Below are positions 1 through 64,000 of a stretch of DNA of 64,000 bases, piece after piece. Every line of letters starts with the position of its first letter. Position 1 is the first letter of the stretch. Under the pieces are notes generated by a model. The model saw nothing but the letters and a program-made list of their open reading frames with translations. It did not search any database and was not told the DNA's origin. Origin of the DNA: Anaerolinea sp. (GTDB lineage Bacteria; Chloroflexota; Anaerolineae; Anaerolineales; Anaerolineaceae); the NCBI GenBank assembly GCA_020725865.1, contig DYEC01000012.1:186001-250000 (forward strand), given 5' to 3'. Position numbers and translations under genes: made by a program.

Positions 1-323
1 GTACCGCCAAATTGCACCCGTTCAGGTAGCAATGAGGTATTCATCTGATGGCGTCGTCTGATTGTGGAAAAAACTTTTCAGCAATCCGTCTACAATGGTG
101 AAGACACTGGGAGAAGGGACAGCGGGGCGTCTAAAGTTATGTTTTACATTTTTTGAGGCAGAAACAACGAGGGCATTCATCGATAGGAAAATCGGATCAG
201 ATGGAGAAAGACGATAAGACATGAAGCAGTTGATCCTCTTTTTATGGGTTGGGGAGCGTGAGTGTTGTTGAAAGTAAAACGTGTTATGATTGTAAACATT
301 CAAAAACCTATTTGGAGAGTTCT
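1..323. other. Window edge without a convincing gene
   Basis: No gene with recognisable homology is seen here. A reverse-strand frame of about 66 codons runs from an ATG at 222 to a stop at 22; it has only a distant AGAGG and no known motif, so it is not called. The right part carries the promoter for the hydrolase gene that follows. Confidence 0.5.
282..290 (+). promoter_or_regulatory. Extended -10 promoter of the MBL hydrolase gene
   Basis: TG-T-TATGAT forms an extended -10 element. The -35 region is weak. Transcription would begin near 297, which rules out upstream in-frame starts and supports the ATG at 324, which has GGAGAG at 314-319. Confidence 0.45.
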
Positions 324-1319
324 ATGAAGGAAATATTGCCAGACATCTATTGCATCAGAACACCAATGCCTGGTGATGGCCTTGATTTTGTGAATTCCTA
401 TTTAATTAGAGCACAGGGTGAATGCATACTAGTTGACACCGGGTGGAAATCGGACGAGGCGCTACAAGCCTTGACGATCCAACTGACCGACGCAGGTGTT
501 CGTTTTACTGATTTGCGCCATATTATCATTACCCATGCACATCCAGATCATTATGGACTAGTTGAGTTTTTATCTCATCGGACATCTGGCGAGCTGGTGA
601 TTCACGAACGTGAAAATGCAATTCTACAAATGCGTGCCACTGATTACGGCAAAATGGTTGAACAAATGGCAAGCTGGCTCCAATCGCATGACATGCCGGG
701 TGATCCTCATAGGCTGTTCGAGCGTTCTGCGCTTTCCGCTCTGGGTATACTGCCGGTAGAAATGCCAGTGCGAATTGTATATGGTGGTGAGAAGATTGCG
801 ACTGGAGATTATCAGTTTGAGGTGATCTGGACACCGGGGCATTCTCCAGGGCATATTTGTCTGTATGAACCAAAAGAACGTGTGTTGATAGCAGGTGACC
901 ATGTGTTGCCAGATACGACACCGAATGTCAGTATGTTCGTTGGGACAATGCAAAATCCTCTGCAGGATTATTTAGAGGCACTGAATTATGTTGCCCGTCT
1001 GGAGGTTGAACTTGTCCTGCCTGCTCACGGAGAGGTGTTTGGAGATTTAGTCGGTCGCGTGGATGAAATTTTGCAGCATCATGAAGTGCGTCTTGAAGCC
1101 ATTCGGGCTGCTCTGAATGGCGGGTTAAAAACAGCGCGTCAGGTAGCCGAAAGTATTCCATGGACAGAGGCTGCTCTTCGCTGGCAGGATTTGAATACTT
1201 TACAGAAGCGTATGGCGCTAACAGAAACGATCGCTCATCTTGAACTTTTAATAGCACAAGGAAAAGCGAAGAAAAGCCAGCAAAATGGATTGTTTTGGTA
1301 CGGCTTGTTGGCTAAGTAG
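324..1319 (+). CDS. MBL-fold metallo-hydrolase (LACTB2-like)
   Basis: A 331-residue metallo-beta-lactamase-fold hydrolase, probably cytoplasmic and binuclear-metal dependent. The metal motif H71-x-H73-x-D75-H76 is intact, with later metal ligands in the TPGHSPGH and AGDH segments and PAHG near residue 233. A C-terminal helical/winged region of about 80 residues resembles the domain found after LACTB2-type MBL folds. The start is taken at 324 rather than an upstream in-frame codon because of the ribosome site GGAGAG and the promoter position. The substrate cannot be read from sequence; esters, thioesters and RNA are all known for this family. It is monocistronic and converges on the c-di-GMP gene pair. 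Confidence 0.85.
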   Translation: MKEILPDIYCIRTPMPGDGLDFVNSYLIRAQGECILVDTGWKSDEALQALTIQLTDAGVRFTDLRHIIITHAHPDHYGLVEFLSHRTSGELVIHERENAILQMRATDYGKMVEQMASWLQSHDMPGDPHRLFERSALSALGILPVEMPVRIVYGGEKIATGDYQFEVIWTPGHSPGHICLYEPKERVLIAGDHVLPDTTPNVSMFVGTMQNPLQDYLEALNYVARLEVELVLPAHGEVFGDLVGRVDEILQHHEVRLEAIRAALNGGLKTARQVAESIPWTEAALRWQDLNTLQKRMALTETIAHLELLIAQGKAKKSQQNGLFWYGLLAK

Positions 1320-1409
1320 CGGATTCAGGCTTCATGCCAAGTGGTCACCCGGTTGCGTCCCGCTTGCTTGGCTTGATACATAGCCTGATCGGCACAGCTT
1401 ATTAGGTCT

Positions 1410-3635
1410 TCAAGCCGAAAATTTTTTTTGATCCAGTTGTGCCACGCCAATGCTGACGGTTGCTCCCAGTTTGCCTTGGGGAAGACTTATTTTCGTGGTT
1501 TCTACCTGTTTGCGAAGGCGTTCTGCTACAAGTGAAGCAGCATCAATGCTGGTTTCTGTTAAGAGAATTATAAATTCCTCGCCGCCAAAGCGGCTGGCTA
1601 AATCGATATCCCGTATCCCGTTTCGAAGGTTCTGAGCGACTGATCTTAAAAGCCAATCGCCAGCAGTATGTCCATATTGATCATTGAACTGCTTGAAATG
1701 GTCTATATCAATAAAAAGTGCACAGAGTGGGCGTTGGAAACGTCTTGCTCGGTCCACCTCGCGTTTTCCAAGCTCCATCAGTGCTCTTCGGTTATACAAA
1801 CCGGTGAGCTCATCTACAATTGCCTGATGTTCAAGTCTGGCATATAGCTGAGCGTTTTCCACCGCTATCGCTGCCTGATCAGCAAAAAGCGTTAGCAGGC
1901 GGATTTCTTCCATACTAAACGGGTTAGTATTTTTTTTGTCGGCGACATTTATGACACCAATGATATGCTCCTTCACTTTCAACGGAACCGCAAGCACACG
2001 CCGGGTAGTTACCTGTTCAAACGGGATAGCATGACCTTCCCAATCGGAATAATTTGTTACAAACGTGGTTTCACCGCTCTGTGCAACTTTTCCTGATAAA
2101 CCTTCTCCAAGTTGCAATTTAATACCCGTCAGACTGGGTGGAAGGTTATAAGAAGCTACCATTTCAAGAATTTGTTGATCAGGATTGATTAGATACAGGC
2201 ATCCCGTTGAAGTGCCAGACATCAGGACAGCTTGCTTGACGACATAACTCAACAGGGATGAAAGATTGGTATTTGAGTTGATAACCAATGAAGTGGTGTA
2301 AAGTGCCTCCATTTGGTGCGCAGCTCTTGTCAATCGCTCTTCATTTTGCTTGTGTTCTGTGATGTCAAAAATAAACCCGTCAATGTATAGGGGGTTATTT
2401 TGAGAACTTTGAATTGGCCGGCCGCGTTCAACAAAGTGTCGAAGATTGCCATCTTTATGTCGGATCCTGTATTCGAGTTCGAAAGGTTGATCTTGAGCAA
2501 TAGCAAACTGAATAGCGGAGCGGATTTTTTTGCAATCTTGTGGAACGATGAGCGAGTCGAGAGGGCTTAATCCCATGCGGTCTTTATTTAACTCGTTGGG
2601 GGCAAAGCCAGTCAACTCAGAGAGACCATTATTGAAAAATTCTATTGCCCCATCTTTTTCCAAATGTACACGATAAACAATGCCTGGCAGATTATTTGCA
2701 AGAGTGCGATAGGAGGTTTCACTTTCACGTAACTTCTCATATAAATTCGCTCTTGTAATTGCAATGCTGATCTGTTCGCCTAATAACTTAATCGAGTTGA
2801 AATCGGCTTCAGTTAGCTTAACTCCTTTTACGCTTTCGACATTAAAAACGCCAACAATTCTTCCCCGATCAAAGAATGGTACACAAATTTCGGACATAAC
2901 ATCTTCTGTTGCCTCAATAAAATCCGGATCACTTTTTGCGTTTTCCAGATATATCGCTTGTCCGTTACGTATTACTTTACCAGTGATACCTTTGTTAATG
3001 GGTATTGAGGTTAAGATATTCTCGTAACCTGTTTGATATTGCATGACGAGACATTCATCTCGGAGCAAATAAACACTAACTTGCGTGTAGCCAAATGATT
3101 CGGCAACTGCTTCAACAACTGTTCTGAACAATTCAGAAACTTCTATTTCTTTTGAAATTTGTGTGTGAACCCGCTCAACAAGAGATAATTCAGAGACATG
3201 ATGTTGAGCGGTGTCATATAGTGTGCGTAAGTTTTCCTGGTTTTCCCGCAAGCTTTTTTCAATACATTTTTGTTCTGTGATGTCAACCAATACACCGGTT
3301 GCTCCTATATATTGTGTTCCCTCAAATCGTGGAGTCGCAATAATATATAAGTTTCGAGTTTCTCCATCCGGTCGAATAATTTCAATTTCATATATGTTTG
3401 TGTTCCCAGACCGACGTTTTTGTGTTTGTTGTTTAATAAGCTCAAAGGTTGCGGGAGTTGTGAACTCGTTTAGCCGTTTTCGAATCAACTGATTAATGGG
3501 TAATCCAAAGATAGTTTCAGCCGACGAGTTTGCATAGATGATTTGTTCTTCTGCGTCAACAACCACAATACATACTCCCAATGTCTCTGGATTAAGGGAA
3601 TAGTTACTGATTGGAGAAGGGGTATTTAAACTCAT
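1410..3635 (-). CDS. PAS-GAF-PAS-GAF-GGDEF diguanylate cyclase, frame broken near C-terminus
   Basis: A cytoplasmic sensor that should make c-di-GMP from two GTP. Order: PAS (about 15-125), GAF (150-300), PAS (310-430), GAF (440-595), GGDEF (from 605). The active-site motif is GGEEF and the inhibitory RxxD (RDID) lies five residues before it, so product inhibition is expected. The frame stops at 1410 just after SIGVAQLDQKKFSA, before the last helix of the domain. The missing tail, ADQAMYQAKQAGRNRV, is encoded in another frame down to 1325, reached if one base is lost in the A8T4 tract at 1418-1429. The full product would end at 1325. The start overlaps the stop of the upstream HD-GYP gene by 4 bases. 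Either a sequencing error, a mutation or programmed slippage explains the break. Confidence 0.85.
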   Translation of the reverse strand: MSLNTPSPISNYSLNPETLGVCIVVVDAEEQIIYANSSAETIFGLPINQLIRKRLNEFTTPATFELIKQQTQKRRSGNTNIYEIEIIRPDGETRNLYIIATPRFEGTQYIGATGVLVDITEQKCIEKSLRENQENLRTLYDTAQHHVSELSLVERVHTQISKEIEVSELFRTVVEAVAESFGYTQVSVYLLRDECLVMQYQTGYENILTSIPINKGITGKVIRNGQAIYLENAKSDPDFIEATEDVMSEICVPFFDRGRIVGVFNVESVKGVKLTEADFNSIKLLGEQISIAITRANLYEKLRESETSYRTLANNLPGIVYRVHLEKDGAIEFFNNGLSELTGFAPNELNKDRMGLSPLDSLIVPQDCKKIRSAIQFAIAQDQPFELEYRIRHKDGNLRHFVERGRPIQSSQNNPLYIDGFIFDITEHKQNEERLTRAAHQMEALYTTSLVINSNTNLSSLLSYVVKQAVLMSGTSTGCLYLINPDQQILEMVASYNLPPSLTGIKLQLGEGLSGKVAQSGETTFVTNYSDWEGHAIPFEQVTTRRVLAVPLKVKEHIIGVINVADKKNTNPFSMEEIRLLTLFADQAAIAVENAQLYARLEHQAIVDELTGLYNRRALMELGKREVDRARRFQRPLCALFIDIDHFKQFNDQYGHTAGDWLLRSVAQNLRNGIRDIDLASRFGGEEFIILLTETSIDAASLVAERLRKQVETTKISLPQGKLGATVSIGVAQLDQKKFSA
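1418..1429 (-). other. A8T4 homopolymer tract at GGDEF frame break
   Basis: On the coding strand the tract reads eight A then four T. Losing one base joins the GGDEF frame to the downstream frame encoding the conserved C-terminal helix and a stop at 1325-1327. A-runs of this length are known slippage sites for RNA polymerase and error sites for sequencing. Confidence 0.75.
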
Positions 3636-5590
3636 AACAACAGAATCTTTGATAAGAAAATTTCAACCACGTGAGGATCAAAGAGCTTACCCGATTGTTC
3701 TCGAATGTACGAACTAGTATATTCGCCAGACCAAGCAGGACGATATGGCCTTTCGCTGGTCATGGCGTCCCAAACATCCACTACAGCGAAAATGCGCGCG
3801 GCGAGCGGTATTTCTTCACCCCTGAGACCGCGCGGGTAACCGCTACCATCCCAGTGTTCGTGATGGCAATATGGTATATCCAGCGCTGGATAGAGGTATT
3901 CGATTGGCGATAGCAAATCATACGCATACACAGGGTGAAGACGCATGATAACCCACTCTTCTTTGGTGAGCGCTTTTTTTTTCAACAAAATGTGATCGGG
4001 TATTGCCATTTTTCCAATATCATGTAATAACGCGCCGCGCTGAATGTGAAGAAGTTCCTCACCTTGAATTCCCATTGCCTGTGCCAGTTGCAACGTTAAT
4101 CCCACTACTCTCTGACTATGCCCGGCGGTTTCCCGTTCGCGTAATTCTAATGCCCGTGCCCAACCTTTCAATGTGTCTTCATAAGCCATGAACAGATCTG
4201 CCCGAGACTGAATAAGTGTCTCTTGATATTGTTTGCGATCGGTAATGTCTTGGGCAATGGCGATAACAACATCTTGACCGAAATAGTGTCCTTTGTATAA
4301 GCGGACTTCTTGGGGAAAAATATCTCCATTGCAGCGTCTGCCCCAAAACTCAAAAACTTGAGGTGAACCTGAAGAAGCTTCGCGGATCATACGATAAATT
4401 TCATGGAGACTATTTTTACCGGGCGCGGCAATGATTTCCGGGCCCTGTCCGATAAAGAAATCGCGTGGATAGCCGTACATTTTGACAGCGCCCTGATTGA
4501 CATCAAGGAAATGACCACTTTGGTCTTGAATATAAATGGCTTCATCAACGCTATTAAACAAGCCGCGGTAACTGGCTTCGGAGTGTCGCAGCAGGTTTTC
4601 TGCGCGCTTACGTTCAATTGCCATCGCAATTTGCGAGGAGACAAAACTTAGCAGTTCCTTTTCTCTTTCAGAGTAGCGAACGCCTTCCGTATAAGTTTGC
4701 ACAACCAATGCTCCAATAATCTGGTTTTGAGTTGTTTTCAAGGGCACTCCTAACCAGTCTAAAGAAGGTGCGCCGATCAATTCAACGTCCCCTTGTTTGA
4801 TTAGTTCGGCGAATCTTTCAGGGGAAACCAGCAAAGGCTGACCAGTTCTTAATATGTATTCTGTAAGTCCTTTGCCAGGTTTTTGCGGTCCGGGATTTTC
4901 GTCATACTCATCTACGTAATATGGAAACTCTATTAAATGATCTGCCTCGTTATAAAGTGCAATATAAAAGTTTTGGGCAGGCATTAATGTTGCAATAATT
5001 TGATGCAATTGGTAATAAAGTTCTTCTAGAGTTTTTGCTTGATGAGCTGCCTCTGATATGCGGAAAAGAGCATTTTGGACTTGCTGAGCTTGCTTCCGGT
5101 CTGAAATATCAGTCAACATGCTAAAAGAGCCAGAAAACTGTCCAAGGTCATCAAAAACAGGGGTTGCTGAGACCAAGACCCAACATGCAGTACCATCCTT
5201 GCGTTTTAGGGTGCGCTCAAAGACTGCGCGCTCACCACGCCGCCGTCGTTGCATATTTTCGTGAAGCTCGGACAAGTCTTCTTCAAAGGTGAATAGCTCA
5301 AGCGGCTGCCCAAGGACTTCTTCAGGTTGATATCCCAGCATGTCAGCCATTCGTTTATTTAAGTAACTGACACGAAATTCACTATCCAGCATCCAGATGC
5401 CTTCGTTTGCCGTTTCAATGATCTGCTGGTATAGCTGTTGTCTGGCGAGCCTGACAGCTTTTGTGTCAGATTGCTCGTTAAAAAATAATCTTGCTTTTTT
5501 GGGGGCGTCTTCAGAAGCGAGGTCTGTCTGGACAGGTTTGATCTTGCCCAAGAGCGAAATTCTTTTCCGATAAGAATAGGTTTTTTTCAT
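3632..5590 (-). CDS. PAS-GAF-PAS-HD-GYP c-di-GMP phosphodiesterase
   Basis: A 652-residue soluble sensor expected to hydrolyse c-di-GMP. Order: PAS (about 55-175), GAF (180-330), PAS (340-465), HD-GYP (490-640). The domain keeps HDIGK, the HHEHWDGSGYP block with the GYP triad, and the VVDVWDAMTSERPYR block, so it looks catalytically competent. It is the first gene of a two-gene operon; its stop overlaps the start of the GGDEF gene (ATGA at 3632-3635), so opposing enzymes are made in coupled fashion. No membrane segment is seen, so the GAF/PAS inputs are probably cytoplasmic ligands or redox/light cofactors. The ATG at 5590 has no strong Shine-Dalgarno site. Confidence 0.9.
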   Translation of the reverse strand: MKKTYSYRKRISLLGKIKPVQTDLASEDAPKKARLFFNEQSDTKAVRLARQQLYQQIIETANEGIWMLDSEFRVSYLNKRMADMLGYQPEEVLGQPLELFTFEEDLSELHENMQRRRRGERAVFERTLKRKDGTACWVLVSATPVFDDLGQFSGSFSMLTDISDRKQAQQVQNALFRISEAAHQAKTLEELYYQLHQIIATLMPAQNFYIALYNEADHLIEFPYYVDEYDENPGPQKPGKGLTEYILRTGQPLLVSPERFAELIKQGDVELIGAPSLDWLGVPLKTTQNQIIGALVVQTYTEGVRYSEREKELLSFVSSQIAMAIERKRAENLLRHSEASYRGLFNSVDEAIYIQDQSGHFLDVNQGAVKMYGYPRDFFIGQGPEIIAAPGKNSLHEIYRMIREASSGSPQVFEFWGRRCNGDIFPQEVRLYKGHYFGQDVVIAIAQDITDRKQYQETLIQSRADLFMAYEDTLKGWARALELRERETAGHSQRVVGLTLQLAQAMGIQGEELLHIQRGALLHDIGKMAIPDHILLKKKALTKEEWVIMRLHPVYAYDLLSPIEYLYPALDIPYCHHEHWDGSGYPRGLRGEEIPLAARIFAVVDVWDAMTSERPYRPAWSGEYTSSYIREQSGKLFDPHVVEIFLSKILLL

Positions 5591-5716
5591 TGCATAAAAT
5601 TTTTGATCAGTCGCATTGTCGTTGAAATAATCAGAGACTTAACACACTTTACCATGATTCGCGTTTGCAAACAAGCGAAGTGTTTGATAATGCATAACGG
5701 TTAACTAAATTGTAAG

Positions 5717-5744
5717 TTGAGAACAAGCAGAGTTGTGATATAAG
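5717..5744 (+). promoter_or_regulatory. Promoter of the split YeiH-type exporter
   Basis: TTGAGA at 5717-5722, a 16-base spacer and TATAAG at 5739-5744 lie about 45 bases before the first small gene. It shares the 198-base divergent region with the HD-GYP gene. Confidence 0.5.
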
Positions 5745-5787
5745 AAAGAGTGGATTCGAGTTTTTGAGTATGACTGAGGAGGCTTGA

Positions 5788-5925
5788 GTGAAACTATTGA
5801 AATTTGATCATCGGTCATGGTTTGTTTGGAATGAGGACTGGTTTGCGGTATTAATTGCAGCAATCATTATTTTTCTCTCTGCGGTGGGAATTTTGGGAGA
5901 AAATGGTATCTTAATTCGCTTTTAG
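5788..5925 (+). CDS. 45-residue membrane protein, probable N-terminal piece of YeiH-type exporter
   Basis: A small gene starting with GTG behind an excellent site, GAGGAGG at 5776-5782. The product has a W-x-x-E-D-W-x-A-V stretch, then one hydrophobic segment of about 20 residues rich in Ile, Ala and Leu. From family memory, long members of the YeiH/UPF0324 family begin with a very similar WxxEDWxAVW-membrane segment. Here that piece is separate and lies 22 bases before the main gene. Inference: the two chains assemble into one carrier. It is too short for routine gene finders. Confidence 0.65.
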   Translation: MKLLKFDHRSWFVWNEDWFAVLIAAIIIFLSAVGILGENGILIRF

Positions 5926-5947
5926 TTGTAATGCCTGGAGTAGAAGT

Positions 5948-7039
5948 ATGTCGATTAGCCGTCCTAAGTCTGAACATAGGTCTAAAAAAGATATCACGGT
6001 GACAGCTGGATACCTCTTTATATTTTTGCTTGCATTATTAGCCTGGACAATTACCAAGCAAGTTTATGCCCATGAGCTTCCATTTCGTATCCCCGGAAAA
6101 ACACTGGAATATCCTTTGTGGGCCGTTCTGGCGGGATTACTTGGTAATATTATATTGCGCTTTACCGGGCTTCGGGATCGAATCAGCCCGGCGGTTCGTA
6201 CGGAGTTGTTTTTGAAGGTTGGGCTTGTGTTGTTAGGCGCCAGCATCAATCTGGCGCAGATTGTTAATGGGATGCTTGGTGCGGTGATCCAATCGCTCAT
6301 TCTTGTCAGCAGCGTTTTTCTGTTTGGATGGTGGGTTGCAGGATTATTTGGTTTAGAGAGCCGACTTCGGGCAGTAATGTCAACTGCTCTGGCTGTTTGC
6401 GGGGTTTCGGCGGCGATTGCGGCTGGAGGAGCAGTGCTTGCTAAAAAAGAACAGGTTAGCTATGTGACAACATTGGTTATTTTGGTAGCATTACCAATGA
6501 TAGTAATCATGCCTCTACTGGCGCATGCATTGAATTTACCTGAGGTGGTAGCGGGCGCCTGGTTTGGAGGAAATATTGATACAACCGCGGCGGTCGTTGG
6601 TGCTGGTACGGTGTATGGGGACACTGCTCAACAAATGGCTTCAATTGTAAAATCAACACAGAATACTCTAATAGGAGTGGTTGCCTTTTTGCTGGCGCTG
6701 TTTTTTGCCTCGCGAGATGCAGAAAATCAGCAAAAACCAAGCGCGCGAATGATTTGGGATCGTTTTCCAAAATTTGTATTAGGTTTTATCCTGGCTTCTA
6801 TTCTTTATACAGTTGGTGTGATTGATGGTGGAAAAGGCACCGCCATTGATGCCTTAAAGAATTGGTTTTTTACACTTGCGTTTGTTTGCATGGGACTTGA
6901 ATTGTCACTTGCAGACTTACGCTCGATGGGATGGAAACCAGTGGTAGTCTTCTTAATCGTGACAGTATTTAACACTCTGTTGGCCCTTGGCATTGCTTAT
7001 CTTATTTTTGATCTTTGGTTGCCGATCGGTGGTGGATAA
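5948..7039 (+). CDS. YeiH/UPF0324 family putative sulfate (anion) exporter
   Basis: A 363-residue integral membrane protein with about ten hydrophobic segments. Family marks seen: PGKTLEYPLWAVLAGLLGN, LFLKVGLVLLGASIN, AVCGVSAAIAAGGAV and GAGTVYG-x-x-A-x-x-x-A-S-I-V-K. The family (PF03601) is annotated as putative sulfate exporter, but function is proven in few cases. GGAG at 5937-5940 supports the ATG. The coding start at a charged cytoplasmic segment and the 45-residue protein just upstream suggest that the usual first membrane helix has been moved to a separate gene. Confidence 0.85.
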   Translation: MSISRPKSEHRSKKDITVTAGYLFIFLLALLAWTITKQVYAHELPFRIPGKTLEYPLWAVLAGLLGNIILRFTGLRDRISPAVRTELFLKVGLVLLGASINLAQIVNGMLGAVIQSLILVSSVFLFGWWVAGLFGLESRLRAVMSTALAVCGVSAAIAAGGAVLAKKEQVSYVTTLVILVALPMIVIMPLLAHALNLPEVVAGAWFGGNIDTTAAVVGAGTVYGDTAQQMASIVKSTQNTLIGVVAFLLALFFASRDAENQQKPSARMIWDRFPKFVLGFILASILYTVGVIDGGKGTAIDALKNWFFTLAFVCMGLELSLADLRSMGWKPVVVFLIVTVFNTLLALGIAYLIFDLWLPIGGG

Positions 7040-7078
7040 AGAAGCTTTTTTTCGCTATATTGTGATTGAGTGGGCAGG

Positions 7079-7102
7079 AAAACAAAAAACCGCACTAAGC
7101 GG
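7079..7102 (-). terminator. Terminator of tRNA-Glu
   Basis: On the reverse strand CCGC-TTAGT-GCGG forms a hairpin followed by TTTTTTGTTTT. It lies just after the tRNA 3' end. Confidence 0.7.
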
Positions 7103-7109
7103 TAACAAG

Positions 7110-7182
7110 TGCCCCCAGGGGAATTCGAATCCCCGTTTTGGCCTTGAGAGGGCCACGTCCTGGGCCGCTAGACGATGGGGGC
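7110..7182 (-). tRNA. tRNA-Glu (anticodon CTC)
   Basis: A 73-base cloverleaf: acceptor GCCCCCA/TGGGGGC, D-arm GTCT...AGGAC, anticodon stem TGGCC/GGCCA with loop CTCTCAA (anticodon CTC), T-arm GGGGA-TTCGAAT-TCCCC. CCA is not encoded. It reads GAG codons. Confidence 0.95.
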
Positions 7183-7261
7183 TCACCTTACACGAGAGAT
7201 TTTATCACGCTCTCTTTGGCTTTGTCAAACAATTTTGCAATTAATAATGCGAATTTGGGGG

Positions 7262-7291
7262 TTGACAAAAAGGTTTTTTTTGTGTTAATAT
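7262..7291 (+). promoter_or_regulatory. Strong promoter of the glnA leader
   Basis: TTGACA at 7262-7267, 17 bases, TTAATA at 7285-7290 (TAATAT one base later). Transcription would start near 7298, about 375 bases before glnA, so the structured leader is transcribed. Confidence 0.8.
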
Positions 7292-7344
7292 GCAGACAAT
7301 CTATGCACTGCTAAAGTGGCTTTAAAATTAAATATGGAGAAATA

Positions 7345-7556
7345 GCGGCTGAGTCTCACTGATATAGTGAGATAACGAGGTGGAGGTTCCTCCCTGCAAA
7401 GGGAGTGCTAACTCCGGGTGAGTAATTTCACTTGGGGAAAAATCGAAGGATCAGCGGATGCCTCTGAAGCCTGATCACGGGCTTCTTTCTCCCTTCCAAA
7501 TAAGCCCAAGCAGAAAACTGGGTGGTAACAACCAGGACAATGCTGGGCGGTGATCG
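7345..7556 (+). ncRNA. glmS-class self-cleaving ribozyme (expanded) in the glnA leader
   Basis: The RNA matches the glmS ribozyme core as I remember it. Predicted cleavage is between A7344 and G7345 in AGCGGC. P1 is TCTCACT/AGTGAGA (7354-7372). The core block ACGAGGTGGAGG is at 7375-7386, with G7380 in the place of the catalytic G40 of the Thermoanaerobacter ribozyme. ATCGA is at 7442-7446 and GCGGATGCCTC at 7454-7464. P2 is GGAGG 7382-7386 with CCTCT 7461-7465; the P2.2 counterpart is GCTGA 7348-7352 with TCAGC 7451-7455. P3 is GAAGCC/GGCTTC (7466-7485); its loop GATCAC 7473-7478 pairs with GTGATC 7550-7555 as the P3.1 pseudoknot. P4 is 7504-7512 with 7541-7548 and holds GGACAA. About 54 extra bases forming two hairpins separate the core block from ATCGA. 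The 5' strand AGCGGC differs from the usual AGCGCC. Known members sense glucosamine-6-phosphate. Confidence 0.75.
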
Positions 7557-7622
7557 GTAAAGGTTTTTACTTTTACTGAGCTATTTTGGGAAGGGCTGCT
7601 TCGAGCTGTGGATTGTCAACTC

Positions 7623-7649
7623 AAGGCATGCCTGGCATGCCTTATTTTT
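7623..7649 (+). terminator. Intrinsic terminator or attenuator between ribozyme and glnA
   Basis: AAGGCATGC-CTG-GCATGCCTT is a perfect 9-bp hairpin followed by ATTTTT, ending 23 bases before the glnA start. It would either end a separate ribozyme RNA or act as an attenuator for glnA. No clear anti-terminator pairing was found by eye. Confidence 0.65.
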
Positions 7650-7672
7650 ATATCAATGTTTGGAGGTATCAA

Positions 7673-9007
7673 ATGAATGCTGATGATTTGCTCAAACGAG
7701 TTCGAGAGGATAATGTCAAGTTTATCTCTCTCCAGTTTACGGATGTTGTGGGTACCGTAAAGAGTGTGGATATGCCTGTTCAGCAACTTCCAGAAGCCCT
7801 AGAAAATGGAATCTGGTTTGATGGGTCTTCGGTTGAGGGTTTTGCCCGCATTCAAGAAAGCGATATGCACTTGCGACCGGATATTGACACATATGCGGTT
7901 TTACCGTGGTCACCGATTGAATTGCGTCGGGCACGACTATTTTGTGATATCTATCAGCCAGACGGGACGCCGTTCGCGGGGGACCCGCGTGGTACACTGA
8001 AGCGTATATTGGCAAAATTAAAAGAGCGTGGCTGGACATATAATGTTGGTCCTGAGCCAGAATTCTTTTTGTTCAAGCCGAATAATGGGGGAGTCCACCC
8101 AGTACCCCATGATGTGGGAGGATATTTTGATTTTTCACCTCATGATGAAGCTGTGCGGGTACGGTCGGAATTGATGGAAGCGCTGCGTTCAATGGGCCTT
8201 GAAGTTGAGGTTGGTCATCATGAAGTTGCAATTGGGCAACATGAAATTGACTTCCGATTTGCGGATGCGTTGCGCACGGCGGATAATGTGTTGACGCTAA
8301 AATACACGGTTAAGGCAATTGCTGCACAAAATGGATTAGTAGCATCTTTTATGCCTAAGCCCATTTTTGGTATTAATGGCTCGGGAATGCATTGTCACCA
8401 ATCATTGTTTAACGCCGAAGGAGAAAATCTGTTTTATTCTGATGATGACGAGTACCATCTTTCGCCAATCGCTTATGGATTCATTGCTGGTCAACTTCAC
8501 CACGCCAGAGCACTTTCAGCGGTAGTTGCGCCAACTGTTAATTCTTATAAGCGTTTGGTTCCAGGGTATGAAGCTCCCGTATATGTGGGATGGGCTCAGA
8601 TAAATCGCTCAGCGTTAATCCGAATTCCGCGCTTCACCAAGGGGCAGCATAAAGCAATGCGAGCTGAGCTACGTTGTCCCGATCCTTCCTGCAATCCGTA
8701 TTTGGCTTTCACGGCAATGCTGGCTGCCGCTTTAGATGGCATTGATCGCGGGATGACTCCGCCTGATCCGCTAAATAACGTGAATGTATATCACCTGACA
8801 CCTGAAGAACGAGCACAATGGAACATTCGAGAACTTCCAGGTTCCTTGCTGGAGGCGCTTAGTGAGCTGGAGTCGGACAGTGTGATCAAGTCAGCCCTAG
8901 GAGAAGCTATTTATGAAACCTTCCGACGAGCAAAGCTGGAAGAATGGGATGAATTCCGCATTCGGGTGATGGATTGGGAAGTGGAACGTTTCCTGGAAAG
9001 TGCGTAA
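7673..9007 (+). CDS. glnA: Glutamine synthetase, type I (GSI-alpha-like)
   Basis: Makes glutamine from glutamate, ammonia and ATP as a cytoplasmic dodecamer. The 444-residue product starts MNADDLLKRV with GGAGG at 7662-7666; an upstream in-frame ATG at 7586 is rejected because it would run through the terminator hairpin. Family marks: WFDGSSVEGF, the Mg-binding GPEPEFFLF, the HHEVAIGQHEI block, GINGSGMHCH, the VPGYEAPVYVGWA loop and RIPRF. The adenylylation site and 25-residue insert of GSI-beta enzymes are not evident, as in GSI-alpha of Gram-positive bacteria and Chloroflexota. It stands alone between a ribozyme/terminator leader and a strong downstream terminator, so the leader is its only visible control. 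Confidence 0.95.
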   Translation: MNADDLLKRVREDNVKFISLQFTDVVGTVKSVDMPVQQLPEALENGIWFDGSSVEGFARIQESDMHLRPDIDTYAVLPWSPIELRRARLFCDIYQPDGTPFAGDPRGTLKRILAKLKERGWTYNVGPEPEFFLFKPNNGGVHPVPHDVGGYFDFSPHDEAVRVRSELMEALRSMGLEVEVGHHEVAIGQHEIDFRFADALRTADNVLTLKYTVKAIAAQNGLVASFMPKPIFGINGSGMHCHQSLFNAEGENLFYSDDDEYHLSPIAYGFIAGQLHHARALSAVVAPTVNSYKRLVPGYEAPVYVGWAQINRSALIRIPRFTKGQHKAMRAELRCPDPSCNPYLAFTAMLAAALDGIDRGMTPPDPLNNVNVYHLTPEERAQWNIRELPGSLLEALSELESDSVIKSALGEAIYETFRRAKLEEWDEFRIRVMDWEVERFLESA

Positions 9008-9037
9008 TTTTCCTTAACTGGTATGAAGGTTGCAATT

Positions 9038-9072
9038 GTTGAGGGAAGTGATTGTTCCCTCAACTTGTTTTT
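9038..9072 (+). terminator. Terminator of glnA
   Basis: GTTGAGGGAA (9038-9047) pairs perfectly with TTCCCTCAAC (9055-9064), followed by TTGTTTTT. Confidence 0.9.
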
Positions 9073-9133
9073 AAGTGGTGTTTGGAAAACATGGAGTGAT
9101 TTTCTGAACATGCCGTTTTCGGTTTTGTGCCTG

Positions 9134-9162
9134 TTGACAGTGGGTTGTAAATTCAGTACACT
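9134..9162 (+). promoter_or_regulatory. Promoter of the FHA protein gene
   Basis: TTGACA at 9134-9139, 17 bases, TACACT at 9157-9162. AGGAGGAG before 9190 gives the ribosome site. Confidence 0.7.
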
Positions 9163-9189
9163 AATAGCAGCTAACCATAGGAGGAGACT

Positions 9190-9843
9190 ATGACGACATA
9201 TCGTCTCGTAATACGTTCGGGCCCATCTGCTGGTAAGACTTTCCCGTTGGAAAAAGCAGAGGTATTTATCGGGCGTGATCTCAGTAATGATATTGTGATC
9301 AATGATCCTGAAGTGTCTCGTCGTCATGCGCGTTTGTTTGTCCAGGGACCAAGTTATGTCATCGAAGACCTCGGCTCTACAAATGGCACATCTGTGCATG
9401 GAGAGCGGATTTTGGGATCTTACATTTTGCGCCCCGGCGAGGTGATCACTTTAGGCGAACATGTTAGCCTTGTATTTGAACAGGTGTCACCTGAGATGGA
9501 AGCGACAATTGCCTCCGCCGGAATGCGTTCGGCACCGACTGCGCAACCAAGTTCTTATGTCCCATCACAAGCAGCCTATCCTGTAGAGATGCCTCCAGCT
9601 TATGGACGTCCTGCTGAACCTGTTGCACAACCTGCACCAGTTCCTTCTTATGCGGGGCAGGTACCGGGTGGTCCGGAAATGGCTGCGCCAGTTGAACGCA
9701 AAAAATTTCCGGTCTGGATCATTATTGTTTTGTTGGCAATCCTTATGTTGATTTGCGCCTGTGGTGTGTTTTTATGGTATGTGGACTCTAACTTATTGTG
9801 GTGCGATTGGTTTGGCTTCCTCTTCGGTTCTGCATGTCCGTGA
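9190..9843 (+). CDS. FHA-domain membrane-anchored protein
   Basis: A 217-residue protein with an N-terminal forkhead-associated domain (about 5-98) containing GRDLSNDI, SRRHARL and GSTNGTSV, which bind phosphothreonine. A Pro/Ala/Tyr-rich linker (about 115-170) leads to one membrane helix (about 177-198) and a short Cys/Trp-rich tail. The FHA domain therefore faces the cytoplasm. It probably reads out a Ser/Thr kinase, but no such kinase is in the window. Good ribosome site and own promoter; it is not joined to glnA. Confidence 0.85.
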   Translation: MTTYRLVIRSGPSAGKTFPLEKAEVFIGRDLSNDIVINDPEVSRRHARLFVQGPSYVIEDLGSTNGTSVHGERILGSYILRPGEVITLGEHVSLVFEQVSPEMEATIASAGMRSAPTAQPSSYVPSQAAYPVEMPPAYGRPAEPVAQPAPVPSYAGQVPGGPEMAAPVERKKFPVWIIIVLLAILMLICACGVFLWYVDSNLLWCDWFGFLFGSACP

Positions 9844-9902
9844 GCAAAACAAAATGCGTTAGGGGATCACCGTACATAAAATAAGAGGGTAGCGCTAACG
9901 AC

Positions 9903-9929
9903 CGACCGGCACCTCGCCAGTGCCGGTCG
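9903..9929. terminator. Strong hairpin after the FHA gene
   Basis: CGACCGGCAC and GTGCCGGTCG pair over 10 bp around CTCGCCA. Only CTATTTG follows, so termination may be weak; it could also protect the mRNA end. Confidence 0.5.
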
Positions 9930-9986
9930 CTATTTGCGAGCACAGCTTATAAGTGGATAACGTGTAATAACAAATTTCTGTTGACT

Positions 9987-11273
9987 ATGTCTCAAACCGC
10001 AACTTCCCCTCGTCGTTGGAGCAATACCACAAAGCTGGTGGTGATGCTTACTTTGATTGCCATTATTGCTGGCTTAGCCATTCGGTTTAACACATATTTG
10101 GGACCGTTACTACTGGCTTTTATACTATCGTATTTGTTTTACCCGGTTGTAATGACCTTGCGGCGTTGGTTAGGTATATCCTGGCGGCTGGCAGTCACTC
10201 TGTTGTATTTGACAATCCTTATTGTTTTGTTGGGGTTGCTTACTTGGGGAGGAATTACTCTCATCAACCAGATACAGGGTTTAATTAAGTTTCTGCAAAA
10301 TGCCATTGCAAACATTCCATACCTTTTAGAGCAGATCAGCCACTGGTCTTTTGAGGTTGGAACACTGCGCGTGGACTTTAACCAGCTTGATTGGCAAGCT
10401 TTGGGTTCTCAAATTTTAAGCGTGGTTCAGCCGCTTATTTCACAAGCTGGTGGTTTGGTTGGCAGTATTGCTGGTGGCGCAGTGTCTACGCTTGGCTGGA
10501 CAGCTTTTGTGCTTATCATCTCATACTTTATTTTGACTGAAACTGAAGGTGTCTCTAGCCGACTAATCAATGTCGAAATTCCCGGATATGGTGAGGATTT
10601 GCGACGGATGAGGTCTGAGTTGGGACGCATCTGGAACGCTTTTTTGCGGGGACAGATGATTCTGTTTATTCTCACCATCCTGATTTATACAGTGTTATTG
10701 GGCGCACTAGGTATAAGATTTTTTTTGGGGCTGGCGGTTTTGGCTGGGTTAGCGCGTTTTGTGCCCTATGTCGGCCCGGCAGTTACTTGGACTGCCTATG
10801 GTCTGGTGGGTTACTTCCAGGGATACACGATTTTTGGGTTGCCGCCTCTTACATATGTTCTGATAATTTTAGGATCAGCTGTGGTACTAGATAGTGCCAT
10901 TGATTATCTGGTTACTCCGCGGTTAATGGGTGCTTCTTTACGAGTACATCCGGCAGGCGTTCTGGTTGCTGCTCTGATTGGTGCAAGTTTACTTGGTATT
11001 GCCGGAGTGGTTCTTGCAGCACCGGTTCTGGCAAGCGCAAAACTATTCCTCAACTATGTCTTACGAAAGCTGTTGGATTTAGATCCTTGGGAAAATATAT
11101 CTCAAAATGTGGTTGCAACAAACGCCCCCATGGGATGGTGGCGATTGGTGACAGATTTCTGGTCGAAAACATGGAGTTGGGTAAAGAATCGTAACAGCTT
11201 TTTCTGGAAGCGCTTAAAAACGCAGGATGATTTAGGTTCTCAGGTGAAAGGAGAGACAAATGAGCCAAGCTAA
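9987..11273 (+). CDS. AI-2E family transporter (PF01594)
   Basis: A 428-residue membrane protein with an N-terminal helix pair, a long amphipathic stretch (about 80-150), and a C-terminal bundle of helices carrying FVPYVGPA and PxxxGASLRVHPAG-like family marks. The family includes proposed autoinducer-2 exporters and Na+/H+ antiporters, so the substrate is open. The start is set at the ATG 9987; a TTG two codons upstream is also possible and no clear ribosome site is visible. The 3' end overlaps the next small gene by 14 bases. Confidence 0.85.
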   Translation: MSQTATSPRRWSNTTKLVVMLTLIAIIAGLAIRFNTYLGPLLLAFILSYLFYPVVMTLRRWLGISWRLAVTLLYLTILIVLLGLLTWGGITLINQIQGLIKFLQNAIANIPYLLEQISHWSFEVGTLRVDFNQLDWQALGSQILSVVQPLISQAGGLVGSIAGGAVSTLGWTAFVLIISYFILTETEGVSSRLINVEIPGYGEDLRRMRSELGRIWNAFLRGQMILFILTILIYTVLLGALGIRFFLGLAVLAGLARFVPYVGPAVTWTAYGLVGYFQGYTIFGLPPLTYVLIILGSAVVLDSAIDYLVTPRLMGASLRVHPAGVLVAALIGASLLGIAGVVLAAPVLASAKLFLNYVLRKLLDLDPWENISQNVVATNAPMGWWRLVTDFWSKTWSWVKNRNSFFWKRLKTQDDLGSQVKGETNEPS

Positions 11274-11445
11274 TGAGCCGAAAACAACAACACTGGCAGA
11301 AACGGAAAGTTATGTTGCCTGGCAGGCAGAGGAACCAGATGGTGAAGTGACGTATCACCTGGAGTTAAATAACGTAACGGTACACTTCTTTCAGGAAGAG
11401 TGGATGGAGTTTCTTGATCTTGTGCGATTGTTGGTAAGAGGGTGA
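11260..11445 (+). CDS. Small acidic protein coupled to AI-2E transporter gene
   Basis: A 61-residue acidic soluble protein with no recognised domain. It starts inside the end of the permease gene with AGGAGAG at the right distance, which indicates translational coupling. The C-terminal half (WMEFLDLVRLLVRG) looks like an amphipathic helix. Function unknown; a partner of the permease is possible. Confidence 0.65.
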   Translation: MSQANEPKTTTLAETESYVAWQAEEPDGEVTYHLELNNVTVHFFQEEWMEFLDLVRLLVRG

Positions 11446-11470
11446 AGTGGAAAATTTTATAAACCACCAC

Positions 11471-11535
11471 AAAGTCCCGTTTTGTGGTCAAAACGGGACT
11501 TTGACCCTCCATGTAATCCCCTGTGAGTTACATGG
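11471..11535. terminator. Two tandem hairpins between convergent genes
   Basis: AAAGTCCCGTTTTG (11471-11484) pairs perfectly with 11489-11502 over 14 bp with loop TGGT. CCATGTAA (11509-11516) pairs with TTACATGG (11528-11535). Neither is followed by a T-run, so they may be transcript-end barriers or repeat-like elements rather than classic terminators. Confidence 0.5.
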
Positions 11536-11603
11536 AGAAGGAATTGGTTTTCGTATTCGACTCCTAATATAATCTTTAGTGCTGACATTTGACTGACACA
11601 AGC

Positions 11604-11625
11604 AAAAAAAGCCACCTGCCGGCGG
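11604..11625 (-). terminator. Terminator of the BTAD regulator gene
   Basis: On the reverse strand CCGCC-GGCA-GGTGG is followed by CTTTTTTTG. Confidence 0.7.
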
Positions 11626-11652
11626 TTATTAGAATTTATTTATGCAAAGAAG

Positions 11653-13584
11653 TTACCGTTTCCTCAGCTTCTCGGCGAGTTCTTGGATATCCTGACGGGG
11701 GCGGATGCCTAACTCGTGCTCAAGGGAGTTAGCCAGTCCCTGATACATCCTGAGTGCTCGCGGAATATCGTTTAAGCCCATACAGGCTTGCATTCCCAAC
11801 AAAGCAGCGTCTTCAAACCATGCGTCCTGCTTCAGGATCAATTGGGCGCATTCCAGAGCGTTGTAGTAAGACTCCAATTTTAAGTACGCCTGCCCCAATG
11901 CCAGGAGAGCTCGATGGTAGATTTCCTCGAGCTTTTCCCGCCGCTCCCGACTCCAATCTGAGTAACGATCCATTGGGTAAAGCTCACCCGTGTACATGGA
12001 TAGCGCTTTTTTTAGATTATCCACATTTTCAGATTGAATGGCGAGGGACACCTGTTGTTCAAATTGCTCAAAGTCTATCACTGAGCCAACAGGGAGTTTG
12101 AGCATTACTCTTTCTCCTTCCACGTTTAAATAGCGGGAGGGAAACTTGTTTGGAAGATCGGGCTCCAAAATATGGCGCAAGGTCGAAGTGGCTTGGTGGA
12201 AAAGGTCTAATGCAGCATCTAGTGGCGTCTCCGTCCATAAATCCTCAAGAACCTGATCCCGGCTTGCTGCATATTCCGGTTGTAAGAGTAGGTAACGAAA
12301 CAATTCACCTGCCTTGCGGCGTTGCCAGGCAGCATCGGCTATTCGCCTGCGACCCTGCCAGACAGCAAACTGTCCTAATCCACTAATTTGTAGACGAGCT
12401 GGGGGAACACGGGCTAGCTCAGCCATTAACTGGTCGGATGCTTTTTTGATTACTGGGTTCTGATTGCGTAATTGTGTGGCTAAAAGCGGAAAAGCGAGTT
12501 CTTGCTCGCGCTCAAGTATAAATTCGTAGCCGTGTGTTCGGATAAGATTGGCAGCTGACAACCAGGCAAACTCGGATTGCGGGTGGTTTTCTTGATGGTA
12601 CCAAACCGCCTGTAGAAAAGCCGCAACACTCAAATCATATTTTGCGTCACAAGAAGATAGAATCTTCTGAGCTTCTAATAAATCTGCATCTGCCAAAGAA
12701 AAATTGCCCATCTCCCAGCTTACCCTGGCGCGCTCAAGAAGCGCTTGTCCCAGCAAATGTCGAATTTGAAATCGCTGGACATATTGAATAGCATCATCCG
12801 CCCAGGTATATGCGGAAGCCTGCTGTTTTTGCAGGCGGTGCAAACGGCTAAGCTGTAACCGGACTTCTGTATTTAGTTCGGGTATGCCTGTTTGAGAAGC
12901 AATTCTCAGTGCAAGATAAAGGCACTCTTGTGCTCGTTCAATTGCTTCTTCATCAAGTGCCAGTTTTGCCCAGAGGCAGTAATAATAGCCGGCTAGGGCA
13001 GTTCCGGGTTTGACCAATGTCAGCAGATCATCAAGTGCCTGGCGGACACGGTAATAATCGCCCGTGATTTGATAAATATATGCTCGTAAATACGGAAGTC
13101 TCCAGTTTATACCCGGTTGATCTCTACAAAACTCGGCCGCCTGTTCCATGAATGTAAGTGCCAGGTCAAATTGCCCTCGCACCAGGTAAATGCTGTTTGC
13201 AAGATGACTGAAAGCCCGATACAAACCAGGGTTGTATTTTATGTAATGACCAAGATCAATACCTCGCTGAATATATTCTTCAGCCTGATAAATATTCCCT
13301 GTTTTTGAAATACAAACCCCCAGGGTGACCAGTGCGTCCACTTTCAAGTGACTGTCCAGTTGTTGAGCGATAATCTCTCTGACCAGGTCTTGTGCTTCCG
13401 AATACTCACCGATATACGTTAGCAACCTCGCCTTACGTTCCAATAGAGAAAACTTCTCAGGAGAGATCTCAGTAGATGTGAGTTGCTCAAGCGCCTGGCG
13501 GACGCGTTGTAATCCTCCGTGATAATCCCCCTCTTGTTCAGAAGTATCACATTCTTGAATGGCATCTGATAACGCTAGCCGCAT
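11653..13584 (-). CDS. TPR protein with C-terminal winged-helix and BTAD (SARP-like) regulator
   Basis: A 643-residue protein. Residues 1-380 are helical repeats of the TPR type. About 395-475 resemble an OmpR-like winged helix (LGQFAVWQG, WQRRKAGELFRYLLL, SRDQVLEDLW). About 480-630 form a bacterial transcriptional activator domain (LALGQAYLKLESYYNAL, ALRMYQGLANSLEHELGIRPRQ). This is SARP architecture with the order inverted, seen in Chloroflexota and actinobacterial ATPase-free relatives. It probably activates transcription in response to a protein or peptide bound by the repeats. Target genes are unknown; it is divergent from nothing close and converges on the permease operon. A weak promoter (TATAAG) lies near 13640. 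Confidence 0.8.
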   Translation of the reverse strand: MRLALSDAIQECDTSEQEGDYHGGLQRVRQALEQLTSTEISPEKFSLLERKARLLTYIGEYSEAQDLVREIIAQQLDSHLKVDALVTLGVCISKTGNIYQAEEYIQRGIDLGHYIKYNPGLYRAFSHLANSIYLVRGQFDLALTFMEQAAEFCRDQPGINWRLPYLRAYIYQITGDYYRVRQALDDLLTLVKPGTALAGYYYCLWAKLALDEEAIERAQECLYLALRIASQTGIPELNTEVRLQLSRLHRLQKQQASAYTWADDAIQYVQRFQIRHLLGQALLERARVSWEMGNFSLADADLLEAQKILSSCDAKYDLSVAAFLQAVWYHQENHPQSEFAWLSAANLIRTHGYEFILEREQELAFPLLATQLRNQNPVIKKASDQLMAELARVPPARLQISGLGQFAVWQGRRRIADAAWQRRKAGELFRYLLLQPEYAASRDQVLEDLWTETPLDAALDLFHQATSTLRHILEPDLPNKFPSRYLNVEGERVMLKLPVGSVIDFEQFEQQVSLAIQSENVDNLKKALSMYTGELYPMDRYSDWSRERREKLEEIYHRALLALGQAYLKLESYYNALECAQLILKQDAWFEDAALLGMQACMGLNDIPRALRMYQGLANSLEHELGIRPRQDIQELAEKLRKR

Positions 13585-13776
13585 ACCCGATAAACAGAAG
13601 GGTTCTTAAGAATGGGTTTGGGGGTAGGTAACAACTCTCTTATAATGAGTGGGATTGCGATCCAATTCGTGGGATACATTCGGGCAATTTCTATCATAAT
13701 TAGACTGTATCCTCAGATCTTCATGTATTGAAAAGGACCTACCCCGATTTTCTCTAGAGTCTAAGCTTATTGTACA

Positions 13777-15936
13777 CTAATATCGTCCTCTTTTTTGCGA
13801 TAAAACTGGTTTGTATATTTCTCCTTCTTGTGCAGGTGAAATCTGTACAGCACTTACCTTATATTCCGGGATCTTTGCCTGAGGATCAATCACGTCATTG
13901 GTCAGAATATTGGCGGCCGCTTCAGCAAAGTGAAATGGAATAAATACAACACCTGGCGTAGTTTTTTCGGTCACCTTGCAACGAAGAACAATAGTTCCGC
14001 GTCTTGAACTAACCCGAACTGCATTTCCATTCTCAATACCAAGCTTTTGAGCATCCAAAAAGTTTATTTCAATCAGTGCTTCTGGATAGAGGTCATCAAG
14101 CCATGAATTGCGGGTAAGTGTACCGCCATGCCAGTGTTCGAGCACACGTCCTGTCGTCAGGATGAAGGGGTAGACCTCATCCGGCATTTCAGCAGAGGGT
14201 TTGTATTCCAGCGGATGAAATTTGCCACGTCCGCGTGGGAAATCTTCCGAGAACAGATAGGTCGTTCCCGGGTGATTAACATCCCATACTGGGGTCTGTA
14301 AACCAACTTTTTCAATGCGCTCATACCTTATACCGGCATAATCCGGCACCAGGCGTCCCATCTCTTCCATTACCTCGCTTGGGTGTGTATAATCCCAGTA
14401 GGCGGTATAAGGGCGATTAAGACGTTTTTCAATTCGTTTAGCGAGGTCACATATGATCTCCCAATCAGGGCGAGATTGACCAATTGGGGGAATGGTTTGT
14501 CTGACGCGCTGAACCCGCCGATCAGTATTTGTAAATGTCCCATCTTTTTCTGCCCAAGAGGTTGCGGGAAGGAAAACATCTGCAAATGCACCAGACTCGT
14601 TGATGAATAAATCCTGAGCAACCAAGAACTCGAGTTGTTCCATTTGATGGCGGGTATGATTCAAGTTGGGTTCTGACATCATGGGATTTTCTCCCATGAT
14701 ATATAGAGCTCGCACTCCGTTTGGCCCAATGGAACCAATAATTTCAGTTGTGGTCAATCCTCGTTTTCGATTTAGCCCACCCGGTTCAATGTTCCAGGCT
14801 TTCTCAAATTTTTGGGCAATTTGCTCATCATCTACAGGTTGATAGCCCGGGTAGTGCCATGGCATAGCGCCCGAATCGGATGCGCCTTGAACATTGTTTT
14901 GCCCGCGCAGGGGGTTTAGCCCTGTTCCAAGTCGTCCAATATGACCGGTAAGTAATGCAAGGTTGATTAAGCTAAGGGCATTATCCGTGCCGTGAGAGTG
15001 TTCGGGGATACCAAGTGCCCAGTAAATGGCTCCATTTTTTGCCTGCGCATACATTCGTGCGGCCTGTATAATGAGTTGGCGGTCTACTCCTGAAATGTGT
15101 TCGGCGTATTCTGGAGTAAATTTTTCCATAGAAGCGACAAATTCTTCAAAGTTTTCTGTTCGCTCTTCAATAAATTTTCTGTTATGCAACCCTTCTTTCA
15201 GGATAACGTGTGCCATTGCGGAGAAAACGGCGACATCAGTTCCCGGTTTTTGTGCCAACCACAGGGTAGCGTAGTTGACCATCTCAATTCGCCTTGGATC
15301 TACAACGATCAATTTGGCTCCATATTTTTCAATAGCGGCTTTCATTTGCAAGGCTATAATGGGATGGTTTTCGGTAACATTGGAGCCGGTCAGAATAAAA
15401 ACATCGTTGTGTATGACCTCTGCGGCAGTATTACTCATGGCTGAAGAACCTATCGCCATCTGAAGAGCAACAACACTGCCGGCATGACATAAGCGCGTGC
15501 AATGGTCAATATTATTGGTTCGGAACAGAGTGCGAAACATTTTTTGTAGCAAATAATTATCTTCATTGGTGGCTTTAGCGCAGCAATATACAGACATTGC
15601 ATGTGAGCCGTGGCGCTGGTAAATTTCTGTCAGGCGATTTGCAGTGAATTCGAGCGCCTCTTCCCACGAGACTTCTCGCCACTGATCCAATCCAAACGCC
15701 TGATGTCGTCTGCCGGGTTTTTGTTGATCTTTGCGGATTAGAGGAGTGGTTACACGTTTCGGGCTGTAAATAAAATCATATCCGAACCGTCCTTTCACAC
15801 ACAAATTGCCGTGATTTACGACAGAATCAAATGGGGATGTAACCCGATAAATAAAGTTGTTTCGAACATGCAATTCTAAATTACAGCCCACGCCACAATA
15901 TGGGCAGGTGGTTAAGGTAACATGGTCCGGTTGCAT
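13777..15936 (-). CDS. Formate dehydrogenase catalytic subunit (molybdopterin, Cys-type)
   Basis: A 719-residue molybdopterin oxidoreductase. The N-terminal [4Fe-4S] site uses C11, C14, C18 and C46. C150 in TRLCHAG is at the position of the Sec/Cys that binds Mo/W in formate dehydrogenases, followed by the family block GSSAMSN. The C-terminal part holds the molydopterin-binding domain (LTTGRVLEHWHGGTLTRNS). No Tat signal, so cytoplasmic. Third gene of an operon with a ferredoxin-like subunit and a NuoEF fusion, so electrons from formate pass to NAD(P) or, in reverse, reduce CO2. AGGAGAG before the ATG. Other molybdo-enzymes are less likely given the Cys-His pair and partners. Confidence 0.85.
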   Translation of the reverse strand: MQPDHVTLTTCPYCGVGCNLELHVRNNFIYRVTSPFDSVVNHGNLCVKGRFGYDFIYSPKRVTTPLIRKDQQKPGRRHQAFGLDQWREVSWEEALEFTANRLTEIYQRHGSHAMSVYCCAKATNEDNYLLQKMFRTLFRTNNIDHCTRLCHAGSVVALQMAIGSSAMSNTAAEVIHNDVFILTGSNVTENHPIIALQMKAAIEKYGAKLIVVDPRRIEMVNYATLWLAQKPGTDVAVFSAMAHVILKEGLHNRKFIEERTENFEEFVASMEKFTPEYAEHISGVDRQLIIQAARMYAQAKNGAIYWALGIPEHSHGTDNALSLINLALLTGHIGRLGTGLNPLRGQNNVQGASDSGAMPWHYPGYQPVDDEQIAQKFEKAWNIEPGGLNRKRGLTTTEIIGSIGPNGVRALYIMGENPMMSEPNLNHTRHQMEQLEFLVAQDLFINESGAFADVFLPATSWAEKDGTFTNTDRRVQRVRQTIPPIGQSRPDWEIICDLAKRIEKRLNRPYTAYWDYTHPSEVMEEMGRLVPDYAGIRYERIEKVGLQTPVWDVNHPGTTYLFSEDFPRGRGKFHPLEYKPSAEMPDEVYPFILTTGRVLEHWHGGTLTRNSWLDDLYPEALIEINFLDAQKLGIENGNAVRVSSRRGTIVLRCKVTEKTTPGVVFIPFHFAEAAANILTNDVIDPQAKIPEYKVSAVQISPAQEGEIYKPVLSQKRGRY

Positions 15937-15971
15937 GGCGGCTCTCCTGTCAAAAAACTACTAATAACGGA

Positions 15972-16676
15972 TTATCTGCACCGTGAATTTGCTGAGCGAT
16001 TGAAACGGGTGAGTTGAACAATCTCTGCTGGTGGTAAACCCTGTTCAAGCAGCCACTGCTTTTTGGGTTTTAATGCTCCCGTTGGGCAAACACCAACACA
16101 TTGACCGCAGAAAACACAGGTTGTCTCTGGAATTGGTTTATCGTAGAATGTACCAATTTGTGTTTCATATCCTCGGCCGCTGAAATTAATCGCAAATGTG
16201 TACTGAGCATCGGTAGCACAGACTTGCACACAGCGCCAACAAAGGATGCACTTAGCATAATCACGAATATACATGGGATTGTCATCTATGACGGATGGCT
16301 TACGTTCTTCAGCCTCGGGGAAACGGTTCGTGTCCACTTGATATTCTTGCAACATAGCCAGAATATCAGGTGCATCTGAAAGATCGACACTTGAGGCGAG
16401 CATCTCTAAAATTGTGCGGCGCGCCCTAATCACGCGTTCCGAGTTAGTGCGCACTCGCATATTATTGCTTACTTGGGCAACACACGCTGGCACCAGTGTG
16501 CGCGCTCCTTCTACTTCTACCACGCAGATCCGGCACAGGGCATTTGCAGTGCAGTAATCATGATAACAGATGGTAGGAATATTAATCCCGACGCTTTGGG
16601 CGGCTTTGAGAATTGTTGTTCCGGGTGGCACCAAAATCTCTTTTTCATCAATTGTCAGAGTGATTTGGTTTGTCAT
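15972..16676 (-). CDS. Ferredoxin-like subunit of formate dehydrogenase (NuoG/HoxU-like)
   Basis: A 234-residue electron-transfer subunit. The N-terminal [2Fe-2S] domain has C37, C48, C51 and C65. The C-terminal half has two [4Fe-4S] motifs, [11 protein letters not shown] and [11 protein letters not shown]. The His-Cys3 cluster usual between these in NuoG/HoxU is missing: the stretch [18 protein letters not shown] holds no Cys or His. The ATG at 16676 is chosen over an ATG four codons upstream because GAGGA is well spaced. Lies between the NuoEF-like and catalytic subunit genes and links the flavin site to the Mo site. Confidence 0.85.
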
Positions 16677-16698
16677 GGTATTCCTCATTCACTTTAAC

Positions 16699-18429
16699 TC
16701 AATGGGCTTGGTGGCTTTTGAACAATTCAGGCCAGAGACGTATAGCGCTTAGTACAGCTGAGGCGGCAGTTTGCCCAAGTCCGCATAAAGAGGCTTCCGT
16801 CATTGTCCATCCAACATCTTGCAGCCGCTCTAAATCTCCAGGCAATAGTGAGGAAGTCGCTAATCGTTGCAGAATTTCGTATTGACGTTGAGTGCCAATT
16901 TGGCATGGGTAACATTTCCCACAAGACTCTTCTGCAAAAAAGTGTGCTAGTCTTAGCAGAACATCACGCATATCTCTGGTTTCATCAAATACGGTGATAA
17001 CACCAGAGCCAAGCGGTAAGCCAGCGACTCGTAAATCTTCAAATGTCAGCCGCACATCCAGGTCACTTTCGGTGGCAAATGCACCTGCGGCGCCGCCAAA
17101 CAGTGCCGCTTTCATAGTTCGGTTGTTTCGTATTCCGCCTGCCAGATCAAATAACAGGTGACGGAAGGTCACGCCAAAGGGAACTTCGTAGAGGCCGGGT
17201 TTTGCCACATCGCCAGATACGCAAAAGAGTTTAGGTCCAGGGCTTTTTTCAGTGCCAATCTTACGGTATTCTGTTGCACCTTTTTGGATAATAAAGGGAA
17301 CATTGGCGAGGGTTTCTACATTGTTGATGACCGTTGGTTTGCCAAATAACCCGGCAGTGGTCGGGAAAGGTGGCTTGACACGAGGAAACCCCCGCTTTCC
17401 CTCAATAGACTCAAATAATGCAGTTTCCTCACCGCAGATATATGCTCCTGCACCCTGCCGTAGTTCAAGTTCAAAACTAAAATCGCTTTGCAGGATATTG
17501 TTTCCTATCAGACCATCCTTTTTTGCTTCATCCACTGCTTGGCTCATTACCTGATACTGGTATTCGTATTCTCCGCGAATATACATATATCCATACGTTG
17601 CCCCAATAGCATAAGCCGCGATAAGGATGCCTTCCAGGATTAGGTGAGGATCGTTTTCCATAAGAACACGGTCTTTGAAGGTGCCGGGTTCAGCTTCGTC
17701 GGCGTTACAAACCACATACTTGGGTTGAGCTGTTGATTGGGCTGCGCTTTCCCATTTCAGACCAGTTGGAAAGGCAGCACCGCCGCGGCCAACCAGACCA
17801 GAAGCTTTCACCTCTTCTATTACTTCCTGTGGCGCCATTTGTAGGACTTTGTTCAAAGCTTGGTATCCGCCTTGTGCTTTATAATCTTCCAGCCAGACAA
17901 TTTGCCCTTTTCTGCAATTTGCTGTCAGGATTGAAATATCTCCTCCAATAATTGAACGGGGTTTTTTGCCCTTGCCAGCAATCAGATCTTCCCATGTGTA
18001 CGACTCGGGCTGAACCAAAGGTGTGCTTTGCACCAGTAAGGCTGGTGCGTGCTCGCACAGCCCTAGACAGGGAGATCGTTCAATCGTTACTGTGGGGGTT
18101 TTATCTTTGTGTTTGCCATGAAACTCGAATTTCCTTGAGGTTTGCTTTAACATAGTATCTGCGCCTGCCATTGCGCAGACTGGGTCGGCGCAGATATGGA
18201 TAACGGTTTTGCCGACCGGCGTACGGTAAAGTAACGCGTAGAATTCTAGGACACCATGCACATCGGCTAAAGGTACATGTAATCGGTTGGCAATGGCTAC
18301 CGCTGCCTGTTCAGGAACGTACCCATAAATTTTTTGTGCTGCTTGAAGAGCGGGTAGCAAGGCTGTGCGACCTTTTGGCGCAAGTTTATCCAGGATTGGC
18401 ATTAGCGGCTCGAGGGAGATTTTAGTCAT
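16699..18429 (-). CDS. NuoE-NuoF fusion subunit (NAD-binding, FMN)
   Basis: A 576-residue fusion. Residues 1-150 are a thioredoxin-like [2Fe-2S] NuoE domain (CADPVC, CLGLCEHAP). Residues 165-576 are NuoF: RGGAAFPTG and the GAGAYICGEETAL segments for FMN and NADH, and EESCGKCYPC for [4Fe-4S]. It would pass electrons between NAD(P)H and the Fe-S chain. First gene of the formate dehydrogenase operon, GGAGG before the ATG, divergent from mobA. Similar fusions occur in bifurcating hydrogenases, but no hydrogenase large subunit is here. Confidence 0.9.
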   Translation of the reverse strand: MTKISLEPLMPILDKLAPKGRTALLPALQAAQKIYGYVPEQAAVAIANRLHVPLADVHGVLEFYALLYRTPVGKTVIHICADPVCAMAGADTMLKQTSRKFEFHGKHKDKTPTVTIERSPCLGLCEHAPALLVQSTPLVQPESYTWEDLIAGKGKKPRSIIGGDISILTANCRKGQIVWLEDYKAQGGYQALNKVLQMAPQEVIEEVKASGLVGRGGAAFPTGLKWESAAQSTAQPKYVVCNADEAEPGTFKDRVLMENDPHLILEGILIAAYAIGATYGYMYIRGEYEYQYQVMSQAVDEAKKDGLIGNNILQSDFSFELELRQGAGAYICGEETALFESIEGKRGFPRVKPPFPTTAGLFGKPTVINNVETLANVPFIIQKGATEYRKIGTEKSPGPKLFCVSGDVAKPGLYEVPFGVTFRHLLFDLAGGIRNNRTMKAALFGGAAGAFATESDLDVRLTFEDLRVAGLPLGSGVITVFDETRDMRDVLLRLAHFFAEESCGKCYPCQIGTQRQYEILQRLATSSLLPGDLERLQDVGWTMTEASLCGLGQTAASAVLSAIRLWPELFKSHQAH

Positions 18430-18522
18430 GGATCCTCCAGTAAAAACAAGCGAATACTCGACAAGAAGATAAATAGAAAGCGCCTATATTCAAATTATAC
18501 ATAAAAGGGTATATTTTGTAAT

Positions 18523-18528
18523 TATAAT
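18523..18528 (+). promoter_or_regulatory. -10 box of leaderless mobA
   Basis: TATAAT ends 7 bases before the mobA ATG, and there is no Shine-Dalgarno sequence. The transcript would begin at or next to the start codon. Confidence 0.65.
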
Positions 18529-18535
18529 TAAGTCA

Positions 18536-19129
18536 ATGTTTAGCGTCGTGATACAAGCTGGTGGTAATAGTCGTCGTATGGGTAGCAATAAGGCTTTGTT
18601 GCCTTTGCGTGGGCGTCCCCTGATTGAGTGGGTATTGAAACGTGTACAACGGCTGTCCGATGAGCTACTGATCATCACAAATCAGCCGGAAGAACTGTTA
18701 TTCTTGGGTGTTCGGCTTTTCACCGATCTAATGCCAGGCGCTGGTGTGCTCGGTGGTTTATATACTGCTTTGAGCTGCGCACAATATGAATTGGTCGCAG
18801 TTGTAGCTTGCGACATGCCATTTGTTAATGTAAAAATTCTTGAAGCTCAAAGGGCATTATTGATAAGTAACGAAACGCTGGATGTGGTTATGCCTCAAAC
18901 TGCAGGCGGACTAGAGCCACTTCATGCTGTTTATCGCCGCAGGACTTGTCTGCCGGCTGTTCAAACCGCACTTCTTTCGGGTCAGCGCAGGATGATTTCC
19001 TGGTTGCCGTTTGTCAATGTGCGGTTATTCCAGCCAAGTGACTGGTTGCCTTATGACCCAAATGGTGAAGCTTTTTTTAATCTCAATACCCCTGAAGATT
19101 TTGAACGAGCAGTGCAGCTACTGGAGTAA
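18536..19129 (+). CDS. mobA: Molybdenum cofactor guanylyltransferase
   Basis: A 197-residue nucleotidyltransferase that attaches GMP to molybdopterin to form the MGD cofactor. Motif QAGGNSRRMGSNKALLPLRG at the N-terminus binds GTP, and ACDMPF is the metal-binding block. The start is fixed because the GTP motif begins 6 residues in. It is divergent from the formate dehydrogenase operon, whose catalytic subunit needs bis-MGD. Convergent with the thioredoxin gene after 42 bases. Confidence 0.92.
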   Translation: MFSVVIQAGGNSRRMGSNKALLPLRGRPLIEWVLKRVQRLSDELLIITNQPEELLFLGVRLFTDLMPGAGVLGGLYTALSCAQYELVAVVACDMPFVNVKILEAQRALLISNETLDVVMPQTAGGLEPLHAVYRRRTCLPAVQTALLSGQRRMISWLPFVNVRLFQPSDWLPYDPNGEAFFNLNTPEDFERAVQLLE

Positions 19130-19171
19130 AGCTGTCCATTTTATGTGGCGACAAATTGTGGATGAAACTAA

Positions 19172-20008
19172 TTAGAAGAGAGTGGAAGCCAGCTCAGAAC
19201 GATATTGCCGTGTTTGTGGATCGTCTTCGCCCATAAGCTCCAGCAAACTCAAGACAACTTTATGTGCTTTACCCTGCCCATAGTGACGGTCTTGACGCAA
19301 AATTTCAAGCAGACCATCCAGGGCAGCAGGGAAGTTCCCACGCTGCGCCAATCTAACACTGTGAGTGAAGGTTGTATCTAAATCGGTTTCATTTGGCAGT
19401 TTGTTCTGGTGTAATTCGACTAAAGCCCGGGCATAGGGGATAAGTAATTCAGCTATGGCATATTGGCGACCAGGTGGAAAGTTTTCTAGGATTTGTAAAG
19501 CTTCAAGACCTTTTCCCTGACCCATCAGTGACTTTGCCAATCCAAGTAAACTAATTTGATGATCCGGTTTTTGCTCCAGTACCTGGCGAAATTCCCGTTC
19601 CGCTTGCGCCCATTGGTGTAAAGCCAAAAAACCTTCTGCTCGTTCTACTGCAAGTTGAAGAGGGCTTGGTGGGGTTATTTTTTCAATAAATTCTCGCAGG
19701 CGCGGTTCTGGTTGCAGTCCAACCAGCTCACCCACAACCTGACCTTCGCTAAATGCCTTTAGAGTGGGGACAGAGCGCACGCTAAATCGTAATGCCAGGT
19801 TAGGATTTTCATCTACATTAACACGCGCTACCCTGAAGGCACCATTGCTTTCAGCAACAATTTTCTCCAGCATAGGCTCAAGCACTTTGCAGGGACGACA
19901 CCAGCTCGCCCAAAAATCAACCACTACAGGTACATTCTGCGAGTAATTGATGACCTCATATTCAAAATCAGATTCTGAAACGTTTATGATAAATTCAGAG
20001 GACATCAT
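19172..20008 (-). CDS. Thioredoxin-TPR protein (YbbN/CnoX-like)
   Basis: A 278-residue protein with an N-terminal thioredoxin fold (about 1-110, WASWCRPCK, cis-Pro in VRSVPTLKAF) and C-terminal TPR repeats. Architecture as in CnoX, a co-chaperone, but the active site CRPC keeps both Cys so it may be redox active. AAGGAGG six bases before the ATG at 20008 decides the start over upstream in-frame codons. Confidence 0.88.
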   Translation of the reverse strand: MMSSEFIINVSESDFEYEVINYSQNVPVVVDFWASWCRPCKVLEPMLEKIVAESNGAFRVARVNVDENPNLALRFSVRSVPTLKAFSEGQVVGELVGLQPEPRLREFIEKITPPSPLQLAVERAEGFLALHQWAQAEREFRQVLEQKPDHQISLLGLAKSLMGQGKGLEALQILENFPPGRQYAIAELLIPYARALVELHQNKLPNETDLDTTFTHSVRLAQRGNFPAALDGLLEILRQDRHYGQGKAHKVVLSLLELMGEDDPQTRQYRSELASTLF

Positions 20009-20082
20009 AATTAGCCTCCTTATTTTTGACATTTTAACCATTTTCTGTTAATTTCTTGTTTGAATCTAGTGCGTTGCTAGTT

Positions 20083-20502
20083 TCAATCCTCACCATCAAT
20101 TGTGCCGGGTTGCTCCAATCGGATTACTTCACCATGAATGTTAATGACAACGCGAAATCCCATCATTCCCATAAACGCAAGCCCTTCTTCGGGAATGCCG
20201 GTTTGCAACAGATTTTCAAATTGCGAATCAATATTTTTAAGCTGGCTTTGGATCATTGCCCAGGTGAACAGATCTTCTTGCCCAAGCATTTTTGCGGTTT
20301 GGCTGCTAATGAGTTCTTCGTTGCCCTTGATTTGTTCTTTCATAATATCAAGAACCTGTCTGTCCACTTCCTCTGATGGTATGTGACGCTTGAAGCCAGC
20401 GTCATTCACTACATAACAGGGTTCATCGCCGACATAGGCAATCTCAACGGGGTTGCCAAACTCATCTTCTATCAAGCCTGCAAACAAAGGTTTTCGTGAC
20501 AT
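20083..20502 (-). CDS. Conserved hypothetical protein, 139 residues
   Basis: No recognised domain. The N-terminal half (EFGNPVEIAYVGDEPCYVV) looks beta-rich, the middle helical, the end beta. No signal or membrane segment. It lies 9 bases after the L,D-transpeptidase gene, so is likely the last gene of the cell-wall operon. No clear ribosome site. Confidence 0.6.
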   Translation of the reverse strand: MSRKPLFAGLIEDEFGNPVEIAYVGDEPCYVVNDAGFKRHIPSEEVDRQVLDIMKEQIKGNEELISSQTAKMLGQEDLFTWAMIQSQLKNIDSQFENLLQTGIPEEGLAFMGMMGFRVVINIHGEVIRLEQPGTIDGED

Positions 20503-20511
20503 ATGGATATT

Positions 20512-21576
20512 CTATATGATGTCAACTTGTGTACCGGTCTTGTCCGACAGGTACTCTTTATCATAGGGTACAACAGGATCTGTCCAACGATAAATCCAAC
20601 GTGCTGCTGGTGTTGAGCAATTGATACAACCGTGACTGCGCGGTTTACCAAAATCGTTGTGCCAGAAGGTTCCATGAAATGATACACCACTTCTGGTCAG
20701 ATAGCAAACCCATGGCACTCCTGGTAGGTCATAGCTGTTGGGGGCGGCATGATCTCCTGTGGTCATGTGACGCGAAGGACGTTTCCGATTCGTCATAAAC
20801 CTGCCACGTTTCGTGCGAAAGTCTCCATCACTGAAGCGGGCGCCCGTAGAGACGCGTGTAATGAACACGGGGGTGTCTGCTTCATATGCCACAACCACTT
20901 GCTCAGAAAGGCGGACTTCTAAACGTTTTTCCTCTGACTTGACGTTACTGGAAATAGGACGCAACTCATTGGGGGTGATTGGCTTCAAGTGTGTTGCATC
21001 AGCATAGTAGTAATATCCCCAATGATCATCGAAAATTCGATACCAGGATTTACCTTTCTCGTCTACAATGACTTTTTTTATCCAGTAAGTTGTACCATAA
21101 TACAAGCGATAAGCGGTAGAGCCTGGTCGCCAGGGAGACCAGACGGCATCAGTATAAGGAACAGTAACCTCAACTAGTTGTCCTGTATCCGGAATCGAAT
21201 CCAGAACAGGATTCAGACTAACCTTAACCGGCTGTACGCTACCCGAGTGGACAAAGCCTTCGTGGTTCATTTCGTACCAGATGCGATTGTGCGCAGGCTC
21301 TGAATCTCCGATCGTGATAGCGGTAATTGGCAAAACAAGATCCTTCCAATACATTTTCAGCACTTTCCCGGAAAAACTGGGACGATCGTACAGCGTCACT
21401 TTATTTTCCAGGATGCGTCCAATGGAAAGCTCTGTTTCTAAGTCAAGGATTCCCTCTGGTGCTATTGGTTGAAGATCAAATGGCGATAAGAAAAGGGACA
21501 AAAGTGCTACACCTGAAAGCTTTAAGAAGTCGCGCCGGGTGAGGCCTCTTAAATGATGTGGATAAAGGGTTTCCAT
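20512..21576 (-). CDS. L,D-transpeptidase with Tat signal and SH3-like domain
   Basis: A 354-residue exported enzyme. TRRDFLK at residues 13-19 followed by a hydrophobic stretch is a Tat-type signal. The middle has SH3-like repeats (about 60-190). The C-terminal YkuD domain has HGTFWHN and SHGCINC with the catalytic Cys, which cross-links peptidoglycan or attaches proteins. Start at 21576, 7 bases after the upstream stop; longer in-frame starts would overlap the neighbour and displace the signal. Part of the amidase operon. Confidence 0.85.
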   Translation of the reverse strand: METLYPHHLRGLTRRDFLKLSGVALLSLFLSPFDLQPIAPEGILDLETELSIGRILENKVTLYDRPSFSGKVLKMYWKDLVLPITAITIGDSEPAHNRIWYEMNHEGFVHSGSVQPVKVSLNPVLDSIPDTGQLVEVTVPYTDAVWSPWRPGSTAYRLYYGTTYWIKKVIVDEKGKSWYRIFDDHWGYYYYADATHLKPITPNELRPISSNVKSEEKRLEVRLSEQVVVAYEADTPVFITRVSTGARFSDGDFRTKRGRFMTNRKRPSRHMTTGDHAAPNSYDLPGVPWVCYLTRSGVSFHGTFWHNDFGKPRSHGCINCSTPAARWIYRWTDPVVPYDKEYLSDKTGTQVDII

Positions 21577-21583
21577 GATCGGG

Positions 21584-22663
21584 CTAATAATGGATTCTGA
21601 CCAAAGTGCCAACGGCAGACCATTCGTATAGCCATGCAGCATCGGTGATGGGTAAATTAATGCATCCATGGCTCATTGGCGTGCCAAAATTGTTGTGCCA
21701 GTATGTGCCATGCAGAGCGTATCCTTTGTAGAAGTACATTGTATATGGCACGTTAGGCAGGTAGTATCCAGGTCCTGCCATATCCGTATAACGATATTTG
21801 GCGTAGATTCTGTAATCTCCGGTTACTGTGGGGTGCTGCCAGGTTCCGGTTGATACAACAAATGAGTTAATCAGCCGATCTCCCTCATATGCATAAACCA
21901 TTTGTTGGGTCAGATTTACATCTATCCAATGGTCCTGGCTTGGGATTTGTTCAGGGAGATCAATGACCGGCGCAGGTGTTTCAAGTGGAGGCGGTTGTTG
22001 CGTGGGGGACGGCAAGGGCGTGAAAGTTGTGGTTGGTGTTTCGGTAGGGGGAGGCGTTGGTGTGGAGGTTGGTGTTTCTGTAACAGTGATTGTTGGGGTG
22101 TTAGTTGAAGTGAGGGTTGGTTTGATGAATGCTCCAGCTGGACGTGGAGCTGAGAGCTGATTTGCTTTTACTATCTCGTTGCTGGATAATACAAGCCAAA
22201 ATGCTGCTCCAAGGCAGAGAACGATAAAGACAATTATTCCAGATGCGACTATTGTGCCCCAACGGGGTTGTTTTTTTGCTGACCACTCTCGCGAATACTG
22301 AGTGCTTCTTAAGAGATCTTCTCCTTTTTTAGTCAAGATCTTTTGGGTCTGTGCTGGTATTTTTTGATTAATTGCTGACAATGGTGTCTTAGTTTGTATT
22401 GACCGCTGGCGTCGAATCGCCCAATGGATTCCTTGTCGAGCACGCTCGCTTTGAGGATTTGACTGCAAGGCGCGTTTTAGATAAACCAGACTGACTTGCG
22501 GGGTTGAGAGTGCTGCCAGAATGAGCCACGCGTCCTCAAGGGTCGAGTCTAAACGAGCGGCGCGCATGGCAAGGCTGCGAGCTTGAATATGGTCCCCTTC
22601 GTGGAAAGCACGCCTAGCCTGTTGCAAAGCCTGGACTGCAAGGAGTTTATTTTGTTCGCTCAT
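21584..22663 (-). CDS. Membrane-anchored L,D-transpeptidase with TPR-like N-terminus
   Basis: A 359-residue protein. Residues 1-75 are TPR-like helices in the cytoplasm, a membrane helix lies near 140-160, a Thr/Pro linker with repeated TPT motifs near 185-225, then the YkuD domain (about 240-359) with HGTYWHN and SHGCINL. The ATG overlaps the amidase stop by 4 bases. With its neighbour it gives two paralogous transpeptidases of different anchoring in one operon. Confidence 0.85.
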   Translation of the reverse strand: MSEQNKLLAVQALQQARRAFHEGDHIQARSLAMRAARLDSTLEDAWLILAALSTPQVSLVYLKRALQSNPQSERARQGIHWAIRRQRSIQTKTPLSAINQKIPAQTQKILTKKGEDLLRSTQYSREWSAKKQPRWGTIVASGIIVFIVLCLGAAFWLVLSSNEIVKANQLSAPRPAGAFIKPTLTSTNTPTITVTETPTSTPTPPPTETPTTTFTPLPSPTQQPPPLETPAPVIDLPEQIPSQDHWIDVNLTQQMVYAYEGDRLINSFVVSTGTWQHPTVTGDYRIYAKYRYTDMAGPGYYLPNVPYTMYFYKGYALHGTYWHNNFGTPMSHGCINLPITDAAWLYEWSAVGTLVRIHY

Positions 22664-23463
22664 TGAACAGGGAGGGTAGCGTCTTCATTGCGCAAGAAAC
22701 ACAATATGCCAGCCACAACTCCATCTGCAACTGTCCCTGGATTTTCTGTCAGTAATTTGCGATCTAGGTTCAAGAAACCGGTTTCAATGATTGCAGCAGG
22801 AGTATCAGCGTTGATTTCCCTGAATGTATGGTAATCGGTCATGTCGTTTGTTACTGTGTTATAGTGAAAACGTAAACCAGTAACCTGTTGATAGCGTTGT
22901 GCCAGGCATGTCGTCAGTCGTGCCGCTCTTTCTGGATAAGCGGTATCTTTAGCGGCTGCTACTTTGAAACCCGTAAATTCGTCACCTCTATACTCACAGG
23001 AATCATTGTGGATAGATACGAGCACAGCAGCCCGGTATTCGAATAATTGGGGATCATGTTCTTGCAATAAGTCAACTTGATATCCATACGCCAATAATTT
23101 TTGACGCACTAATGTGGCAATTTGTAAGTTAACAGTTTCTTCCTTCAACCCATCTGGGCAGACTGCCCCCGAATCATATTGCCAGTGACCAGCCACGATA
23201 CCGATGCGGATTACCGGGGGAGAAGTGGGCGTGGAGAGAATTGATGCTGTTTCCTGTCTGGTTTGTTGTATGGATAATAAGAGCTCATTGAAGTGCGAGT
23301 TTGAAAAGAGATTCGCCGGGGTCCACATCGTTAACAAAGTAGCCATGACTATTGCTACACTAATAATTGTTTGTACTGCGTTTATCAAGCTGTACGGTTT
23401 TGCAGATATTTCTGCGGTCGCAGTTTTAGAAGAAGATTGGGGGGGAGAAGTTGGTTGATCCAT
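22660..23463 (-). CDS. N-acetylmuramoyl-L-alanine amidase (Amidase_3)
   Basis: A 267-residue enzyme anchored by one N-terminal membrane helix (about 28-46). Zinc ligands are seen in VAGHW, KEETVN and SIHND, and the catalytic Glu in AAIIETGF. It cleaves the amide between MurNAc and L-Ala. First gene of the cell-wall operon; CATAAT lies 9 bases before the ATG, so the leader is very short. Confidence 0.88.
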   Translation of the reverse strand: MDQPTSPPQSSSKTATAEISAKPYSLINAVQTIISVAIVMATLLTMWTPANLFSNSHFNELLLSIQQTRQETASILSTPTSPPVIRIGIVAGHWQYDSGAVCPDGLKEETVNLQIATLVRQKLLAYGYQVDLLQEHDPQLFEYRAAVLVSIHNDSCEYRGDEFTGFKVAAAKDTAYPERAARLTTCLAQRYQQVTGLRFHYNTVTNDMTDYHTFREINADTPAAIIETGFLNLDRKLLTENPGTVADGVVAGILCFLRNEDATLPVQ

Positions 23464-23530
23464 AATCTTTGTATTATGATAGCCTAATTACGGCAATATT
23501 GACAAGCTTTTATTGGATGGCGTTTTGCTC

Positions 23531-23559
23531 TTGACGACTCTTTTTGAGAATTGTATAAA
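23531..23559 (+). promoter_or_regulatory. Promoter of flavin reductase operon
   Basis: TTGACG at 23531-23536, 17 bases, TATAAA at 23554-23559. It excludes the TTG at 23551 as start. Confidence 0.75.
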
Positions 23560-23577
23560 AAGATCAAAAGATTTATC

Positions 23578-24075
23578 ATGGAAACAGTGATGGCGCTTGA
23601 TGGTGAAAAATTACGGTATGTGATGCGGCATTGGACAACGGGTGTTTCTATTGTGACCAGTTGTTATGATGATATTCAGCATGGGATGACAGTCAATTCT
23701 TTCACTTCAATTTCGTTAGAGCCGCCGAGGGTTGTTGTGACCATGGCAAACACAACTCGTACCCATGCCCTGGTACAGAAATCCGAGATTTTTGCTGTGA
23801 CCATACTTGGTCAGCATCAGATTGAACTGGCGGAGAGATTTGCGGGTCACGTCCCAGAATCGGAAAATAGACTGGCGGGATTGGCGACAAAAACGCTTGT
23901 TAGCGGTGCACCTTTGCTGAGGGATGGATTGGCGCATATTGATTGTCGGGTTATTCATAGCTATCCTATGCAAAATTCCACTTTATTTATCGGTGAGGTT
24001 TTGGCGGCTGAGGTCTGTCAAGACCAAGCACCATTGGTTTATTTCAATCGCAAATATCGAAGGTTGGACTTATGA
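23578..24075 (+). CDS. Flavin reductase-like FMN-binding protein
   Basis: A 165-residue protein of the flavin_reduct family (DIM6/NTAB): WTTGVSIVTS, GMTVNSFTSISLEPP and the FAVTILG block bind FMN. Likely a NAD(P)H:flavin or flavin-dependent reductase; substrate unknown. ATG 23578 or 23590 are both possible. The stop overlaps the next start by 4 bases. Confidence 0.85.
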   Translation: METVMALDGEKLRYVMRHWTTGVSIVTSCYDDIQHGMTVNSFTSISLEPPRVVVTMANTTRTHALVQKSEIFAVTILGQHQIELAERFAGHVPESENRLAGLATKTLVSGAPLLRDGLAHIDCRVIHSYPMQNSTLFIGEVLAAEVCQDQAPLVYFNRKYRRLDL

Positions 24076-24647
24076 GCAAAGACAGGTTATCTGACATCGA
24101 GAAACAGACGTTGTTACAACTGGCTCGCCAGTCTATTACGCTTGCGGTAAACAAGAAACCGCTCCCAGAACTTGATCTTTCTTCTTATACGCCTCGTTTG
24201 CAGGAAGATGGGGCTTCATTCGTGACTTTGACCGAGAATGGTGAGTTACGTGGTTGTATTGGTACATTAGAGCCGTATCAGCCGCTGGTGCAAGATGTGT
24301 GCGAGCATGCTGTTGCGGCTGCTTTGGAGGATTATCGTTTTCCACCTGTGCAACCTTGGGAAGTGCCTTTACTTCGAATCGAGGTGTCGGTTCTAACATT
24401 ACCCGAACCCTTACCATATGAGACGCCGGATGAGCTCTTGAGCCGTTTGCGGAAGGGGGTGGATGGGGTAATATTGCGTGATGGTGTGCGCCGTGCCACT
24501 TTTCTTCCTCAAGTTTGGGAGAAAGTGCCTGACGCAGCCGAATTTCTTGGTCACCTTTGCGTGAAAATGGGCGCCAGAGCAGATTTATGGAAACACAAGC
24601 CTTTGCAAGTATTCACCTATCAGGTTGAGGAATTCCACGAAGATTAA
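24072..24647 (+). CDS. amrA: AmmeMemoRadiSam system protein A (AMMECR1 domain)
   Basis: A 191-residue AMMECR1-domain protein with the family block LRGCIGTLEPYQPL and SVLTLPEPL. Usually it occurs with Memo and a radical SAM enzyme; neither is in the window. ATGA overlap with the flavin reductase suggests a functional pair. Role not firmly known. Confidence 0.88.
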   Translation: MSKDRLSDIEKQTLLQLARQSITLAVNKKPLPELDLSSYTPRLQEDGASFVTLTENGELRGCIGTLEPYQPLVQDVCEHAVAAALEDYRFPPVQPWEVPLLRIEVSVLTLPEPLPYETPDELLSRLRKGVDGVILRDGVRRATFLPQVWEKVPDAAEFLGHLCVKMGARADLWKHKPLQVFTYQVEEFHED

Positions 24648-24653
24648 TAGAGA

Positions 24654-24687
24654 AAACGCCCCGGCTTTTAAACACGGCGGGGCGTTT
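24654..24687. terminator. Bidirectional terminator
   Basis: AAACGCCCCG (24654-24663) pairs with CGGGGCGTTT (24678-24687) between two convergent genes. Confidence 0.8.
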
Positions 24688-24713
24688 AATAGTATTTGGG
24701 GTATATATCCAGG

Positions 24714-25364
24714 CTATAGTTTACTGGTTGCTTCTTTGTAAGCCTGACCGTAGAAGTGTCCCATAATTGCCGCGGCAAAGGGAATTGAAACCAGCAAGCC
24801 GACCACACAAACAACAGCACCAAGCTGTCCGATCAATCCTGCCAGTATGCTGCCTACCAGTACTATCAGATAAGCAACAGGTGCTGCTTTTACCAGCCCA
24901 AAAACCTCGGCAAAACGAAGACCCGCACCGAGTTGTCCCTTGGCGGCAAAGTTACCGATGGCTGCTGGTAACAAAAACCCAACCAAGATTGAATAAATGA
25001 GCGTCAAACCACCACAACAAACCGAAACGATAGCCATAATGGTTGCCATGGTATCAGGGTCCATATCCGCTGCTGCACCTATGGGGGCAACCAGCTGAAT
25101 GGGTAAAACCAGGATAAATATTGGGATCGAATAAACCAGCCCAATCACCCATGCCTGAAACCCTTTGCCAAGCTGACCGCCAAAGTCCAGTTCTGGCAGG
25201 GGATCAGGCGTGTCATTAATTATCCGGCGGACAATTTCAACCATCCAGCCCATCAATACAAATTGTCCGATGACAGGGATGAGCATGCACAAACCGGGAA
25301 GGATGAATTTTTTGAACCAGTTTGGGTCCTTGAACGGGTATGAAAAAGGGGTACCGAATTCCAT
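24714..25364 (-). CDS. DUF4013 family membrane protein
   Basis: A 216-residue protein with about five hydrophobic segments, opening with SYPFKDPNWFKKFILPGLCMLIP and the family pattern GxxVEIxRR. Function unknown. AAGGAG before the ATG. Confidence 0.75.
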   Translation of the reverse strand: MEFGTPFSYPFKDPNWFKKFILPGLCMLIPVIGQFVLMGWMVEIVRRIINDTPDPLPELDFGGQLGKGFQAWVIGLVYSIPIFILVLPIQLVAPIGAAADMDPDTMATIMAIVSVCCGGLTLIYSILVGFLLPAAIGNFAAKGQLGAGLRFAEVFGLVKAAPVAYLIVLVGSILAGLIGQLGAVVCVVGLLVSIPFAAAIMGHFYGQAYKEATSKL

Positions 25365-25544
25365 CGCTTATCTCCTTATTTGAAATTTGGCAAATCTTGT
25401 GTCATGATTACAACAAACAACATCAGGTGTTACCCCAAATGATATTGATACTATACCCAATCCTACAAGTAAATTCAAGACCGTTGAATTTGCACTTTTG
25501 TAAAGATAACAGAGAAGTTAGAGGAGGTCGGAGTATAGTTTCCT

Positions 25545-25811
25545 TTAGAAGTGTGTGTAGTGAGCCACATTCAAAACGAAGATTGCTGCACGTTTGTCAT
25601 TGGCGTCTGCACTGCGGGCACAATTTTGCCGGATGATATTTAGAGCAGTCTCCACCTGATCATCCTCTAATCCAATTAGCAGAGTTGAGTTTCCACGACG
25701 CAGGAAGCCGCCGGTTGATGCAATTTGCGTGACGCGCAGATTTTCTTCCATTAGGGCACGGGAAACAGGGTCTGTATCTACATCGCGGATAATGGCGATA
25801 ATCAGTTTCAT
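25545..25811 (-). CDS. Cyclic-di-AMP receptor (DarA/PstA-like)
   Basis: An 88-residue PII-like protein of PF06153: MKLIIAIIRD and TGGFLRRGNSTLLIG. These trimers bind c-di-AMP and signal osmotic or metabolic state. GAGGAGG lies in the last codons of the upstream gene; the ATG directly follows that stop. Confidence 0.88.
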   Translation of the reverse strand: MKLIIAIIRDVDTDPVSRALMEENLRVTQIASTGGFLRRGNSTLLIGLEDDQVETALNIIRQNCARSADANDKRAAIFVLNVAHYTHF

Positions 25812-26150
25812 CTAAACCTCCTCATAATGTTCGATTTCCAGGCTGAAAATCGTTGCTCCACCAATAGTAATGGGTGTTGGGGTTGGTAAAGGTAAAGGAG
25901 CACTTTCTAAAGGCACGGCAATGTATTCAACTCGCTGGCGGCAGTTTTTGTTGAGGACTTCGATAGCATCCAGTTCCTGTTCACGCGATAAGCCAATTAG
26001 CAAAGTTGAATTACGGCGGCCAAGAAATCCCCCAACACTGGGCAACCGCTCTGGAATCAACCCTATTTTTTGCAAACCATTGATGGCGTTTTCTGTGTCT
26101 TGTGCCTGTACTACCGCGATTAGTAACAAGTCTCGCTTTTGACCACTCAT
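25812..26150 (-). CDS. Second cyclic-di-AMP receptor paralogue
   Basis: A 112-residue paralogue with VGGFLGRRNSTLLIG and a longer second loop rich in Pro and Thr (about residues 75-95). Tandem with the first receptor, so the two may form mixed trimers. The ATG at 26150 has AAGG; an ATG at 26174 is also in frame but GGAG is only 2 bases before it. Confidence 0.8.
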   Translation of the reverse strand: MSGQKRDLLLIAVVQAQDTENAINGLQKIGLIPERLPSVGGFLGRRNSTLLIGLSREQELDAIEVLNKNCRQRVEYIAVPLESAPLPLPTPTPITIGGATIFSLEIEHYEEV

Positions 26151-26180
26151 TGTTACCTTGCCTTTCTTTACCATATCTCC

Positions 26181-28562
26181 TTAAGGCAATGCAATCCTTG
26201 TGGGATTTACTTGATTGTCAATTTTGACGACCTGCCCAGTGGGGAAGGCGACAATGGTTTCATGTAACTGCCGCGATACAGTCATCCCTTGATATTTTAC
26301 AATAACCGGCCAGGGAAATGGGTTAAATCCTTGTAAAATTACTTCACGGTTTGAGCGAATTTGAACACCAAGCGTTGATAAAAATAACCCTATGGGCGCT
26401 AATCCTCTCAAGTGGTTGCGCTCTCCACTTCCATGTCCTGTTTGAGCATCAATGAATTCAAAAAAACAGCCAGATTGTTTAAGATTTTGAATAATGGCTT
26501 TCATAATACGTGTTACAAGATCAGCAACTAAAGCTTGTTGATTGTTTGCCAGCAAGGCTTCGCCAATCATTTGATTCCATGGAAGGGATATGTTTCCCCA
26601 TGGCAACATGGTGCGAGTTGCTCTTGTCTGCGGCGATATACAAATGCCATAGCTCTTTAGGAATCGTCGTTTTATGGTTTTCGCGGTCATTGCTTGGGCC
26701 TGTGCAGGTGTTGTACCTCTCGCCCAAAGTGGCAGCAAACAACTCACGTCAGTTACTGTGTAATCTGGAGTTCTAATTTCTACCTCGTCTCCAGCCTGTA
26801 ATCCTTGGATTTCGACACCTTGAAGCTGTGTGAACAGGTTTCGGGAGGTCAAGAACACGCAATTGTTAGACCAATTAAATTGTGTAGCATTAATGCTTTC
26901 AACCATTGTTTCCTGGTGATATTTTCCGCTTAGTAGAATTGTAAGCTGATGAATCTCTGTTCCTTTGGAAACTATCCTGATGAGAAGACGATGCGGTTTT
27001 TTGAAGGTATGATGAATGGTGTGTTTGCCATTTTTCCCTTTGATACGAAATAGGAGTAAACCGGGCTCGCTTTGATGTGTTTGAAAATCCTGGTAGTGAT
27101 ATGTGCAGGCTCTTGCGTCCCAGACTGTATTCAATATATCTTGTAGTTGGCTTACTTTTTCTACTAGCCATGGAATATCTTCATTGCCCTCAACGTAAGT
27201 TGCGATTTTGATGAGAGCTTTACATTCACGGAGTAACATGGTAGCCAGAGCTGGACTTTCAAGCCAAGCAATTTCTATACCCTGCGCCTGGGGATGCCAT
27301 TGATTAACCATCGGGCTTTCTTCCAGTCCAAATTGCGTTGGATTATCCCACTCTGGAAAGCCATCGCCATCGCGGTCATGCTTTGGTGAAAACCACAGTT
27401 TTAAGAAACGGGTGAGAGCGGGATATATATCCTTAAGCCAGGAGTGATCATGCTTATATTGATCAACCTTCAGCGCCAAGGAAGCCAAAATCGGTTGTGC
27501 TAGCTGGCGTGGCCGCTGACCGGCCGATCCGGGTTTGTAGCCAATAAATCCGGTCTCATCCTGTGCGGCTAAAAAATTTTTCAAGATGCCTTCAACAAAC
27601 CCTAATCCTCCCGGAAGGAGTATGCTTGCCAGATAATATGCATCGAGAGGGGTTTGTCCTTTCCAATGATCGGAATAATCCGGACCATTGCCAGGCAATG
27701 AAAAGCTCTGATCAGGTTGACGGGTGAGCACAAAAAATGGATTGGGTAGAGAATTACTTGGCGAGATAAGCAGACTATAAGCTACTTGTTGCGACAAAGA
27801 AAAAACATTATCCCATTCTGGGTTGCCTGTAATAATTTCAATCTGGTTGTGAGCATTGAACAACTCAATACGGCTAATTTCAGCTTCCCATGGGAGTTCA
27901 ATAGTTTTAAGAACATGCAGGGCGACCTCATTGTGATCAGCCGGAAGAGCTGCAAGTGCCCAGATTATTTGCTGTGAACTACGAGGTGGAAGCTGAACAG
28001 TGTGCCCAAGTGCTGGAAAAGGGACAGAGGTCGGTTGGGGATAACCGGACATTGTACAAGAGACGTACAGTTCGTTGGTTTCACAGCATAAAAAATGACG
28101 ACCGCCAATCTGCTTAACGGTTAACTTTGCATCACCATTTATTGGGTTTAACATGCCGGCCCAACAGAACTGAAATGTTTCTGGTTGGTTACCCTGATTA
28201 ATAAAGCTCAGTCGCCCGGCCACCGCATGTGATTCTGGTACCCAGTATTCAATTAATGTATCAATATCTAAAAAAGGGGACAAACTAAGTTTTAGATAGT
28301 TGGGATAAACGATCAACAATTGTGGTGGCCGGGCAAAATCAGCCAAGTTATAAACTAATTTATCTCTGTAAACAAAGCAAGGAAATAAACGTAACCATTG
28401 AACGTGCAATCCAAAGGTGGTTTGTAAAGTCAAAGCAGGAGACTTTCCTTTTTGTTGAACGAGTTCCCAGATATAATCATTTTTGTAGTTCAAATCACAT
28501 AAACGCGCATCCGCAGCGATTGTGATTTGGAGTTGGGGGGCAAAGGTATATTTTTGCTGCAT
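26181..28562 (-). CDS. Glycoside hydrolase-like (alpha/alpha)6-barrel protein
   Basis: A 793-residue protein with no signal peptide. The N-terminal 230 residues are beta-rich; about 240-740 look like a helical barrel, with HDRDGDGFPEWDNPTQFGLEESP resembling the active-site region of GH63 and amylo-glucosidase families. The family is not certain. It may act on a cytoplasmic oligosaccharide or compatible-solute glycoside; its location upstream of two c-di-AMP receptors would fit an osmotic theme, which is inference. Confidence 0.6.
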   Translation of the reverse strand: MQQKYTFAPQLQITIAADARLCDLNYKNDYIWELVQQKGKSPALTLQTTFGLHVQWLRLFPCFVYRDKLVYNLADFARPPQLLIVYPNYLKLSLSPFLDIDTLIEYWVPESHAVAGRLSFINQGNQPETFQFCWAGMLNPINGDAKLTVKQIGGRHFLCCETNELYVSCTMSGYPQPTSVPFPALGHTVQLPPRSSQQIIWALAALPADHNEVALHVLKTIELPWEAEISRIELFNAHNQIEIITGNPEWDNVFSLSQQVAYSLLISPSNSLPNPFFVLTRQPDQSFSLPGNGPDYSDHWKGQTPLDAYYLASILLPGGLGFVEGILKNFLAAQDETGFIGYKPGSAGQRPRQLAQPILASLALKVDQYKHDHSWLKDIYPALTRFLKLWFSPKHDRDGDGFPEWDNPTQFGLEESPMVNQWHPQAQGIEIAWLESPALATMLLRECKALIKIATYVEGNEDIPWLVEKVSQLQDILNTVWDARACTYHYQDFQTHQSEPGLLLFRIKGKNGKHTIHHTFKKPHRLLIRIVSKGTEIHQLTILLSGKYHQETMVESINATQFNWSNNCVFLTSRNLFTQLQGVEIQGLQAGDEVEIRTPDYTVTDVSCLLPLWARGTTPAQAQAMTAKTIKRRFLKSYGICISPQTRATRTMLPWGNISLPWNQMIGEALLANNQQALVADLVTRIMKAIIQNLKQSGCFFEFIDAQTGHGSGERNHLRGLAPIGLFLSTLGVQIRSNREVILQGFNPFPWPVIVKYQGMTVSRQLHETIVAFPTGQVVKIDNQVNPTRIALP

Positions 28563-28568
28563 AAATTA

Positions 28569-28574
28569 ATTGTA
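28569..28574 (-). promoter_or_regulatory. -10 box of leaderless glycosidase gene
   Basis: TACAAT on the reverse strand ends 6 bases before the ATG at 28562; no ribosome site. Confidence 0.55.
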
Positions 28575-28691
28575 AGAGATGTCGATGCTGGGGTCAAATT
28601 TTATAATAAGGCAAAGCCAACGGAAACTTTCTGTACGAATAAACGTTTTATGCTAGAATGGAATAAACTTTCATTTGTTTTTTTATAGGGT

Positions 28692-28697
28692 TATATT
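28692..28697 (+). promoter_or_regulatory. -10 box of the PBP gene
   Basis: TATATT ends 8 bases before the ATG at 28706; no ribosome site, so the mRNA is probably leaderless. Confidence 0.5.
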
Positions 28698-28705
28698 AGC
28701 TGTTC

Positions 28706-31700
28706 ATGAGTGATTTTAACGATAACGACAAAAAATCGGCTTCCTCTTTTGAAAAGCTGGCACCCGGCAAAAGGTTGCGCGAACTGCTTTCCGCGATTCA
28801 AGAAGATGAAGACGCTACTCAATCTGGGGACCTCTCATTACTTTCGGGTAACCGGGGGGATAGCAGCAGTGATCAGATGGAGAAAAAAGACACACTGTCT
28901 TTGTCCGGGCAAGATCACAGCAGTGTAAGGTCCTCGGGGCAGTTAAACGGGGAAGCGAGATCGTCACCTGCCGATAAGATATCTCGACATCCGACGGGCT
29001 ATCCGGAACAAACTGGCGGCTGGTATGGACAGGGTGAGGCACCTACTGAGCCTATCGCCACGCCCTTTAACATAGGGACCATGCCCGTTTCGGGTGGACC
29101 GAGCGCCGTAACAATGCCTGTAAACCCCGATTCAGCCGACCACTTAGAAGACTTGACACCTGCGCCGCCGAGAGCAGCGGGTGTTCCAGACCGCTCGTTG
29201 CCGAAACCACTTGAAGAAAGTGATCACTATGCTACCCGTGTGGCACCATCGGCATTTACTAGGTCAACGGGACAAACTGGCGTCCCCATGCCTCCCACTA
29301 CTATACCGTCTGGACCCCGGACTGCTCCTAGGTCCGCCCCACGACCAAGCGAGCACCAATCTATTCCCCAGGCTCAAGCCCATGTGTCATCTGGATATGA
29401 TTGGGGCGCCGCAATAGGGTGTTTACTGCGCGTTATTGTGGCCTTTATGTTTGTTGGTATATTATCAGTGTTGTTTGTTTTATCCATTGCCGTTTACCAG
29501 TACTATTCTATCGCCCGAACACTTCCAGATATTAGCGACTTAAAAGGGCGGGCATCGCAATTTGAGACAACGCGCATCCTTGATCGCAATGGTGGGTTGC
29601 TCTATGAAATTCTTGATCCAACGGCTGGGCGAAGGACCTATGTTCCTCTGGATAAAATTTCGCCTTATCTAATTGCGGCTACGATTGCCACAGAAGATAA
29701 GGAGTTTTATAACCATCCCGGCTTTGACCCAGTTGCCATCTTACGCGCTTTCTGGCAAAACTATACTAATCAAGAGATTGTGTCAGGAGCATCCACAATC
29801 ACCCAACAACTTGCCAGGACTCTTTTGTTAACGCCTGAAGAGCGAAGCCAAAAGACCTACGAACGTAAAGCTCGTGAAATTGTACTGGCTGCTGAAATCA
29901 CCCGCCGTTACACAAAGGATGAAATATTGGAGCTATATCTTAATGAGGTTTACTACGGCAATCTGGCGTATGGCATTGAGGCTGCGGCAGAAACTTACTT
30001 TAACACAACTGCAGACAAGCTGACTCTGGCTCAGGCTTCTTTCTTAGCTGGTTTACCCCAAGCGCCAGCGGTATATGATATTTTTTCAAACCGCGAAGGT
30101 ACACTTCAGCGCCATAAACAAGTGTTGATTTTGATGTACGAATTGAGTCAGACAGAAAACTGTATTGAGGTATCCACTCAACCTCAAAAAATTTGTGTGG
30201 ACGCGTATGCGGCAACAAGTGCTGCTCAGGAGATTGAAAATTATCCTTTCCGCCGTTCCCCACAAACCATTCGCTTTCCACATTGGGTTCATTATGTGCG
30301 TTCGATATTAGAACAAAAATTTGATGCTCAGACCATTTATCGCTCTGGCTTTACCGTTTATACAACGATAGACCCTGTGCTGCAAGAGGAGGCACAGCAG
30401 ATTGTTACTCAGCAGGTGCAGGCATTGGCTGATCGTCATGCTACAGACGGTGCTTTGGTAGCTTTGCGTCCTTCAACTGGAGAAATTCTGGCGATGGTAG
30501 GGTCGGCTGATTTTTATAATGAGGCGATTTCCGGGGAAGTCAATATGGCAATTAGCCCTCGCCAGCCTGGATCGTCTATTAAACCTATCACTTATACTGC
30601 CGCTTTTGAAAAGGGTTGGACGCCGGCAACTTTGATCTGGGACGTACCCAGCGAATTTCCACCCTCTGGTGATCCAAATGATCCAAGAGAACCTTATAGG
30701 CCGGTAAATTATGACGGTCGTTTTCATGGTCCGGTAACTGTACGTGTGGCTCTGGCAAATTCGTATAATGTCCCAGCAGTTAAAACCTTGAATTTTATAG
30801 GGATTTACGATGACCCCAAAACGCCGCAAGAAGATGGATTTCTGGCAATGGCAAAACGAATGGGGATAACAACGCTGACGCGAAATGATTACGGCTTATC
30901 ACTCACTTTAGGAGGCGGAGATGTTTCGCTATTGGAACTTACAGGTGCCTATGCTATCTTCGCCAATGGTGGGAAGCGAGTTTCTCCAGTTGCGATTACG
31001 AAAATTGTGGATTATCAAGGGAACGTCGTTTATCAGTACATCCCGCCTTTAGGAGAACAGGTAATTCGTCCAGAGCATGCCTATTTGATTACCTCGATTC
31101 TTTCTGATAATGAAGCACGAGCTCCAATGTTTGGCCGCAATTCTGTGTTGAATTTGCCTTTTCCGGTTGCAGCAAAAACGGGCACAACGGATGACTTCCG
31201 TGATAATTGGACATTAGGGTATACTCCGGATATTGCTGTGGGTGCGTGGGTGGGTAATGCAGATTATACTCCGATGGTAAATACGACTGGTTTATCAGGA
31301 GCAGCGCCGATATGGTCACAATTTATGCAGTTTGCGGTGCAGACGTTGACGGGTGGCAATCCAACACCGTTTTCTCGTCCAGCGGGCATTGTAGATAAAA
31401 TCATCTGTGCTGTTTCGGGGACAGAGCCTTCTGAGTGGTGTTCTGTTCAGCGTAGTGAGATATTTGCCGTAGATCAACCACCGTTACCGAAGAAAGATGA
31501 TTTGTGGCAGAAAGTTCAAGTCGACTCATGGACTGGTTTGAAAGTATCCCCGTATTGTGCTGATTATGTGACCGAAAAGTTTGCGCTAAATGTAACCGAT
31601 AAATGGGCAATTAAGTGGATTCGCGAGACAGACCAGGGGCGCGATTGGGCATCAGCAAATGGGTTTAACGAACCGATATTTTTTACGCCGGAACGAGAGT

Positions 31701-32164
31701 GTCGTGCGGATGATCCAAGACCAAATATTTACTTTGCATCACCAACTGATGGGCAGGTTGTTCAAAGTAGCCCGCTGGATATTTATGCGGTTGTGAATGC
31801 GACAAAGGATTTTGATGATTTCCGCCTGGAATACGGAATCGGTGATGATCCGGCTAATTGGAGAGTACTGCTTAAAAATATCACCAAGCAGTATGATAAA
31901 CCGGAGAGGCTGATTACCTGGGATCTGAAAGATGTTCCACCAGGCAAGGTAACTTTACGGATTTACATGCGAAGTACACGGGATACTTATGCAGAGAAAC
32001 GCATTCACCTTATCATGCAGCATCCAACAGTGACACCCACGGTCACAACTACGCCAACATTAACGCCTACGGAAACGCCAACCCCTATTCCTACGGATAC
32101 CCCAACACTTACTCCATCTCCTACGCAAACTTCAACCCAAACACCGACAATGACACCGCCGTAA
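28706..32164 (+). CDS. Class A penicillin-binding protein (PBP1A-like)
   Basis: A 1152-residue bifunctional peptidoglycan synthase. About 235 disordered cytoplasmic residues precede one membrane helix (about 240-265). The GT51 domain has catalytic E330 in TEDKEFYNHPGFDP. The transpeptidase has S623 in SSIK, S686 in SYN and K824 in KTGT. A C-terminal region (about 1010-1110) forms an Ig-like fold, and the end is a Thr/Pro repeat tail. The long N-terminal tail is unusual and could be a regulatory platform. Confidence 0.93.
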   Translation: MSDFNDNDKKSASSFEKLAPGKRLRELLSAIQEDEDATQSGDLSLLSGNRGDSSSDQMEKKDTLSLSGQDHSSVRSSGQLNGEARSSPADKISRHPTGYPEQTGGWYGQGEAPTEPIATPFNIGTMPVSGGPSAVTMPVNPDSADHLEDLTPAPPRAAGVPDRSLPKPLEESDHYATRVAPSAFTRSTGQTGVPMPPTTIPSGPRTAPRSAPRPSEHQSIPQAQAHVSSGYDWGAAIGCLLRVIVAFMFVGILSVLFVLSIAVYQYYSIARTLPDISDLKGRASQFETTRILDRNGGLLYEILDPTAGRRTYVPLDKISPYLIAATIATEDKEFYNHPGFDPVAILRAFWQNYTNQEIVSGASTITQQLARTLLLTPEERSQKTYERKAREIVLAAEITRRYTKDEILELYLNEVYYGNLAYGIEAAAETYFNTTADKLTLAQASFLAGLPQAPAVYDIFSNREGTLQRHKQVLILMYELSQTENCIEVSTQPQKICVDAYAATSAAQEIENYPFRRSPQTIRFPHWVHYVRSILEQKFDAQTIYRSGFTVYTTIDPVLQEEAQQIVTQQVQALADRHATDGALVALRPSTGEILAMVGSADFYNEAISGEVNMAISPRQPGSSIKPITYTAAFEKGWTPATLIWDVPSEFPPSGDPNDPREPYRPVNYDGRFHGPVTVRVALANSYNVPAVKTLNFIGIYDDPKTPQEDGFLAMAKRMGITTLTRNDYGLSLTLGGGDVSLLELTGAYAIFANGGKRVSPVAITKIVDYQGNVVYQYIPPLGEQVIRPEHAYLITSILSDNEARAPMFGRNSVLNLPFPVAAKTGTTDDFRDNWTLGYTPDIAVGAWVGNADYTPMVNTTGLSGAAPIWSQFMQFAVQTLTGGNPTPFSRPAGIVDKIICAVSGTEPSEWCSVQRSEIFAVDQPPLPKKDDLWQKVQVDSWTGLKVSPYCADYVTEKFALNVTDKWAIKWIRETDQGRDWASANGFNEPIFFTPERECRADDPRPNIYFASPTDGQVVQSSPLDIYAVVNATKDFDDFRLEYGIGDDPANWRVLLKNITKQYDKPERLITWDLKDVPPGKVTLRIYMRSTRDTYAEKRIHLIMQHPTVTPTVTTTPTLTPTETPTPIPTDTPTLTPSPTQTSTQTPTMTPP

Positions 32165-32179
32165 TACAGAAATGAGTTT

Positions 32180-34435
32180 TTAGAATAATGCCATTTGAGA
32201 GGGTTCTTGCCATACAGGTGGGTCCTGATCAAGTAGGCTTTGCCACATCTCCAGGGTTAGATTCGTCCGTTCCGCAATTGTTCTAAGGTGACGAAATTTC
32301 AGGAAATGCCAGTTGCTTTTTGTGGCGCTGGTGAGGCGCAGATCATTTTGCAGTTTGTAAGCCAATAAATTCGAGCGGCTCGCGGGAAAAACTAATACAC
32401 ACTGTGTTGTTTGCATGCAGCTCGGTTGTAACACAAAGCGGCTGATAATACTGGATGCGATAACAAAGAACTTATAGACAGGTTGACCTGAAAAGTCTAA
32501 CCATAGAACTGTTTCCTGTTGTTGCCGTGATTGATATCCAAGCTGTTGGCCAAGCTTAATTAATTTATCCTGAATGTCGAGCACGTCCATGCGGCGATTG
32601 GTTATGGTTTCAGCTTCACGAATAACCCAATAGTCTTTGTTTTCTGTTTCTGGAATAGCGTAAGAAGCTAAACATGCCTGTATAAATGAAAGATTGGGTG
32701 TAAGTAAGCCGGGCAGGCATTCACACAAATACGCATATATCTCCCGAAACGTCCCTCCAGGATTGTTATTCAGGAAGCGAACAATCTCAATTTCTGTACG
32801 ATCGTAAAGTGGTAGTGTTTCCAGCTCACCAGCTTTTGCCAGCCACCAGGTGCCGCTTTCTAATTGAAGAGACTGACCATGAAAATGGATAAGATGACCA
32901 CTGTTTTTCAATTCATTCTCTAGCTCTGTCTGGACTTTTCCAATTAAGCTGGGATCCGGTTGTGATACAAAGAAGGGGAAGCCAAATTCGGAAGCGAGTC
33001 GACTCAGGCTGGCAATGTGCAATTGGGGATAACTGGCAGGTTGATTAATTAATATTAAATAATCACGAATTAATTCTTTCAAATGGCTAAAAGCCGGTTG
33101 GGTAACACGAAGTGGTTTTTGCTTTGTGAAACTCCATACAGCCTGTGCCAGTGCTTGATCTGGTTCAAAAGCAAGATCTTGAAGATGAAAACCGGCTGCT
33201 TCAGTTGCTAATAGGATCGCGGAAAAGAAACCAGGTGTTAACTCTGGTATGATGGTGAGCAATTTGATTTCCGCATTATTCGTAGCTCGCCGTAGGTGGA
33301 CCAGAGTATTGTAAAGGGCGTAGGTGAACCAGTTCCAATCATATCGTTTACGCATTAAAGCACTTTTTAAGGATGAAAGAGCTTTCTGTCCCCAAAGCCA
33401 TCCTGACCAGAGCGCGCAAAGAGTCCAAAAAGCTTGATTGGGTCTTGGAACAATTATCGAGGCAGCACTGGCTTTTATAGTTTCCGGAAGTCGTTCCAGT
33501 GTCTTAATCCGGCCATTGTAAAGACAAATTCCTCCTTCTGGAGGTGGCAACTTCGGCCAACGCGTGACGGTGATTGGGTTCGATAGAACGCTCCATTCTG
33601 AAATAGCGTTTTCGATTGTCAGCCATAAGTTGTTTTCGCGAAATTGGGGTGGGGTGGATAACTGGCGTGGACGGGCACGCAGGTTTGGCCATGACCACAA
33701 GGTGTTACCCGCATCACATGCGCTGATAACTAACGCTATCAGTAGATTGCGGCGTTCCTCAGGGATTGGCAAACCTTCGATTTTGTTTAATAGAGTGAAA
33801 AGAAAGTATGTGGAGCGAGGCAGATAGGTCTGCAGTGCCTCCTGAGCAGTAATCGTGGCCTGGATATCGTCAAGCCGGACACGTTCCGCTGCCCGTGCAC
33901 GGTGTAACCCTGCGCTCTTGGTCAAAAATGCCAGGCGCTGCAAATCTTCTTCTCCTATGAGGCGCTCACCCTCATCGCCACAGTAAGGGCACCGGTACTG
34001 CCTGGCAAATGGTTTTATCTCTTCCTTTTTCCATAGAAACGCTTGAGCTTGAATAGTGTTGCCACAAGCGGCACACTCTGTTTGATACAAGGATTGAAGA
34101 TGTGTCTCCAGACGTTCGCTACCCATTCGAGCAGTTGCCAGTTCCGATAATGCGGCCTGGAAGTCATTTTTTGAGGGGGCTTTAGCCATTATCTCCAGCA
34201 TAAAACTGAGAACGGGATTATTACAAGTCACAAACACCCGATAGCCGGCTTGAGCAGCTTCGAGGTCGAGTAAAGGGCTGGAACCTAGCGGGTCTATAAT
34301 CCAGCTTTCATTAGTCAGGTCCCTCTTAAACCAGTTTGCAACCATTCCGGCTGGGACGGGTGGAAGAAAGCGCGCTAGTGGTAATATGCCAGGACGATTG
34401 TTTCCTGGAACAAATGGCAATTTATAAGAATTCAT
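32180..34435 (-). CDS. DNA methylase-like protein with Zn-ribbon, catalytic motif lost
   Basis: A 751-residue protein resembling COG1743 adenine DNA methylases with a Zn-ribbon. DPLGSS at 48-53 with a following G-Y-R-V and NNP replaces the SAM motif DPFxGxGS. A Zn-ribbon uses C121, C124, C149 and C152. The catalytic DPPY is replaced by VPRPNQAFW near residue 330, followed by the ALWSGWLWG segment that in methylases follows DPPY. It is probably not an active methylase. No restriction gene is next to it; it converges on the PBP gene. Confidence 0.6.
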   Translation of the reverse strand: MNSYKLPFVPGNNRPGILPLARFLPPVPAGMVANWFKRDLTNESWIIDPLGSSPLLDLEAAQAGYRVFVTCNNPVLSFMLEIMAKAPSKNDFQAALSELATARMGSERLETHLQSLYQTECAACGNTIQAQAFLWKKEEIKPFARQYRCPYCGDEGERLIGEEDLQRLAFLTKSAGLHRARAAERVRLDDIQATITAQEALQTYLPRSTYFLFTLLNKIEGLPIPEERRNLLIALVISACDAGNTLWSWPNLRARPRQLSTPPQFRENNLWLTIENAISEWSVLSNPITVTRWPKLPPPEGGICLYNGRIKTLERLPETIKASAASIIVPRPNQAFWTLCALWSGWLWGQKALSSLKSALMRKRYDWNWFTYALYNTLVHLRRATNNAEIKLLTIIPELTPGFFSAILLATEAAGFHLQDLAFEPDQALAQAVWSFTKQKPLRVTQPAFSHLKELIRDYLILINQPASYPQLHIASLSRLASEFGFPFFVSQPDPSLIGKVQTELENELKNSGHLIHFHGQSLQLESGTWWLAKAGELETLPLYDRTEIEIVRFLNNNPGGTFREIYAYLCECLPGLLTPNLSFIQACLASYAIPETENKDYWVIREAETITNRRMDVLDIQDKLIKLGQQLGYQSRQQQETVLWLDFSGQPVYKFFVIASSIISRFVLQPSCMQTTQCVLVFPASRSNLLAYKLQNDLRLTSATKSNWHFLKFRHLRTIAERTNLTLEMWQSLLDQDPPVWQEPSQMALF

Positions 34436-34552
34436 GAGGGTTCGTCATTGATTGTCCGAATTATGTTAATAACCGTTGTTAATTGCTTATCACAGTATAA
34501 TGCTCTTTAGAGGAACTTTCAATTTTATAAACTGGCAAATCCCTAATAACGG

Positions 34553-34558
34553 TATAAT
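34553..34558 (+). promoter_or_regulatory. -10 box of the large histidine kinase
   Basis: TATAAT, 11 bases before the ATG at 34570. Confidence 0.55.
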
Positions 34559-34569
34559 AAGTATTGGGT

Positions 34570-37500
34570 ATGTCGAGACCATCGCTATCAGCAAGTCGTG
34601 CATTATTGAGAAGTTTCCAGTGGAACTGGCTGTCGCAAATCGCGACGGCTATTTACCTGTTTATTGCGCTGTTTGCTTTTCTTTTCATACCTATTTGGGC
34701 AACTGAATGGCTGGAAACCCCGTTTATCGGGGCTTTGGTTGAGCAAACCATGGTTTTTAATGGAGCCAACTCAGTTGAACGACCTTCTCAGTGGGATGCT
34801 CGTAACCAGGGATTGGTATTTGGTTACCAATTGACGAAAGTGGGTGATCAAAGAATAGCCAATGCAGCGGACCTTGAGAAGGCGTTACGAAATTATGAAG
34901 TAGGGGATCAGGTTACCCTTTGGGTGAAGTCCAGTGGGGGGCGGGAAGAGAGCTATTCGGTTCGGCTGATTGCTTTTCCTCAACAAGATAGATTTGCTTA
35001 TTTGATCATCCCTTATGTCATAGGGTTGATTTTTTTGATTAGTGGTCTCTGGGTATTTGCAGTACGGCGGAATCATCCAAGTGGATTGGCTTATGTTCTA
35101 TTTTCTACCTCAATTGGACTTTGCACTGCTGCTTCATTTGATCTAGGTACAACGCATCATCTTACGTTGTTGTGGGTGCTTTCATTACCGCTCGCCGGAG
35201 CCTCTATTATTCATCTTACACTTACATTTCCACAAAAAGACCCTGCCTTGTTGCGGCGACCATGGCTGTCTTCTATCAGCTATATTATTGCAAGCGGCTT
35301 GGTTATTTTCGCCTGGACTCGACTATATGATTTTTCGAATCCCACATCCTATTTGCTTGCCTGGCAGTTGGAGTATGTTTTTACGGGTGCGAGCCTGTTA
35401 TTTTCTCTCGCATGGTTCATTTTCCGTCGTCTGGGTTTTGCCTCTCCGGTAGAACGGGAGCAAATACGCAATATTCTAACCGCCAGTGTGGTTGCCTTTG
35501 GGCCTGTGGCAGTGTGGTTCTTGGGCTCACCTATTTGGGTGTATGAGTACCCATTCTCTCCCTATTTGCTGTTACCGTTGATAATTTTTCCTCTAACGGC
35601 GGCTTATACCCTCCAGCGATACCGTTTGCTATCGGTTGATTTTTTTATGAGTCGGGCAGTGCTGTATGTGTTGTTGGTTATTCTGGTTACAGTTGGTTAT
35701 GCTTTGATGTTAACGGGTCTAACCTTACTGCTGGGGGAATTGATCCCGACAATAGGGAAGCCGGTTGTTATTGGTTTGACGATTTTTATCTTGGCTTTGT
35801 TGCTATTGCCTGTACGGCAAAGGCTTGAGCGATTAGTTTCTTCGGCATTCTTTCGTGGGGAACAGGCTTATCAGGATCGCCTGCAGACTTTTAGTAGTGA
35901 GTTAACCGGTCTGGTTGATTTGAAAGATATCGTTCGTGTATTACGAGAATATGTTCAACATTCTTTGCTTCCGGTAAACTTGCATGTTTTTATTTTCGAT
36001 CCCATGAGTGAACAGTATATAGCCATGCCAAATGAAAAGGGGGAGCGGACCAGCGATCTGCGTTTTGCGCTTGCGAGTCCGCTGGCAAGAATCCTGGGTG
36101 AACGGAGATCACCAATTCGAGTAAGTGAATTAATGGGATTGGACTTACAATCAGATCGCACCCGGGTAAACTTGCTTCACTCAGAGGTGTTAGTTCCCTT
36201 ACCGGGGCGTCAACGGTTGGCGGGATGGATAGCAATCGGTCAACGCCTGTCAGGTGACCCTTATTCTTTTTTGGAATTGGGTTTTCTTAAGTCGTTAAGT
36301 GATCAGGCTGCTTTGGCAATTGAGCGTGCTCAAGTTGTCATGAACGTCGAGAGTCGAATGCGGCAGATGAATGTGCTGACGCGGGTAGCTCAAGGAATCA
36401 ATATCACACTCAATCAGGATGATATTCTTGAGTTGGTTTATACACAGACGACGCAAATTATTCCTGCTGATGATTTCTCCATCATGCTGATGAGTTCACA
36501 GTTTGGTGCGCCGGTATACATCTTCTATGTTGAGGATTCTGAGCGGGTTCAGCAGAATGAATATAAACCCGTTGTTCAAAAAACGCTTGAACAAGAAGTG
36601 ATTCGTCAGCGCCGGGTCATTGTAACTGAGGATTACCTGAGCGAGTGCCAGCGATACGGCATCGGGCATTCTCGCCGGCGTTTGTTTGCCTGGGTAGGAG
36701 TCCCATTGAATGCGGGTGCCGAAACTATTGGCGCGCTGAGCCTAGCAAAGCGTGATACTAGTATGACCTATACTTCTGAGCAAATTGAACTGCTCAATGC
36801 GATTGCTAATCAGCTAGCTGGTGCAATTGTGAAGAATCGCTTGTTGCAGGAAGCTGAGCAGCGTGCCCGACAACTTACCATATTGAATGAGGTTACCCGG
36901 CAGTTAACGTCCACCCTCGATATAACGGCTTTGTTACAAACTATCTTAAAGAGTGCGGTGGATATCCTTAATTGTGTAGCAGGGAGTTTGTTCCTGTTAG
37001 ATGAGCAGACTGATGAATTGGTATTTGTTGAAACAGTTGGCCCCGTGGCGGATAATTTGGTGGGGAAACGGCTTCCTCCTGGCGTGGGTGTGGTAGGGCA
37101 GGCTGTTAAAACTCGTCAGCCAATTATTGAAAATGATGTTCGACAATCCTCGTTGTGGTCATCTCAGACGGATGAGCAAACGGGGTTTGACACGAGGTCT
37201 TTGCTGGCTGTTCCTTTGCAGGTCAAAGACAGAGTGATTGGTGTAATAGAAGTGGTTAATCGCAGTGATGGATTACCTTTTGCGCAGGATGATTTGCAAC
37301 TGCTCAATGCTTTTGCGGCACAGGCTGCTGTGGCTATTGAAAACGCGCGTTTGTATACCATGACCGATCAGGCTCTGGCAGCGCGCGTCGAGGAATTATC
37401 TGTCATGCAGCGGATTGATCGTGAGCTGAATGCCAGCCTGGAGAGTGGTCGGGCAATGAAGGTCGCACTCAATTGGGCGATGCGACACTCGGGAGCGTCC

Positions 37501-38592
37501 GCCGGGTTAATAGGATCGTTGCGTGAGGATAGACTACAGATCATGGAGGCACAGGGCTATAACAATGGCGAGTTAGAACCCTACCTTGAAGCTTTATTGC
37601 CGCTGGCAGATTTTGAATTGATGGATGTGCTGCAATCCGGCGTACCCAAGCATATTCTTCTCAGTCAGGATGGCGAGAAACGTTTACTGACTTCTGCGCA
37701 GAGCCGACTGGTGGTCCCGATTCGTCGCGAAGCATCTACAATTGGGATGATTGTTTTAGAGAGCGAAAAACCAAATGCTTTTTCGGAAGAGATGACAGCA
37801 TTTCTAATACGTTTGAGCGATCATGCTGCAATTGCGATCTCCAACGCTCAGTTATATGCAGCTGTGCAGGCGGCAAATGTTGCCAAGAGTGAGTTTGTCT
37901 CATTTGTTTCACACGAGCTTAAAAATCCAATGACCTCCATTAAGGGTTATACTGAGTTGCTGGCTGCTGGCGCAGTAGGACCGGTCACAGAAGCGCAGGC
38001 TAATTTCCTTTCGACAATACGCTCAAATGTTGAGAGAATGTCAACGCTGGTTTCCGACTTGGCAGATGTTTCGCGTATTGAAGCTGGGCGGCTTAAGCTC
38101 GATTTTAAGCCTATTGCTTTGAAAGAAGTGGTGGAGGAAGTAGCACGTTCCTTGCGGAGACAGATCGAAGAGAAAAAGCAGCACCTTGTTATTAACGTAC
38201 CTGATAATTTACCCAGTCTTTGGGCAGATCGTACACGCTTGGCACAGATTATTACAAATTTGCTAAGCAATGCTCATAAATATACATCAGCAGAAGGTCA
38301 AATCTGGCTGAATGCTGAAGTTTGTGAAAATCAATGGGATGAAAGTGGTGCCCCAAGAGTGGTACATATATGGGTGCAGGATACCGGGATTGGTATTGCC
38401 CCTGAGGATCAAGTAAAAATATTTCAAAAATTTTTCCGCTCCGAAGATCCCAAAACCAGAGAAGTGCCCGGTACTGGTCTGGGCTTAAACATTACCAAAA
38501 GTTTGGTGGAATTCCAAGGCGGGAAAATCTGGTTCGAGAGTGAATTTCGCAAAGGTTCTATCTTTCATTTTACTATTCCAATTGCTGAGTAG
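34570..38592 (+). CDS. PDZ-like/membrane/multi-GAF histidine kinase
   Basis: A 1340-residue sensor kinase. First membrane helix about 17-40; an extracellular PDZ-like stretch (GYQLTKVGDQRIANAADLEKAL); seven or so helices up to about 410; then four GAF-like domains (about 440-600, 620-770, 795-950, 970-1095); HisKA with FVSHELKNPMTSIKGY; HATPase with LLSNAHKY, DTGIGI and GTGLGL. Input is therefore both external and cytoplasmic. Start at ATG 34570, following a -10 box. A FIST-domain gene follows by 17 bases, and no response regulator is next to it. Confidence 0.88.
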   Translation: MSRPSLSASRALLRSFQWNWLSQIATAIYLFIALFAFLFIPIWATEWLETPFIGALVEQTMVFNGANSVERPSQWDARNQGLVFGYQLTKVGDQRIANAADLEKALRNYEVGDQVTLWVKSSGGREESYSVRLIAFPQQDRFAYLIIPYVIGLIFLISGLWVFAVRRNHPSGLAYVLFSTSIGLCTAASFDLGTTHHLTLLWVLSLPLAGASIIHLTLTFPQKDPALLRRPWLSSISYIIASGLVIFAWTRLYDFSNPTSYLLAWQLEYVFTGASLLFSLAWFIFRRLGFASPVEREQIRNILTASVVAFGPVAVWFLGSPIWVYEYPFSPYLLLPLIIFPLTAAYTLQRYRLLSVDFFMSRAVLYVLLVILVTVGYALMLTGLTLLLGELIPTIGKPVVIGLTIFILALLLLPVRQRLERLVSSAFFRGEQAYQDRLQTFSSELTGLVDLKDIVRVLREYVQHSLLPVNLHVFIFDPMSEQYIAMPNEKGERTSDLRFALASPLARILGERRSPIRVSELMGLDLQSDRTRVNLLHSEVLVPLPGRQRLAGWIAIGQRLSGDPYSFLELGFLKSLSDQAALAIERAQVVMNVESRMRQMNVLTRVAQGINITLNQDDILELVYTQTTQIIPADDFSIMLMSSQFGAPVYIFYVEDSERVQQNEYKPVVQKTLEQEVIRQRRVIVTEDYLSECQRYGIGHSRRRLFAWVGVPLNAGAETIGALSLAKRDTSMTYTSEQIELLNAIANQLAGAIVKNRLLQEAEQRARQLTILNEVTRQLTSTLDITALLQTILKSAVDILNCVAGSLFLLDEQTDELVFVETVGPVADNLVGKRLPPGVGVVGQAVKTRQPIIENDVRQSSLWSSQTDEQTGFDTRSLLAVPLQVKDRVIGVIEVVNRSDGLPFAQDDLQLLNAFAAQAAVAIENARLYTMTDQALAARVEELSVMQRIDRELNASLESGRAMKVALNWAMRHSGASAGLIGSLREDRLQIMEAQGYNNGELEPYLEALLPLADFELMDVLQSGVPKHILLSQDGEKRLLTSAQSRLVVPIRREASTIGMIVLESEKPNAFSEEMTAFLIRLSDHAAIAISNAQLYAAVQAANVAKSEFVSFVSHELKNPMTSIKGYTELLAAGAVGPVTEAQANFLSTIRSNVERMSTLVSDLADVSRIEAGRLKLDFKPIALKEVVEEVARSLRRQIEEKKQHLVINVPDNLPSLWADRTRLAQIITNLLSNAHKYTSAEGQIWLNAEVCENQWDESGAPRVVHIWVQDTGIGIAPEDQVKIFQKFFRSEDPKTREVPGTGLGLNITKSLVEFQGGKIWFESEFRKGSIFHFTIPIAE

Positions 38593-38609
38593 GCTTGCGA
38601 GGTGAGCAC

Positions 38610-39773
38610 ATGATACGAGGGACCTCATGGGGTGTTGGCAGAGGGTTAGATGGACGGGAAGCTAGTCGTCTGGCTACTCAGCGCGCACTTGACCGGTTGG
38701 GTTCTGGGCGTCCTGTTTTGGCAATAGTGTTTTTTTCCCAAGAATTTGATCCAGAAGATGTTCTGGCTGGAATTGTTAGCTTACTGGGCGGTACTCCGGT
38801 GTGGGGTTGTAGTACAGTGGCACCATTTATTGGCGAGGGTGAACAGACTCACTCTGTTGTTGTGGCAATTCTTTCCGGTAATGAATTAAAAGCACAGGTA
38901 TATTGGTATCCTGATTTTGCGCATTACAGCAAAGAAACTGCGCGACAGATCGGGCAACTAGCAGATCAGATTTCTCCTGCAAATGGACTGTTGATTGCGG
39001 CTGATGGTGTCAGTGGAGATATTGAAGCAATAACCGCAAGATTAGATCAGGTGCACTTTCCGGTAGTTGGCTGCCTTTCTGAAGGAAATTATCAAACTGG
39101 ACGTACCACTCAATTGGGCGGTAATCAGGGAGGAGCGGGAGGACTTTCGGCTTTACTTCTAGGCGGGCGATTTCGGTTGAACGCCGGCATGGGGCATGGT
39201 TGGCAATCGGTTGGGGTGAAGTTGCCGGTTGATCGCAGTCGAGGCGTTTGGATTCACACTTTAGGAGGGGTTAGCGCTGCTGAAGCTTTCTCGCGCGTTT
39301 TTGGTTATCCAACGCGACAGTGGGCTTATTTGCCTTTGAGTCGTTTAATACGGCTTTATGCCTTGGGTCTAGAAGACGAAAGAAAGCCGGGTCGAAGAGT
39401 TTTACGTTCACCCCTGCATGCTGAAGTCAACGGTAGTTTTCGGATGAATACACATGTACCGGATGGCAAAGTTGCAGAACTAATGATCGGCAACTTGGAT
39501 GAATGTCTTAATGTGACACGCCGTGTAACCTTGCAGGCAATGGATGGTTTGGGCAAGGCAAGACCTCTATTGGTCATTTGTTTTGTAGATTTAGCCTGGC
39601 GCATGTTGTTTGGGAGTCGAGCAGGGCAGTTCATTCAGGTTGTAAAAGAAATTGCTGCTGAGATTCCAGTCATTGGGGCATATACCCTTGGGCAAATATT
39701 GGGGAATACTGGCGATATAGTTCTCGACAATCAGAATCTATTAGTTGTAGTGTTGGGCGAATCGCTCGATTAA
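38610..39773 (+). CDS. FIST-domain sensory protein
   Basis: A 387-residue protein with FIST_N (about 25-215) and FIST_C (225-365) domains: WGCSTVAPF, GCLSEGNYQT. FIST domains are proposed to bind small ligands such as amino acids. GAGGTGAG before the ATG at 38610 decides the start. Co-transcribed with the kinase, and may supply its ligand signal. Confidence 0.85.
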   Translation: MIRGTSWGVGRGLDGREASRLATQRALDRLGSGRPVLAIVFFSQEFDPEDVLAGIVSLLGGTPVWGCSTVAPFIGEGEQTHSVVVAILSGNELKAQVYWYPDFAHYSKETARQIGQLADQISPANGLLIAADGVSGDIEAITARLDQVHFPVVGCLSEGNYQTGRTTQLGGNQGGAGGLSALLLGGRFRLNAGMGHGWQSVGVKLPVDRSRGVWIHTLGGVSAAEAFSRVFGYPTRQWAYLPLSRLIRLYALGLEDERKPGRRVLRSPLHAEVNGSFRMNTHVPDGKVAELMIGNLDECLNVTRRVTLQAMDGLGKARPLLVICFVDLAWRMLFGSRAGQFIQVVKEIAAEIPVIGAYTLGQILGNTGDIVLDNQNLLVVVLGESLD

Positions 39774-39783
39774 GGGATTCTTT

Positions 39784-39809
39784 ATGGGCGGGTTATTGAA
39801 CCCGCCCAT
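39784..39809. terminator. Terminator between FIST and trpB2
   Basis: ATGGGCGGGTT (39784-39794) pairs with AACCCGCCCAT (39799-39809), loop ATTG, followed by ACCGTTTGTT. Confidence 0.7.
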
Positions 39810-39831
39810 ACCGTTTGTTAGCCACTCTTGC

Positions 39832-41208
39832 TCAGGAAACAGCTCGAGAGATTTGGGGGACATGGGCTGAGATATTGGCAATCGCTTCTTCGGGGTAGTC
39901 AAAATCCTCCAGTGTCCCACTTAGATAGGCATTGTAGGCAGAGAGGTCGAAGTGCCCGTGACCGGACAGGTTGAACAAAATTACCCGTTTTTCCCCTGCT
40001 TGTTTAGCCTCTAGCGCTTCGTCAATGGCGGCGCGAATCGCATGGGCGGATTCAGGAGCTGGCAGGATCCCTTCAGTTTGCGCAAACAAAACAGCCGCTT
40101 CAAAGACGGGTAATTGCTTTACGGCAACTGCTTGAATGAAACCAGCATTGTAGAGCGCACTAAGGGTTGGTGCCATACCATGATAGCGTAAGCCTCCGGC
40201 GTGAATGGATGGTGGGGTGAAGTCGTGTCCCAGGGTATGCATTTTGACAATGGGAGCCATACGAGCTGTATCTCCATAATCGAAAGTGTAAACGCCGCGT
40301 GTTAAGGAAGGTGCTGCAGTTGGCTCTACTGCAACCAATCGGCTGTTTTTTTGATTTTTCAAGTTTTCTCGCAAGAATGGAAAAGCAAGTCCAGAGAAAT
40401 TTGAGCCGCCACCGACACACCCGATCACAACGTCCGGATACTCGCCAGCCAAATCCATTTGCTTGAGCGCCTCTTCGCCGATAACAGTTTGATGGAGCAG
40501 TACATGGTTTAAAACGGAACCAAGACTATATTTCTTTTGACCGTTTGAAGTGGCTGCAACTTCCACTGCTTCGGAAATTGCAATCCCAAGGGATCCGGGA
40601 TGATCGGGGTCGCTTGCCAGAATAGCAAGCCCGGCTTGTGTGCGACCCGTTGGACTGGCAAAAACCTGTGCACCGTAGGTTTCCATCAGAAACCGACGGT
40701 ATGGTTTCTGATTGTAGGATACTTTGACCATGTACACTTCAAGATCAAGTTCAAAGAACCGACAAGCCATAGACAATGCTGAACCCCATTGCCCTGCCCC
40801 AGTTTCGGTAGTTAAAGCACGGGTTCCAGCTATCTTATTGTAGAAAGCCTGTGCAACTGCTGTATTGGATTTATGGCTCCCAGAGGGAGAAACCCCTTCA
40901 TACTTGTAGTAGATGTGAGCTGGAGTATCCAGAACTTGTTCAAGCCGTCGCGCGCGAATTAGAGGCGTTGGTCTCCAGAGTTTGTATATTTCGCGCACTG
41001 GTTCTGGAATTTCGATAAAGCGTTCAGTGCTGACTTCTTGAAGGATCAATTCCATTGGGAAGAGAGCAGCGAGGAAGTCTGGAGTCACCGGTTCGAAGGT
41101 GACGGGGTGCAGCACGGGTGCGGGAGAAACTGGGCTATCTGCATTGACGTTATACCAGAAGCGTGGGATGTCCGTTTCATTGAGTAAAAAACGAGTTTGG
41201 TTATTCAT
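39832..41208 (-). CDS. trpB: Tryptophan synthase beta-like, TrpB2 type
   Basis: A 458-residue PLP enzyme of the TrpB2 subgroup. The PLP lysine lies in [15 protein letters not shown] and the phosphate cup CVGGGSNF are intact. TrpB2 enzymes condense serine with indole without tight TrpA binding. GGAGG is 6 bases before ATG 41208; an adjacent ATG at 41211 is also possible. No trpA is present. Expression is under a Trp T-box. Confidence 0.92.
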
Positions 41209-41247
41209 CATACACCTCCATAAAAATTGTTTCGATTGTTTTGCTAA

Positions 41248-41550
41248 CAAAAAAACATCCGTCCCGTTTGAGGACGGATGTTTTTATCCGCGGTGCCACC
41301 TCAGTTAGGCTGTTATACAAAAACCCCCCGGTGATGACGCACGGGGGGAAAGCCAGCCTCACTCGTTACGGGTACAGCAAGTTGCGATACCCTTTGCCAT
41401 GATAACGGTGGCAACTCCGGCTCGGGCTACTTGGCAATTCGTTCACCCTGCAACTCTGAGGTCCATTCCGTAACGCTGTGCGGGCAGGCTCTCACCTTCC
41501 CTGCTCTCTGTTCCGCCATCACGTTAAGTACTCGTCCTCTTCAACGTCTT
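41248..41550 (-). promoter_or_regulatory. T-box riboswitch (Trp specifier)
   Basis: The reverse-strand leader has the T-box bulge GGTGGCACCGCGGAT (41286-41300) and, right after, the terminator stem ACATCCGTCC/GGACGGATGT (41255-41281) with a T7 tail. UGG in GGAATGGACC (complement of 41463-41465) is the likely specifier, read by uncharged tRNA-Trp. Low charging would favour antitermination and trpB2 expression. A TATACT -10 lies at 41553-41558. Confidence 0.9.
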
Positions 41551-41755
41551 TCAGTATACTCTTGTATGCTACAGCAAATTTAGATAGATTATATGTGTTT
41601 CACGCAAAATGTCAATAGGATTTCTGAACTTCGGACATGAGTTAGGACATTGGTTGGAAAAGAGCTTCACGGCCGATAAACTTGATTTAGTACAAACCAC
41701 ATCGGCAGGAGGCTCCTATGAAAAAATTATATTCGTCTTCTTCGTTTCATGTAGC

Positions 41756-42163
41756 ATGGATTTGACGATCAACGGATTGCCGAACAAGCGGCTGAAATTG
41801 GCGAGACAACTCTGGGTTGCTCGCTCGCTGCGCTTGACTGAGACCGCCGCCAAAATGAGCGGCAGCAGCGCTGCCGGTTACAAACGGATTCAGCGTTTTG
41901 TGAAGCAGGTTGATCCTCGCACAGCGCTGTGGCGTCTGTTTGCCGAGCAGGCTGAGTTTGTGATTGGCGACCCGGCCGAGATTGAGCGTCCCCAAGCGCG
42001 CAAAACAGCCTATGTGGGAACGCTCAAAGCTGGCAAGGGGTTATGGGCTTTGTCATCCGTCTCAACGGGTCATCAACCGCCCAAGTTCTGGGATGCCGGG
42101 GGAAAGGAAGTGGCGCTTGCCATCTCATGTGGCGAAACCATGATCCACAATCAGGTGTGGTAA
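41756..42163 (+). pseudogene. Truncated transposase (IS4-like DDE family)
   Basis: A 135-codon remnant. The start DLTINGLPNKRLKLARQLW and the block GDPAEIERPQARKTAYVGTL match the front and first catalytic-Asp region of IS4-like transposases. After YVGTLKAGKG the family sequence is lost, and the second and third acidic residues are absent. No terminal inverted repeats were recognised. Confidence 0.7.
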
Positions 42164-42216
42164 AAGGATGAAGTCTGCGTGAACCTGATTGACGTTTGGA
42201 ACACGCGTTTCTCAGA

Positions 42217-42263
42217 TGCCCTCTGGTCATGTCTGAATTTCAGAGGGCAAAATCTTGCTTTTT
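42217..42263 (+). terminator. Possible terminator in the transposase remnant
   Basis: TGCCCTCTG (42217-42225) pairs with CAGAGGGCA (42241-42249), followed by AAATCTTGCTTTTT. Confidence 0.45.
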
Positions 42264-42284
42264 CAAGTCCGATACTGGTATAAT
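42255..42284 (+). promoter_or_regulatory. Promoter of tRNA-Thr
   Basis: TTGCTT at 42255-42260, 18 bases, TATAAT at 42279-42284, ten bases before the tRNA. Confidence 0.65.
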
Positions 42285-42293
42285 TTTATTCAC

Positions 42294-42366
42294 GCCACCG
42301 TAGCTCAGCTGGCAGAGCAGACGATTCGTAATCGTCCGGTCAAGGGTTCGATTCCCTTCGGTGGCT
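42294..42366 (+). tRNA. tRNA-Thr (anticodon CGT)
   Basis: A 73-base cloverleaf: acceptor GCCACCG/CGGTGGC, D-stem GCTC/GAGC, anticodon stem GACGA/TCGTC with loop TTCGTAA, T-arm with TTCGATT. No CCA encoded. Confidence 0.95.
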
Positions 42367-42447
42367 TTTGTATTGTCGAAACCACTTCTGAGTGCTTTTA
42401 AAGACGGGATTACATTAGCCAGCTATCCTTCGAAAAGATAGCATTGT

Positions 42448-42453
42448 TATAAT
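42448..42453 (+). promoter_or_regulatory. -10 box of leaderless udk
   Basis: TATAAT ends 6 bases before the ATG at 42460, without a ribosome site. Confidence 0.65.
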
Positions 42454-42459
42454 ATAAGT

Positions 42460-43095
42460 ATGAAGTCTAAACCTGTTCCTCTAGTTATTGGTATTGCTGG
42501 TGGCTCTGGATCTGGCAAAACTACAGTTGCGAATGTAATTCTACAACGCGTAGGTGCTGATCGGATTGCTTATTTACCACACGACGCATACTATCGGGAC
42601 TTAAAAAATTTACCCCCCATGCAGCGTATGCAGGTCAATTTTGACCACCCGGATTCACTGGAAAGTGATCTTTTGATTCAGCACATCCATCAGTTAAAAA
42701 GATGGAAATCCATCGCCCTACCGGTATACGATTTTACGACCCACACCCGCACAGAACGCACTGTTTTAATCGAACCGCAGCGAGTGATTATTGTTGAAGG
42801 CATTCTTATTTTTGCCGATAAGGCTTTGCGTGATTTGTTCGATGTAAAGATCTTTGTGGATACAGACTCGGATATCAGATTTATTCGACGATTACAACGC
42901 GACATTTCCGAGCGCGGCAGAACAACCGAGTCGGTTATAAAACAATACTTAAGCACAGTCCGTCCAATGCACTTGGAATTTGTCGAGCCGTCAAAACGTT
43001 ATGCGGATGTCATTATACCGGAGGGTGGCTTGAATACCGTCGCAATGGACATGGTAATAGCCAGGATAGAAACCCTTCTCAGTGCAGATGATTGA
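42460..43095 (+). CDS. udk: Uridine kinase
   Basis: A 211-residue P-loop kinase that phosphorylates uridine and cytidine. Walker A GGSGSGKT, the LPHDAYYRD block and YDFTTHTRT and VEGILIF segments are typical. Monocistronic. A short ORF of 16 codons (43251-43301) after it is not supported. Confidence 0.93.
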   Translation: MKSKPVPLVIGIAGGSGSGKTTVANVILQRVGADRIAYLPHDAYYRDLKNLPPMQRMQVNFDHPDSLESDLLIQHIHQLKRWKSIALPVYDFTTHTRTERTVLIEPQRVIIVEGILIFADKALRDLFDVKIFVDTDSDIRFIRRLQRDISERGRTTESVIKQYLSTVRPMHLEFVEPSKRYADVIIPEGGLNTVAMDMVIARIETLLSADD

Positions 43096-43274
43096 CATCT
43101 TTTTTATATTTGGAATTCTGTGGTATATTGAGCGACTGGTCACGTGGATAGCCTTCTTGTTTTTACAGGCAGGTGAAAAGTGCAATTTATGGTAGATGAA
43201 GAATAATTACATCAGGATTGATAATTATTAAGTTGAAAAGGGGAAAATAGATGTTCCAGAAGATTGCCAGATTT

Positions 43275-43889
43275 TTATACAACATTCCAATGAGTAATTA
43301 GACGGCGTCTAAAGACCCTCTCCATTAAATCGCATTTTTCACGGCAAGCTTGTTTCTCCTCCAGTGCTAGTTCTTTTACCCAACACTCCAAAATGATTTT
43401 GTTTTTTTTGATCTGGCAGGTAATCGCCTGTATCCGTTGATGATGGGTTTCGTCGAGCGCGTCTGCCAGCCGGAGACACGCAGCCAGCATGTTGACAACC
43501 TGTTTTTCATGCTCATCAAGAACCGCATAATGATCATGTTTCTCGCTAGGTAGTGCTCCGCGGTGGTAACGAGCTATTGACCCAATGAGTAAACGCGTTT
43601 TGCTGTTAAAAGCAAGAAGTTTAGCGTTCAGGATAATGGTTAGTGTCGCTTTGTGATGGTTTTTCCATCCTTCAATCCAACCGATATCATGTAATATACC
43701 CGCACAGGTGAGCAAGTAACGTTCTGTTGTGCCTAAAAGATGAAGCTCATGTAGATCATCAAAAAGCTGTAGAGCCAATTTTGTCACTTGCCAGGCATGA
43801 TCGGCGTCATATTTACAGTACTCTGCTAGCTCAAAGATGTGTTGCAGGTTTTCGGCATTCTGCTCTTGAAAATTAGCCATACTGCTCAT
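43275..43889 (-). CDS. HD-domain protein, stand-alone Ppx/GppA domain III-like
   Basis: A 204-residue protein with GILHDIGW and the SIARYHRGA block that closely resembles the C-terminal HD domain of exopolyphosphatase/guanosine pentaphosphatase, here without the catalytic actin-like domains. It might bind or hydrolyse polyphosphate or (p)ppGpp. The start overlaps the CHAD gene stop by 4 bases; last gene of the phosphate cluster. Confidence 0.75.
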   Translation of the reverse strand: MSSMANFQEQNAENLQHIFELAEYCKYDADHAWQVTKLALQLFDDLHELHLLGTTERYLLTCAGILHDIGWIEGWKNHHKATLTIILNAKLLAFNSKTRLLIGSIARYHRGALPSEKHDHYAVLDEHEKQVVNMLAACLRLADALDETHHQRIQAITCQIKKNKIILECWVKELALEEKQACREKCDLMERVFRRRLITHWNVV

Positions 43890-44977
43890 TGATCTTTAGC
43901 CTGAAAAAGATCATCTTCTGATTCGGGCAATGGGGGAGCAGCCATTGTTTCCAACCCAATATTCGGTATAGCTGCTCCTGCTGATACTTGAGAAGCAGGC
44001 GGATATATTTCAGTGACCTCAGTTAACGGATGGGTGATGGTCTGACGTAATTTTTCCCATAGTGCCGTTTTTTTCCAACGCGCCCACTCACTCAAAAAGC
44101 GCCGATATTCCTGGTGGCGCGTTTCCTGCCGGTTTGAGAGGAAGAATTGTATTCCAGGCAGAAGCAGGTTAAAAGGCTGTGAATATCCATAATATCGTAT
44201 GGTACGCCTTTTCTCATCGGCAATGAATTCAGGCAAGGTAATAATCCATACATCGCAGTCATGTATTATTCCAAGCATCTCTTGTATTTGCCGGGCTGCC
44301 TGAACAGGTTTTTTCAGCATGTTAGAATAAAGCGGAGCAAAGGTTTCCAGCGTATATCTCAACTTCTTGGCACTGATGCGCATTGCGTGCAATTCTTCCA
44401 GCCGGTTAGGGTCATAAATATATGGTTCGTAAGCCAACATATCGTCCAATTTTTGGATGATTACCTGACGGGCCCGCAAATATAGTTCATGCGAATAGCC
44501 TATTTGCTCGGGAACCTGTGAAATGAGTATCTCAAGTCTTTCACGCATTAGTGGGATGGTCTTACTTTGCTCCAATTCATCCAAAGCGCTGTTAACTTTG
44601 CTCTGAAGTTTTTGACGACGCTGAGTTAGTCTTATGAGCAGACGGCGAATGCCCGGACGATAGCGTTTTTCTGGCACTTGGACAAGAATGGTGTTGATCA
44701 ACTCAAGCTGGACATCTGTATCGCGCGCTAATCCAAGCGAGCGTGTAATTTTTCGAATACTATTTTGCCAGATGGTGATTTTTTTAGGGGGAAAACAATC
44801 GGCAAAGATTGTGAGTGCATTCCTCAATCTTCGGGAAGCGACCCGCATTCGATGAATGTATTCAATATCCTCTGCCCGCCGGACACCCTCGATCTCCTTC
44901 TCTAGAGCATTCAGATGATTTAAGATAATTTCTGCGCCAAATGCACAGAGATTGAGCCGATCGGAGTCTTGTACCAT
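43886..44977 (-). CDS. CHAD domain protein (polyphosphate-binding family)
   Basis: A 363-residue all-helical protein. HRMRVASRRLRNAL and LHAMRISAKKLRYTLE are the two halves of a CHAD domain, rich in conserved His/Arg/Lys; CHAD domains bind polyphosphate granules. The last 60 residues are a disordered acidic tail. It lies 10 bases after the kinase-like gene and overlaps the HD gene. Confidence 0.88.
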   Translation of the reverse strand: MVQDSDRLNLCAFGAEIILNHLNALEKEIEGVRRAEDIEYIHRMRVASRRLRNALTIFADCFPPKKITIWQNSIRKITRSLGLARDTDVQLELINTILVQVPEKRYRPGIRRLLIRLTQRRQKLQSKVNSALDELEQSKTIPLMRERLEILISQVPEQIGYSHELYLRARQVIIQKLDDMLAYEPYIYDPNRLEELHAMRISAKKLRYTLETFAPLYSNMLKKPVQAARQIQEMLGIIHDCDVWIITLPEFIADEKRRTIRYYGYSQPFNLLLPGIQFFLSNRQETRHQEYRRFLSEWARWKKTALWEKLRQTITHPLTEVTEIYPPASQVSAGAAIPNIGLETMAAPPLPESEDDLFQAKDQ

Positions 44978-44987
44978 GACAAAATTT

Positions 44988-45671
44988 TTATTCTATGATT
45001 GGACGAATATGCTCGCGCAGCTCCTCGAAGATAGGTTGAATTGAGCGATTGGCGTCAACGGTAACGAAGCCGAACTCTTCTGCCATTGAATCAAATTGTT
45101 CGATTAATCTGGATTGATAAACAACAAAACTGTCATACAGGTTGTCGGCACAACGGATGTCCATACCTGATTCCCAGTAATCGAATCCACGCCCGCAGGC
45201 AATGCGAGAAACAAGTTGAGGGATATTAGCCCTTAGGTAAAGCACCAGATCGGGCTTTAGTGCAAAGCCGTATACCTTACGAGCCCATTGGGGGTCAGCA
45301 CCGCGTACCACATCACGGGCGATTATAGAGTAAAAGTAGCGGTCTGAAAGCACAATAAACCCCGCCTTTAAAGCAGGGATGATCTGGTTTTCCAATCGGT
45401 CTGCAAAATCGGTTGCATAAAACAAACTCATAGTGATGCGGCCTAGTGTGTGCCCGTTCTTTGCTGCGTCCAATCCAGGTTGAGTCATTTGCGAACGCCG
45501 CAACCCGGTGTCTGAAACCGCATATCCTTCACTCTCAAGCCATTGACGAAGAAGCTGAATATGAGTTGAACGTCCGACACCATCGGTGCCTTCAAGGACA
45601 ATCAACCTGCCAGGGAGGCTTTTCAAGGATAGGTAGGGGAACCCAGCACCATAAAAAACTGGTTTTGTCAT
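44988..45671 (-). CDS. Thymidylate-kinase-like protein with Arg in Walker A
   Basis: A 227-residue TMK-fold protein. The P-loop reads EGTDGVGRST: the key Lys is Arg34. VLSDRYFYS keeps the DRY block. The TMK substrate loop (PGGT) is absent, so dTMP is an unlikely substrate. ATGA overlap with the paralogue gene upstream. Confidence 0.75.
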   Translation of the reverse strand: MTKPVFYGAGFPYLSLKSLPGRLIVLEGTDGVGRSTHIQLLRQWLESEGYAVSDTGLRRSQMTQPGLDAAKNGHTLGRITMSLFYATDFADRLENQIIPALKAGFIVLSDRYFYSIIARDVVRGADPQWARKVYGFALKPDLVLYLRANIPQLVSRIACGRGFDYWESGMDIRCADNLYDSFVVYQSRLIEQFDSMAEEFGFVTVDANRSIQPIFEELREHIRPIIE

Positions 45672-46414
45672 GTTTTGCCAGCCTTTTGTTCGGTAGTTTC
45701 AATGGAAAGATTGCGGGGAGCACGCTTTGAGGACCGCACAACAGGATTTGGTAAACCCTTCCAGTTTTCAAGAACCGATTTCACATATTGACGCATGGTT
45801 TTTTGCTGTTGTTTTACGGGTAGTGTTCCATCAATTACTGTAAGGCCAAACTCGCTGATCATTGCTTCATATTCGTTAATAATTCTCTGCTGAAACAATC
45901 TGAAACTGGTGACTTTATTATCTGAAAGATTCAAATCCATGCCAGCCTCATAGTATTTCAGGCGTGCCCGACTTGCCATGATGCGTTCTACCGCAATGTC
46001 CAGAGGTACCCTGAAATAGAAAGCGAGATCAGGCTGGACGGCAAAAGAATACAGGTTGCGTACCCATTTGGGGTCGACGCCTCGGGCCACATCGCGCGCA
46101 AAAGCCGTAAACGCATATCGGTCTGCCAGTACAATAGCCCCGGCTTTCAACATTGGGAGAATGTAGTTTTCCCAGCGGTCAGCAAAATCAGTAGCCTGCA
46201 ACAAGCTGAAGGTTGTGGGTGTGAACATTCGTTCCTGTTTGGCAAGCTTGGTCGTGCTTTTTACTAAACTGGATGAATTCCACTCAGTAAAATACACGAC
46301 ATTTCTTTGGGATTGTAGCCATTTGTGCAAAAGATCAATCTGGGTGGATTTACCACTTCCATCAATCCCTTCCACAACAATTAGCTTGCCTTTGTACTCG
46401 TTTTTTCTTAACAC
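45668..46414 (-). CDS. Thymidylate-kinase-like protein with intact P-loop
   Basis: A 248-residue TMK-fold kinase beginning with GTG. EGIDGSGKST (K22) and VLADRYAFT are intact; the PGGT loop of true TMKs is replaced by WNSSSLV. Its basic C-terminal tail may bind polyanion. Together with the neighbour it could form a heterodimer. TATAAT lies at 46445-46450, so this sub-operon may have its own promoter. Confidence 0.75.
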   Translation of the reverse strand: MLRKNEYKGKLIVVEGIDGSGKSTQIDLLHKWLQSQRNVVYFTEWNSSSLVKSTTKLAKQERMFTPTTFSLLQATDFADRWENYILPMLKAGAIVLADRYAFTAFARDVARGVDPKWVRNLYSFAVQPDLAFYFRVPLDIAVERIMASRARLKYYEAGMDLNLSDNKVTSFRLFQQRIINEYEAMISEFGLTVIDGTLPVKQQQKTMRQYVKSVLENWKGLPNPVVRSSKRAPRNLSIETTEQKAGKT

Positions 46415-46519
46415 GGGCCATCTCTCTGGAATATATTTGCCTTGATTATAGCATTTTTATGTCCGAATTATGTGTTTTTTGTTGGATAAATTCAATATGC
46501 TATCACAATCCCTGCATTA

Positions 46520-47194
46520 TTAGACTGCCTCGTCATCTGAAGTATCCATTTCCAACAATTCACCGGTGGCAATAAAAACGGTCCTTTCGCAGATATTCGT
46601 TACGCGATCAGCAAGACGTTCAAGATTGTGAGCAACCCAGAGCAAAAGGCTGGCGTGATCAATTTTTGAGGGGTCTGCAATCATCATATCTATCAGCATC
46701 CTATACACTTTATTGTATAGCTGATCAACCTCATCATCTTCTAAAGGAATTGCAGAAGCCTGGTTGGGATTTTCTGCAATGAAAGCACCAAGAGCGCGGT
46801 GTAGCATGCTGATCCCGATTTGTGCCATATGATTAATTTCGCGAATCGGGATTGGAATGTCTGAGTCACCCAGCATGGTGGTCACTTTAGCAATTCCTTT
46901 CGCATAGTCTCCTATACGTTCAAGTTCGGTACTGACTTCAAGCATGGCTGCTAAAAGGCGCAGATCGTGAGCAATTGGTTGCTGGGTGGCGATCAGGATC
47001 AGGATGGCATTTTCAATGGCATATCGCTTTTCGTTTATATATTGATCATCTTCTATCACTTGGTGTGCAGTGTCAATATCCCGGTGTTTCAAGGAATCCA
47101 CCGCTGTTAATACGGATTGTTCGACCATGCTTCCCAGTAGTAAAACTTCATCCTCAATTTGCCGCATTTGGCGATCAAGAGATTCTCTTGTCAT
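46520..47194 (-). CDS. phoU: Phosphate transport regulator PhoU
   Basis: A 224-residue helical protein with two PhoU repeats (LERIGDYAKGI and LERLADRVTNI blocks). It links the Pst transporter to the PhoR kinase and represses uptake under high phosphate. GAGGG before ATG; 27 bases after pstB. Confidence 0.95.
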   Translation of the reverse strand: MTRESLDRQMRQIEDEVLLLGSMVEQSVLTAVDSLKHRDIDTAHQVIEDDQYINEKRYAIENAILILIATQQPIAHDLRLLAAMLEVSTELERIGDYAKGIAKVTTMLGDSDIPIPIREINHMAQIGISMLHRALGAFIAENPNQASAIPLEDDEVDQLYNKVYRMLIDMMIADPSKIDHASLLLWVAHNLERLADRVTNICERTVFIATGELLEMDTSDDEAV

Positions 47195-47221
47195 GCTACC
47201 CTCTTTGTGTTTTGTGTCCTC

Positions 47222-48013
47222 TTACCCGAAGCGCCCTGTAATATAGTCTTCAGTCTGCTTGTTTTTCGGGCGGGTGAATATCTGGCTGGTTAATCCGAAT
47301 TCTACCATCATCCCTGCGCGATCCTCGTCCATCGTAAAGAAAGCAGTAAAATCGGAAGCGCGGGCAGCCTGTTGCATATTGTGTGTGACAATGATGATCG
47401 TGTAGCGAGCTGACAATTCTCGCATCAGGTCTTCAATCTTAAGCGTGGCGATTGGGTCCAATGCAGAGCAGGGTTCGTCCATCAGTACGATCTCCGGTTT
47501 AACGGCTATAGCGCGGGCGATGCATAATCTTTGCTGTTGTCCACCAGACAGTGCTAGTGCGCTCTTATGCAGATTATCTTTAACCTCATCCCATAGGGCA
47601 GCTTGTCGTAGTGTTTCCTCAACCAGGTCATCCATGTTACCTGAGAATCCATTAATGCGCACCCCCCAAGCAACGTTTTCATAGATACTCTTGGGGAACG
47701 GGTTAGGCTTTTGAAATACCATGCCAATCATGCGACGTACTTGAACGGGATCCACGTCAGGGTCGTAGATATTTTTTCCATGAAAAAGAACTCTTCCTTC
47801 CTGGCGAGCAGAAGGTATCAAGTCGTTCATGCGGTTAAAAGCGCGAAGCACAGTGCTTTTTCCACATCCAGAAGGTCCAATGATTGCAGTAATTTTTCGG
47901 GGCGGGATTTTTAGATTTACATCTTTTACGGCAAGAAAGTTGCCATAGTAAATGTTAAGTCTATCGGTTTCTATTACATAGTTATTGTTATGGGGAAGGT
48001 TATCTGTGTTCAT
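47222..48013 (-). CDS. pstB: Phosphate ABC transporter ATP-binding protein
   Basis: A 263-residue ATPase with Walker [10 protein letters not shown], signature LSGGQQQRL and Walker [12 protein letters not shown]. Overlaps pstA by 4 bases. Confidence 0.97.
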
Positions 48014-49248
48014 ATCTTCTTACTATACCGGTTTCTCAACAAAATTGCCAGGGCATTGATCATGAGCAGAGTTGTCATTAGAACAATAATGGCAGCGGCT
48101 GCAATATTACGAAATTGTTCTTGAGGTCGGGTAGTCCAATTGTATATTTGAATAGGTAATGCTGTAAAGTGGGAGAATGGTCCATTTGGATCGCTGGTGA
48201 TAAATGTAGAAGCTCCAACTAGAATCAAGGGAGCTGTCTCTCCGATCGCGCGCGAGATTGCAAGAATGTTACCGGTCAGAATACCGGGCAAGGCATAAGG
48301 CAGTACATGTGACCATATCGTTTGCCATTTGGTAGCCCCAAGCCCATAGCTTGCCTGGCGAATCGTGTCCGGGACGGCTCGTATAGCTTCCTGTGCATTA
48401 ATGATAATTATAGGCAATACTAATAACGCCATCGTTAACCCGGCAGATAGAATTGTGCGTCCATTTTCTGCAGGCGTGCCAAATAATGCTCCACTGGTTA
48501 ATGGCTGAAGCGCCCGCACAAAAATTGCCAAACCTAAAATTCCATACACAATCGAAGGGACGCCTGCAAGGTTATCAATGTTGGTTTGAATGATGCGATT
48601 GTACCAAAGGTCTTTTCGTGCATATTCTTCTAGATAGATTGCGGCGCCAATGCCGATGGGCAAAGCAAACAGGATAGTGTAGAGAATTAAGTTTAGTGAA
48701 CCAAGTAATGCCGTTCGAATACCAGCAAACTGTGCCTGACTAGACATTGTATTTTTCAAAAATTGCCAATTTAGCCAGGCTCGAAATTCAAGTCGAGCAT
48801 TTGGATAGTCTCTTGCAATCTCTGCCTCAATTTCAGCTCGCCGGAAAATTGATTCATGCAATTTCCAAGTATAAATAATCTTTTGTCCCACAATTTGCGT
48901 ATTGACCAATTCCAGTAATTCATCTGTAGTGCGTTGGTCAAGGGGTTTCTCTCTCTCTAAAGTACGCAAACGTATTTTAGAGACATTTGACTTCAGGATG
49001 TCAATAAGTTCTGAATTGCTCAGTTGTTCAAGGGGGCGAGCGGACAGAGTTGAAGGGTCAACTTTATAATCAACTGCCATTAACCCGAACGACTGGTTGA
49101 TTATGCTCAGCAATAAAGTGACTAACGCTAGGAGTCCAGTTGCAGTAGAAAGAAAAAATATTGCATGCCAGATTTTTCCAATTTGATGTCGCCTGGCGAG
49201 GTTTGTTGTTTTGCCTTTATTGGAAGAGTCAACTAAGCTGAATCTCAT
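48010..49248 (-). CDS. pstA: Phosphate ABC transporter permease PstA with large N-terminal insertion
   Basis: A 412-residue permease, against about 290 usual. Between the first membrane helix (about 30-55) and the core there is a soluble, helix-rich stretch (about 65-170) outside the membrane. The core has the permease loop [24 protein letters not shown]. Overlaps pstC by 4 bases. Confidence 0.92.
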
Positions 49249-50210
49249 TCATACACCTCACGAAAGCGAGCGGCAATACGCCGACTAATCATGTTCAGAA
49301 CCAGCGTCACGAGGAAAAGCAGAAGCCCAATTGCAAAAATGCTGTTATAATCCGGAGTATCATAAGCTAAATCTCCGCCACTAATACGAGCAATATAACC
49401 GGTCATAGTTTCAGCCGCCCTGAATGGATTAAGAGTGAAGGCAGGACCAGAACCGGCAGCAATTGCAACAATCATGGTCTCGCCAACAGCACGTGAGACT
49501 CCTAGAATAAATGCGGCCACAATGCCAGATAGTGCCGCAGGAACAACAACTTTGATTGCTGTTTCCAAACGAGTTGCACCAAGACTATAGGCTGCCTCAC
49601 GTAGTGAATTCGGTACAGCGTTTAGTGCATCTTCGCTCATTGAACTGACCAGTGGAAGAATCATGATACCCATAACGAGACCTGCTGATAGGGTATTGTA
49701 GATTTGCACTGTGTCACTACCAAAAATGCTGCGCAACAAAGGGGTCATAAAGGTGAGGGCGAAATAGCCATACACAACGGTGGGAATACCAGCGAGAATT
49801 TCAAGAATGGGTTTTAGGAGGCTGCGTGCCCGAGCTGATGCATATTCACTCAGGTAAATAGCGGCGCTTAGACCAAGTGGGAGAGAAACCAGCATGGCAA
49901 AGAAACTGGTCATCAGAGTTGCGTTGATTAATGGCAATACACCAAATTTCCCTGCTACAGGTTGCCATGTGGTTGTGGTAAGGAATTCCACAAGGCTAAC
50001 TTCTTCTCTTCCAAAAAACAACCACGATTCTTTTCCCAGTTCATATACAATTCCCAGCGTAGTCAGGATAGAAACTGCGCCAAAAATTAGCAACAAAGTT
50101 TGTATAAGGGTTTCTGAAAGGCGCAGACGCTTGCGCAGTTGTTGAGAAATCTCGTTGGTTTCTATCAGTTTGTCTTTTGTCGATCGTATCTTTAGAAGCT
50201 GATTTTCCAT
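49245..50210 (-). CDS. pstC: Phosphate ABC transporter permease PstC
   Basis: A 321-residue permease with about six helices and the ATPase-docking loop [25 protein letters not shown]. Preceded by a stable hairpin after pstS. Confidence 0.95.
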
Positions 50211-50241
50211 AATGCTCCCATTTACGCTGATTGTTTATGAT

Positions 50242-50276
50242 GAGGAAGGCTGGCTTAATGGTAACCAGCCCTCCTC
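50242..50276 (-). terminator. Intercistronic hairpin between pstS and pstC
   Basis: GAGGAGGGCTGG and CCAGCCTTCCTC (reverse strand) pair over 12 bp with one wobble. No U-run follows. It probably stabilises the pstS mRNA relative to the rest, a common arrangement for binding-protein genes. Confidence 0.65.
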
Positions 50277-50299
50277 GTTCCAACGAAACCTTTCACAGC

Positions 50300-51403
50300 T
50301 TATTTCGTTGCTTCCAGCCATGCCAGTCGCGATTTCTCTAACGCCTTTTCAGAGGCTGGGAAGTAACCGACGTCGAGGATGAGGTCATTGACGACGGTGA
50401 GGTAGTAGTTGATGAAAGCGGCGACCTGGGGTTTTTCTTTCATGATTTTAGCGTCGGAGTATAGGAACAAGGGGCGAGCGAGGGGATACTTGCCGCTTTC
50501 GGCGGTTTGTTCGTTGGGTTCGACGCCGTCAATGGAGATAGCCTTGAGGTTTTTGGCTTCGTTCTTGTAATAAGCGAAGCCGAAGTAGCCGATAGCGTAG
50601 GGGCTGCCTTCAACGCCCTGAACGAGGACGTTGTCGTCTTCGGAGAGCTGGAGGTTAGAAGCGGCTAGAGCGATTTTCTTGGCATCGTCGAGCTTCTCGA
50701 TCTTATTAGGTTTCTGGATGACCACCTCGACAAAGAAGTCGAATGTGCCGGAGTCGGTGCCCGGGGTGAAACGGAGGATGTCCTCCTTTGGCCAATCGGG
50801 GCGGATATCGGACCACTTCTTAGCTTTATCGCCGAAGATCATCCCGAGTTCTTCGAGGGTGACATCGGTGAGGAAGGTATTCTGGCTGCTGACGACGACG
50901 GCGATAGCATCTGTGCCGACGCGGAACTCAATGGGGTTGCGGCCGATAGCTTTGCAGTTCTCGACCTCGCTGCTTTTGATAGCGCGGCTGGCGTTGGCAA
51001 TGTCGGTTTCACCGCTTTTGCAGAAGCGTTCGAAACCTGCGCCGCTGCCGATGCTGTCAATTTTGATTTCGCCGGTGAAACCATCAGCCTTGAAATTCTC
51101 GGCAACTGCCTCGGAGAGCGGATAGACGGTCGAACTACCGGCGGCGTAGATTGTACCGCTTACCGCCGCAGGATCAACATCCGGCAGGATGCCGTCCACC
51201 ATCCTCTCATTTGGCGTCATAGTAGGTTCTACAGTGGGCTCGGCTGGCGCTTGAGTTGGTTCTGGCGCTTTGGTTGGCTCTGCCGGTGCTTTTGTTGGTT
51301 CTGTCGGCGCCTTGGTAGGTGTTGGTTGCGCACTCGGTGCACAAGCAGCGAGAACAAGGGTCAACACAAGCGCTATACTCAATAAACTAAACACACGTTT
51401 CAT
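50300..51403 (-). CDS. pstS: Phosphate-binding lipoprotein PstS
   Basis: A 367-residue lipoprotein: signal peptide with lipobox LAAC near residue 21, a linker of TKAPxEP repeats (about 28-60), then the phosphate-binding domain (AAGSSTVYPLS, GSGAGFERFC). AAGGAG before the ATG. Codons are strongly biased to C-ending forms, unlike the neighbours, which fits very high expression. Confidence 0.95.
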   Translation of the reverse strand: MKRVFSLLSIALVLTLVLAACAPSAQPTPTKAPTEPTKAPAEPTKAPEPTQAPAEPTVEPTMTPNERMVDGILPDVDPAAVSGTIYAAGSSTVYPLSEAVAENFKADGFTGEIKIDSIGSGAGFERFCKSGETDIANASRAIKSSEVENCKAIGRNPIEFRVGTDAIAVVVSSQNTFLTDVTLEELGMIFGDKAKKWSDIRPDWPKEDILRFTPGTDSGTFDFFVEVVIQKPNKIEKLDDAKKIALAASNLQLSEDDNVLVQGVEGSPYAIGYFGFAYYKNEAKNLKAISIDGVEPNEQTAESGKYPLARPLFLYSDAKIMKEKPQVAAFINYYLTVVNDLILDVGYFPASEKALEKSRLAWLEATK

Positions 51404-51442
51404 CTCTAAACACTCCTTAGGATATGGATTAATGACATTACA

Positions 51443-51509
51443 ATCTTACTCGGTGGGTCTTAACGCTGGAAAATTGGAATGTTAACAATGTGCAAACAAG
51501 CCGTTAAAC
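51443..51509 (-). promoter_or_regulatory. Probable Pho box and promoter of pstS
   Basis: On the reverse strand TTAAC-type half-sites recur exactly every 22 bp (plus-strand positions 51460, 51482, 51504), with TTTGC and ATTTT at the 11-bp steps. A -10-like TAAGAT (51443-51448) lies 11 bases after the last one. Direct repeats at 11-bp steps upstream of pstS are typical of PhoP/PhoB sites. Confidence 0.65.
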
Positions 51510-51554
51510 CTTTATGTTTGCATGATTGGGTTGAGAATGATGATTTTCGGCAGT

Positions 51555-53342
51555 TTATGCTAATGGAATAGAGAAGTAGAAAGTACTTCCAGCTCCCGGA
51601 GTGCTTTCCGCCCAGATTCGTCCCCCGTGTGCTTCAACGGTGTGACGAGCAATTGATAATCCCAGCCCTGTTCCACCTCCTGATCGGGCACGGTCTGCTT
51701 TATAAAACCGCTCAAAGATGCGTTGCAGGTCTTCGGGGGGAATACCCACACCCGTGTCGCGAACAAAAAAGACAACCTCATTTTTAGACGGATAAGCAGA
51801 TACCAAAATTTGTCCACCAGGCAAGGTGAACTTTATGGCGTTGTGGACCAGATTGACCAATACTTGCTCAATCCGGTCGGCATCCGCTTTGACATAAGAA
51901 AGATCTGGGGGGCATTCTGAAGCAAGATTCACCCCCGCTCGTTCTGCCTGAATCCGCATTCGCTCGACAACGGAGTGGATTAGTTCGCCCGGAGACACAT
52001 GTTGAAAATTCAGCGGAATACGGCCCGTTTCGATACGTGAAAGTTCAAGCAATTCACGCACCATTTGAACAAGATTGTCAATTTCATCTTCCATGCGCGT
52101 TAGGAAACGACGTGCTGCCGGAGGATCATCTAAAGCTCCCTCGAGAAGCGTTTCAGTGATGGCTTTGAGGGATGCGAGTGGTGTGCGTAGCTCGTGCGAA
52201 ACATTGCTTACGAAATCCTGCCGTATAGTTTCCAGGCGATGGATACGGGTTAAGTCTTGACAGATTAGTAGAGTTTTGCCGCGAAGATTTTCTTTTAATG
52301 GGATAATAACGATCTGGATGAATAACCGATCTGGAGTTATTTCCAGGGTCAAGGTTTGTTGAATTTGATTGATACGCGATTTTTGCCATGCGTCAATAAT
52401 TTCATGATGGCGAACAATTTCAACCATCGTACACATAACAGGTGTAAGGTTCTCCACTTTAAACATACTGATTGCTGCGGGGTTAATCAGCTCTACAATC
52501 CCTTCTTCATTGACAATTAATACACCATCTGTCATTTGACTGAGAATAGCGGATAATGTGCCTCGCTCAATCATCAGTTCCTGAATCTGCTGATTAATTT
52601 GTCTCATCAGTTCATCAAAGGCTAACTTTAGTTCACTGACTTCATCCAACTTTTGCAAGAATACTGGAGAATCGATTTTGTTCTTTAATGAAAGTCGAAG
52701 GTTTTGTGCCAGTTGATTAATCGGAGCGATTAGGTAACTGGTCAGAGCAGAAGCCAGAACAATTGCCATTATGGTGGCAAGAATCGTTGCGATGAGGATA
52801 CCTCGGGAGATTGGGATAATCCCCGTTTCCAATTCGTCCAATGGAATTGCCAGCCGAAGTATAAACAGTATTTGATTGTGTTGATAGACTGGCAGAGCAA
52901 CATAGAGCAAATCGCTGAAAATAGTGTAGCTATGGCGTATTGCGCTTCCAATTTCTCCCTCTAAAGCCTGCTGTATTTCAGGGCGGTCACGATGGTTTTC
53001 CATTTCAAACGCGTTTGCATTGGACTCTGCAATTACCCTGCCATCTGGCAGTATGACCGTAATACGTATCGAGGCAGCCTGGCTGGTTTTATGAACAATC
53101 TCATCAAGGTCGGAATATGGAGAACCGCGAGCGACAAGGGGGAGGATTTGTTGAGCGAGAAGGTTCGCCTCGGAGACCAGGCGCTGGCGATATATTGTCA
53201 GGTACGCATTGCGAACAAAATTCGCGAGATACAGGTTCAACCCGCCCATGATAAGGATCAGTAGAACTGTGTATATAAGAACAATTCGCCAGCGCAATGA
53301 GAAAGGTTTCACACCTTTATCCTTCAAAGCGATACCCGGCAC
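51555..53342 (-). CDS. phoR: Phosphate sensor histidine kinase PhoR-like
   Basis: A 595-residue kinase: membrane helix about 18-38, extracellular sensor 40-170, second helix 178-200, HAMP, PAS (about 255-360), His[20 protein letters not shown], HATPase ([21 protein letters not shown]). Overlaps the response regulator gene by 26 bases. Confidence 0.9.
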
Positions 53343-54030
53343 CGCGGACAGTTACGATACGGCTGGGGTTGGCAGGATCGCTTTCGATTTTCTCTCGCAG
53401 CCACCGAACATGTACATCCACAGTACGGCTGTCACCAATATAGTCCCATCCCCAAACACGCTCCAGGATGTATTCACGTGAAAGTACTTGGCCGCGATGT
53501 TGTGCCAGAAATAACAATAACTCATACTCTTTTGGTTTGACGATTAAGATCTGATCATTCAGGCGTACTTCGTGTCTATATGTGTCAATGATGAGATTAT
53601 CAAAAATTAGTTTTTGCCCTGGGGGAAATAAGGAGGGTTCTGTTTTTTCCAATTCCTCTTTGATCATCCGAACCCGGCGAAGCATTGCCTTAATACGCGC
53701 AATGAGTTCTCGCATGCTGAAGGGTTTGGTCATATAATCATCAGCCCCAACTTCAAGACCAACAACACGATCAATTTCATCATCTTTTGCGGTCAACATC
53801 AGAATTGGGGTGGACATTTCCTGACGCAAGAGACGACATACCTCGAATCCGTCCATTCCTGGCAGCATAATATCCAGCACAATCAGGTCCGGATGCGATT
53901 GGCGTGCAATTTGCAAAGCAGTTGTGCCGTCCGCGGCAGTTTCCACCTCATATCCCTGCCTTTTCAAGTTGTAAGCTAAGGTTTCCTGAAGGGTTATTTC
54001 ATCTTCAACGATTAAGATTTTTTCGCTCAT
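53317..54030 (-). CDS. phoB: OmpR-family response regulator, PhoB/PhoP-like
   Basis: A 237-residue regulator: receiver with phospho-acceptor Asp in [12 protein letters not shown] in LTAKDD, and winged helix with [14 protein letters not shown] and [14 protein letters not shown]. The ATG at 54030 is preferred over a TTG 9 bases upstream. Its start lies inside the end of the glycosyltransferase gene. Confidence 0.92.
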
Positions 54031-55246
54031 ATTTACCAACCATTTCTTCTAGTAATTGGATCAACTGTTCGGCGATCTTGTCACGATCAAAGTATTTTAT
54101 AACATAAGCCCTGCCATTTTTTCCTAGTTGTTTTGATTGTTCTGGATTTTGGTAAAGGGATAAAATTGCCTGTGCCAGCGCTTGAGGATCGCCGGGTTTT
54201 ACAAAAATTCCAGCGTTCGCGTGTTCGATGACTTCGCGAATAACCCCATCAATTGCCAAAATAACGGGGCGTTCGGCTGCCATGTAGTCAAAAACTTTGT
54301 TTGGATAAGTTGTTTTATACCATTCGAGCGGTTTAAGGATTGCAATACACGCATCAGAGGCGGCGAGAATCCGATGGACTTCCAATTTAGGCACTGGCGG
54401 CATAAAGCGCACATTGTTAAGATCTTGCAGGCTGGCATGATTCTGTAATACTTTTTTTTCTTTTCCGTCACCTACTAGTAAAAAGCAAATGTCTTTTTTA
54501 TCTTTTAGGATTTCCGCAGCCTGGAGAACAACACCCAGATCGTTGGATGGGCCATGAGCACCCGCATAGGTCACAACGAACTTGTTTTCCAGTTCGAGTT
54601 GTCGCCGGTAATTTTTCCCATTCGCGGGTTCTGAAAACATGGCGGGATCTGCGCCGTTGGGAATGAGCTGTACATAGCGAGCACCGCGTTCTGTCACGTA
54701 ATCAATAAAGCCCGGTGAGTTAACAATCACTTGGTTGGCTTGTTTATACAAAAAGCTCTCAAGCCATTGAGAGCTCTTAATCAGAATTGGGTTTTTCAGT
54801 ACACCCATTGCAATAGCAAAGGCTGGCCAAAGATCCCTGATTTCTAAAACAAAAGGCGCTTTTTTAGTCTTTGCCAACAGCCAGGCGGTGACACTTTGAA
54901 AAATGGGCGGTGAAGTGCCCCAAACCAGATCCGCCGGATGAATCTTAATGCCTGCAAAAAAGGATGAGAACATGAAACTGATGAAACTCAGAACTCGATG
55001 CAAGAAACTTTGGTGTAGCAAAGGATATGTATAGGTTTGGTATATTGTAATTCCCGGTTCCAGCTCCTGCTTTTCTTGCCATTTGATCAATGGACGACGT
55101 GGTTTACCTGTAAGATAACTTATCGGACTACTGATAATCGTAATTTGGTGACCATGTTTTGCAAGATGACGTGCAAATTCGATATGGCGCGTACCGCCTG
55201 CTTCCTCCAGTGTAGTAAAAGCTTGGTGAATTAACAGGATATGCAT
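54005..55246 (-). CDS. GT4-family glycosyltransferase (WcaI/WbuB-like)
   Basis: A 413-residue cytoplasmic glycosyltransferase, GT-B fold: [19 protein letters not shown] at the N-terminus, EIRDLWP, and the donor-sugar block VGDGKEK ... [15 protein letters not shown]. Acts in exopolysaccharide assembly; last of three reverse genes and overlaps the regulator start by 26 bases. Confidence 0.88.
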
Positions 55247-55247
55247 A

Positions 55248-57200
55248 TTACTTCGACCTTAATTGCCATGTGCTATGAAAGGTACAGGGGAGATTGGCAG
55301 AAACAATGACGCGAAAAGAAAGTGCCGGTCTCTTAACCCCATATGTGGGGGAATACCAGCCAAGATACGGTAAAACCGGACCTGAACCAATCAGCTTTTC
55401 GCCTGCACGAATCACCTGGACGTGTATCGAATCTTCTTCGATGTGTTCTGGAATGGTGACATTCAGATGAATGACCCCGAGTGAGCTTGTAAGACGCATT
55501 TGAGTGTCCAGCAATTCCCAACTCGTATCTGGCAACAGCCAGTGTAAGATAAAAGTATGTTTCTTTGTGTGTCGTGATTGTATTGGCAATAGTAAATCAG
55601 TTACTTCCCAACACTCAGGCTTGGGATGAGATAGCTCTCGCTGATGAAGAATACCCAAAGCTTTATAACCAGTGTGAAAAGCTACAATTTTTTCTGAGCT
55701 GCTGTTTATCACTTGAGCCTGCGACCATTTTATCCAGAGGAACTTTCCTGCTCGAACCATTTGATCGCGATAATCAACTTCAACGGTATTATGCACGGCT
55801 GTGCAGGCAAGCGAATTTTGCCAAGGAGGCATAGCGTTATATCGGTAAGTGCCTGCGTCTAAAGCAAGATTGTTCCCCTGCCACCATAAATCAACATGCA
55901 ACTGGTCAGCGTGAGCTGGTCTTGTCTTATGGTGAGCGATTCGGATAGTAGCCCAGCTTTGAGAGTCCCCCAATTTATAAATCCCCTGACTTTGAAAATG
56001 GGATAAATCTTGATGACCGTCAGAGTTGACTCCAAGACCAAACCAGAGGCTCATTTCATCCCAGGGGCCAGGTTGAAGGCAAGACGTCTGAAGAAAGGCG
56101 CGCGCGCAAGCCTGCGCTACTGGACGATAATCTGAGAAGTCACCTTCTGCTAATGGAAAGATATATGCACCGTCGTTATGCCCAAGATTGGGAACCTGTC
56201 CGGAAATTGGGTCCATGTGTGCCAACAGCCAGCGTGTGGCAACAGCAAGTTTTTGTAACGTTTTTGGGGGTAATTGTTCACCAGCGGTTTCAGATACAAC
56301 TTTTACCCATAACGCTATCTGTAGCATTAAGCGGTGATAATTTGTGCTGTTCTGGCAATAAGTGCCATCCTCAGAAATCTGATTTTGCAAAGCGTAATTA
56401 AACCAGTACCAGCCTTGTTCTCTCCATGTTTTTGCAACAGACATCCGGTTGAACAAAATGCCCGCGGTGTATAAACCGGCTGCCTCAACCAATAGATGGT
56501 TATTGTTTTGTGCGCGGGCATATATCAATGTGTGAGGAATACGCCGAGCATGAACAAAGATCGAGTGTGCCAGGAGTTGCAAACGCTCACTTGTTGTGTG
56601 TACAGAGGTTTTAAGCACTGTACCTGCAATTGTCCACACGATAAGGCGCAGGGCTACTTCCTGTGCGGAAATCCAATTTGGGCCGAGATTGACTGGATTT
56701 GCCTGCACGAATTCTTCAAAAAATTGCCAAAAAATGCCAGCAAACTTCTCCTCTCCGTAGCGAATATATGCGCGCAAGAGCGCAAAAGACCAGCTAAAGC
56801 GCGCCATTTCCCAGATGTCTTTTATGTCTTGGGAAAAATTTTCTTCTGAAATTTTGCTCCAATGTTGGTTATTTAACGGTGGAACCAATTGAATTGAAGT
56901 TAGTGAGTTGCCATAAAGACGTACTTTGCCATTGCAAATTTCCTCCGCGGTTCGCAATAGGTTAGAGCTTTCATCTGGAATAAAACTCGACAGTTCTTTT
57001 TGTCCAGGCAGTTTGAAGGCGAAGTGAGCAAATAACTCATTCGAATCAAAGGGTAAAGGCGGTACTTGTGATGGTGTACGCAGAGCCCAATACCCTGTTT
57101 TGATGCCCAGCCGGTATAATGCGTTGAGCAAGAGCGGTTGAAATCCCAATTCGCGACTTGCCACTATCAGAAATCGAAGGTGACTTAAAAACTTAACCAT
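55248..57200 (-). CDS. Heparinase II/III family protein
   Basis: A 650-residue protein with an N-terminal helical toroid (NNHLLVEAAGLY, DGTYCQNSTNYHRLML) and a C-terminal beta-sandwich (HADQLHVDLWW, YRYN), as in heparinase II/III polysaccharide lyases. No signal peptide, as in many EPS-cluster members. Substrate unknown. Overlaps the upstream gene by 8 bases and ends 2 bases before the glycosyltransferase. Confidence 0.82.
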   Translation of the reverse strand: MVKFLSHLRFLIVASRELGFQPLLLNALYRLGIKTGYWALRTPSQVPPLPFDSNELFAHFAFKLPGQKELSSFIPDESSNLLRTAEEICNGKVRLYGNSLTSIQLVPPLNNQHWSKISEENFSQDIKDIWEMARFSWSFALLRAYIRYGEEKFAGIFWQFFEEFVQANPVNLGPNWISAQEVALRLIVWTIAGTVLKTSVHTTSERLQLLAHSIFVHARRIPHTLIYARAQNNNHLLVEAAGLYTAGILFNRMSVAKTWREQGWYWFNYALQNQISEDGTYCQNSTNYHRLMLQIALWVKVVSETAGEQLPPKTLQKLAVATRWLLAHMDPISGQVPNLGHNDGAYIFPLAEGDFSDYRPVAQACARAFLQTSCLQPGPWDEMSLWFGLGVNSDGHQDLSHFQSQGIYKLGDSQSWATIRIAHHKTRPAHADQLHVDLWWQGNNLALDAGTYRYNAMPPWQNSLACTAVHNTVEVDYRDQMVRAGKFLWIKWSQAQVINSSSEKIVAFHTGYKALGILHQRELSHPKPECWEVTDLLLPIQSRHTKKHTFILHWLLPDTSWELLDTQMRLTSSLGVIHLNVTIPEHIEEDSIHVQVIRAGEKLIGSGPVLPYLGWYSPTYGVKRPALSFRVIVSANLPCTFHSTWQLRSK

Positions 57201-59370
57201 CGGATTTTTCTAGGTTAACATGGGGAATATCCATGCACTGTCTGGTTCTGAGCGCTTCCAAAGCTAAAAACGTGGCTAATGTTGTGTTGACAATTTGCTC
57301 ATAAGGTATTGGTGGTGGTGACCCGGCACGGATAGCATCGAGAAAAGCCTGCCAGGCGGCTCTGTGTCCCTTGTCTTGCTGAAGCAGATTTCGAATTGTG
57401 CGCTTTCTGCCGTTTTTTATTAAGTCAAGCGAGCGGAAGTCGTCAAGGATAGCAACACTTCCACCACAAAAAACTTCAAGGCGTTCTTTGGGCACGCTTT
57501 TATCGCCATTCGCTAGGTAGTGGATGTTACCAATTGAACCATCTGGATAAGTCAATGTAAGTAAAACATTATCTTGGCGGTATCGGTTTACGTCTGGGAG
57601 AGCCTGCGCATAGACCTGCTGGGGCAACAAACCGGTTAGATAAGTTAGGAAGTCAATAAAATGACAGCATTCACCAATAATACGACCTCCGCCCTGTTGA
57701 GGGTCATGCAACCAGTGCTGAGGAGGCAGAAAGCCGGCATTGACACGATAATTTGCAAACAGTGGCTCAGTTCTACCCGCTAGAAATTGTTTTAGTTGGA
57801 CCGCATGGAGTGAAAAGCGGCGGTTAAATCCTACCATGAGAAGGGCTTTTTGTGGCTGGGTGAGAAATTCAAGAATTCTTTCTAATTGCTGAAAATCGAT
57901 GGCTAGAGGTTTCTCACAATACACATGTTTATCATGCGCTAACGCTGTAACAACCTGCCTGGCATGATTCTGGTGACGGGTGAGGATTGCTACAATGTTG
58001 ATGCCTTCGTTCTCTAAGACATCTTCTTCCGCTGAGCTGATGTTGTTAAATCCGAACTTTTTCCCAGCATGAAAAGCACTTACACCTGATGCGGACACAA
58101 TGCAAACTTTTTCAATTCGCCCAACTTTTTTAACCATTGGAAGAAAAACAGCTAATGCATAGTTCCCGGCACCTAAGACACCCAGTCTCAACTCATGAGT
58201 TGGTGTAATGTGAGATGTTGTTAGGCGAATTTGCCTTTTTGCTTCTTGTTTAGTTGTTTCAGGATAGGTTAACAAAATTCCCAAAAAGGGTTGTTTACGT
58301 TTACCGGTAATCAGTTCATATGCTTCGGCGGCGCGTTCTATCGGGAAACGGTGGGTAATTAATGGTTGAACGTTGAGCTGACCGCTTGCCAGCAAATTTA
58401 CAAATTCCGCCATATTTCTTTTTTCAGTCCATCTGACGTAACCAATTGGGTAATCTAAGCCCTTCTCTTCATAATTTGTGTCGTAACGTCCTGGACCATA
58501 GGAACGTGATACCTTGAGTTGCAATTCTTTGTCATAGTAAACTTTTCGTGGAACCTTCAAGCCAACTGCACCAATGACGACGACTTGGGCGCGATCACGC
58601 GCAAGTTGCCCGGCTAGTTCAATGGGCTCGTTAGATGGAGTGTCTGCACAAATCAAAATGGCGTCAAAGCCCTGCCCATTAGTGAAGGACTGCCCGCAAG
58701 ACAATGCTTCCGAAGTATGAGCCGCGACTGCGCCCATAGATTGTGCCAATGAAACGCGCTCCGGGTTTATATCAGTACCAAACACGGCGCAGCCAGCCGC
58801 TCTAGCAATACCAACCGTGAGTAAACCAAGCAGACCCAAACCAATGACGGCTATGTTTTCTCCAAGCTGAGGTGCTGCCAAGCGAAAACCATGCAATGCA
58901 ATTGCTCCCAGTGTCGTAAATGCAGCAGATTCAAAATCAACACTAGGCGGCAAGGGAACCAAAAGATTTTTAGGAACAACAGCATATTCGGCATGTACGG
59001 CATAGCCGCCTCCTGCGCAAGTGACTGGCATACCTGGCTCAAAGCCTTCCATGTCACTTCCCACCTTGATGATGATACCAGCTGATGAGTAACCAAGAGA
59101 TAATGGTTGGTCAAGGCGGTTAAATGCAGCCTGGATGGTTGGAAGTATGCCTTCTCGGCGGGACTTATCAATGACCTGGCGTATCAGATCGGGTCTGGAT
59201 TTAGCCTTGCTAATCAGGCTTTTTCCCGCAAATTCTACAAGCATGCGTTCTGTGCCGGCGGATACAAGCGAATTTACTGTGCGCACTAGTGCAGTTCCGG
59301 GTCTCACACTTGGAACAGGAATCTCGGCGACGCTGGTTCGTCCATCTCTCATATTTTGCAAGAGTTGTTT
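57193..59370 (-). CDS. Zn-type alcohol dehydrogenase / Gfo-Idh-MocA oxidoreductase fusion
   Basis: A 725-residue two-domain protein. The first 370 residues are a medium-chain dehydrogenase (GLGLLGLLTVGIARAAG NAD loop, GSDMEGFEPG); the rest is a GFO/IDH/MocA enzyme (LGVLGAGNYA, CEKPLAI, GGGRIIGECCHFID). Such fusions occur with heparinase-like genes in EPS clusters and likely modify a sugar. Start set to MKQLLQNMRDG behind a TATAAT; longer in-frame starts precede transcription. Confidence 0.85.
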   Translation of the reverse strand, partial: KQLLQNMRDGRTSVAEIPVPSVRPGTALVRTVNSLVSAGTERMLVEFAGKSLISKAKSRPDLIRQVIDKSRREGILPTIQAAFNRLDQPLSLGYSSAGIIIKVGSDMEGFEPGMPVTCAGGGYAVHAEYAVVPKNLLVPLPPSVDFESAAFTTLGAIALHGFRLAAPQLGENIAVIGLGLLGLLTVGIARAAGCAVFGTDINPERVSLAQSMGAVAAHTSEALSCGQSFTNGQGFDAILICADTPSNEPIELAGQLARDRAQVVVIGAVGLKVPRKVYYDKELQLKVSRSYGPGRYDTNYEEKGLDYPIGYVRWTEKRNMAEFVNLLASGQLNVQPLITHRFPIERAAEAYELITGKRKQPFLGILLTYPETTKQEAKRQIRLTTSHITPTHELRLGVLGAGNYALAVFLPMVKKVGRIEKVCIVSASGVSAFHAGKKFGFNNISSAEEDVLENEGINIVAILTRHQNHARQVVTALAHDKHVYCEKPLAIDFQQLERILEFLTQPQKALLMVGFNRRFSLHAVQLKQFLAGRTEPLFANYRVNAGFLPPQHWLHDPQQGGGRIIGECCHFIDFLTYLTGLLPQQVYAQALPDVNRYRQDNVLLTLTYPDGSIGNIHYLANGDKSVPKERLEVFCGGSVAILDDFRSLDLIKNGRKRTIRNLLQQDKGHRAAWQAFLDAIRAGSPPPIPYEQIVNTTLATFLALEALRTRQCMDIPHVNLEKSDG

Positions 59371-59407
59371 CATTGTTTTATTAGCATCCTTCTTGGTTGT
59401 TTTTCTC

Positions 59408-59413
59408 ATTATA
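59408..59413 (-). promoter_or_regulatory. -10 box of dehydrogenase-heparinase-GT operon
   Basis: TATAAT on the reverse strand, 37 bases before the ATG at 59370. Divergent to the ligase promoter. Confidence 0.5.
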
Positions 59414-59489
59414 TCTAAAACCTGATAAATGCGTTTTTCGTTGAACAACGCTTTATAAATTTATAAATTTGAAAAAAGCCACACTACCG

Positions 59490-59495
59490 TATAAT
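59490..59495 (+). promoter_or_regulatory. -10 box of leaderless O-antigen ligase gene
   Basis: TATAAT ends 6 bases before ATG 59502; no ribosome site. Confidence 0.65.
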
Positions 59496-59501
59496 AAGTT
59501 C

Positions 59502-59858
59502 ATGGGACAGTTAGGAGGCAGTTCATTGGCACGGTTCACAAGAAGTTATCTGTTTTCAATGACCTTTACAATTATTGGGTTGTGCATAGCGATAATCGCA
59601 GGGGGTAACATCTGGCGGGGGTATATGTCTTTAAAGCTGATTGTACTTATCACAACTATTATCGGGTGTTCCATTCTTTTCTTAATACGTGGAACGCACC
59701 AAAGGTCAGGTTTAGTACATCTAAAGTTTGATGTTTTTATCATTTTAGGGATCGTAATTTTGCTCGGTAGCTGGGATTCTTTCTCCAAATATTCGTCAAG
59801 GGCTGGAACGTGTCTCATTATTGCTGAGTTATCTTTTCTTGTTTTATCTACTAATTGA
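59502..59858 (+). CDS. O-antigen ligase-like protein, N-terminal fragment
   Basis: A 118-residue frame with three hydrophobic segments. It appears to be the front of the following Wzy/ligase gene: after GSWDSF the frame turns to unrelated residues, while the next frame in the same bases reads SPNIRQGLERVSLLLSYLF, fitting the family. One surplus base near 59775-59790 would explain it. Confidence 0.6.
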   Translation: MGQLGGSSLARFTRSYLFSMTFTIIGLCIAIIAGGNIWRGYMSLKLIVLITTIIGCSILFLIRGTHQRSGLVHLKFDVFIILGIVILLGSWDSFSKYSSRAGTCLIIAELSFLVLSTN

Positions 59859-61866
59859 TATCCTAGAAAATGGACTTGATCGTAGTGGGGTTGTGAACGG
59901 TTTGCTGGTTGCCACGGGAGCCCTGTTGCTACTAACAGCTTTGGAGATTTATCTACGTTACTTAAACTGGTGGGAGCTTGTTGGAAGATGGGAAGTACTG
60001 CCTCCATATCCTTATCGCTTTATCAGCTTACTGGGACATTCGAATGCTCTGATGTGTATTTTGAACATGTGCTTACCTCTGGCAATTCTTCAGTTTCTGA
60101 AGCGAGATTCGCGCCCGGGGCGGATAGGGGCTGCTTTCTGGTTGATTACCTACTTACTCGTTATGCCTTTTTCTTCTTCCCGCAGTGGATTGGTGGGTCT
60201 AATGGCTGGGATTTTTTTGATGATTGCCTGGTTTTTGGCCCGAACTAAGTTACTGCCACGTCTTATTCAATTTGGTTCATCCAATAGGTGGTTTTTCCTC
60301 TTGATAGGCATTTTCCTGTTGGGGTTGGTGGGTATCTCTGGATGGCTAGTGGCTAACTTTTCACTTCACCCATCACATGGGACGACTTTCCTGGGCAGCC
60401 GGCTAATCATTTGGAAGGGGGCCGTTGATGTCTGGGGTAGTAGCCCGTGGATTGGGGTTGGTCCTGGACGCTTTGGTTACGAATATTTACGGCATGGCGG
60501 AAGTATTCCTCCCGATTTTTGGGCTTTGTCTGCCCATAGCCTTCCTTTTCAAGTTCTGGCAGAATTTGGAGTCGTTGGCGAGTTGATTTTTCTGGCATTA
60601 TTGGGTAGCGTGGTCTCCTATTTACTATTTAGGGGTAAGAATGCCCGGACATCAGAAAAAGCTCGATGTCAAGCAATTCTGATTGGGATTGGTGTATGGT
60701 TTGCTCAGGTTTTGTTAGATGATTTTACGGATTATCCTGGGGTTATGGTGATCCTTATCCTGATGTTAGCCTGGGCGATCACATCATCAGATATCCCTGT
60801 TGAGCGCTGGAGCGCAGTCAGTGGGAATGTCCTTATGTTACCCGCTCTGATGATCATAGGATGGCAATCGATTCAGGTATGGTCTTATTCTCCCATGGAG
60901 GTTGGTTTGAAAGAGGCTCAGCAAGACTCGTGGCTTTCAGCGGCAGATAAATTTACAATGAGCGCACGGCGAGATCCAAATTTGATTTTTTATATGACAC
61001 AAGCAGGACTTGCGCATTCGATGGCATGGGCGCAGACGCAGCAGTATTCTAATTTATCTGCTGCCAGATACTTTTTTCAACGAGCGTTGATGATGGAAGA
61101 GAATGTGTCGCTGTTATGGGCGAACCTGGCGGTTTTGGATTGGTATTCAGGCGATTCGTTTTCCGCAATCCAACATATGGCACAGGCAAGCAAACTTGCA
61201 CCGCGGGAATCCGCATATCTGGTGAATCTGGGATGGTTTTTCGAGCAAAATGGAGATATGGAACAGGCAAAGCACCAGTACTTTGACGCTTTGAGTTTAA
61301 GTGCTTCAATTGCCTCTCATCCATTTTGGCAATTAACCCCTTTGAGAAAAGAGGTTCTAAACGAATGGATGTCCAATGCTGCACCCTCTGATTTTTATCC
61401 CAGTGGATATTGGAAGCGCGCTCAAGATGCATTACACGAAGGGGACTTCAATCAGGCAAAGTACTATATTGCACTATCTGATTGGGTTGGTGAATCACAA
61501 ATCGCCGTCTTAACTGTAAAGGCTGAGCTATGCGAAGTCACTAATGAAAGTGCTCAGGTTAGCGCTTGTTATCAACAACTCGCTGATAGGATGAAAACCC
61601 CCGTTTTTCGATATCAGGAGACATATTTTGTCAATACTTATTCCCTCTGGCTTTATCACCGTAAGGGACTATCCTTTGATCTTGTCCCCGGTTTTTTGCA
61701 ATTGATCCCTGACTATGGTCAATTTGAAGCACTTAATCGTCTATATCAAATTTACAGTAAGGCGGGGGAGTGTGACAAGGCAGAAGAAACATGGAAAGTT
61801 ATGCAAATTGCGTTGAATGGCGGCGCGCTAGAACCAATCCTAGAAGCGCCGGCATGTAGAAACTGA
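59821..61866 (+). CDS. O-antigen ligase/polymerase-like protein with TPR, main part
   Basis: A 681-residue frame with about nine membrane helices, the Wzy_C motif region (SSSRSGLVGLMAG, GSRLIIWKGAVDVWGSSPWIGVGPGRFG), then soluble TPR repeats (about 395-670). Joins polysaccharide units or transfers them to an acceptor. The TTG at 59821 is not a credible start; coding continues upstream in this frame to about 59782, so the intact gene would start at 59502. Confidence 0.8.
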   Translation: MLSYLFLFYLLIDILENGLDRSGVVNGLLVATGALLLLTALEIYLRYLNWWELVGRWEVLPPYPYRFISLLGHSNALMCILNMCLPLAILQFLKRDSRPGRIGAAFWLITYLLVMPFSSSRSGLVGLMAGIFLMIAWFLARTKLLPRLIQFGSSNRWFFLLIGIFLLGLVGISGWLVANFSLHPSHGTTFLGSRLIIWKGAVDVWGSSPWIGVGPGRFGYEYLRHGGSIPPDFWALSAHSLPFQVLAEFGVVGELIFLALLGSVVSYLLFRGKNARTSEKARCQAILIGIGVWFAQVLLDDFTDYPGVMVILILMLAWAITSSDIPVERWSAVSGNVLMLPALMIIGWQSIQVWSYSPMEVGLKEAQQDSWLSAADKFTMSARRDPNLIFYMTQAGLAHSMAWAQTQQYSNLSAARYFFQRALMMEENVSLLWANLAVLDWYSGDSFSAIQHMAQASKLAPRESAYLVNLGWFFEQNGDMEQAKHQYFDALSLSASIASHPFWQLTPLRKEVLNEWMSNAAPSDFYPSGYWKRAQDALHEGDFNQAKYYIALSDWVGESQIAVLTVKAELCEVTNESAQVSACYQQLADRMKTPVFRYQETYFVNTYSLWLYHRKGLSFDLVPGFLQLIPDYGQFEALNRLYQIYSKAGECDKAEETWKVMQIALNGGALEPILEAPACRN

Positions 61867-62666
61867 TGAGTTTTATGCATAACCAGCCTTTACATCTAGT
61901 GAACGAGAATTCTGTTCGGCGTGTAAATATCCTAGGAGTTAGGGTTTGTGCTGTTACAATGGCGCAAGCACTTAAGATAATGTGTGATTGGATCGGTCGT
62001 CGCCAGGCACATTATGTATGCTGTACACCTGCGCATGCTATTATGGATTGTGTTGAGAATCCGGCGCTTAGACAAGTGTTTAATGGGAGTGGTTTGACCA
62101 CTCCGGATGGAATGTCCGTTGTGTGGCTATTGAGGTTAGCGGGATTTACTGTCGAAAGGGTTTATGGACCCGATCTATTGCTTGCAGTAGCTGCTTTGTC
62201 TGTTGAGAAAGGATATCGTCATTACTTTTATGGTGGTGCACCTGGGGTAGCAGAGAAGCTTGTGATTCGTCTGAAACAACGTTTTCCCGGATTACAAGTT
62301 GTTGGCTTTGAATCACCGCCGTTTCGATCGTTGTCACCAGATGAAGATAAAGCCGCGATTGAACGTATTAGAAACACTTCCCCCGATTTTTTGTGGGTGG
62401 GGATAGGGTCGCCGCGTCAGGAATGCTGGATGAGCGAGCACGTAAATGTCTTAGGTGTGCCTGTATTGGTTGGTGTTGGTGCTGCATTTGATTTCCTGTC
62501 CGGAAATAAACCCCAAGCTCCACGCTGGATACAACGAATGGGGCTGGAATGGTTGTTTCGTTTATTTAGTGAGCCAAGGCGATTGTGGCGCCGTTATATT
62601 TTGGGGTATCCAAAGTTTTTCTTTTTGGTATTATTACAGCAGCTTGGCTTGAGGACTTTTGAGTAA
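61866..62666 (+). CDS. WecG/TagA/CpsF family glycosyltransferase
   Basis: A 266-residue GT26 enzyme: TTPDGMSVVW, YGGAPGVAEKL and VGIGSPRQECWM. Adds ManNAcA- or ManNAc-type sugar to a lipid-linked intermediate at the membrane. The start overlaps the ligase stop. Confidence 0.9.
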   Translation: MSFMHNQPLHLVNENSVRRVNILGVRVCAVTMAQALKIMCDWIGRRQAHYVCCTPAHAIMDCVENPALRQVFNGSGLTTPDGMSVVWLLRLAGFTVERVYGPDLLLAVAALSVEKGYRHYFYGGAPGVAEKLVIRLKQRFPGLQVVGFESPPFRSLSPDEDKAAIERIRNTSPDFLWVGIGSPRQECWMSEHVNVLGVPVLVGVGAAFDFLSGNKPQAPRWIQRMGLEWLFRLFSEPRRLWRRYILGYPKFFFLVLLQQLGLRTFE

Positions 62667-62681
62667 ATTGATTGAGGGAAA

Positions 62682-64000
62682 GTGTTTCGACGATTTTCAG
62701 CTAATTTTGCGGTCCTTTCCATTTATGTTGACGCGTTATTAATCTTTCTGGCGTTATATATTTCAGTCCAGTTACGGTTTCCTCTAAACGCGCTTGGATT
62801 TGTTCGAGAAATGAAAGAGCCAGCGCGTTTACCTGTTGGTTTATATGTTTTATTCCCCATCCTTTGGACTAGTGTTTTATTAGTTTTTTCGGTTTATGAT
62901 GGTCGAAAGAACCTGAAGGCGAGTGATGAGTTTGTCAGCCTTACTCTTGGCTCGGCATTAGCAACAATCTCAATGGCTGGAATTTTATATCTTTCATACC
63001 GTGAAACATCTCGGTTCCTGTTTTTAATGTTTGTGGTCTTGGCGTTTGGTTTTCTGGTTGCTTGGCGTGTTATCTTTCGTTTTTGTTATCGGCGTTATCT
63101 TGGGGGTGCAATTGAAGCCCGGCGTGTCCTGGTGCTTGGGGCTGGCTCCATGGGGTATAAGATGTGTGAACAAATAACAAAGCATCAGCGCTTCGGATTG
63201 AATTTTGTGGGTTTTTTAGATGACGATCCTCAAAAACAAGCTCGTGATCCAAAAGTACTTGGTTCACTGGGAGCAGTCCGTGATGTGATTAATGATTTCA
63301 AAATTGATGACGTGGTTATTGCCCTTCCGAGATCTGCCTATGTCCGGCTGAATCAAGTTGTAAGTGAGCTTCATGATCTCCCCGTGCGTGTTTGGGTCGT
63401 TTTAGATTACCTTTCCCTAGCACTACATCGCGCTGCTGTTGATGATTTTGCCGGGTTGCCAATGTTGGATTTACGCGCGCCAGCGTTGAGCGAATATCAG
63501 CGTATGCTGAAGCGGGCTTTTGATCTTGTTGTAACCTTGCTCTCTTTGATTATTGCATTACCTCTAATGGGAATAATTGCGTTCCTAATCAAACTGGATA
63601 GTCCAGGGCCAATCTTGTACCGGGCAAAGCGGATGGGTGAAAATGGGAAAATTTTTGAAATGTTGAAGTTCCGAACCATGATCGAAAATGCTGATGAATT
63701 TAGAGAGCTTGTTATGCAGGTTAGAGATGATGGCAGCGTTCTATATAAAAAGCCGGATGATCCTCGAGTTACTCGCATAGGCAAAATTTTGCGTAAGACA
63801 AGTTTGGACGAATTGCCACAATTATTTAATGTTCTGAAAGGTGAAATGAGTCTGGTTGGCCCAAGGCCAGAACAGCCTCACCTTGTAGAGAAGTATGAAC
63901 TTTGGCAACGCAAAAGGTTTGCTGTACCTCAAGGCATAACTGGCTGGTGGCAGATTCATGGGCGAAGTGATAAACCTATGCATCTGCATACAGAAGAAGA
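62682..64000 (+). CDS. Polyprenyl sugar phosphotransferase, partial
   Basis: Runs off the right edge with 439 codons seen. GTG start with GAGGG. Four N-terminal helices, a CoA-binding-like Rossmann stretch (VLVLGAGSMGYKM), a further helix, then the catalytic bacterial-transferase domain with KFRTM, RKTSLDELPQLFNVLKGEMSLVGPRPE. It starts EPS repeats by loading a sugar phosphate on undecaprenyl phosphate. Confidence 0.9.
   Translation, partial: MFRRFSANFAVLSIYVDALLIFLALYISVQLRFPLNALGFVREMKEPARLPVGLYVLFPILWTSVLLVFSVYDGRKNLKASDEFVSLTLGSALATISMAGILYLSYRETSRFLFLMFVVLAFGFLVAWRVIFRFCYRRYLGGAIEARRVLVLGAGSMGYKMCEQITKHQRFGLNFVGFLDDDPQKQARDPKVLGSLGAVRDVINDFKIDDVVIALPRSAYVRLNQVVSELHDLPVRVWVVLDYLSLALHRAAVDDFAGLPMLDLRAPALSEYQRMLKRAFDLVVTLLSLIIALPLMGIIAFLIKLDSPGPILYRAKRMGENGKIFEMLKFRTMIENADEFRELVMQVRDDGSVLYKKPDDPRVTRIGKILRKTSLDELPQLFNVLKGEMSLVGPRPEQPHLVEKYELWQRKRFAVPQGITGWWQIHGRSDKPMHLHTEE

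Follow-up and report, generated by a model that had tools for sequence, protein, structure and literature searches.

Among ribozymes that take a metabolite as cofactor, the glmS ribozyme is the textbook case, and to our knowledge it is known almost only from glmS mRNAs. The locus studied here raises the question of whether a ribozyme of this class also stands in front of glnA, and what it would do there. The window, a 64,000-nucleotide stretch of an Anaerolinea sp. genome (contig DYEC01000012.1), holds a glnA gene whose leader had been read, from its letters alone, as a glmS-class ribozyme. We now consider it probable that this 5' leader holds a distinct subtype of the glmS-class self-cleaving ribozyme, with a proposed feedback of glucosamine-6-phosphate (GlcN6P) on glutamine synthetase.

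Detection of the ribozyme in the glnA leader

Positions 1-167 of the Rfam model for the glmS ribozyme (RF00234) align to window positions 7333-7558 with 33.5 bits (E 3e-6, cmscan on 501 bases). In the whole genome, searched with E up to 10, this is the best of three RF00234 matches. The sequence-only reading had named this search as the check on its claim, and the outcome is divided: the full model aligns, with a genome-wide E of 4.4e-6, but the score falls under the Rfam gathering score of 37. The ribozyme is consequently missing from a default Rfam scan of the window, which reports only a T-box and two tRNAs. The T-box leader lies at 41267-41553 on the minus strand and scores 108.9 bits.

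The match in the glnA leader is not due to chance, because a match precedes glnA in 25 of the 41 genomes of the window's family; the look at other glnA leaders that had been suggested thus favors the claim. Compared with 100 shuffled versions, the 375-nt leader folds better by 5.5 standard deviations. The glutamine riboswitch (glnA RNA, RF01739) shares the link to nitrogen assimilation, but is absent from the four Rfam matches found in the leader with E up to 10.

The features of the locus are given below, where A2 is an alignment of 41 glnA leaders described in the next section.

7262-7291, + strand: sigma-70-like promoter TTGACA-18-TAATAT (3 such sites in the stretch on both strands, against 0.9 expected)
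7333-7558, + strand: whole glmS ribozyme match, RF00234 model 1-167, by covariance-model alignment
7344-7345, + strand: predicted cleavage site A(-1)/G1, by homology; same A and G in 41/41 A2 leaders, whose picking pattern contains them
7346-7352, + strand: P2.2 5' strand C2 G3 G4 (bulged) C5 U6 G7 (A8), pairing with 7451-7456
7353-7373, + strand: P1 hairpin, 5/6 pairs changed on both sides
7376-7378, + strand: P2.1 5' strand CGA, within ACGAGG, pairing with 7443-7445
7382-7386, + strand: P2 5' strand GGAGG, pairing with 7461-7465
7390-7405, + strand: inserted hairpin A, inside the core, 6/6 pairs changed on both sides
7412-7437, + strand: inserted hairpin B, inside the core, 5/5 counted pairs changed on both sides
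7443-7445, + strand: P2.1 3' strand UCG (A2 alignment), by homology a strand of the cofactor pocket
7451-7465, + strand: P2.2 3' strand UCAGCG and P2 3' strand CCUCU (A2 alignment)
7466-7485, + strand: P3 hairpin with loop GATCAC at 7473-7478, 6/6 pairs changed on both sides
7491-7497, + strand: CCCUUCC, 5' strand of a long-range P5-like helix, partner GGAAGGG at 7589-7595
7517-7540, + strand: P4 hairpin and GGACAA (RF00234 alignment)
7550-7555, + strand: P3.1 3' strand GUGAUC, pairing with the P3 loop
7589-7595, + strand: GGAAGGG, 3' strand of the P5-like helix (motif-pair count)
7623-7653, + strand: intrinsic-terminator-like hairpin (7623-7643) and U-rich tail, common in glnA-linked copies and rare in glmS leaders
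7662-7666, + strand: Shine-Dalgarno-like GGAGG of glnA, read from the sequence
7673-9007, + strand: glnA, type I glutamine synthetase of 444 aa, the genome's only TIGR00653 match

All of the motifs named earlier could be located: AGCGGCTGA at 7344-7352, ACGAGGTGGAGG at 7375-7386, AAATCGA at 7440-7446, GCGGATGCCTC within 7451-7465, GGACAA at 7535-7540, and P3 with its GATCAC loop and the matching GTGATC. The cleavage site proposed at A7344/G7345 corresponds by homology to A(-1)/G1. Four features had been missed: the shifted bulge in P2.2, the copy that belongs to glmS itself, the terminator-like hairpin, and the spread over the Anaerolineales.

Transcripts from the promoter-like site would begin at about 7298, ahead of the ribozyme. 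Such a site lies upstream of the ribozyme in 37 of the 41 A2 leaders (7/41 shuffled) and in 25 of 46 matches of a second set (3 shuffled), where the controls, as for the terminator, P5-like helix and operon-promoter comparisons below, are single base shuffles per locus.

The fold is conserved among glnA leaders

The 41 distinct direct glnA leaders of A2 were taken from 109 by the pattern AGCG[G/A]CTG and aligned. Nine identical duplicates and L092, which is without the 5' strand, were left out by name, and the others outside A2, which show no core pattern in the 420 nt next to glnA or duplicate no other leader, were also passed over. A covariance model built from A2, here called R1, replaced pattern searches; a regular-expression survey had found 48 of the 109 leaders and was dropped, as it often took the wrong AGC for the 5' strand. 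The second set of 46 was found through R1.

In A2, the helices P1, P2, P2.1, P2.2 and P3 and two inserted hairpins, which come after the first strand of P2 and before the second strand of P2.1, are paired in 98.4% of 1512 cells; for the core helices P1-P2-P2.1 the value per helix is 95.9-100%. Pairing falls to 35-48% when the partners are slid out of register. Changes on both sides occur in 23 of 37 pairs (138 cells), a number as high as this being reached in 0 of 500 shuffles, and covariation is found in P1, P3 and both inserted hairpins. In P2.1 covariation is absent and in P2.2 only the outer pair varies; the case for these two helices is therefore their identity with the known ribozyme. 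The ACGAGG motif is present in 41/41 A2 leaders, in 65/65 glmS-linked copies and in 46/46 matches of the second set.

The P3.1 pseudoknot is likewise supported in glnA leaders. The partner of the P3 loop lies 62-68 nt past P3 in 30 of the 41 A2 leaders; in the other 11 the best pairing lies elsewhere or is weak. The pairs covary through several compensating forms (GATCAC/GTGATC, GGTCAC/GTGACC, GTCGC/GCGAC, TTCAC/GTGAA and GCCAC/GTGGC), and the mean pairing score is 13.5 with a leader's own tail versus 11.9 with swapped tails, 0 of 200 swaps reaching 13.5.

With the glmS mRNA ribozymes of Bacillus subtilis and Thermoanaerobacter tengcongensis, the window copy has in common the double pseudoknot of P1, P2, P2.1 and P2.2, the A/G cleavage site, P3 with the P3.1 pseudoknot, P4 and GGACAA. 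The differences are its location on glnA, a P2.2 bulge moved to position 4 from position 6 of the published core, a long-range helix and a downstream terminator-like hairpin. In addition, the glnA-linked core holds two hairpins where the RF00234 consensus has about ten bases. Those of the family's glmS-linked copies that were read likewise have two hairpins in the core. Deinococcus-Thermus variants of the glmS ribozyme, described by McCown and colleagues in 2011, are also said to carry extra stems in the core, but those lie on glmS. The long-range P5-like pair CCCUUCC/GGAAGGG, with close variants, was found in 69 of the 81 copies linked to glnA but in none of the 65 linked to glmS and in no shuffled tail; the helix is mostly one sequence and hence has little covariation.

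A shifted bulge in P2.2

The sequence-only reading had regarded AGCGGC in the 5' strand as its main weak point. The motif is truly present, but it does not hold as a weakness, since it is conserved across relatives' glnA leaders: the strand reads AGCGGCTG in 36 A2 leaders and AGCGACTG in the other 5, all 41 having been chosen by AGCG[G/A]CTG. In glnA-linked copies P2.2 is formed by C2-G56, G3-C55, a bulged G4 or A4, C5-G54, U6-A53 and G7-C52. The published core has C2-G56, G3-C55, C4-G54, C5-G53, a bulged A6 and G7-C52 (PMC7125110). The window copy thus has a P2.2 with one bulged nucleotide beside the cleavage site, at a position other than the canonical 6.

In a wider set of 81 glnA-linked copies (80 distinct cores), 41 were picked by pattern as A2 and the other 40 were recovered through R1. 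The form with the bulge at 4 is the only one that fits in 74/74 readable copies (65 GCU and 9 ACU, always with A53), and these include 33 of the 40 model-recovered copies, all bulge-4. The remaining 7 of the 81 have neither a readable AGCG 5' strand nor a readable A(-1)/G1, so function may have been lost or altered in some lineages. In four glnA-type copies, judged by eye (L147, L184, L252 and L253), the 5' strand and cleavage site are unrecognisable and the rest of the fold is kept. Among 65 glmS-linked copies, 36 fit only a bulge at 5 and 5 only a bulge at 6, and none fits bulge 4 alone; 15 are equally compatible with 4, 5 or 6, another 7 match none of these forms, and 2 are unreadable. Their P2.2 is mostly CAU with A53 (bulge 5) or CCN with G53 (bulge 6 or ambiguous).

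Published mutants bear on this arrangement. A6C rescues C4A about 24-fold, position 4 then presumably being bulged (Andreasson et al. 2020, PMC7125110), and the same source suggests that a P2.2 with its bulge moved to the centre cleaves better than mismatched forms. Bulge-shifting mutants regained activity only in part in that screen (PMC7125110), so the activity of the bulge-4 subtype in cleavage may be below that of the canonical ribozyme. Judging from its conservation, AGCGGC is best taken as the signature of a ribozyme subtype. In the glnA subtype, the P2.2 rearrangement seen among mutants appears to have become fixed in nature. We know of this rearrangement otherwise only from a mutant screen.

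A changed P2.2 beside the active site, in front of a different gene, could also mean that the fold was kept and the ligand changed, the subtype answering some other amine or sugar phosphate tied to nitrogen supply. The difference is confined to the bulge, however, and the motifs that by homology make up the pocket and active site (AGCG, ACGAGG, AUCG and GCGG) are common to the glmS-linked copies; we think a new ligand quite improbable, and retain GlcN6P.

Distribution in the Anaerolineae

RF00234 matches (E up to 0.1) were found in 36 of the 41 genomes of the window's family. In the 25 with a glnA-linked match, it lies on the same strand 107-217 nt upstream of the GlnA match, the distances having been paired by eye and one of the 25 (G406) being partial. 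Only 8 of these 25 exceed the gathering score, with 53.1 to 37.3 bits, and the ortholog in Bellilinea caldifistulae reaches only 23.7 bits. Strains with a glnA-linked ribozyme include Levilinea saccharolytica KIBI-1 and Bellilinea caldifistulae GOMI-1. An R1 match is absent from 4 (L093-L096) of 28 family glnA loci (L069-L096) picked mostly for already having a match.

At 80 named GlnA loci, the best of 570 relatives, R1 finds the ribozyme in 58: 32 have no gene between it and glnA, 4 have a gap of ~1.2-1.3 kb holding eamA, and 22 have a gap of ~2.1-2.4 kb. At the other 22 of the 80 there is no R1 match; in nine of these the sequence upstream of glnA is no longer than 1.2 kb, and the locus edge cuts 7 of the 58 positive loci, so the misses are partly technical. 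The long gaps hold a gene for an Ada-like AraC/methylguanine methyltransferase and an EamA exporter gene, which were identified on L135 and, at other loci, by reading frames or tblastn. The order ribozyme, ada, eamA, glnA occurs in 11 of 16 regions around strong R1 matches (L239-L254); among the others, L239 is directly on glnA, two (L240 and L252) break off behind ada, L251, from outside the Anaerolineales, is on glmS and L254 on glutamate synthase. The loci with both genes between the ribozyme-terminator unit and glnA (L241-L250, L253 and L135) belong to a sister family. No promoter signal before ada or glnA was found at 17 operon-type loci (ada 8.6 versus shuffled 8.2; glnA 8.1 versus 8.4).

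Across the class, R1 matches (E up to 1e-6) occur in 212 of 396 genomes and RF00234 matches in 217 of 396. The 19 R1 matches with at least 106 bits, among the matches listed, all come from two families of the order, one of them the window's own. One locus (L218, 306-4007) has a tandem arrangement of ribozyme, glnA, ribozyme and glmS. GlnA relatives were also seen in viral contigs (10 loci, 45-58% identity).

The copies on glmS and on other genes

In the window's genome, glmS lies elsewhere (C10:378594-380429, minus) and has its own copy: the second RF00234 match, of 21.3 bits, ends 96 bases upstream of it. Together with the single TIGR00653 match behind the window ribozyme, this indicates one copy each on glmS and glnA. 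R1, although built from glnA leaders, recovers the glmS leaders of the family and class as well (65/65 sources). GGACAA is present in 0 of 24 family glmS leaders, in 25 of 41 other glmS leaders and in 25 of 81 glnA-linked copies, and the Rfam alignments of three family glmS copies (L098, L099 and L216) skip 48-50 model positions in the 3' domain. The family's glmS leaders have thus lost this domain, and the fuller ribozyme in this family is the glnA copy. Upstream of two glmS ribozymes, on the opposite strand, there are glycine-riboswitch-like matches below the family cut-off (L105, 1185-1363, +, 68.5 bits; L099, 1134-1309, +, 60.5 bits).

In a tree of 101 chosen ribozyme cores (49 glnA-linked, 47 glmS-linked and 5 other; 142 columns), in which inner branches are weak, the glnA-linked cores form one clade with one intruder, the glutamate-synthase-linked L254 (FastTree 0.93, IQ-TREE UFBoot 91). 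The few copies that have lost the 5' strand might be taken as a sign that the glnA-linked ribozyme is an inactive relic of a duplicated glmS leader. A relic seems very unlikely to us, as the copies form one clade that spans many genera, most helices show compensatory changes and the cleavage site is conserved. The recurrence in relatives, the covariance-model match and the conserved core residues all argue for a glmS-class ribozyme before glnA.

Among 20 class loci (L219-L238), glmS is downstream in 18. At L235 (353-1943) a glmS ribozyme stands before a DegT/PseC-like amino-sugar transaminase gene, and at L237 (306-3000) the gene behind the ribozyme fuses a CofD domain of the YvcK/GlmR-like kind to a GlmM-like phosphohexomutase. 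GlmR has been proposed as a stimulator of GlmS in B. subtilis. Neither GlmS nor GlnA was found within the short loci of two further ribozymes (L011 and L015).

In three Anaerolineae genomes the ribozyme, with a 5' strand of the glmS type, is in front of genes related to glutamate synthase. In L254 and L258 the gene has the glutamate synthase domain PF01645 (343 and 342 bits), and the next frame has a glutamine amidotransferase domain (26.4 bits, where the Pfam cut-off is 27, and 28.3 bits). That the L254 frame opens within the ribozyme is only an effect of calling frames from their earliest possible start. In L255 the gene product is an FAD/Fe-S protein, whose glutamate synthase domain scores lower, at 51 bits.

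The terminator-like hairpin and the proposed control of glnA

A terminator-like hairpin within 260 nt was found in 32 of 41 A2 leaders versus 2 shuffled, and in 37 of 46 in the second set, which includes six copies not linked to glnA, versus 0 shuffled. In contrast, only 7 of 65 glmS leaders have one, versus 3 shuffled. The hairpin is retained where ada and eamA lie downstream. In the window it has nine pairs followed by ATTTTTATAT, and 29 nt separate the hairpin from the ATG. An anti-terminator pairing between AUGCCU of the ribozyme and AGGCAU of the hairpin was considered by eye and dropped, as L083 combines the same ribozyme core with another hairpin.

The frequency of this hairpin in glnA leaders and its persistence with ada and eamA downstream raise the alternative that cleavage is minor and the hairpin does the work, the ribozyme and terminator forming an attenuated leader or a separate short RNA. 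With the hairpin only 29 nt from the start codon, however, glnA in the window is probably transcribed through it, and most copies retain both the core and the cleavage site; we give this alternative only a small chance.

We infer instead that the leader undergoes GlcN6P-dependent cleavage and controls glnA, most likely through GlcN6P-triggered cleavage and decay of the glnA mRNA. When GlcN6P is plentiful, it would enter the ribozyme pocket as cofactor and the RNA would cut itself between A7344 and G7345. The glnA mRNA, now with a 5'-OH, would then be degraded, the candidate nuclease being an RNase J homologue; one is encoded in the genome (588.5 bits). In B. subtilis the 3' cleavage product is degraded by RNase J1 (PMC7125110). 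High GlcN6P would thus mean less glutamine synthetase, and the terminator-like hairpin before the start codon probably adds attenuation as a second layer. GlmS uses up glutamine in making GlcN6P, so under the proposed control the product would act back on the enzyme that supplies its nitrogen donor.

Implications

In the open-licence PMC literature we found no description of a glmS ribozyme linked to glnA, to glutamate synthase or to the Chloroflexi. All but two of the glmS ribozymes surveyed by McCown and colleagues in 2011 reportedly lie in glmS mRNAs, so an example like the present one may have been noticed before.

We see about an even chance that a broader account is correct, in which the glmS ribozyme was recruited once in the ancestry of the Anaerolineales and gave rise to the bulge-shifted subtype with its terminator, coupling GlcN6P to glutamine synthetase and, in a few genomes, standing on glutamate synthase as well, so that the amino-sugar pool would govern GS-GOGAT by self-cleavage and attenuation. 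A conserved glnA subtype would be a clear transfer of the glmS ribozyme to another pathway, and would directly link cell-wall precursors to nitrogen assimilation at the RNA level. Its occurrence in named strains, Levilinea saccharolytica and Bellilinea caldifistulae, makes the idea testable. The distribution of these leaders suggests that many Anaerolineales may tie nitrogen assimilation to the supply of cell-wall precursors.
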